DNA of 37,973 bases from Steroidobacteraceae bacterium (GTDB lineage: Bacteria; Pseudomonadota; Gammaproteobacteria; Steroidobacterales; Steroidobacteraceae): the NCBI GenBank assembly GCA_022865595.1, contig JALHTE010000287.1:1-37973 (forward strand), in the 5' to 3' direction. The position numbers were made by a program, and so were the translations under genes. A model generated the notes under the pieces. It did not search any database. It was not told the origin of the DNA and saw only the letters and a list, made by a program, of their open reading frames with translations. Positions 1-37,973 of this stretch are shown here, piece by piece (positions within the stretch are counted from its first letter, which is position 1; each line of letters begins with the position of its first letter).

Positions 1-190
1 CGAGCGCGATGGCCACGGCGACGAGGGCGGTCCCGAAGATCAGGAACACGAGCCCGGTCATGCCCGGACGGGCCGTAATGTATCGCGCCGACGATAACCC
101 TGCCCAGAACAGCAGCCCCAGCAGGATCGCGTTCGAAACGCGCAGTGCCAGGAATGCCTCATCGATGAACAGGAGCGAAATATCCGCGGG
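1..190 (-). pseudogene. C-terminal fragment resembling a VIT1/CCC1-type membrane transporter (runs off window start, 5'-truncated)
   Basis: Minus-strand reading in the same frame as sir2, after its stop: ..LPADISLLFIDEAFLALRVSNAILLGLLFWAGLSSARYITARPGMTGLVFLIFGTALVAVAIAL. Two hydrophobic helices; no ATG and no hydrophobic N-terminal part upstream. Confidence 0.4.
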
Positions 191-244
191 CAGGCTGGCG
201 GATGGCCGGCATTGCTCGCGCGAGGCGGCGTTGCCGACCCACCC

Positions 245-1006
245 TCAGCGGGGGGGCAGCGCGGCGAGCAACCTCGGGAGCATCACGCCAGACGCGCCGC
301 CAAGCGCGATACTGGCTGCCGCGGACAGGTCGGTGGGGTTTGGATTGATCTCGATCACGGTCGCGCCGGAGTCCAGCGCGCACTCGGCGAGCCCTGCGGC
401 CGGATAGACCAGTGACGAGGTGCCGATGGACAGGAACACGTCGCAGTCCGCGGCGGCTTCCGCAGCCGCCAGCATCGGCCCGGCGGGAATCACCTCACCG
501 AACCAGACGACGTCCGGACGTAGCAGGCCACCGCAGGCGGCACATTTCGGCAGTCCGTCATTCGAGGCGTCCGAGCGAGAGGCGGCCACCCGTTCCACCG
601 TGCACCGGTCGCGCAGGATGTTGCCGTGATACTCGAGGACGCCGCGGCTCCCCGCGCGCTGGTGCAGGCCGTCCACGTTCTGCGTGACGAGCGTGAGCCG
701 CGGTACGCGTCGCGCAAGCTGTGCGAGGGCGTAGTGGCCCGGATTCGGCTCGACCCTGCGGATCATCTCGCGTCGGGACTCGTACCAGTCCCAGACGAAG
801 CGGGGATTTCGCTCGAAGGCTTCGGGGGTAGCGAGATCCTCGGGATTGAACTTCGACCAATGCCCGGTGAGTGCATCGCGAAACGTCGGAACGCCGCTCT
901 CGGCCGACACGCCCGCGCCGGTGATCACACAGACATGGCGCGCGCTGTGCAGCGCGGCCACGGCCGGTTCAATCAATGACTCGAGCGCCGCAGCGGGATC
1001 GTTCAT
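245..1006 (-). CDS. cobB: Sir2-family NAD-dependent protein deacylase
   Basis: [58 protein letters not shown]-x-x-R motif (WYESRRE) as in SIRT5/CobB-type deacylases. Confidence 0.93.
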
Positions 1007-1038
1007 CGCTGTCCGCTGCGGGCCTGCTTACCGCGGGC

Positions 1039-3728
<2,690 letters not shown>

Positions 3729-3732
<4 letters not shown>

Positions 3733-4862
3733 GCAACCTCCGGGGATACAAAAGGGCCCGACTTAGCCGCGGAATTATAGCGGGTCCGGGCGATGACCGC
3801 CCCCCCAAGGCACTGCTCACCCTGGTAGAAGACGGCGGACTGGCCCGGGGTCACGGCACGCTGCGGCTGGCGTGTCGTGACCAGGCAGGCGCCGTCGTCG
3901 GCAATCTCGACGATGCAGTCCTGGTCCGCCTGGCGATAACGTGTCTTGACGGTGCATGTGAAGCGACGCGACGGCGGCGAGCCGGCGATCCAGTGCGCGG
4001 GCCCGGTGTCGAATTCCAGGCTCACCAGCAGCGGATGATCGTGGTCCTGCACCACGACCAGCAGATTGCGCTCGAGGTCCTTGGCCGCCACGTACCAGGG
4101 GGCCTCGGCCGCGCCACGCACGCCGCCGATTTCGATCCCCTGTCGCTGCCCGAGCGTGTAATACATCAGGCCCCGGTGGCGGCCCAGTCGGCGGCCTTCG
4201 GGCGTCTCGATATCGCCTGGGCGCGCCGGAAGGTAGTTGGCGAGGAACTCCGCAAACGGCCGCTCGCCCACGAAACAGATCCCGGTGCTGTCGCGCTTGT
4301 CGTGGACCGGCAGCGCGCGCTCGCGGGCGATGCGCCGCACCTCGCTCTTGGCAAGGCCGCCGATGGGGAACAGGGTGCGCGAAAGCAGTGGGCCCGGCAC
4401 GGTGTGCAGGAAATACGTCTGGTCCTTCGCAGCATCCGCGGCGCGCAGCAGGCTGGCGCGTCCGTCCTGCGTCGCTGTCCGGGCGTAATGGCCGGTAGCG
4501 AACCAGCGTGCACCGAGTCGCTCGGCGTGCTCGAAGCACACGCCGAACTTGATCTCGCGATTGCAGGCGACGTCGGGGTTCGGTGTGCGGCCGGCGGCGA
4601 GTTCGTCGAGGAAATGGCGGAACACGCGCTCGCGGTATTCCTCGGCAAAGCTCACCGTGTGCAGCGGGATCCCCAGCTCGTCGCAGGTGCGACGGGCATC
4701 CTGCAGGTCCGCGGCCGCGGTGCAGTACGCGTCGTCGTCCTCTTCCCAGTTGCGCATGAACAGCGCGTGAACATCCAGGCCCGCTTCCTTGAGAAGCGCG
4801 GCGGCGACGGCGGAATCGACACCGCCGGAAATGCCAAGGACAACTCGATCCGGGCTGTTCAT
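3729..4862 (-). CDS. mnmA: tRNA-specific 2-thiouridylase MnmA
   Basis: PP-loop [52 protein letters not shown]. Start chosen at [18 protein letters not shown] overlap with acnA start. Confidence 0.96.
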
Positions 4863-4875
4863 GCCCGCAATTCTA

Positions 4876-4961
4876 GGGGACATTCCCCTTTATCCGCAGT
4901 CCGTGCCTGACGGCGCGCCGATAAATTGGGGGAATGTCCCCTCCGAAAAGGAGAATGTCCC
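4876..4961. repeat. REP-like palindrome cluster: GGGGACATTCCCC / GGGGAATGTCCCC / GGAGAATGTCCC
   Basis: 4876-4888 ggggacattcccc; its exact reverse complement at 4929-4941; degenerate third copy 4950-4961, between mnmA and the Nudix gene. Confidence 0.6.
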
Positions 4962-4962
4962 T

Positions 4963-5448
4963 TCAGCCGCTGGCGGCGAGGGCGGCGGGTTCGGTGTCCA
5001 GGTGGCTGATGAGCGAGAGTGGGTGGTGGACGCCGGCGAGGTAGTCGTCCACACACTGCAGCACCAGCGGGCTGCGCAGCCGGACGCTGGGTGCAAGCAG
5101 CTCGTCGCGGCCGAGCCACCGTGTCCGGATGATGCCGCGGTCCAGCCTGCGCGAGGGGTCGTGCGCCACGAGTTCGCCGCTGAACGTGATCCTGAGGAAA
5201 CTACGTCCCTGCTGCGCGGGCCGCCAGAGATAAACGCCGACCACCGCCTTTGGCAGGAAATCCCACGCGGTCTCCTCGAGCGTCTCGCGCACGACCGCCT
5301 CGAGCAGGGATTCGCCGTCCTCCAGGTGGCCGGCCGGCTGGTTCAGCACGACGCGACCGCTGGCGCGTTCCTCGACCAGCAGGAACCGCCCGTCACGCTC
5401 GGCGACTGCAGCGACCGTGACATCCGGCTTCCACACCATACCGGTCAT
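4963..5448 (-). CDS. nudJ: Nudix hydrolase, NudJ-like
   Basis: Nudix box GHLEDGESLLEAVVRETLEETAW; N-terminus MVWKPDVTVAAVAERDGRFLLVEE. Confidence 0.87.
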   Translation of the reverse strand: MTGMVWKPDVTVAAVAERDGRFLLVEERASGRVVLNQPAGHLEDGESLLEAVVRETLEETAWDFLPKAVVGVYLWRPAQQGRSFLRITFSGELVAHDPSRRLDRGIIRTRWLGRDELLAPSVRLRSPLVLQCVDDYLAGVHHPLSLISHLDTEPAALAASG

Positions 5449-5481
5449 TATACGGGGACCCCGTCGGGGGAGGCGGCTCGC

Positions 5482-5988
5482 CTAGAAATCAACGGCGGTC
5501 GCGCGAAGCTCTGGCTGGATCTGGCTCTCAGCCCACGCTTCGTCAAAAAAGGCGAGGTAGCGACGCACCACGGTCGCATCGTTGAACTCGACGACGCCGT
5601 CCCAGCGCGTGGCCTGCTGCCTGTATGCAATGGCCTTGTCGTCCGCAACGATGAACGAGCAGGGGTTGCCGCGGAATTCAGGCGAGACGTTTCTCAGGTC
5701 TATGTAGCTCGTGAGCCGCCGGGCCATCTGCATGAAGCGGTTGCCGTCGCGGGATGCACGTGCTGGATCCGAGATGAGCACCCTGAGGCGCGCATGCCGG
5801 CGGGCAAGTACCAGGCGCTTCATCGGCTCGAGGAAGCAGTCCTGGTCGTAGAGTTTTGGTTCGAGGTCTGGCGTGTAGATGGATAGAGAACGCTCGGCGC
5901 GGCAGGCGAGTTCAGCCACCGCCGCCCGGTATTCCTCGAGCGTCGAGAGGATGATCCTCGACTCGCTGAAATCCAGCTTTACGTCCAT
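5482..5988 (-). CDS. DUF7931-like conserved hypothetical protein next to GNAT gene
   Basis: 168 aa, MDVKLDFSESRIILSTLEEYRAAVAELACRAERSLSIYTPDLEPKLYD...; family call from memory of the pattern. Confidence 0.65.
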   Translation of the reverse strand: MDVKLDFSESRIILSTLEEYRAAVAELACRAERSLSIYTPDLEPKLYDQDCFLEPMKRLVLARRHARLRVLISDPARASRDGNRFMQMARRLTSYIDLRNVSPEFRGNPCSFIVADDKAIAYRQQATRWDGVVEFNDATVVRRYLAFFDEAWAESQIQPELRATAVDF

Positions 5989-6418
5989 TTTCCTGCGTCG
6001 TCCCGCGGCGCATGTGCCGGTGAGGAATGCCTACTTCGTCGAACACAGGCCCTTCGGCCCGGAATCCCAGCCGCTCGTAGAAGCCTACGGAGTCGGCCTG
6101 TGCATGAAGGTATACCTGCGGAAGCCCCAGTTCTGTGGCCTGGTTCACGAGATGGGCAACGATGGCGGCCCCGATGCCGCCGCGGCGGTAGCAGGGGAAA
6201 ACTGCAATCCGGCCGATCTTTCCGGACGGAGCGAGCCGCCCGGTCCCGGCCAGCTCGCCGGTTGCGGTGTACGCGAGCGCATGCCGGCAGCCCGGGTCCA
6301 TCTCATCCAGTTCCTCGGACTCGGGGATGCCTTGCTCCTCCACGAACACCTGGCGCCGCACGGACATGAGCTGCTCCTGGTCATCCTGCCAGGTCGCCGC
6401 CAGTACCTTGACTGGCAT
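5912..6418 (-). CDS. GNAT family N-acetyltransferase
   Basis: VRRQVFVEEQGIPESEELDEMDP, IGRIAVFPCYRRGGIGAAIVAHL, FYERLGFRAEGPVFDEVGIPHRHM. Start uncertain (6418, 6439 or 6460). Confidence 0.87.
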   Translation of the reverse strand: MPVKVLAATWQDDQEQLMSVRRQVFVEEQGIPESEELDEMDPGCRHALAYTATGELAGTGRLAPSGKIGRIAVFPCYRRGGIGAAIVAHLVNQATELGLPQVYLHAQADSVGFYERLGFRAEGPVFDEVGIPHRHMRRGTTQENGRKAGFQRVEDHPLDARGIPGGGG

Positions 6419-6431
6419 GGCCGCAGGGCGC

Positions 6432-7799
6432 TCAGACATTGCGCGCCAGGCTGGCGGCAAGGCCGATGTAGGTGGCAGGCGTGAGCTCGCGCAGGCGCCG
6501 CTTTTCCGCCGGTGGAATCGGCAGGCCGTCGATGAATTCCGCGACGGCAGCGGCGTCGAGCCGGCGCCCCCGCGTGAGTTCCTTCAACTGCTCGTAGGCC
6601 TCGGGCACCGCGTGTCGGCGCATGATGGTCTGGATGGGTTCCGCAAGCAGTTCCCAGTTCGCGTCTAGCTCGGCCACGAGCCTGGCGTGGTCGACTTCGA
6701 GGCGCGCCAGGCCTCGCGACACCGACTGGATCGCGATGTCCGAGTGTGCGAGCGCCACTCCGATGTTTCGCTGCACGGTCGAGTCCGTGAGGTCGCGCTG
6801 CCAGCGCGACACCGGCAGCTTCTCGGCCATGAACCGCAGCAGCGCGTTGGCCACGCCGAAATTGCCTTCCGCATTCTCGAAGTCGATCGGGTTCACCTTG
6901 TGCGGCATGGTCGAGGAACCGACTTCCCCGGCGACCACCTTCTGGCGGAAACAGCCGACCGAGATGTAGCCCCAGAAGTCGCGGCTCAGGTCGATGAGCA
7001 CGGTGTTGATGCGTGCCAGGGAGTCGAAGTATTCAGCCATCCAGTCGTGCGGCTCGATCTGCGTGGTGTACGGATTCCAATGCAGTCCCAGCGACTCGAC
7101 CAGCCGGCGCGCGAGGCCGGGCCAGTCCACGTCCGGATAGGCGGCGAGGTGCGCGTTGTAGTTGCCGACGGCGCCGTTCGCCTTGCCCAGGATGCGGACC
7201 CTGCGCAACTGCTCGCAGGCATTTCGCAGCCGGTGCACGAACACCGCGACTTCCTTGCCGAGCGTGGTCGGTGTCGCCGGCTGTCCATGCGTGCGCGACA
7301 TCATCGCGTCCTCGGCGTGCACATGCGCCATCGCCCGCAACGCCTCCGTCAGCGCGTCCAGGCGCGGCAGCAGCACCTCGTCGCGCGCCTGCAGGCAGAG
7401 CAGCGCATAGGAGAGGTTGTTGATGTCCTCGGAGGTGCAGGCGAAGTGCACGAACTCCAGCCGCGCGAGCCAGGCGGGATGAGATGACAGGCGATCCTTG
7501 ATGAAGTACTCGACGGCCTTCACGTCGTGGTTCGTCTCCTGCTCGATGGCTTTCACAGCCGCCGCGTCGTCTTCGGAGAAGGCCGTGGCAATTCCCGTTG
7601 CCGCCGCCAGGTCGGCGTCTGCGAGCCCCTGCATCTCGGGGATGTCGGGGTTTGCGGCCAGCGCCTGCAGCCAGGCGATCTCCACTCGCACGCGGGCCCG
7701 CACCAGGCCTGACTCGCTGAACAGGCTGCGAATTTCCGCGCAGCGGCCGGCGTATCTACCGTCCACCGGCGAGAGGGCCGAGAGGGTGTTGAGGCTCAT
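6432..7799 (-). CDS. purB: Adenylosuccinate lyase
   Basis: 455 aa; MSLNTLSALSPVDGRYAGRCAEIRSLFSE, GSSTMPHKVNPIDFENAEGNFGVA. Confidence 0.97.
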   Translation of the reverse strand: MSLNTLSALSPVDGRYAGRCAEIRSLFSESGLVRARVRVEIAWLQALAANPDIPEMQGLADADLAAATGIATAFSEDDAAAVKAIEQETNHDVKAVEYFIKDRLSSHPAWLARLEFVHFACTSEDINNLSYALLCLQARDEVLLPRLDALTEALRAMAHVHAEDAMMSRTHGQPATPTTLGKEVAVFVHRLRNACEQLRRVRILGKANGAVGNYNAHLAAYPDVDWPGLARRLVESLGLHWNPYTTQIEPHDWMAEYFDSLARINTVLIDLSRDFWGYISVGCFRQKVVAGEVGSSTMPHKVNPIDFENAEGNFGVANALLRFMAEKLPVSRWQRDLTDSTVQRNIGVALAHSDIAIQSVSRGLARLEVDHARLVAELDANWELLAEPIQTIMRRHAVPEAYEQLKELTRGRRLDAAAVAEFIDGLPIPPAEKRRLRELTPATYIGLAASLARNV

Positions 7800-7884
7800 G
7801 CGTGAATCCGGGAGGTGCTACGATCCCTGATGATACCGCAGGCCCGCTCCAAGGCGCCTGCGCCGAGGCCCGGAGCGCAGGAGC

Positions 7885-8535
7885 ATGGCGGCAGATATCG
7901 CGAACGACGGCGCGCGTCTCAGGTCCGCCATCGAGGAAAGGCTGCGCGGGTCGGCGCCGGGTGGGGATCCGTTCCTGCCGCACATGATGGAGCGCACCCC
8001 CGCGGACTTGGCGGCCCTGCGCGAGTTCCTGCCTGCTGAGTTGTCGCGCGCGGCGGTGCTGGTGCCCGTAGTCGAACGCGAGCAGGGACTGACGGTGCTG
8101 CTCACCCGCCGCGCCAGCCACTTGAAGCACCACGCCGGCCAGGTCAGCTTTCCGGGCGGACGCATCGAGGCCGGCGACCCGGGCCCCTGGGAAGCGGCGT
8201 TGCGCGAGGCGGAGGAAGAGATCGGGCTCAGCCCGGAGCACGTGAGGCTGGCCGGGTACCTCGGTGACCACTTCGTCATCACGGGTTACGTGGTGACGCC
8301 CGTCGTAGGCTTCGTGCGCCCCGGTTTCTCGCTGAAGCTCGACCTTACCGAAGTCGAGGAGGCGTTCGAGGTCCCCCTTTCGTTCGTGCTCGACCGCGCC
8401 AATCACGTCCCGCGCGAGCGGCATTTCGCGGGCCGGACCTTCAAGGGCTATGACATCCCGTACCAGGGTCACAACATCTGGGGTGCGACCGCGGTCATGT
8501 TGACGTCGCTCTGCCGGCTTCTGGAGCAGCCATGA
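7885..8535 (+). CDS. Nudix hydrolase, CoA pyrophosphatase type
   Basis: LLTRRASHLKHHAGQVSFPGGRIEAGDPGPWEAALREAEEEIGL. Confidence 0.9.
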   Translation: MAADIANDGARLRSAIEERLRGSAPGGDPFLPHMMERTPADLAALREFLPAELSRAAVLVPVVEREQGLTVLLTRRASHLKHHAGQVSFPGGRIEAGDPGPWEAALREAEEEIGLSPEHVRLAGYLGDHFVITGYVVTPVVGFVRPGFSLKLDLTEVEEAFEVPLSFVLDRANHVPRERHFAGRTFKGYDIPYQGHNIWGATAVMLTSLCRLLEQP

Positions 8536-9317
8536 GTGCCGCGCTCAGCCGGCTGCTCGGCGTAATGGTTCGCCTGCGGGATCCAGAGGGCGGCTGTCCG
8601 TGGGATCGCGAGCAGACCTGGGCCAGCATTGCGCCGCACACGATCGAGGAGGCCTACGAAGTGGCCGATGCCGTGGCACGCGGCGAGGCGTACGCGGTTC
8701 GCGACGAACTCGGCGACCTGCTGTTCCAGGTCGTGTTCCACGCGCGCATCGCCGAGGAGCAGCGACTGTTCGGATTCGACGACGTCGCGAATGCGATCAG
8801 CGACAAGCTCGAGCGTCGCCACCCGCACGTATTCGGGAACGAACGGGTCAGCGATGCGGCGGAGCAGGCTCGTGCATGGGAACTGCACAAGACGGCTGAG
8901 CGCCAGGCAAAGGGTGGAACGGGCGGCGTGCTGGACGGCGTGGCACTGGGACTGCCCGCATTGACGCGGGCCGCGAAGCTCGGCAAACGCGCGGCGGGTG
9001 TCGGGTTCGACTGGACGGAACCGCTGGGCGTCCTCGACAAGGTGCGCGAGGAGACGGTCGAACTCGCGCAGGCCGTCGCGTCCGATGATTCCTCCCAGGT
9101 CCGCGAAGAAGTCGGTGACCTGCTGTTCAGCGTCGCGCAGTTCGCCAGGCACTGCGGGATCGATCCGGAGGCCGCGCTGCGCGAGGCGGGTGCGAAATTC
9201 GAGCGGCGGTTCGGCGCGATGGAAGCCCTTGCGTCGGCAGAGGGTGGCTCGCTTGCCGGCCGGTCGCCTGCCGAACTGGAGGCGTTGTGGCTGACGGCAA
9301 AGCGGGACACCCGCTGA
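8532..9317 (+). CDS. mazG: Nucleoside triphosphate pyrophosphohydrolase MazG
   Basis: LRDPEGGCPWDREQTWASIAPHTIEEAYEVADAV, DELGDLLFQVVFHARIAEE; ATGA overlap with preceding Nudix gene. Confidence 0.95.
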   Translation: MSAALSRLLGVMVRLRDPEGGCPWDREQTWASIAPHTIEEAYEVADAVARGEAYAVRDELGDLLFQVVFHARIAEEQRLFGFDDVANAISDKLERRHPHVFGNERVSDAAEQARAWELHKTAERQAKGGTGGVLDGVALGLPALTRAAKLGKRAAGVGFDWTEPLGVLDKVREETVELAQAVASDDSSQVREEVGDLLFSVAQFARHCGIDPEAALREAGAKFERRFGAMEALASAEGGSLAGRSPAELEALWLTAKRDTR

Positions 9318-12300
9318 AGTCGCGGCTGGGACGCGAGCGCGCAGCGCTCGACCAGTGCCTGTTGCGGGACCGTCGCCGGCTCGAGGCCTGGACCAACAGG
9401 CTCGCCCTGCGGGGCGGCCGCGTGGATCCGCGCGAGCTCGACCGGCTGGCGCGCCAGCTCGATGCTTCGATTGCGAAGGTCGACGCGCGCAGGCAGTCGG
9501 TTCCCGTGATCCGCTTCGACGATACGCTTCCAGTTCACTCGCGCCGGGACGCGATCGCGGCGGCCATCGCTGCGTCCCAGGTAGTGATCGTCAGCGGCGC
9601 CACCGGCAGCGGCAAGAGCACGCAGCTTCCGAAGATCTGTCTCGAGCTTGGCCGCGGCGTCAAGGGAATGATCGGCCACACGCAGCCGAGGCGCATCGCG
9701 GCGCAGGCGCTTGCGCAGCGTATTGCCGAGGAAATCGGCACGACCACCGGTGACCTGGTCGGGTACAAGGTGCGATTCACCGACCGCACCGGTCCGCGCA
9801 CGCTGGTCAAGCTGATGACCGACGGGCTGCTGTTGCGCGAGCTCGAAAGTGATCCGCTGCTCGAGCGCTACGACACGTTGATCCTCGACGAGGCCCACGA
9901 GCGGAACCTGAACGTCGATTTCCTGCTTGGAGTGTGCCGGCAACTGGTACGGCGCAGGCCTGAGCTGCGCGTGATCGTGACCTCCGCGACCATCGAGACG
10001 GCGCGGTTTGCGGAGTTCTTCGACGGGGCGCCGGTGGTCGACGTCGAAGGCCGCAGCTATCCAGTCGAGGTTCGCTACCGCCCGCTGCACGAGGACGAGG
10101 CAGAGGCGCCGTCGCTTCCCGAGGCCGTGGCGATGGCGCTCGACGAGCTGGCGACGGAAGGCCCCGGGATGGACGGCGACGCACTCGTGTTCCTGCCCGG
10201 GGAGAGACAGATCGCCGAATGCCGGGACATGCTCGCGCGCACGCGCGCCGCAGACTGGGAGGTGCTGCCGCTGTTCTCGAGGCTGTCTGCGCAGGAGCAG
10301 CAGCGGATCTTCGCGAAACACAGCCGTCGTCGGGTGGTGCTCGCGACCAATGTCGCGGAGACCTCGCTCACGATCCCGGGCGTTCGGTTCGTCGTGGACA
10401 GCGGGCTCGCGCGCGTGAGCCGCTACAGCCCGCGCTCCAAGTTCCAGCGGCTGCCGATCGAGCCCGTGTCGCAAGCGAGCGCCGACCAGCGCATGGGTCG
10501 CTGCGGGCGCGTGGCGGAGGGAATCTGCATCCGGCTCTATGCGGAGGACGAATTCGCCGCGCGGCCGCGCTACACGGACCCGGAGATCCTGCGAACCAAC
10601 CTCGCGAGCCTGATCCTGCAAATGGCGGCGCTCGGCCTCGGTGCCCCGGAGGACTTTCCGTTCCTCGATGCACCAGATACCCGCCAGTTGAACGATGGCT
10701 ATCGCCTGTTGCAGGAATTGAGCGCGGTGGACGGCGATCGGCGCATCACGCGGCTCGGCCGGCAGATGGCCGGCCTGCCGGTCGACCCGAGGCTCGCCCG
10801 CATCCTGCTGGAGGCGGGGCGGACCGGCTGTCTTGCCGAGGCGCTGGTGATCGCCGCGTTCCTGAGCATCCAGGACCCGCGCGAGCGACCGGCCGACAAG
10901 GCGGATACGGCAAACGAGCGGCATGCGCAGTTTGCCGACGAGCGATCCGATTTCATCACAGTACTGAACCTTTGGCGTGCGCTGCGCGAGCAGGGCGCCG
11001 GAGGCAACCGCGTGCTGCGCCGGTGGTGCCGTGAGAATTTCCTGTCTTTCGTGCGCGCACGCGAATGGCAGGACCTTCACGAGCAGCTTGGCAATGTCGC
11101 CGCGGGGCTCGAGCTGAAGATCAACGACCAGCCGGCAGCTTCCGGTCCTCTGCATCACGCGATCCTGACGGGATTCCTCGGCGGCATCGGTGTGCTCGAC
11201 GAAGACCGGACCTACCTCGGCGCGCGAGATGCCCGGTTCGTGATTGCACCGGGCACGCCGCTGAGGAAGCGCAGCCCACGCTGGGTGGTGGCCGCGAGCT
11301 TGGTCGAGACCCAGCGCCTGTACGCGAGGATGGTTGCGCAGGTGCAGCCGTCCTGGATCGAGGCGGCCGGCGCCCATCTCGTGCGGCGGACCTACAGCGA
11401 GGCGCAGTGGGTGCCGGAGCGCGGCATGGTCATGGCACGCGAGACGGTTTCGCTGTACGGACGGGTCCTCAGCAGCGGCAGGCAGGTCAATTTCGCGAAG
11501 GTCGACCCGGCGATGGCGCGGCGGATGTTCGTCGAGGAGGCGCTGGTGCGCAGGCAGTCGGCGCTGAGCACAGCGTTCCTCGAGCGTAACCAGGAGGCGC
11601 GACGCGAGATCGAGCGCCTGGAGGCCAAGTTGCGGCGCCGGGACCTGCTTGCGCACGACGACGTACTCGCCGGCTACTATCTCGAGCGCATCCCGGCCGA
11701 CATCTCGACCACGCGAAGCTTTGAGCACTGGTGGCGAACTGAGGAACGCGGGCATCCGCATCGGCTCGATATGCCACGCGAGGCGATGCTCTCGCAGCCC
11801 GTTCCAGAGGTCGAGGACGAAGCGTATCCGGACACGTGGCCGGTGGATGGCAACCATCTGCCGCTTCATTACCTGTTTGACACTTCCAGTCCCGACGACG
11901 GCGTGACATTGACCGTTCCGCTGCCGCTGCTCGGCTCGCTTGCCCAGGAGCAGATCGACTGGCTGGTACCGGGCATGTTGCGGGAAAAGGTCGTTGCGCT
12001 GCTGCGCGGGTTGCCGAAGGAGCTGCGTCGAGAGCTGGTGCCGATTCCGGATGCCGCCGACCGGTTCCTCGAGTCGCTTAAGGGTGCACGGGACCGCGGC
12101 CTCTTTTCGCGCCTGGCCGAATTCGTCACGCAGCGCGCCGGCCGGGCGACGACCGCGGACGCATTCTCGCGTGCAGTGCTGCCTGCGGCGCTTCGGCTCA
12201 ATCTCCGTGTCGTCGACAACAGCGGCCACGAAATCCGCAGGGGTCGTGACCTGGACTCACTGCAACGGGAGTTGAAGGCGACGAATGCCGGCGCGCCCGT

Positions 12301-13210
12301 TGCAGCGCCCGGTAGCGCCTGGAACCGCGACAAGCTGCGCCGCTGGGATTTCGGCGAGATTCCGTCGGAGGTGAGCGTCAGGATTGCCGGTGTGTCGGTG
12401 CGGATGTATCCGGGCATCGAGGACACTGGCGATGCGGTGCGACTCCGGCTCTTTCCGGGCGCCGCCCAGGCGGCGCATGCCACGCGCGACGGTGTGGCCA
12501 GGCTCGCGGCGATCGCGATGCCCCAGCAGCACGGGCTGGTGCGCCGCAGTTGCGCGGCCGACCGCGAGCTGGTGCTGCTGGCGGCTGCGTCCGGCATGGG
12601 CAGTCCGCTGTTCGACGAGATAGCGGATCGTGCGGTGGCCGACGTGATCGACGAGTCGGGGCGCGGTGAACCGCGCAGCGCGGCGGAATTCGCCGGCCTG
12701 GTGGATACCGTCAGGTCACGGGTTGCGGAGCAGGGCGATGAATTGCAGAGGTGCGCGCGCAATACGCTGGCAGCGCTGAAGGAGGTTCGTTCCGCCCTGG
12801 ATGCACTGGGCGCTGCTGCGTTCGACTCCGCTCGCGAGTCAATTTCGCAGCAGGTCACGGCGCTGCTCGCGCCGGGCTGGATGTGCCGGACACCGGATCC
12901 CTGGCTGCGCCAGCTTCCGAAATACCTGAAGGCCGCGTCACGTCGGGCCGTGCGCGTGCGCGACGCGGTTGAGCGCGATCGAATGCTCCACGACCTGCTG
13001 GTACCGTACGAGTCCGTCCTGAGGGAGCTTGAATTCGCCGGTGCGGGAGATCCGGCGCCGGCACCGGAGCGCGAGCGACTTCGCTGGATGCTCGAAGAGT
13101 TCCGGGTATCGTTGTTCGCGCAGGAACTCAGGACACTGCGGCCAGTGTCCGCAAAGCGCCTTGATGAGCAGCTGCAGCGCGCGCGCAGCGAATCCGGCCG
13201 TGCGGCCTAG
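9287..13210 (+). CDS. hrpA: ATP-dependent RNA helicase HrpA (DEAH box)
   Basis: 1307 aa; [40 protein letters not shown] start overlapping the end of mazG. Confidence 0.95.
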
Positions 13211-13962
13211 TCCCGCCTGGGCTTCACGAACGGGCTGAGCATGTCGATCGGCAGCGGGAAGACGATGGTCGTCGTCCGGTCGTTGGCGATGTCCGCAAGC
13301 GTCTGCATGTAGCGAAGCTGCAGTGCCTCGGGTTCGGCGCTCAGCGCGACCGCGGCCTCGACCAGTTGCGCCGCCGCCTGCTTTTCGCCCTCGGCGTGGA
13401 TGATCTTCGCGCGCCGGGTTCGCTCGGCCTCGGCCTGCTTTGCCATTGCGCGGATCATGCTTTCGTCGAGGTCTACGTGCTTGATCTCGACATTCGCGAC
13501 CTTGATGCCCCAGGCATCGGTTGCCTGGTCCAGGATGCGCTGGATGTCGATGTTGAGCTTGTCGCGTTGCGACAGCATCTCGTCGAGTTCGTGCTGGCCG
13601 AGGACCGAGCGCAGCGTCGTCTGCGCGAGCTGGCTCGTCGCCTCGAACGGATTGGCAACCTGGATGATGGCTTTGTCGGGCTCGACGATGCGGAAATACA
13701 CGACCGCATTGACCTTTACCGACACGTTGTCGCGTGAAATGACGTCCTGCGTGGGCACATCCAGCACGATGACACGCAGGTCCACCTTGACCATTCTCTG
13801 CACCAGTGGAATCAGGATGATCAGTCCCGGGCCCTTGACGCCGGTGAATCGGCCGAAGGTGAACACGACGCCACGCTCGTACTCGTTCAGAACCTTGATG
13901 ATCTGCGTCGCCAGGACCAGCAGTGCGACGACGACGATGGCCAGGATCGGGATGTTGAACAT
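13207..13962 (-). CDS. Slipin/stomatin-like SPFH-domain membrane protein
   Basis: From [39 protein letters not shown]; the long N-terminal extension of the track ORF is out-of-frame nfeD sequence. Confidence 0.92.
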
Positions 13963-13979
13963 GTTGTGTTCTCCTTGCG

Positions 13980-15365
13980 TCAGTCCTGCTCCGGCTCGAC
14001 TTCCAGTGTCAGGCCGTGAACCTTGGTGATGCGGAGCCTTTGCCCCGCGTGAATGGGTGCGTGACTGGTGGCGGACCAGGTCTCGCCGTGTACCCGGACC
14101 AGGCCCTGGCGGTCGAAGCCCGCGAGTGCCTCGGCCTGCTCGCGCAGCAATCCCTCGGTCCCACTCACCACTGGACGACGCCGCGCCCGCACCGCGTACG
14201 AGAGGATTGCAAGCAGTACCGCTGATCCCACCAGGGCCATGGCGCCGATCAGCTGCCAGGCAATGCTGAATCCGGGCACGCCATCGTCGAGCAGCATCAC
14301 CGACCCCACGACGAATGCGACGATGCCACCGAGTCCGAGCGCGCCGAAGGATGGTACGAATGTCTCGGCAACGATCAGGATCACGCCAAGCGCGATCAGC
14401 GCGAGACCGGCGTAGTTGACCGACAGGACCTGGAACGCGAACAGCGCCAGCAGCAGGCTGATTGCCCCGACCACGCCCGGCACCAGGGCGCCGGGGTGAT
14501 AGCCCTCGAGCAGCAGGCCGTAGATACCGATCAGCATCAGCAGGTAGGCGACATTGGGATTGGTGATCAGCGACAGCAGTTCTGTTCGCCAGTCGGGCTG
14601 GACGTCGATCAGCACGAGTCCAGTCGTGTGCAGCACTACCTCGCCTGACTGCAGCTTCACAGTTCGCCCGTCGAGCGCCTGCAGCAGCCGGGCAAGGTCC
14701 GGCTCGACCAGGTCCACGACACCGGCCGCCAGCGCTTCGTCGGCGGGCAGGCTGGCGCCGGTGCGAACGGCCGTTTCGGCCCACTCGAGATTCCGGTCGC
14801 GAAGCTGCGCCAGGCTGCGGATGTATGCAGCTGCGTCGTTGACGGACTTGCGCTCCAGCGCCGTGCCTGGCCCACCGGACTTGCCGTTTTCGGCGTCCTT
14901 GCCGTCCTTTTCGTCGTCGGCGGGTTGCACGCTGCCACCCGATCCGCCGATCTGGACCGGCGTCGCGGCACCGAGGTTGGTCGCCGGGGCCATGGCGGCA
15001 ACGTGGCTTGCGTACACCAGGAATGTGCCGGCGCTGGCCGCGCGGGCGCCGCTGGGCGAGACGTAGGCCACGACGGGGACAGGGGACGCCAGGATGGCCT
15101 GCACCATGTCGCGCATCGAACTGTCCAGCCCGCCCGGCGTGTCGATCGTGACGATGACGAGCGACGCGCCCTGCTCGGCTGCGCCGCGCAGCGTGCGGAC
15201 GAAAAAATCGCTGGTCGCCGGCCCGATCGGGCCCGAAACCGGCAGCAGGACGCCGCTCGAGCCCCGCGGTTCGGCCCAGCCATCCAGCAGCACCAGGGAC
15301 CCGGCCAGCAGCAGCAGGACTGCAAGCGTAACCCGGACCCGGGCCATCAAGGGCGTCGTGTCCAT
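13980..15365 (-). CDS. NfeD family membrane-bound serine protease (ClpP class)
   Basis: [64 protein letters not shown] helices; adjacent to slipin. Confidence 0.93.
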
Positions 15366-15446
15366 GCGCCGATGATAACAGTGCGCCGCGAGCGACGCCG
15401 AATCGCGCGCAATTACGCGGGCCGGGTATCCAGTTGCCTGGAGCCC

Positions 15447-16973
15447 TCAGCCCGACACGTCGAAGTTGATGCCCTGTGCGAGGGCCAGCTGGCTTCCCCA
15501 GTTGACCGTGCAGGTCTGGCGGCGCATGTAGACCTTCCAGGCATCGGAGCCCGACTCGCGCCCGCCGCCGGTGTCTTTCTCGCCCCCGAAGGCACCGCCG
15601 ATCTCGGCGCCCGAGGTGCCGATGTTGACGTTTGCAATACCGCAGTCGGAGCCGCCCGCCGAGAGGAAGCGCTCCGCGTGCTGCAGGCGATCCGTGAATA
15701 TCGCCGACGACAGCCCGTGCGCGACATCGTTCTGCATCGCGATCGCCTGGTCGAGGTCACGGAACGGCACCAGGTACAGGATCGGCGCGAAGGTCTCGGT
15801 GCGTACGATTTCCCATTCGCTGCTCGCAACCACGATCGCGGGCTCGACGAAGTGGCCGGGCCTGTCCAGCACCTTGCCGCCGCAGAGCAACCGTCCGCCG
15901 CTGGCCACGGCCTGCGCGACCGCCGCCTCGTACTGGCGCACTGCGCCTGCATCGATCAACGGACCCATCAGCGTGCCGGTTTCCAGCGGATCGCCTATGC
16001 GGACCTGTCGATAGGCGTTGACGAGCCGGCGCTCCAGGTCGCCGAGCCGCGACTCGTGCACGAACACGCGCCGGGTCGTCGTACAGCGCTGGCCGGCAGT
16101 GCCCACCGCGCCGAATACGATCGAGGGAACCGCAAGGTCCAGGTTCGCGTGCTCGTCGACGATGATCGCGTTGTTGCCGCCGAGTTCCAGCAGGCTCCGG
16201 CCCAATCGCTGCGCGACGCGCGCGCCCACGCTGCGGCCGACGTTCGTCGAGCCGGTGAACGACACCAGGTCTACGCGCCGGTCGTCCACGAAGCGGTTTG
16301 CGAGGTCGTGGCTCGCATCGACGAACAACTGGAAGATGCCCGGGTAGCCGTGCCGCTCGAGCACGCCATTGGCCAGGCGCTGGACGGCGACCGCGCAGAG
16401 CACGGTCTTCAGCGACGGCTTCCACACCGTGACGTTGCCGCAGATCGCTGCGAGGAACGCATTCCACGACCACACGGCCACCGGAAAGTTGAAGGCGCTG
16501 ATGACGCCGACGACGCCGAGCGGGTGCCACTGCTCGAACATGCGGTGCTCGGGCCGCTCCGAGTGCATCGACAGGCCGTAGAGCATGCGCGACTGGCCGA
16601 CCGCGAAATCGGCGATGTCGATCATCTCCTGGACTTCGCCGTCGCCCTCGGCCTTGATCTTGCCCATCTCGAGCGAGACCAGGCTGCCCAGGTCGGACTT
16701 GTGCCGGCGCAGTTCGTCAGCGACCAGCCTTACCGCCTCGCCGCGCTTCGGCGCAGGCACCGAGCGCCAGGCATGCGCGACTTCACGCGCGGAGCGCATC
16801 ATCTGTTCGTACTGGTCGGGCGTGGTCGCGAGCACGCTGGCAATGACCTTGCCGGTCGCGGGATTCACCGAGTCGATGCGCGGTGCTGCGGGGTCCGTGA
16901 GCCAGCCGCCGTCCGCCGACCACGTGCCGGGATTCAGGGCCTCGAGCCCGAGATTGGCGAGTACCTTGTCCAT
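15447..16973 (-). CDS. Aldehyde dehydrogenase, ALDH7 / aminoadipate-semialdehyde dehydrogenase type
   Basis: [63 protein letters not shown]. Confidence 0.9.
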
Positions 16974-18142
16974 TACCTGCCTCCGTTTGCCGCGCGCTGC
17001 TGGCCGGTCTCGCCGGCGACGACCATCCGGCCCGAGATTTCCTTGGTCCCCGCGCTGGCATAGTGGCGGCCGAAGCGGTTGTCGAGCACGTCTACCAGCC
17101 GGAAGTCCTCCTGCCTGACGAAGCCGCGGTAGCGGCCGGGCGACTTCAGCACCAGGTCCACCACGGCCGTGACACCGGATGCGGTCGTCACCTGGATCGC
17201 CGACCAGAGCCGTCCGGCGATCACCTGCGGGTAGATCTTGCTCACGTAGTTTTCCTCGCGCAGTTCGCCCGCCTGACGGCCGGTGACCGCGACGTACACG
17301 ATCACTACGTCCTGCAATGTCTGCGGCACTGCGTTCTCGAGGATGCGCTTCAGCGTCGCACGGTCCTGGTTGAGCTTCAGGTCGTTCATCAGCAGGCGCA
17401 TCTGCGCGCAGTGTCCCGGGTAACGCATGGTCTTGTAGTCCATGGTCTCCGCACGCTGTCCGTAGGTGTCACCCAGCGAACCGAGTCCGCCCGAGGTGTT
17501 GAACGCCTCGTACAGCGTTCCGTCGATCTCAATCTCTTCGAGGCCTTCCAGCGGCGCGGCTTCGGTGGCGCGGCCGTTCACGATGGCCTCGCATGGATTG
17601 CCGTATTCGTTGATCAGGCCCTCGGTGGACCATGTGAGCGAGTACTTGAGGACGTTGTTCGGGTGCTGCGGAAGCGCGCCTACGCGCAGCTTCACGCTGC
17701 GCAGCTCGTCGAAGTGGCCGATCAGTGCATTGGCCGCGATGCTGACGAAACCGGGCGCGAGCCCGCACTGCGGGACGAACGCCGTGTCGGCGTCCTCGGC
17801 GACGCGACGCACACCGCGGGTCACCGCCACGTCCTCGGTCAGGTCGAAGTAGTGGGCCCCCGCCGCGCGTGCCGCCTCGGCCACGGCAACGTTGCAGTAG
17901 AAGGGCAGGCTCGAAATTACCGCCTCGACCGGATTGGCGGCGATGTGAGCGGTGAGCGCCTGCGCGTTTCCGGCGTCGAAGCCGAATGCGCGAAGGTTTG
18001 AGAGGCCGTGTGCGTCCACGACCGCGCGCGCAACGCTCTCGTCGACATCGGCGACCTGGACGTCATAGTCGCCGGATTCGGCGAGCAGTCCGGCGATCAG
18101 TGAACCGATCTTGCCGGCCCCGAGGACGAGGACCTTGTGCAT
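16973..18142 (-). CDS. Saccharopine dehydrogenase family protein
   Basis: [56 protein letters not shown] overlap with the ALDH start. Confidence 0.9.
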
Positions 18143-18295
18143 ATGGGAGCTCCTGGCTTGGTTGCCTGCCCGGCCGGCGGTGCCGCGATGGGAAACGGCC
18201 TCGGGCATCGTTTGGATAGTGATTCTGACGAAACCGCCGCGGCACGTCACCCCCGGGTTCTACTGCGTTGCGGCAATAACGGTTAGGATTGCGCG

Positions 18296-19669
18296 ATGAA
18301 CCAGCGCGCCAGCATCAAGCAGCCCGACGACGCATCGACCTGGTCGCCGACCAGCTGGCAGTCCCGGCCGGCCGCCCAGCAGGCCGTCTACCGCGACCCG
18401 GCAGCGCTCGCGCGCGCAGTCGAAGCACTGGGACGCCTGCCGCCGATCGTTGTGTCCTGGGAGATCGAGGCCCTGAGGCGCCAGATCGCCGACGCGCAGC
18501 GTGGCGAGCGGTTCCTGCTGCAGGGCGGCGATTGCGCGGAGTCGCTGGCCGATTGCGAGTCCGGCCAGATTGCGCGCAAGCTCAAGATACTTCTGCAGAT
18601 GAGCCTGGTGTTGCTGCACGGGCTCAAGAAACCCGTGATCCGCGTCGGCCGTTTCGCCGGCCAGTACGCCAAGCCCCGCACGACTGAAAACGAGACACGC
18701 GGTGAGGTGACGCTGCCCGTCTATCGTGGCGACCTGGTGAATCGCCCCGGCTTCACGGCGGAGGACCGCGAACCCGATCCCGAACTGCTGCTGCGGGCTT
18801 ACGAGCGTGCCGCGCTCACGCTCAATTTCGTGAGGGCGCTGATCGACGGTGGCTTTGCCGACCTGCACCACCCGGAGTACTGGGACCTCGACTTCATGCA
18901 CCATTCGCCGTCGCGTGACCAGTACCGGCAAATCGTCAATTCGATCTCGGACTCGCTGGATTTCTTCGAGGCGATCAGCGGCAGCCGCGTGCACGAGGCG
19001 AGCCGCGCGCCGTTTTACGCGAGCCACGAGGCGCTGCACCTGCACTACGAGCAGGCTCAGACCCGCTACATCGAGCGCAAGGGATATTGGTACAACCTGT
19101 CGACGCATTTGCCATGGATCGGCCTGCGCACGGCCGACCTCGATGGCGCGCACGTCGAATACTGCCGCGGAATCCGCAACCCGGTGGGCGTCAAGGTCGG
19201 GCCGTCCATGGACGCGGCCTGGGTGCAGGGGCTGTGCAGGGCACTGAATCCGCAGGCTGAATACGGCCGCCTGGTGCTGATCCATCGCATGGGTGCCGCA
19301 AACGTCGATTCGAAGCTGCTGCCGCTGATCGAGGCCGTACGCGCCACCGAAATCCCGGTGCTGTGGGTCTGCGACCCTATGCACGGCAACACGGAAACGA
19401 CGAGTTCGGGCGTGAAGACCCGCCGCTTCGACAACATTGTTGCCGAGCTCGAGAGCTCGGTCCGGATCCACCGGGAAGCGGGCAGCTACCTCGGCGGCGT
19501 ACATTTCGAACTCACTGGCGAAGACGTCACCGAGTGCACCGGCGGCGCGCGCGGATTGGCCGATGGCGACCTCGCACGTGCCTATCGGACCACAGTGGAC
19601 CCACGGCTCAACTGCGAGCAGGCCCTCGAGCTCGCGATGCGGATCGCGGCGAACGCTCGCTCGGTCTGA
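18296..19669 (+). CDS. Class II 3-deoxy-7-phosphoheptulonate (DAHP) synthase
   Basis: [62 protein letters not shown]-like [24 protein letters not shown]. Confidence 0.95.
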
Positions 19670-20240
19670 TCCGCCCGGCAGCGAGCAACTGTTCCGCGTC
19701 CGCTCGCGGAACTTCGCGTGACTGCCCCGGCGCGAGCCCGGCAATCGACCACGGCCCGACGGCCACTCGTATCAGCCTGAGCGTCGGGTGACCGACTGCC
19801 GCCGTCATGCGGCGCACCTGCCGGTTCCTGCCTTCACGAAGTTCGAGTTCGACCCAGGCCGTCGGTATTGCCTTGCGCTGCCGGATCGGCGGGTCACGCA
19901 GCCAGAGCCACTCCGGCTCGGCCACCAGGCGCGCCGAAGCGGGCAGGGTAGCTCCGTCGTTCAGTTCCACGCCGCGACGCAGAGCCCCAAGCGCTGCCTC
20001 GTCGGGCATGCCCTCGACCTGCGCGAGATAGACTTTCGGAAACGGGGCGCCGGGCTGGCTGATCCTCGCCTGCCACGGCCCGAAGTCCGTCAGCACCATC
20101 AGGCCCTCGCTGTCGTAATCCAGCCTGCCGGCAGGGTAGAGGCCGGGTGCGGAGAGCAGGTCTTTCAGGCAACGCCGCTGGTCGGGACTCGTAAACTGGG
20201 GAAGGACCTGGAAGGGCTTGTTCAGCAGGATCAGGCGCAT
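19608..20240 (-). CDS. rluE: Pseudouridine synthase, RluE-like (23S rRNA)
   Basis: [66 protein letters not shown]. Confidence 0.88.
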
Positions 20241-20357
20241 CGTGGAAATTAGCTCTTGTCGGGCCCGCGTGCCGAAGTCTATCCTCTTATTGCGCCGCAA
20301 CAACGGCGAGCCTGTTCCGTGCCCGCGTCATTGCGCGGCCACACATTGGAGTCTGCC

Positions 20358-21965
<1,608 letters not shown>

Positions 21966-21993
21966 CAGAATTCGCCTACACGAGGAATTTGAA

Positions 21994-23304
21994 ATGACCG
22001 ACAAGGCTGCAAGCGCGCTGCGCAAGGACTGGGACACCAACCCGCGCTGGAAGGGCATCAGTCGCCCGTACAAGGCCGAGGACGTCGTGCGCCTGCGCGG
22101 CAACGTCCAGGTCGAGCACACGCTCGCGCGCCTCGGTGCCGAAAAGTTGTGGAACCTGGTCAACACCGAGCCTTACGTGAACTGCCTCGGTGCGCTCACC
22201 GCCGGCCAGGCAATGCAGCAGGTGAAGGCGGGCATCAAGGCCATCTACCTGTCCGGCTGGCAGGTGGCGGCCGACAACAACAGCTACATGGCCATGTACC
22301 CCGACCAGTCGCTGTATCCGGTCGACTCGGTGCCGAAGGTCGTCGAGCGGATCAATGGAACCTTCAAGCGGGCCGACGAGATCCAGTGCGCGCGCGGCGT
22401 CGGTCCCGGGCACAAGGATTTCGTCGATTTCTTCGCGCCGATCGTCGCCGACGCGGAAGCGGGCTTCGGCGGCGTGCTGAACGCGTTCGAGCTGATGAAG
22501 GCCATGATCCGCGCCGGCGCTGCTGGCGTGCACTTCGAGGACCAGCTCGCCTCGGTCAAGAAGTGCGGCCACATGGGTGGCAAGGTGCTGGTGCCGACGC
22601 AGGAAGCAGTCCAGAAGCTGGTTTCGGCGCGCCTCGCGGCCGACGTGATGGGCGTGCCGACCATCGTGCTGGCGCGTACCGACGCGGAGGCGGCCGACCT
22701 GCTGACCAGCGACGTCGACGAAAACGACAAGCCGTTCTGCACCGGCGAACGCACGCCTGAGGGTTTCTATCGCGTGAAGCCGGGCGTCGAGCAGTCGATC
22801 TCGCGCGGTCTTGCGTACGCGCCGTATGCCGACATGGTCTGGTGCGAAACGGGCAAGCCGGACCTTGGCTTCGCGAAGGCGTTTGCGGAGGCGATCCGGA
22901 AGAAGTTCCCGGGCAAGCTGCTGGCTTACAACTGCTCGCCGTCATTCAACTGGAAGAAGAACCTCGACGACGCGACGATCGCGAAGTTCCAGCGCGAGCT
23001 TGGCGCGATGGGCTACAAGTACCAGTTCATCACGCTGGCGGGCATCCACAACATGTGGTTCAACATGTTCGACCTGTCCCAGGAATACGTGAAGACGGGC
23101 ATGACCGCCTACGTCGAGAAGGTGCAGGAGCCGGAGTTCGCGGCACGCGATCGCGGCTACACCTTCGTGTCGCACCAGCAGGAGGTCGGCACGGGCTACT
23201 TCGACGAAGTCACCCAGGTGATCCAGGGCGGCCACTCGTCCACGACTGCGATGCACGGGTCGACTGAAGAGGAGCAGTTCAACACCGGTGGCGCACACCA
23301 CTGA
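21994..23304 (+). CDS. aceA: Isocitrate lyase
   Basis: 436 aa; [28 protein letters not shown] catalytic motif, [13 protein letters not shown]. Confidence 0.97.
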
Positions 23305-23327
23305 CCGCTGAAGACGATCGTTCAGAG

Positions 23328-23364
23328 ACGGCCCGGGCGGGCAACCGACCGGGCCGTTTCATTT
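23328..23364 (+). terminator. Rho-independent-like terminator after aceA
   Basis: 9-bp stem ACGGCCCGG ... CCGGGCCGT followed by TTCATTT. Confidence 0.7.
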
Positions 23365-23424
23365 GAACGGACCGGTATGCTGCTAACCTCGCACCCTGCG
23401 ATACGCCATGACTGACGCGCCCGA

Positions 23425-24066
23425 ATGACCAGCACCTTCGACCCGCAATGCCGGCGCTGTCCGAGGCTCGCCGGGTTTCTCGACGAGGGCAGGGCAAAGT
23501 ACCCCGCCTACCACTGTGCACCGGTGGAACCGTTCGGCGATGCGCGTGCACGGCTGCTGGTGGTAGGGCTGGCACCCGGCTTCCACGGCGCCAACGCGAC
23601 CGGACGGCCGTTCACCGGCGACCATGCCGGTATCCTGCTGTACGAGACGCTGTATCGGTTCGGCTGGGCAAGCGCGCCGGTATCGAGTTCCGCGACGGAT
23701 GGGCTCCGGCTCACGGGCTGCCGGATCACGAACGCGGTCAAGTGCGTGCCGCCGCAGAACAAGCCGACACCTGCCGAGATCGCGACCTGCAACGAATTCC
23801 TTGCCGCGGAACTCGCAACACTCGACCAGGGCTCGGTGATCCTGGCGCTCGGCGCAATTGCCCACGGCGCGGTGTTGCGGGCCCATGGTCTCAAGTTGTC
23901 GGCGCTCCCGTTCGGCCACGGCGCGGAGCATCCCTTGCCGCACGGGCGCGTCCTGGTCGATTCCTACCATTGCAGCCGCTACAACACGCAGACCCGGCGC
24001 CTTACGACCGATATGTTCAGGGAAGTCGTAGGGCGGGCGACCGCGCTATTGACCCGCATCGGCTGA
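23425..24066 (+). CDS. Uracil-DNA glycosylase, family 5 (UDGb) type
   Basis: GLAPGFHGANATGRPFTGDHAG, CRITNAVKCVPPQNKPTPAEI, DSYHCSRYNTQTRRLT. Confidence 0.87.
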   Translation: MTSTFDPQCRRCPRLAGFLDEGRAKYPAYHCAPVEPFGDARARLLVVGLAPGFHGANATGRPFTGDHAGILLYETLYRFGWASAPVSSSATDGLRLTGCRITNAVKCVPPQNKPTPAEIATCNEFLAAELATLDQGSVILALGAIAHGAVLRAHGLKLSALPFGHGAEHPLPHGRVLVDSYHCSRYNTQTRRLTTDMFREVVGRATALLTRIG

Positions 24067-24090
24067 GCGTCCGCGCCTTACAATCTGCGC

Positions 24091-25926
24091 GTGCCCGACG
24101 CCGCAGCCCCATTCGACGTGCGCTCCTTCCTCGCCGCCCTGCCTGCGAAGCCGGGCGTGTATCGAATGCTCGGGCGTGACGACACGATCCTCTACGTCGG
24201 CAAGGCGCGGCACCTCAAGAACCGGGTTTCGAGCTATTTCCGTGGCGGCGCGCACGGCGACAGGACCCAGGTGATGCTCGAGCAGGTGCTGCGGGTGGAA
24301 GTCACGGTCACGGCTTCCGAGATCGAGGCGCTGCTGCTCGAGCAGAACCTGATCAAGCGGCATCGTCCTCGCTACAACGTGCTGCTGAAGGACGACAAGA
24401 GTTTCCCGTTCATACACCTGACGGCGCACGAGTTTCCGCGGCTCGAGTTCTTCCGTGGCTCGCGCAAGGAGCCGGGGCGTTTTTTCGGGCCGTTCCCCAG
24501 CACGGTCGCGACCCGCGAATCGCTGCTGCTGCTGCAGAAGCTGTTCCGCATCCGGCCCTGTGCCGACACGTTTTTCGCCAATCGCTCGCGGCCGTGCCTC
24601 CAGTACCAGATCCAGCGCTGCACCGGGCCATGCGTGGGCCTGGTCACGAAGGAGGCCTATGCACAGGACGTTGCCGACGCAACCCGCGTGCTCGAGGGGC
24701 GCAACGACGAGGTGATCGCCGACCTTCGGCGGCGCATGGACGGGGCGGCCGATGCGCTGCGATTCGAGGAAGCCGCGAGGCTTCGCGACCAGGTCGGGAT
24801 GCTGAAGCAGGTGCAGGCGAGCCAGTCGGTGACCCGGATGGGCGGCCGGGACGCAGATGCGGTCGCCGTGGCAAGCGCCGGCGCTGACCACTGTGTGTCG
24901 GTGGTATTCGTGCGTGGCGGTCGCAATCTCGGCAGCAGTAACTTTTTTACCCGTGGCGGCCTGGGTGGGGAGGCCGAGGTGCTGACCGCGTTCCTGGGCC
25001 AGCACTATCTTGCTCGGGAGGCACCGGCCGAGATCCTCGTGAGCCAGCCGCTCGAGGACTCCGAACTCCTCGAAGCGGCGCTGGGCGAGCGCAGCGGGCA
25101 TGCGGTGCGGGTGCGCGCAGGCGTACGCGGTACCCGGGCGCGCTGGATCGCGATGGCCAGGGCGAACGCCGAACTGGGCCTGACGATGAAGGCCGCCAGC
25201 CGGGCAGGCATGGCGGAGCAGCTGGAGTCACTTGGAAATGTGCTCGGCCTCGGCGGCGCACCGGCCCGCATCGAGTGCTTTGACGTGAGCCATACGATGG
25301 GCGAGTCGGCCATTGCATCCTGCGTCGTCATGGGTCCCGAGGGGCCCATCAAGAGTGCCTACCGCCGATTCAACCTGCGCGGGCTCACGCCCGGTGACGA
25401 CTACGCAGGAATGCGCCAGGCCGTGGAGCGGCACTTTGGGCGAATTGCGCGCGGTGAGTTCCCGCTGCCCGACTTGCTGCTGATCGACGGGGGGCGGGGC
25501 CAGCTCGCGGCAGCACTCGATGGGCTCAATGCGGCGGGAGTTGCGCCGCCTCTCACTGTGGGCGTGGCCAAGGGGGTCGATCGTCGCGCGGGGCAGGAGC
25601 GCCTTTTCTTGGACGGGCAGGATGCGCCGCTTATACTCGAGGCGGGCTCTCCGGCCCTGCGGCTCATCCAGCGCGTGCGTGACGAAGCGCATCGTTTCGC
25701 GATCGCAGGGCACCGCAAGGCCAGGGATCTCGCGCGACGCGAGTCATTCCTCGAGGAAATTCCGGGGCTCGGGCCGGTGCGACGGAAGGAACTGCTGAAG
25801 GCCTTCGGCGGCCTGCACGGACTCAAGCAGGCGTCCGTCGAGGATCTGGCGAAAGTGCAGGGCGTCAGCAGGAACCTCGCGGAAAAGATCTACGAACGTA
25901 TGAACCCGGGACCGGGAAACACTTGA
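24091..25926 (+). CDS. uvrC: Excinuclease ABC subunit C
   Basis: PGVYRMLGRDDTILYVGKARHLKNRVSSYF, IECFDVSHTMGESAIASCVV, LIDGGRGQL, C-terminal HhH. Confidence 0.97.
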   Translation: MPDAAAPFDVRSFLAALPAKPGVYRMLGRDDTILYVGKARHLKNRVSSYFRGGAHGDRTQVMLEQVLRVEVTVTASEIEALLLEQNLIKRHRPRYNVLLKDDKSFPFIHLTAHEFPRLEFFRGSRKEPGRFFGPFPSTVATRESLLLLQKLFRIRPCADTFFANRSRPCLQYQIQRCTGPCVGLVTKEAYAQDVADATRVLEGRNDEVIADLRRRMDGAADALRFEEAARLRDQVGMLKQVQASQSVTRMGGRDADAVAVASAGADHCVSVVFVRGGRNLGSSNFFTRGGLGGEAEVLTAFLGQHYLAREAPAEILVSQPLEDSELLEAALGERSGHAVRVRAGVRGTRARWIAMARANAELGLTMKAASRAGMAEQLESLGNVLGLGGAPARIECFDVSHTMGESAIASCVVMGPEGPIKSAYRRFNLRGLTPGDDYAGMRQAVERHFGRIARGEFPLPDLLLIDGGRGQLAAALDGLNAAGVAPPLTVGVAKGVDRRAGQERLFLDGQDAPLILEAGSPALRLIQRVRDEAHRFAIAGHRKARDLARRESFLEEIPGLGPVRRKELLKAFGGLHGLKQASVEDLAKVQGVSRNLAEKIYERMNPGPGNT

Positions 25927-26492
25927 AGCTCGATAGCCTGCCCAACATCCTCACGATCGGCCGCATCGCCGCCGTGCCGCTGGTCGTGGCACTGTTCTAC
26001 TGGGACTACCCGTGGTCAAAGCCGCTCGCGGCGATTGTTTTCATCGCCGCAGCGATCACCGACTCGCTGGACGGCTACCTGGCGCGTCGCATGGGTATCA
26101 CCACGCCGCTCGGCGAGTTCCTGGATCCCGTGGCGGACAAGCTGATGGTGTCCACGGCGCTCGTGCTGCTGGTGGGACACGATACCCGGCCGCTGATCGT
26201 GGTCACGGCCATCGTGATCATCGGCCGGGAGATCACAGTGTCCGCGCTGCGTGAGTGGATGGCGCACCTTGGCGCACGGGCCAAGGTCGCGGTCTCGGGC
26301 ATGGGTAAATGGAAGACCATTCTCCAGATGACGGGCCTCAGCATGATGATGTTCCGTGAGGACGTGTTCCGGCTGCCGGTGTACCAGATGGGCGTGATAA
26401 TGCTGGTTCTGGCCGCAGCGCTCACGATCTGGTCCATGGGCAGCTACCTGCGGGCGGCCTGGCCTGAGCTCCGTCGCGAGCATGTCCCTTGA
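25923..26492 (+). CDS. pgsA: CDP-diacylglycerol--glycerol-3-phosphate 3-phosphatidyltransferase
   Basis: NILTIGRIAAVPLVVALFY, DSLDGYLARRMGITTPLGEFLDPVADK motif. Confidence 0.96.
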   Translation: MKLDSLPNILTIGRIAAVPLVVALFYWDYPWSKPLAAIVFIAAAITDSLDGYLARRMGITTPLGEFLDPVADKLMVSTALVLLVGHDTRPLIVVTAIVIIGREITVSALREWMAHLGARAKVAVSGMGKWKTILQMTGLSMMMFREDVFRLPVYQMGVIMLVLAAALTIWSMGSYLRAAWPELRREHVP

Positions 26493-26517
26493 CAGATGCT
26501 CCTAAGCTATTGAAAAT
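26489..26517 (+). promoter_or_regulatory. Probable sigma70 promoter for tRNA-Gly/tRNA-Cys
   Basis: Consensus TTGACA (26489-26494) overlapping the pgsA stop, 17-bp spacer, GAAAAT (26512-26517), then GC-rich tcgcggc. Confidence 0.55.
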
Positions 26518-26556
26518 TCGCGGCTCCCGACGGCCTGCGTCGTGGGGATTTCCCGA

Positions 26557-26632
<76 letters not shown>

Positions 26633-26679
26633 GTTTTTCTGCCGCAGTTCCGGGTGTCCCCGGGACTGTGCGCATCACC

Positions 26680-26753
26680 GGCTAGGTGGCAGAGTGGTCA
26701 TGCAGCGGCCTGCAAAGCCGTGTACGCCGGTTCGATTCCGACCCTAGCCTCCA
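26680..26753 (+). tRNA. cysT: tRNA-Cys (GCA)
   Basis: GGCTAGG/CCTAGCC acceptor stem, anticodon loop CTGCAAA, T-loop TTCGATT, encoded CCA. Confidence 0.97.
26740..26753 (+). repeat. Direct repeat copy 1 (tRNA-Cys 3' end), putative att core
   Basis: gaccctagcctcca, identical to 29197-29210. Confidence 0.75.
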
Positions 26754-26802
26754 AATCCACTTTTTGGATCCCCTTTGCCCCTGTTCCGGGGCGGGACGTG
26801 GG

Positions 26803-26855
26803 ACTTTGGGGTCGACTGATCATCGTTTTTTTTTCTGCAACTTGTCAGTCCCCAA
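26803..26855. repeat. Imperfect inverted repeat with a 9-T run in the loop
   Basis: actttggggtcgactga ... tcagtccccaagt; arms ACTT-GGGG-ACTGA with small bulges. Confidence 0.5.
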
Positions 26856-26886
26856 GTGCGACACGCTTTCCAGTAATGTCTGGCCG

Positions 26887-28185
26887 ATGAGCGGCCGCTC
26901 AGTCCAACGTGGTGCATCCACTCCGCCGTCATGGCTCGATGCCATGAAGGTCGGTCGCTGGTATCGCCTGTCGGGTGATCGACCGGACCTGGGGCTGCCC
27001 GCCACGAGCGTTGGTACACGCTACCTGCGCGATGGCGATCCCGCCTGCGATCCAGTCCTGAATCCTGCTCGGCGACCATACGAGGCCCTGCGGCGGCTGG
27101 CCGGACGCGCCCCTCTTGCGCCGTGGAGCGGCCGGGTCGGCTTCTCGGCGATTACGGAGGCATGGAACGGTGCTGTACTCGCAACGCGGTTTGGCGACTC
27201 CGGCTCGCTGATTATCTTCGGCGGAGGCCATAACAACTATTTCGGCTCTGATGTTCATGCTTTTGATCTCGCCACGCGGGAGTGGAGGCGAATCTCGGAC
27301 GGGTTCGTCCAGGGCAGTCCGGAGCAATACGGAGAGGGAGCGTCCTATCCGAACGCAGAGTATCCGGACGGTTCCCCGCTGCCCCCCCATACCTACGGCT
27401 ACGTGCAGTACGACGCGGTCGGCAACGACTACCTGATCTTGAAGGGCAACAGCGAGCTCGGTCCCAACGTCAAAGCAGTTGCCACACCACACATGTTCAA
27501 TCTCGACTGCCGCCAATGGCGGCGCGGTGCGGTCAACGACTCGGCCATTCTCAATTCGGGAGGATTCACGGCCTGGGACGCATCCCGGCGCGTGCTGTGG
27601 GGTCATTCCGGTGACGATGGAGGAGGTAACGCCTTCATCGGTTTTTGCCCGGACGGCGCGAATGCGGATGGCACGTTTGGCTGTTGGGGCCCGCTGCATT
27701 CAAACAAGTTCCCGGGCAATGCCAATCACAACGCGATGCAGATCGATCCCACGCGGGACATCATCGTGGTGCCGGTCCATGTGCGCGACGCCCTGTTCGG
27801 GATCAATCCCGCGGACCCCGACGCACCCGCGGTGGCCTTGAATGTGAGTGGCTCGCGGCCGCGCATCGCCGAATATGCTGCACTTGCATATGCACCGAAC
27901 CTCGACCGGCTGATCTACTACTCCGCCCGGGACGGGGCCGCGCTCCACGCCATCGCTGCGCCAAAGGGGAGGGGCTGGTCGGCCCTGACGACTGGTGAAT
28001 GGGGCTGGGAACGATGCGCGGGCGATGGATTGGACCCGATCGCAGATGCGAAGGCGAGTTCTCGCTACGCAACGAACTGGCGGCACACGTTCGGGCGGTT
28101 CCGCGTCGCAAGTTGGGGTTCGATCGACGTGGCACTACTGATCAGGCATGTCGATACCCCGGTCTATGCCCGGCGGCTAATTTGA
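26887..28185 (+). CDS. Kelch/beta-propeller (galactose-oxidase-like) repeat protein
   Basis: AWNGAVLATRFGDSGSLIIFGGGHNNYFGSDVHAFDLATREWRR and further blade-like segments. The track ORF start (26686) lies inside tRNA-Cys, so a downstream start is used. Confidence 0.7.
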   Translation: MSGRSVQRGASTPPSWLDAMKVGRWYRLSGDRPDLGLPATSVGTRYLRDGDPACDPVLNPARRPYEALRRLAGRAPLAPWSGRVGFSAITEAWNGAVLATRFGDSGSLIIFGGGHNNYFGSDVHAFDLATREWRRISDGFVQGSPEQYGEGASYPNAEYPDGSPLPPHTYGYVQYDAVGNDYLILKGNSELGPNVKAVATPHMFNLDCRQWRRGAVNDSAILNSGGFTAWDASRRVLWGHSGDDGGGNAFIGFCPDGANADGTFGCWGPLHSNKFPGNANHNAMQIDPTRDIIVVPVHVRDALFGINPADPDAPAVALNVSGSRPRIAEYAALAYAPNLDRLIYYSARDGAALHAIAAPKGRGWSALTTGEWGWERCAGDGLDPIADAKASSRYATNWRHTFGRFRVASWGSIDVALLIRHVDTPVYARRLI

Positions 28186-28325
28186 AACCCGCACGTCAGC
28201 TCGGAGCGAGCGTCGGGTAGCCCCAGAGACTCATGCCTCGATGGATGGCCCGATTTGGCCTACCCATCTGACACGGACGACTCGCTGGACGCTCGATTGG
28301 TCCACCAGCGATGACGCTTCAGACC

Positions 28326-28763
28326 CTACTGAATTCTCTTCGAGACGGGTCCCGCCTGACGGCTCTCCACGCCAGTATTGGTATACGTTGCGACGGTGAA
28401 ATACCACGTGCCAGCCGATAAATTCTCAATATGCATGGTCGTTGAACCTGGCGACGCGACATCCAAAGTCTTCGTTAACCCACCCGCCGACTGCCCGTAG
28501 CGAATCGTATAGCCCGCAATATTGGTCAGGGGCGAGCCGTCCTCGTTCTGGGTCGGGGCTGTCCAGGTCAGGTCCGCGAAACCGATGACGGAGACTGGTG
28601 TCGCGGCGGAGGGCCTCACCGGATCTGGGTACTGGGACGGAGTCGCGGTCGAAAGCAACCCGCCTGTGGAATCGCCAGACCAGTTACCGCATCCGGCCAG
28701 CGTTGCGATCAGCGCGCATACGAAAGCTCTGCTTGTCTTTCTCCCGAAAATTGTGCGCAACAT
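28326..28763 (-). CDS. Small lipoprotein with one fibronectin type III-like domain
   Basis: Lipobox ATLAGC in MLRTIFGRKTSRAFVCALIATLAGCGNWSGD; FnIII-like DLTWTAPTQNEDGSPLTNIAGYTIRYG...AGTWYFTVATYTNTGVES; upstream AGGAGGAA. Confidence 0.82.
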   Translation of the reverse strand: MLRTIFGRKTSRAFVCALIATLAGCGNWSGDSTGGLLSTATPSQYPDPVRPSAATPVSVIGFADLTWTAPTQNEDGSPLTNIAGYTIRYGQSAGGLTKTLDVASPGSTTMHIENLSAGTWYFTVATYTNTGVESRQAGPVSKRIQ

Positions 28764-28867
28764 TTCCTCCTACGGTCGTCATGTCCGTCGTCAATCGGAT
28801 TCCGCGTCCGGATTTCGAGGGACGTCGAGGATTGCAGCCGGCGCGTGGGGGCTCTCGGAGGAGATCA

Positions 28868-28968
28868 GGCGCAGATCCGGCAACCCCGCTATCCATGGCT
28901 CGAGAGTGGCCAGGACCGGAAGCTTTGCGTCCCCGCCTTTCGGCGGGTATGCCATTTACGGACGCGCC
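28868..28968 (-). ncRNA. Cyclic di-GMP-I (GEMM-I) type riboswitch upstream of the FnIII lipoprotein gene
   Basis: Minus-strand RNA: GGCGCGUCCGUAAAUGGCAUACCCGCCGAAAGGCGGGGACGCAAAGCUUCCGGUCCUGGCCACUCUCGAGCCAUGGAUAGCGGGGUUGCCGGAUCUGCGCC. Stem CCCGCC-GAAA-GGCGGG, GGGACGCAAAGC core, UAGCGGGGUUGCCG end and closing GGCGC/GCGCC all fit the GEMM-I layout. Confidence 0.85.
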
Positions 28969-29196
28969 AAGACATTTGACATATTCTCAGCGCGCAACGA
29001 CCACAGACCGGCCCGGCACAGAAAAGTTCACGCCGGTTGGAAAGGTTTGTGGTCCGGGGAGGGCGGGCCGCGTCCCTGTCGTCCGGGGACGTCCGACAGC
29101 GGCGCGATTAACGTGGGCTGGCTTTGGGGGTATGTCGCGGGAGCCACACGCGGCGACCCGCGCGGAATCAGGTGCTTAGCCCGCTTTTGGGGGCGT

Positions 29197-29210
29197 GACC
29201 CTAGCCTCCA
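29197..29210 (+). repeat. Direct repeat copy 2 of tRNA-Cys 3' end, putative att core
   Basis: gaccctagcctcca, exact 14-bp match to 26740-26753 ending at the encoded CCA. Confidence 0.75.
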
Positions 29211-29243
29211 CACCCAGCTGGCCGACATCCCTGCAGCTGGGTG
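29211..29243. repeat. Perfect 10-bp inverted repeat directly after repeat copy 2
   Basis: CACCCAGCTG-gccgacatccctg-CAGCTGGGTG. Confidence 0.75.
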
Positions 29244-29275
29244 CTGTGGCAGTGATCTCGTATTCCTAGCCATCC

Positions 29276-29294
29276 TGGCCCATCAGCTGGGCCA
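29276..29294. repeat. 7-bp hairpin downstream of the DUF2165 gene
   Basis: TGGCCCA-tcagc-TGGGCCA; no T-run. Confidence 0.5.
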
Positions 29295-29313
29295 CTTCGC
29301 TCCGGCCAGTCAG

Positions 29314-29799
29314 CTAGTCCTCCAGGCACCCTACGTAGAGAGCGATCAGGGTGACCATTGCGCCGTAGCGAAACGCGCTCTGCAGGGACAGGTCTCGCAG
29401 TACATCTGAGCGCCACATCTCGAACCATGTTTCGCCGATAACGATAAAGCCGCCGAAAAGCAGCAGCATGGCAACGCCACAACCTGCCAGCGCGGGTCTC
29501 TTCGCCACGGCAAACACTGCCGCATCGCCGGCCCGCGTTCGCCACATCTGCACAGCGCCGACAGAGCACAGGATGCCTGCGGCCAGCTTCGTCAGCATGA
29601 TCATCAGCGCTCCCATCCATATGACGACCGGACTGGAGGTTGACCTCCAGCTTTCAGCCCCGCCTTCAAAAGTGGACATCGAAGCCGCTGCGCCCACCGC
29701 GCCCATGGTTCCGTCCCAATCCGTGGCGTTTCCGAATGCGCCCAGCAGGCTCCATAAGGCCACAGATACGATCAGCAGGATTTTCGTCATTCTCAACAC
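29314..29799 (-). CDS. DUF2165 family small integral membrane protein
   Basis: MTKILLIVSVALWSLLGAFGNATDWDGTMGAVGAAASMSTFEGGAESWRSTSSPVVIWMGA..., several TM helices. Confidence 0.83.
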   Translation of the reverse strand: MLRMTKILLIVSVALWSLLGAFGNATDWDGTMGAVGAAASMSTFEGGAESWRSTSSPVVIWMGALMIMLTKLAAGILCSVGAVQMWRTRAGDAAVFAVAKRPALAGCGVAMLLLFGGFIVIGETWFEMWRSDVLRDLSLQSAFRYGAMVTLIALYVGCLED

Positions 29800-29877
29800 G
29801 GTTCTGTTCTCCCTGATGCCTCGACAGCACCACGCCGTTTATACAATATCCAGGAATGATCGGCAGCTGATCCGCTG

Positions 29878-30957
29878 CTATTCGCACTTCGCGCGCCATC
29901 GCCTCGGGCTCATGCCCGTCCACAAACGGAACGCGCGCGAAAATACAGCGGCGTCGGCGTAGCGTAGAGCCTCGGCGACCTGTGAGATCTTCAGTTGGGT
30001 ATCGCGCAACAGGTGAAACGCAAGCTCGCGTCGCACGTCGTTGGTGAGGCTACGCACCGTCGCGTCTTCCTCTGCAAGGCGACGGCGCAATGTGCGCGGG
30101 GCTACATTGAAGAGTCGTGCCAGCTTCGGCGTGGAGCCGGAGCTCGAAAAGAGCATTGCACGGATCGCACGGTGAACCTGCCGAGAGAACGGCACCGGGT
30201 CGGACGCCTCTTTGGACTGAATGGCCCGAGCTGCCGCGTTGAACGCATTGCTGCTGGCTCCTGAGATGGGCTGGTCGAGCCAGCGCGAATCGAAGATGAT
30301 CGCCGAGAGGTCCGCGTCGAACTCGAGGTTCTCGCCGAACACGGCCCGGTACGGCTTCAGCTCCGTCGGCCGCGCCCGCGAAAGCCGCACCAGTAGCGGC
30401 CGCCAGGACGGTCCGCAGAGTTCGCGCAGCAACAGGTACTGCATCGTGAGGCCGCCGTCCTGGATGTATTCCGCCCCTGGGATGACGCCGGCGAACAGCG
30501 CGTAACCCAGTGCGGTGCGCCCGTCGCCGACGTCAAGCATGAACGACATGGCGCCCTGGTCGGTGACCTGCAGGTGAGCCGTGCCGAGTGCCAGTGCCTC
30601 GCGCACTGACGTGCAGTTCTTCATGAGGCCGCCCAGTTCGCCCAGCGAGGTCGCGTCGAAGCGCCGGCCGACCAGCAGTCCGAAATGTGGGCAGTCCGTG
30701 TGGCTGGCGCAGCCTTCAAGCAGCCTGCCGAGCACGTCGCTGGGCAGGCGCGCTTCTGGATCGTCGAAGACGTCGGGGGCTGCGCCGGCAGTCGCCAGCA
30801 GTTCAGGAAAATCGAGGCCAAATTCCCGGGCCAGTGTCCGGATCTGCAGCACTGTACCGACACGGATATCGCCGGGAAAAGTCGATGCGGGGTCCCACGG
30901 CCTTGATGGACGCCTGGATCTCTTGCCGCGAGAGGCCGCCTGGTTCGTTGTCGCCAT
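29878..30957 (-). CDS. AraC family transcriptional regulator (arabinose-binding-like N-terminal domain)
   Basis: C-terminal HTH: LARLFNVAPRTLRRRLAEEDATVRSLTNDVRRELAFHLLRDTQLKISQVAEALRYADAAVFSRAFRLWTGMSPRRWRA. Start proposed at MATTNQAASRG. Confidence 0.9.
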   Translation of the reverse strand: MATTNQAASRGKRSRRPSRPWDPASTFPGDIRVGTVLQIRTLAREFGLDFPELLATAGAAPDVFDDPEARLPSDVLGRLLEGCASHTDCPHFGLLVGRRFDATSLGELGGLMKNCTSVREALALGTAHLQVTDQGAMSFMLDVGDGRTALGYALFAGVIPGAEYIQDGGLTMQYLLLRELCGPSWRPLLVRLSRARPTELKPYRAVFGENLEFDADLSAIIFDSRWLDQPISGASSNAFNAAARAIQSKEASDPVPFSRQVHRAIRAMLFSSSGSTPKLARLFNVAPRTLRRRLAEEDATVRSLTNDVRRELAFHLLRDTQLKISQVAEALRYADAAVFSRAFRLWTGMSPRRWRAKCE

Positions 30958-31195
30958 CGATCTGACCCGTTTGGCCTTAATTGCAAAGTATACCTGCAGC
31001 AACTTTAATAACCTGCGCTCCGGCGCACGAGGATTTTCTGAATTCCCGGCGGTTCGCCAGCGTGGGACACAGGCAGTACCATCGCGTACCGTCCTCGCGG
31101 GCGACGGTTGGTTGCTGCCGACCATGCCGGATTGCGGCACACCTGGCTCTCGAATAATTGATCATCAACCAACTGATCATCCACGGAGATGACCC

Positions 31196-31495
31196 ATGCT
31201 CAAGCGTTCCCTTCCAGTGTTGATGCTGCCGGCGCTTTGCCTCGGTGGCGTTGCCCAGGCCCAGGAGTTCCCGATCCTGGACGAGATCGCCCAGAAGGTG
31301 ATCGCGAAATACCAGAATGCTACTTGCGAGCAGCTGTGGGAGGAAAAGGCCCAGGGCCAGGGCAAGCCGAAGTCAGCCAAGGAGCAGCGGGTCGTCGAGG
31401 TTCTGAAAAGCGATCCGAAGATGCAGCAGGCATTCTTCAGCCAGGTCGCCACGCCCATCGTCACGAAGATGTTCCAGTGCGGGATGATCCCATGA
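31196..31495 (+). CDS. Small secreted protein of unknown function (99 aa)
   Basis: Signal peptide MLKRSLPVLMLPALCLGGVAQAQ; two Cys (ATCEQLW, MFQCGMIP); ATGA overlap with next gene. Confidence 0.8.
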   Translation: MLKRSLPVLMLPALCLGGVAQAQEFPILDEIAQKVIAKYQNATCEQLWEEKAQGQGKPKSAKEQRVVEVLKSDPKMQQAFFSQVATPIVTKMFQCGMIP

Positions 31496-32337
31496 TGCCG
31501 TCGAACGCGCGTACAGGCCGTGGAGCGGCAGTGCTCGCTTCGGCGGCGCTCGTCCTGCTGCTGCCTGCTCCGGGCGGCAGCAGCATCGCACTGGCGGCCG
31601 CTGCAGCGGCGCCAGCGATTGCCCCGCCTGCGATTGAACTTGAGCCCAGGGCCCTCGGCATCCTGAAGGGAGCCTGCGACACGCTGGCCGCGGCAAAGAC
31701 GGTCTCCTTCAAGGCAGTCGTAGCAGAGGAAAGCCCAAGCCGGCTGGGCCCGCCGCTGCTGTATTCGAGTCGCTATCAGGTCGTGCTGCAACGTCCCGAC
31801 AAGCTGCGCATCCTGAGCCCGGGTGATGGGCCGGCGACGGAGTTCTACTACGACGGCAAGTCGATGGCAGCGTTTGCGCCGAAGGAAAACTACATCGCGC
31901 GGGCCGACGCTCCGCCGACGATCGACGCGGCGCTGGACCAGGCATTCACCAGGGCGCAGATCTATTACCCGTTCATGGACCTGCTCGACGCGGATCCATA
32001 CAAGAACGTGCTGGCGGGCCTGCGCGTGGCGTTCTACATCGGCGAGTCGGAGTCCGTGGGCGGTGTGAAGACCTACATGGTCGCGTACGCGAACGACCAC
32101 GCCTTCGTGCAGGCCTGGATTGGCGTCGATGACAAGCTGCCGAGGCGGATGCGAGCGATCTATCGCAAGGACCCGGCCATGCTGCGCCACGACATGGACA
32201 TTAACGACTGGAAGCTCGGCGCGCCGCTCGCGGCCGGGACGTTTGCGGTGCCAGAGGCTGCGAAGAAGGCGCTGCCGATTCCATTTGACCGACCTGACGA
32301 CGGTGCGGCGGTGGCCGAGCCGGCGCCGAAGCCGTGA
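31492..32337 (+). CDS. DUF2092-like periplasmic protein
   Basis: Start MMPSNARTGRGAAVLASAALVLLLPAPGGSSIALA; LYSSRYQVVLQRPDKLRILSPGDGPATEFYYDGKSMAAFAPKENYIA. Confidence 0.77.
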   Translation: MMPSNARTGRGAAVLASAALVLLLPAPGGSSIALAAAAAAPAIAPPAIELEPRALGILKGACDTLAAAKTVSFKAVVAEESPSRLGPPLLYSSRYQVVLQRPDKLRILSPGDGPATEFYYDGKSMAAFAPKENYIARADAPPTIDAALDQAFTRAQIYYPFMDLLDADPYKNVLAGLRVAFYIGESESVGGVKTYMVAYANDHAFVQAWIGVDDKLPRRMRAIYRKDPAMLRHDMDINDWKLGAPLAAGTFAVPEAAKKALPIPFDRPDDGAAVAEPAPKP

Positions 32338-33014
32338 GCTGGGAGATGACCATGAAGAACATCGTGATAACGGTCGGTGCGGTGCTGGCAATCGGCCTGG
32401 CACCGCAGTTCGCCGGGGCCTATACGCACCGGAATCGCGCAGGCGGCAGCACCGAGCATGCCTACGGGCAGGGCACTGAGCATACGAACGCATACGGCGG
32501 GAGCACGGAGCATGCCTACGGAGGCGGAACCGAGCACACCAACATGTACGGCGGGTCCACCGAAGGCAAGTACGGCGACGGCGCCGAGCACACGAACGTG
32601 TACGGTGGTACGACGTCGGCTCGGTACGGATCGGGCGCGTATCACTCCACTCCCTACGGTGCGACGGTGTACGCACCTCCGCCGCCCGGCGCATACGCAT
32701 ATCACCCGCCCGCCACGGTCAATTACTACGGCGCCGGTTGCTACAACTGCGGTGGCTACAGCACGGCGGGCGCCGTCGCAGCCGGCGTGGTCGTGGGCGC
32801 CGCTGTGGGTGCGGCTGCGGCCGAGTCCGCAAGCACGACGACGACTACCACCACTACCACGACCTACGTCGTCGGGGACGTGTATCCGACGCTTCCGAGC
32901 GGATGCGCAATGCCCAAGGTTGACGGCACGACGTACTACCTCTGCGGCAACACCTGGTTCCAGCCGAGCTACGGCGCGAACGGCGTGTACTACAAGGTTG
33001 TAACGGCCCCCTGA
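32334..33014 (+). CDS. Secreted Gly/Tyr/Thr-rich tandem-repeat protein
   Basis: Signal MKNIVITVGAVLAIGLAPQFAGA; four 18-aa repeats; C-terminal YPTLPSGCAMPKVDGTTYYLCGNTWFQPSYGANGVYYKVV. Start may be 32346 or 32352. Confidence 0.75.
   Translation: MSWEMTMKNIVITVGAVLAIGLAPQFAGAYTHRNRAGGSTEHAYGQGTEHTNAYGGSTEHAYGGGTEHTNMYGGSTEGKYGDGAEHTNVYGGTTSARYGSGAYHSTPYGATVYAPPPPGAYAYHPPATVNYYGAGCYNCGGYSTAGAVAAGVVVGAAVGAAAAESASTTTTTTTTTTYVVGDVYPTLPSGCAMPKVDGTTYYLCGNTWFQPSYGANGVYYKVVTAP
32442..32657 (+). repeat. Four 54-bp (18-aa) coding tandem repeats
   Basis: GGSTEHAYGQGTEHTNAY / GGSTEHAYGGGTEHTNMY / GGSTEGKYGDGAEHTNVY / GGTTSARYGSGAYHSTPY. Confidence 0.9.
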
Positions 33015-33029
33015 GCCGGCGGCGAGCCG

Positions 33030-33266
33030 ATGCGCCGCATCGAGGCCAACGGCCTGATCCTGCCGCGGCGCTGGCCGTCGATCAGCGTGCCGACGCTGGG
33101 GGTATGGAGCGACGGCGACCTGTTTCTCGCAGAGTCGCAGATGATCGAATCGCAGAACTACGTCGATGGACCCTGGCGTTACGAGCGGGTTGACGGTGCG
33201 AACCACTGGCTGCAGTTGACCGCGCCCGAGCGTGTGAACGCGCTGCTGCTCGACTATCTGCACTGA
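33030..33266 (+). pseudogene. C-terminal remnant of an alpha/beta hydrolase
   Basis: PSISVPTLGVWSDGDLFLAESQM...YERVDGANHWLQLTAPERVNALLLDYLH: acid and His region only; nucleophile-elbow half absent. Confidence 0.6.
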
Positions 33267-33456
33267 TGCGCGCTACCCGCGCAGCGAGAGACGTTTGCTT
33301 TTAAGCTGTGGCTGGTTCAGCGAGCACTCGATATGATCGCGGCGTTGCCGGCAGCCGACGCTGCGCGGGCGCGGCAGTGGCTCGCCGACTGCGGGGGGGC
33401 ACGCCTGTTGCAACTCGACATTCCTCGTGTCGAGGTCTCTGGCCTGACACCCCGAT

Positions 33457-34116
33457 TTGCGTGAGGGATCCTTGGACCTGACAGCCTGTCCGGACTGCGA
33501 CCTGCTGCAGACGCTGCCCGAACTGGAACCCGGCAGCCGGGCGTGTTGCGCGCGCTGCGGGCACGTCCTGGTGGTGAGGGCTGAGGATCCCATCACGCGT
33601 CCGCTTGCGCTCTCCGTCGCGGCCGCAATCCTGCTCGTCATCGCCAACACCATGCCGATGATGAGCATGTCGGTGATTGGCCGGCATGCGAGCACGACGA
33701 TACTCGGCGGCTGCCTGAAGATGTGGCAAACGGGCCAGCCGATCACCGCGGTGCTGGTGGCATTCTGCGCACTGGTTGCCCCGGCATTGTTCGTGCTGTT
33801 CCTGCTGGCCGTGCTGCTGGCCGCGCGCCGTCCGCCCGCTCCGCCATGGGTGGGCGAGTTGCTGCGTTGGTCTGAATTCCTGCAGCCATGGGCAATGGTC
33901 GAGGTGATGATGCTCGGCGTGCTGGTTGCGCTGGTAAAGATTGCCGAGCTCGCGACGGTCGAGCCTGGGCTCGGGATGTTCGCGATCTTCGGCCTGATGA
34001 TTCTCTTTCCTGCGATAGCGACAGGTTTCGATGAGGATGCAATCTGGCGGCGGGTCACCTGGGCGGACGGAGAGTTGCCGCACACATCGTCGAGTCCACC
34101 GTTGGCCACGCCATGA
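33457..34116 (+). CDS. pqiA: Paraquat-inducible protein A (N-terminal-half homologue)
   Basis: CPDCDLLQTLPELEPGSRACCARCGHVL zinc-ribbon-like motif; PqiA TM segments. TTG start. Confidence 0.88.
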   Translation: MREGSLDLTACPDCDLLQTLPELEPGSRACCARCGHVLVVRAEDPITRPLALSVAAAILLVIANTMPMMSMSVIGRHASTTILGGCLKMWQTGQPITAVLVAFCALVAPALFVLFLLAVLLAARRPPAPPWVGELLRWSEFLQPWAMVEVMMLGVLVALVKIAELATVEPGLGMFAIFGLMILFPAIATGFDEDAIWRRVTWADGELPHTSSSPPLATP

Positions 34117-34754
34117 GCCGGAAACTGTTTTCTGCTGCGCACGCCGGGCTCGTGTGCTGTGAAACCTGCAGCCTGGTGGCGAAGCCCGTGAATCGCCAGG
34201 AGCCAGGGCATTGCCCACGTTGCGGATCTGAGCTGGAATGGCGCCGCAAGGCGTCGATAGAGACGACCTGGGCGCTGCTGGTCGCGGCCGCCGTCTGTTT
34301 TCTCCCGGCCAACCTTTTGCCGGTGATGGAGACCACGACCATGGGCTCGACCGAACCCGACACGATCATGGGCGGCGTCGTGCTGCTCTATCAGACGGGT
34401 TCGTGGCCACTTGCGCTGATCGTACTGGTTGCGAGCTTCATGGTCCCGCTCGGGAAGCTGATTGCGCTTACCTACCTGCTGGTCTCGGTGCAGCGTGGAT
34501 CCTCAGCGAGCAACCAGGAGCGGACGCGCCTGTACAGGATGGTCGAGATCATCGGCCGCTGGTCGATGCTCGATGTGTTCGTGGACACATTTACGGTCGC
34601 CCTGGTGCAGCTCGATCCTCTCATGTCGATCGTGCCGGGGCCGGGCGTGTTGTTCTTTGCGGCCGTGGTCGTGCTTACCATGATCGCTGCTGAAACTTTC
34701 GATCCGCGCCTCATCTGGGATGGCGGCGCACGACAGGAGACCCGCCATGGCTGA
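34113..34754 (+). CDS. pqiA: Paraquat-inducible protein A (second-half homologue)
   Basis: CCETCSLVAKPVNRQEPGHCPRCGSELEWRRKASIETTWALLVAAAVCFLPANLLPVM; ATGA overlap with upstream gene. Confidence 0.9.
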   Translation: MSRKLFSAAHAGLVCCETCSLVAKPVNRQEPGHCPRCGSELEWRRKASIETTWALLVAAAVCFLPANLLPVMETTTMGSTEPDTIMGGVVLLYQTGSWPLALIVLVASFMVPLGKLIALTYLLVSVQRGSSASNQERTRLYRMVEIIGRWSMLDVFVDTFTVALVQLDPLMSIVPGPGVLFFAAVVVLTMIAAETFDPRLIWDGGARQETRHG

Positions 34755-36396
34755 GCCCTATTCCGACAACGAGCTGCCGCAGGCTCGTGTGACTCCCGGC
34801 AGGCGGAAGCGGATCTCCGTAATCTGGATCATCCCGATCCTGGCCGCCGTGGTCGCGCTCGGAATTGCCATCAATCGGATCATGAAGGAGGGCCCGACGA
34901 TCACCATCGAGTTCCGCGAGGCCCAGGGTATTGAGGCCGGCAAGACATTCATCAAGTACAAGGACGTGAATATCGGGCAGGTGAGCAAGATCGAGCTGTC
35001 CAGCGACTTCTCGAGGGTCAAGGTCACCGCGAAGATCACCAAGGACGCGGAGGACCTGATGACCGAGGATGCGCGATTCTGGGTGGTCGAGCCGCGCATC
35101 TCGATGAGCGGAGTGTCGGGCCTCAGCACGCTGCTTTCCGGAAACTACATCGGTTTTGCGGAAGGAAGGTCGAAGAAGTCCGGACGCAGTTATGTCGGTT
35201 TGGAGGTGGCGCCGATCGTTTCCGGCCAGCCCGGCCGCGAATTCCTGCTGACCGCCGCGGCGCTCGGCTCGTTCGGCGTAGGCTCGCCGGTATATTTCCG
35301 GCGCATCGCCGTTGGGCAGGTCACGTCCTATGAGCTGGCGCCGGACGGCAAGGCGATCCAGCTGAAGGTTTTCGTCAATTCGCCCTACGAGAAATACGTC
35401 AACCCGGAAACACGCTTCTGGAACGCCAGCGGTATCGACATGTCGGTCGGGGCGAACGGCGTGGACATTCGCACCGAGTCGCTGGTGGCACTGCTGGCAG
35501 GCGGTGTGGCCTTCGAAACACCGAGTTATGCGAAAGTCGATGGACCCGCCGCGGCGGGAACCGGGTTCACGCTATACCGCGACCAGGCGACTGCGATGAA
35601 GCAACCCGAGGCAATTGCGCGGAAATTCGTCCTGTATTTCGACGAGTCGTTGCGCGGCCTTTCGGTCGAGGCACCGGTCCTTATGCTCGGGCTGCCGGCC
35701 GGCGAGGTCACCGCCGTCGGCCTCGAGGTCGACCTCAAGGCCGATCGCCCCAGGGGTCGCGTGGAAATCGTTGCCTACCCCGACCGACTCATCACGCGGC
35801 TGGGTGGAGCGGGCGCCGCGGACGCCGCGGACATGGCCAGGGGTAAAGCGGTTCGCGAAGCGTATTTCAACCGGCTGGTAGAGCAGCAGGGTCTCCGGGC
35901 ACAGTTGCGCAGTGGCAACCTGCTCACGGGCGAGCGCTATGTAGCTCTCGACTTTTTCCCGGATGTCCCGGAGGCCGTGATCGACTGGAACCTTGCAGAA
36001 CCCGTCATGCCGACGATCCCGAGCGCGTTGCCGGAACTCGAGGCAAAGCTTGGCAGCATAATGACCAAGCTCGACAGCCTCCCGTACAAGGCGATCGGCG
36101 AGAACTTCAATACCACGCTCGAAACCGTCAACGAATTGCTCGCGCGCTGGGACAAGGACCTGACGCCGGAGCTGAAGGGGGCATTGGTGGACATGCGTGC
36201 CGCAATGACCAAGGCGGACCGATTGCTGGATAACGCCAATACCAACATTACCGGTCCCGATGCTCCGACTCAGCAGGCATTGAAGGATGCGCTGGACGAG
36301 GTGTCGCGTGCGGCGCGCTCATTCCGCGACCTCACCGATTACCTGGAGCGCCATCCGGAGGCGCTGATCCGCGGCAAGGACGAGGAGAAGAACTGA
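34747..36396 (+). CDS. pqiB: MCE-domain intermembrane transport protein PqiB
   Basis: Single TM IISVIWIIP-type segment then MCE repeats (TITIEFREAQGIEAGKTFIKYKDVNIGQVSKIEL). Start at MAEPYSDNELPQA. Confidence 0.93.
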   Translation: MAEPYSDNELPQARVTPGRRKRISVIWIIPILAAVVALGIAINRIMKEGPTITIEFREAQGIEAGKTFIKYKDVNIGQVSKIELSSDFSRVKVTAKITKDAEDLMTEDARFWVVEPRISMSGVSGLSTLLSGNYIGFAEGRSKKSGRSYVGLEVAPIVSGQPGREFLLTAAALGSFGVGSPVYFRRIAVGQVTSYELAPDGKAIQLKVFVNSPYEKYVNPETRFWNASGIDMSVGANGVDIRTESLVALLAGGVAFETPSYAKVDGPAAAGTGFTLYRDQATAMKQPEAIARKFVLYFDESLRGLSVEAPVLMLGLPAGEVTAVGLEVDLKADRPRGRVEIVAYPDRLITRLGGAGAADAADMARGKAVREAYFNRLVEQQGLRAQLRSGNLLTGERYVALDFFPDVPEAVIDWNLAEPVMPTIPSALPELEAKLGSIMTKLDSLPYKAIGENFNTTLETVNELLARWDKDLTPELKGALVDMRAAMTKADRLLDNANTNITGPDAPTQQALKDALDEVSRAARSFRDLTDYLERHPEALIRGKDEEKN

Positions 36397-36992
36397 TGCG
36401 AAGATACATTAATCGGGTACTGCTGCCCGCCACGCTTGCGGTCCTGGCGGGCTGTTCGTCCACGCCGGCTTCGCAGTTCTACACCTTGAGCGCGGTCGCT
36501 GGCGCGGGCGCACCTCCGGCGACCAGCGTAGCGGTGGTCGTAGGGCCCGTTTCCGTTCCGGCATCCGTTGACCGGCCGCAGATCGTGGTGACGGCCGGCG
36601 CGAACCAGGTGCAGCTCGATGAATTCAATCGCTGGGCATCGCCGCTGCGGGATGCAATCGCGGTGACGCTGGCGAGCGACCTCGCGGCAGACCTCGGCAC
36701 ACCTGACGTAACGACGCTGTCGGGCGGCGACGTGCAGGCGGCCCAATACCGGGTCGTCGTAGATGTGCTGCGTTTCGACTCCACGCCGGGTACTTCCGCG
36801 GTGCTGGAAGCCGCGTGGCGTGTTCGGCGGGTGAAGGACGAGAAGTCCGAGTCCGGACGGACCAGTGTCCGTGAGCCGCTGCAACAGGCGGGGTACGGGC
36901 CGCTCGCCGCTGGCCACAGTCGCGCCGTTGCCCGACTCGCGCAAGACATAGCAACCGCGATCCGGTCACTCGAGGCGGCACCGGCCCAGTAG
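36396..36992 (+). CDS. pqiC: PqiC-like outer-membrane lipoprotein
   Basis: Lipobox LAVLAGCSSTPASQFYTLSAV; position after pqiB. Confidence 0.9.
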   Translation: MRRYINRVLLPATLAVLAGCSSTPASQFYTLSAVAGAGAPPATSVAVVVGPVSVPASVDRPQIVVTAGANQVQLDEFNRWASPLRDAIAVTLASDLAADLGTPDVTTLSGGDVQAAQYRVVVDVLRFDSTPGTSAVLEAAWRVRRVKDEKSESGRTSVREPLQQAGYGPLAAGHSRAVARLAQDIATAIRSLEAAPAQ

Positions 36993-37114
36993 CGGGGCCG
37001 CGAATCGTGACGTTGCTTGCAGGAGCCGGCCCCACGAGAGCCGGCCTCGAGGGATATCATGGCCGTCCCCAGGGAGCGCGCGGCCGAGCGCGCCGGCCCC
37101 AAGCGAGCCAGCCC

Positions 37115-37973
37115 ATGAAGACTAGTTCCTTGACGACTGGACTGTTGGCGGCAGTTTTTGCCTGTGTCGCCGCAGCGGCGCCAGGGTCCGCGCCGGTGGC
37201 GAATCCATCACTGGACTATCCAGGCGGTGGCCAGGTGCGTGTGATCGTGAAGCTGCGCGGCGCGGGCGCGACACGCGGCTCACGCTTGGTCGTCGACGAC
37301 CCGGACGTAGCGTCGCTCGCCAGCCGCACTGGTGTTCCGCTCCGGCAGAGCCGCAGGATCGAATCAAGGCTTCGCGTGCTGGAACTCGGCGTCCTGGCGG
37401 CCCCCGGGTCCATTGAGCCAGCGCTCGAGGCGCTGCGGGCCGATCCGACCGTACAGTACGCGGAGCTCGACCGGCGGCGGTATGCGCACGCGATACCCAA
37501 CGACACGCTTTTTCCGGGGCAGTGGTACCTGCAAAACGCGCCTGCTGCGCCGAGCGCGGTCGACGCCGTCAGTGCCTGGGATATTTCCACCGGCGGCACC
37601 GGGGTCGTGATCGCGGTGCTCGATACCGGTGTGCGTTACGAGCACCCGGACCTGGCGCTGGCAGGGGCGGGCGGCCGGCTGCTGCCTGGATTCGACTTTG
37701 TTTCGGAACGCAAGCTCGCGAACGACAACGACGGCTGGGACCTTGACGCGTCGGACCCGGGCGACTGGGTGACGGACAATGAAGTGTCCTCGCTGCCGTT
37801 CGATGGCTGCCAGGCGAGCGGCAGTACCTGGCACGGAACCCGCGTCTCAGGGATCATCGCTGCGCGCAGCAACAACGCGCGCGGGGTCGCCGGCCTCGCA
37901 TGGCAGGGCTGGATCCTGCCGGTGCGGGTGCTTGGCAAGTGCGGCGGCTATGACTCAGACATCGTCGCCGGGA
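37115..37973 (+). CDS. Secreted S8 (subtilisin-like) serine peptidase, truncated by window end
   Basis: Signal peptide MKTSSLTTGLLAAVFACVAAAAPG; VIAVLDTGVRYEHPDL (Asp) and WHGTRVSGIIAA (His); frame open to window end. Confidence 0.92.
   Translation, partial: MKTSSLTTGLLAAVFACVAAAAPGSAPVANPSLDYPGGGQVRVIVKLRGAGATRGSRLVVDDPDVASLASRTGVPLRQSRRIESRLRVLELGVLAAPGSIEPALEALRADPTVQYAELDRRRYAHAIPNDTLFPGQWYLQNAPAAPSAVDAVSAWDISTGGTGVVIAVLDTGVRYEHPDLALAGAGGRLLPGFDFVSERKLANDNDGWDLDASDPGDWVTDNEVSSLPFDGCQASGSTWHGTRVSGIIAARSNNARGVAGLAWQGWILPVRVLGKCGGYDSDIVAG

Follow-up and report, generated by a model that had tools for sequence, protein, structure and literature searches.

Integrases that act at tRNA genes can leave a direct repeat of the tRNA 3' end, and the locus analyzed here raises the question of whether such a repeat is enough to recognize an inserted element. 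The window, i.e. the whole stretch of DNA that was analyzed (37,973 nucleotides from a Steroidobacteraceae bacterium), carries genes for tRNA-Gly(gcc) and tRNA-Cys(gca) downstream of uvrC-pgsA. The last 14 bases of tRNA-Cys(GCA), GACCCTAGCCTCCA, recur exactly on the same strand 2.46 kb downstream, and the second copy also ends at the CCA; these positions, proposed in an initial annotation of the window, were confirmed exactly (Table 1). In that annotation the DNA at 26754-29210 was read as an inserted unit, an islet bounded by the two copies.

Table 1. Features of the tRNA-Cys locus, in window coordinates
Feature	Position	Strand	Basis
tRNA-Gly(gcc)	26557..26632	+	ARAGORN, Rfam
tRNA-Cys(gca), intact, CCA encoded	26680..26753	+	ARAGORN; several relatives carry an identical tRNA
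Left copy of the 14-mer, tRNA-Cys 3' end	26740..26753	+	Exact sequence match
41 bp after the tRNA 3' end, shared with sister G008	26754..26794	+	BLASTN, shuffle test
Species-specific block, from conserved tRNA-Cys trailer to conserved S8 protease gene	26795..37115		No homologous genes in G008/G006; no good DNA match within the genus
Kelch-type beta-propeller protein gene (432 aa)	26887..28185	+	Pfam Kelch_4 above cut-off
fn3-domain lipoprotein-like gene	28326..28763	-	Pfam fn3 27.9 bits, cut-off 25; lipoprotein signal by eye
c-di-GMP-I-GGC riboswitch aptamer, upstream of fn3 gene	28875..28962	-	RF03167, 66.6 bits, gathering 59
Right copy of the 14-mer	29197..29210	+	Exact sequence match
17-nt imperfect inverted repeat overlapping the right copy	29204..29250		Folds only slightly better than shuffles, z = -1.8
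DUF2165 membrane protein gene	29314..29799	-	Pfam PF09933
AraC-family regulator gene	29878..31140	-	Pfam PF12625 + HTH_18
5' part of subtilisin-like (S8) protease gene	37116..37973	+	Synteny with G008 resumes; S8 identity by eye

The repeat and the genes between its copies

Across the 3.09-Mb assembly GACCCTAGCCTCCA occurs exactly two times, and the reversed pattern used as a control does not occur; within the window no additional copy was found when up to 3 mismatches were allowed. The initial annotation had stated that a 14-mer dispersed for other reasons would speak against an insertion, and with only two copies genome-wide this reading was ruled out. A 14-bp direct repeat as such is ordinary in this DNA, because the window contains 14 such pairs (maximal direct repeats, 14 bp or longer). 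From base composition, the chance of a given 14-mer is 3e-5 in 5 kb and 5e-4 across the two strands of the window; the counted rate of same-strand recurrence within 5 kb, obtained from ordinary loci without tandem arrays, is ~1.3e-4 to 3e-4 per 14-mer, above the composition-based figure. The sole unusual aspect of the repeat is its register with the CCA end of the tRNA, which has a probability of roughly 1e-4 to 1e-3 by chance. The inverted repeat that overlaps the right copy was considered as an element end or a terminator and rejected, given that its fold is weak and it has no dispersed copies.

The two copies enclose the Kelch gene and the fn3 gene. None of the eight congeners has the Kelch gene, and among 120 genomes searched in the family only remote matches were found, in 3 other genomes. 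Its product is 80% identical in amino acids (82% in nucleotides) to that of a gene in a MAG labelled Deltaproteobacteria (L135), the similarity being confined to the coding sequence, and 66% and 61% identical in amino acids to two other proteins (L136, L137). Because a relative this close is found in the Deltaproteobacteria-labelled MAG and none in the congeners, the Kelch gene was probably acquired horizontally, with the caveat of a possible mis-binning of that MAG; its foreignness to the genus agrees with the initial annotation. The possibility that the islet is phage or plasmid cargo was discarded, since searches of phage and plasmid collections gave nothing similar to the Kelch protein. 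The fn3 gene has homologues in the genus at 35-49% amino acid identity, and the riboswitch, which scores above the gathering threshold, lies on the same strand ~111 nt before its start codon. Riboswitches of the c-di-GMP-I-GGC class are also found near fn3 genes elsewhere in several members of the genus (loci L163-L171). Because riboswitches of the same class adjoin fn3 genes in these members, the riboswitch-fn3 module can be assigned to a genus-resident type, and the distribution of the copies suggests a predicted family of c-di-GMP-controlled surface proteins.

Flanks of the repeat and extent of the variable DNA

Tyrosine integrases that target tRNA genes place the element DNA after the left copy of the repeat, and the native downstream DNA follows the right copy. 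The comparison with the sister G008, whose contig begins inside the tRNA, gave the opposite outcome, given that the left flank matches and the right flank does not. On the left side, BLASTN aligned 26699-26794 with 90.7% identity, and the 41 bp after tRNA-Cys reached an alignment score of 35 that was equalled in 0/5000 shuffles; G004 showed a weak similarity in this flank (uncorrected p 0.025). Because G008 shares the bases that follow the left copy, 26754-26794 looks native, presumably a trailer or terminator, and not element DNA or a shared element arm. An arm of the type present in g19, another genus of the same family, was ruled out, as the left flank has no similarity to the g19 element arms. 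On the right side, the 100 bp after 29210 aligned to G008 no better than shuffled sequence.

When the DNA from 29211 was compared with the 27 distinct post-tRNA-Cys sequences of relatives, no convincing match was obtained (best uncorrected p 0.03), and an empty site, i.e. a 26753/29211 junction, was found in none of the 27. The site is readable in five congeners only (G003, G004, G006, G007, with a diverged tRNA-Cys, and G008), in a comparison that runs across species, over fragmented assemblies (393 contigs in the source genome) whose contigs may be broken or wrongly joined at a 74-nt tRNA that relatives share identically. The genome G001 was considered as an empty-site control and set aside, since the contig stops short of tRNA-Cys and the tRNA-Leu of this genome is in a different context. 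The initial annotation had proposed to look for this junction, and had named as an argument against an islet its lack in relatives that are devoid of the Kelch and lipoprotein genes; this is what was found in the five readable congeners, and because of it the bounded islet fails by that measure.

The DNA that differs from the relatives extends well beyond the right copy. Homologues of the genes of the block were sought in the equivalent DNA of G008 (14.5 kb) and G006 (~11.6 kb), and none were found. In G008, 14.6 kb with entirely different genes separate tRNA-Cys from the S8 protease gene, and in G006 tRNA-Cys is followed by yet other genes. The ends of the block are approximate (~26795 to ~37115), and the right copy of the 14-mer lies inside it. 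The contig C116 of the source genome (G000) appears to continue the window, with the S8 protease gene split between both contig ends, and from this gene onward it is syntenic with G008:C136. That the DNA downstream of tRNA-Cys is species-specific was borne out against the congeners; nonetheless, the segments 29211-37115 and 26754-29196 are equally foreign to the genus, and because of this position 29210 is best regarded as an interior point and not as a boundary. The tetranucleotide composition, which had been suggested as a further check, gave a divided answer: the islet is the most atypical segment (0.347, with a background maximum of 0.255 and values of 0.19-0.26 in the three segments to its right), but the atypicality does not stop at 29210.

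Integrases and the tRNA-Cys end in the family

In a genome-wide search, two tyrosine recombinases of the source genome matched PF00589 above threshold; both matches are strong, are located on other contigs, resemble those found in the sisters and are presumed to be XerC and XerD. No element-type integrase was above threshold in this search.

The 14-mer was also searched in 217 genomes of the family, with a reversed control that gave two matches, and second copies were detected in several genomes of g19. In G097, G107, G149 and G186, which belong to g19, and in G009, from another genus, the second copies are fragments of 15-23 bp of the tRNA-Cys 3' end, and G068 carries longer partial copies of tRNA-Cys. 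The direct repeats at the tRNA-Cys end in g19 range from 15 to ~45 bp (loci L140, L141, L144, L146, L153, L155). In G097, G149 and G180, genes encoding P4-type integrases (Arm-DNA-bind_3, Phage_int_M, Phage_integrase) start ~170-200 bp after a CCA end; the one in G097 is truncated and located 195 bp after the CCA, with 11 kb between the copies, and the complete enzymes of G149 and G180, the two that were compared, are 80% identical. In G107 the copies are separated by 3.3 kb in which no integrase was detected, and a further tyrosine recombinase is encoded near tRNA-Cys in G135. Because g19 shows repeats of the 3' end together with P4-type integrases beside the tRNA, the tRNA-Cys 3' end is a real integrase target in this family, and integration with direct repeats, invoked for the window as a general principle, is seen in g19 at the same tRNA end.

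The locus shares with the P4 islands of the G097:C11 type a same-strand downstream repeat of the tRNA 3' end that ends at the CCA, and foreign cargo between the copies; in contrast, here there is no integrase, the repeat has only 14 bp, the left flank looks native, the empty site is missing and the right side is non-native. The islet of 3.3 kb in G107:C105 is closer in size, occurs at the same tRNA and also has no integrase detected between the copies; it differs in its 18-bp repeat, in the presence of several element-type integrases in its genome and in an integrase-like ORF, unmatched in Pfam, that lies past the second copy. The window also resembles regions of genomic plasticity, given that the conserved flanks, the tRNA-Cys trailer and the S8 protease gene, enclose unrelated content in G000 and G008. 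Compared with an integrative element at a tRNA 3' end, the window has the direct repeat (14 bp, unique in the genome; 15-45 bp in g19) and an insert that is absent from close relatives, but these relatives also lack the DNA to the right of 29210; no empty site was found among the relatives, no integrase is encoded beside the tRNA, and the place of element DNA next to attL is occupied by 41 bp conserved in G008 that are putatively native.

Origin of the second copy and rearrangements around tRNA-Cys

We favor, with moderate confidence, the interpretation that the recurrence of the 14-mer is a fortuitous match inside a variable region and does not represent the ends of an integrated islet, because the left flank is conserved, the empty site is missing, the right side is foreign and no element integrase was detected. 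The likelihoods expressed here are our judgement and not computed probabilities. Under this interpretation tRNA-Cys and its immediate 41-bp 3' flank would be intact and native, and the block from ~26795 to ~37115 would have been built up or exchanged within this lineage through a process from which no integrase remains; the block would have taken in the acquired Kelch gene and the riboswitch-associated fn3 lipoprotein gene of a genus-resident family, and a copy of the last 14 bases of tRNA-Cys would fall inside it by chance. Four observations count against a fortuitous match: the improbable register with the CCA, the att repeats of g19 that go down to 15 bp, the composition of the islet as the most atypical segment, and the break between G003 and G004 described below.

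The same observations can be accommodated, more doubtfully, by a decayed islet that lost its integrase and retained 2.44 kb of cargo between attL, in the tRNA, and a 14-bp attR, the flank shared with G008 being then an element arm present in both genomes. The second copy is unique in the genome, lies on the same strand and ends exactly at the CCA; the att repeats of 15-45 bp at the same tRNA end in g19 (G097 and G107, with fragments in G068, G149 and G186) set prior odds that favor a relic att site, and the Kelch gene looks acquired in a segment where the k-mer atypicality peaks. However, the left flank conserved in G008 is unlike any g19 arm, the right flank follows tRNA-Cys in no relative, no element integrase was detected in the source genome, the atypical composition runs past 29210 and the 14-bp core is shorter than every att repeat seen in g19. 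The initial interpretation is in consequence partly supported: the species-specific DNA, the acquired Kelch gene and the use of the tRNA-Cys end as a target in g19 stand, and the bounded islet does not, considering that its left flank is common to G008, that no 26753/29211 junction was found and that the DNA to its right is equally absent from the sisters. We consider it very unlikely that the locus represents a minimal integrase-less islet, mobilized at tRNA-Cys via a 14-bp core and carrying a Kelch gene and the gene of a putatively c-di-GMP-controlled surface lipoprotein, in a genus mostly without detected element integrases in the members searched.

It is also quite unlikely that the second copy is left over from an event that has no relation to the ends of the present Kelch/fn3 segment, either a duplication of part of the tRNA-Cys 3' end or an older island that has since been rearranged. 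The partial tRNA-Cys copies in G068 and the rearrangement of the locus across the genus (evident in the position of tRNA-Leu(UAA)) speak for such an origin; against it, the sequence that precedes the 14 bases shows, by eye, no remaining resemblance to a tRNA, nor is there independent evidence.

With the fortuitous match as the preferred interpretation, the finding is mostly ordinary, a 14-mer within a larger stretch of DNA that differs between species; if the islet were true, it would be a further small islet associated with a tRNA, and its interest would be local. The locus illustrates that a textbook-looking att repeat at a tRNA end can fail once the flanks are compared with relatives, in a family that itself supplies the positive control of the same tRNA end as a true integrase target.

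Other rearrangements were observed around tRNA-Cys in the relatives. G003 and G004 (L050/L051; G003:C174, G004:C29) are 91.6% identical through pgsA-tRNA-Gly-tRNA-Cys and diverge completely at CCA+1, which suggests that there are breakpoints at tRNA-Cys in this genus too; integration, rearrangement or a contig mis-join are possible causes. As proof of integration this break was rejected, since the DNA that follows tRNA-Cys in G003 contains a gene that occurs elsewhere in most congeners and the shared tRNA can make chimeric contigs. The tRNA-Leu(UAA) gene adjoins tRNA-Cys in many relatives, and in G000, G006 and G008 it has the inverted orientation and lies at a distance of >10 kb; it is located at G000:C116:5760-5846 and G006:C16:23119-23205, near a FadR-like gene (by eye), and G007 has one copy adjoining tRNA-Cys and a second copy. 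In G008 (G008:C136:21281-21632; L111:4282-4633, minus strand) tRNA-Leu(UAA) is split after the first anticodon base by an insert of 265 nt that ends in G; the insert sits where group I introns of tRNA-Leu(UAA) are known to occur, and a comparison with Rfam at E values up to 1 gave no group I match.

Follow-up and report, generated by a model that had tools for sequence, protein, structure and literature searches.

The best-described relatives of the element analysed here are Vc1 (in the gbpA leader) and Vc2 of V. cholerae, members of Rfam family RF01051. Vc2 contacts c-di-GMP through G20, A47, and C92, while Vc1 has neither an obvious terminator nor an obvious anti-Shine-Dalgarno (anti-SD) sequence, and its expression rises with c-di-GMP (PMC4744006). 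The minus-strand RNA that we describe in the window (the whole stretch analysed, 37,973 nucleotides from a Steroidobacteraceae bacterium) resembles them in its P1/P2/P3 junction, GAAA-capped P2, and G/A/C contacts; all lead genes for surface or secreted proteins, and the window leader, like that of Vc1, has no obvious terminator. It differs in host order, in target gene, and in the upper part of P3, which is a simple bulged helix. The c-di-GMP-I-GGC family (RF03167) has a similarly short P3, and the window RNA scores above its gathering cut-off; however, it differs from that family at one pocket base, and RF01051 scores it equally. In Geobacter, the GEMM-Ib regulon comprises several switches per genome, some in tandem, ahead of pilM and fibronectin type III (FnIII) proteins (PMC6456294, PMC9262584, PMC13194489), an arrangement also seen here, but the window RNA has the c-di-GMP-type G at position 20. 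The Geobacter regulon includes the FnIII surface protein KN400_1971.

GEMM riboswitches ahead of surface proteins and pili, and ahead of an FnIII gene in Geobacter, have already been reported (PMC13194489, PMC6456294), and the window riboswitch itself is an ordinary addition to a large, well-studied class. In the open-access literature that was searched, only two papers, both on Geobacter, bring together GEMM riboswitches, c-di-GMP, and fibronectin type III, and no paper names both Steroidobacter and riboswitch; within that literature, a lineage-wide FnIII regulon under GEMM-I appears undescribed. We consider it highly probable that, in the window, the 5' leader of a gene for a surface lipoprotein contains a GEMM-I riboswitch (c-di-GMP class I), with c-di-GMP as the ligand expected from family membership.

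Aptamer sequence and structure

A covariance-model search of the genome (a 3.09 Mb assembly of 393 contigs, the window being one) gave an RF01051 (c-di-GMP-I) match on the minus strand at 66.7 bits against a cut-off of 35; with the classical contact bases kept, this upholds the GEMM-I assignment made in the first-pass annotation. At E <= 1e-4, RF01051 had matches in 0/14 control genomes, which rules out a chance match. When the window was compared with 4227 Rfam families, RF03167 scored 66.6 bits (cut-off 59, E = 9e-14), so that the two families are effectively tied at 28875-28962. The whole-window scan, in which an overlapping lower-ranked match from the RF03167 clan was suppressed, returned three matches above cut-off: two tRNAs and RF03167 at 28962-28875. 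The Rfam matches span 28875-28962/28963 (minus strand), and adding P1 extends the element to 28868-28968. The features of the locus are as follows.

28868..28968, minus strand: aptamer of the GEMM-I (c-di-GMP class I) riboswitch, with its P1 helix (Rfam matches and predicted fold)
28959..28968, minus strand: 5' strand of P1, GGCGCGUCCG, with partners CGGAU (28879-28875) and GCGCC (28872-28868) (predicted fold)
28953, minus strand: G, equivalent of Vc2 G20, classical c-di-GMP contact (alignment)
28932..28947, minus strand: P2 hairpin CCCGCC-GAAA-GGCGGG, tetraloop at 28941-28938 (Rfam alignment, fold, and covariation)
28926, minus strand: A, equivalent of Vc2 A47; G in the RF03167 consensus (alignment)
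28882..28924, minus strand: P3 arm, upper part UCC-UGGC/GCCA-U-GGA (sequence and alignment)
28880, minus strand: C, equivalent of Vc2 C92 (alignment)
28764..28867, minus strand: expression-platform region, without an intrinsic terminator (sequence scan and fold)
28864-28857, minus strand: anti-SD-like UCUCCUCC (candidate pairing)
28771-28766, minus strand: Shine-Dalgarno (SD) sequence AGGAGG (sequence)
28326..28763, minus strand: 145-aa lipoprotein, lipobox LAGC (Cys25), one C-terminal FnIII domain (ORF, Pfam fn3, and homologues)

The motifs first read from the letters, CCCGCC-GAAA-GGCGGG, GGGACGCAAAGC, UCC-UGGC...GCCA-U-GGA, and UAGCGGGGUUGCCGGAU, all lie on the minus strand where they had been placed. 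The closing pair proposed with them, GGCGC (28968-28964) with GCGCC (28872-28868), is present but is only part of P1, which runs on through GUCCG/CGGAU to give a helix of 10 pairs with a 2-nt bulge in the predicted fold of the window RNA. The P1 of this aptamer is thus strong, although a swap test over 76 aptamers was null, cognate flank complementarity being not above that of non-cognate pairings (p = 0.33). P2 carries a GNRA tetraloop, GAAA, and shows covariation across an alignment of 33 aptamers. A single U bulges from the helix of upper P3, which lacks the UAA/UAUG-type internal loop that many relatives have in the alignment; this simplicity probably accounts for the good RF03167 score, and the absence of a receptor-like loop could lower affinity. 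A regular-expression tally of tetraloop receptors was set aside because the pattern was too strict. Folded as a single sequence, the RNA has an unexceptional energy (z = -1.26), a value that is uninformative by itself; the evidence for the aptamer is that of sequence and structure together.

The FnIII lipoprotein, its relatives, and other aptamers

The FnIII domain of the lipoprotein scores 27.9 bits in Pfam (fn3, cut-off 25), and we infer an adhesin-like role for the protein. Its ATG lies 111 nt from the end of the Rfam match and 104 nt from the end of P1, in agreement with the target proposed in the first-pass annotation (28326-28763, starting about 105 nt downstream). The gene is monocistronic, with no close same-strand gene downstream. 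The same-strand genes upstream are a DUF2165 gene (29314-29799) and then an AraC-type regulator (29878-31140); as 345 nt separate the DUF2165 gene from the aptamer, an independent leader is likely. A sigma-70 promoter scan found none.

The choice of target also draws support from the wider family, since GEMM-I-led FnIII genes occur in 41/68 assemblies, which are mostly Steroidobacterales and include Woeseia-like, Rheinheimera, and Thioalkalivibrio records. Among 60 relatives, 30 have FnIII-domain homologues and 51 have GEMM-I; homologues in public genomes are mostly from Steroidobacteraceae, including Steroidobacter and Peristeroidobacter isolates, which would place the host in Steroidobacterales. 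A covariance model (R1) built from 33 aptamers found 43 aptamers at 60 FnIII loci of relatives and 69 at 80 FnIII loci of public genomes. Leaving out the weakest of these 69 for the strand and upstream counts, 65 of 68 lie on the same strand as the FnIII match. For ORFs with a visible leader in the public genomes, an aptamer is directly upstream of 53/93 FnIII ORFs versus 2/282 other ORFs (Fisher p ~3e-36, without correction for relatedness and hence overstating the case, because related genomes are not independent). The distance from aptamer to start codon has a median of 124 nt, and the 111 nt in the window is typical. The larger family members consist of He_PIG/Ig repeats followed by an FnIII domain, while short forms of 141-145 aa with their own aptamer are found elsewhere (L118 and L197). 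It is conceivable, though we hold the idea only tentatively, that FnIII (often He_PIG plus FnIII) lipoprotein paralogues have spread jointly with GEMM-I leaders through Steroidobacterales and neighbouring Gammaproteobacteria as a dedicated surface-protein regulon, most of whose members read c-di-GMP and a few of which (G20A, in genome G007) may read cGAMP. The conserved pairing offers a testable handle on c-di-GMP targets in Steroidobacterales and suggests that the uncharacterised FnIII/He_PIG lipoproteins belong to an attachment or biofilm programme.

Seven tandem GEMM-I pairs, with the two aptamers about 115-160 nt apart and mostly before a single FnIII-family gene, were also seen (L154, L157, L158, L159, L163, L164, and L137).

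The genome of the window has seven aptamers above the RF01051 cut-off. Besides the one in the window, there is an aptamer (contig C237, L003:1281-1364, 82.6 bits) flanked by a penicillin-binding protein 1A-like gene and by pilM, a parallel to the pilM riboswitch of Geobacter. The others precede a TlpA-like redoxin assigned from sequence (C48), a second lipoprotein, encoded where its contig ends (C239), and, on C20, a subtilisin-like protease and a secreted protein; for the C132 aptamer, the target is off the contig or there is no obvious ORF. The two C20 aptamers (L006:1501-1586 and L007:1501-1585) are divergent and 3 kb apart, have GGGCCGC for GGGACGC and GCGA loops, and score 56 and 50 bits, above the RF01051 cut-off. 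With 20 GGDEF and 16 EAL domain matches in its genome, the host is equipped both to synthesise c-di-GMP and to break it down.

Elsewhere in the window, 32334-33014 (plus strand) encodes a secreted protein that has a poly-Thr stretch and in which GGSTEHAYG/GTEHTNxYG motifs recur, and two tRNA genes lie at 26557-26629 and 26680-26750 (plus strand). The second tRNA gene lies partly inside a long ORF called from 26686, and the Kelch-type protein encoded there therefore probably starts further downstream (~26900).

The leader and mode of control

Among 51 FnIII leaders, we found 0 intrinsic terminator-like sites, and control at translation initiation, or by Rho-dependent termination, is therefore likely; the G. 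metallireducens pilM switch uses a terminator, whereas none was found in the window leader. Two pairings were considered as the switch and rejected. Constrained folding of the window leader with P1 formed or open gave no clear difference in SD access, either for the anti-SD-like UCUCCUCC against AGGAGG or for P1 GGCGCGU paired instead with ACGCGCC (28846-28840). An SD-masking test of 50 leaders against shuffles showed no trend (p = 0.21). Alignment between paralogues revealed no conserved platform; the platforms of five close orthologues do align.

We suggest that the nascent leader would fold into the P1/P2/P3 aptamer, and that c-di-GMP would sit in the three-way junction, touching G28953, A28926, and C28880 and locking P1. 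The locked P1 would then alter ribosome access to the AGGAGG/AUG some 100 nt downstream, most likely at the level of translation initiation (or, alternatively, through Rho-dependent termination), so that the FnIII outer-surface protein would be made in the sessile state. Cd1, with a comparable aptamer, works as an OFF switch. Our lean is towards activation because both Vc1 (PMC4744006) and the Geobacter pilM riboswitch (PMC9262584) are ON switches and because the sessile state, in which c-di-GMP is high, is one that surface proteins fit; on these grounds, c-di-GMP most probably raises lipoprotein output, although the preference over repression is a modest one.

Ligand pocket and competing explanations

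The Vc2 positions were placed through the conserved GGCA, GACGCA, and GCC blocks, and the mapping is our own. In three alignments with overlapping sets of aptamers (n = 33, 43, and 69), the position-47 equivalent is A in 33/33, 42/43 (one gap), and 69/69, the C92 equivalent is C throughout, and the position-20 equivalent is G with few exceptions. In the window RNA these positions are G28953, A28926, and C28880; judged from these bases, it is a classical c-di-GMP-I aptamer. RF03167 is Rfam's top-ranked family at this site, and the upper P3 without a receptor-like loop is like its model, so one could regard the RNA as a c-di-GMP-I-GGC type, a GEMM-I variant whose ligand is possibly other or altered. 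The name "GGC" presumably denotes the pocket triplet G-G-C. The RF03167 consensus is GGGACGCGAA, whereas the window RNA and all aligned relatives have A at the decisive position, so the label is unsupported at its defining base; moreover, RF01051 scores the RNA equally, and the C48 aptamer of the same genome is just as ambiguous (73.2 versus 81.4 bits). We think the GGC type quite unlikely. In GEMM-Ib cGAMP riboswitches, the position-20 equivalent is A. The window RNA carries G there, the c-di-GMP-type base, and position 20 is described as one factor in selectivity (PMC9262584), which makes it very improbable that the RNA senses 3',3'-cGAMP, even though the Geobacter GEMM-Ib riboswitches govern surface and electron-transfer genes (PMC6456294), one Geobacter GEMM riboswitch precedes an FnIII gene (PMC13194489), and a paralogue in G007 carries A at this position.

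The window aptamer could also have arisen by duplication of the leader of a paralogue and be decaying, so that it no longer exerts control, its lipoprotein being a shortened remnant without He_PIG. Most homologues are indeed longer and have He_PIG/Ig repeats, the upper P3 is unusual, and neither the constrained folding of the window leader nor the 50-leader test found a switching mechanism. Against this, the conserved core and pocket bases are intact save for variation common to relatives, the ORF is intact, with an SD, a lipobox, and an FnIII domain that clears its cut-off, and the short forms at L118 and L197 keep their own aptamers. Decay is therefore unlikely, and we retain the reading as a c-di-GMP class I riboswitch that controls the lipoprotein.

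The G007 aptamer belongs to the same genus (L140:5578-5664, plus strand, which is the L086 locus on contig C268) and reads CACTAGCAAACCC, with A at the position-20 equivalent; it precedes a secreted He_PIG-like/FnIII protein and is a possible natural cGAMP-type pocket in the lineage. Another aptamer, on the minus strand of L108 (genome G013, contig C154:1824-1908), has C at the position-20 equivalent, is otherwise canonical, and has an FnIII lipoprotein downstream.
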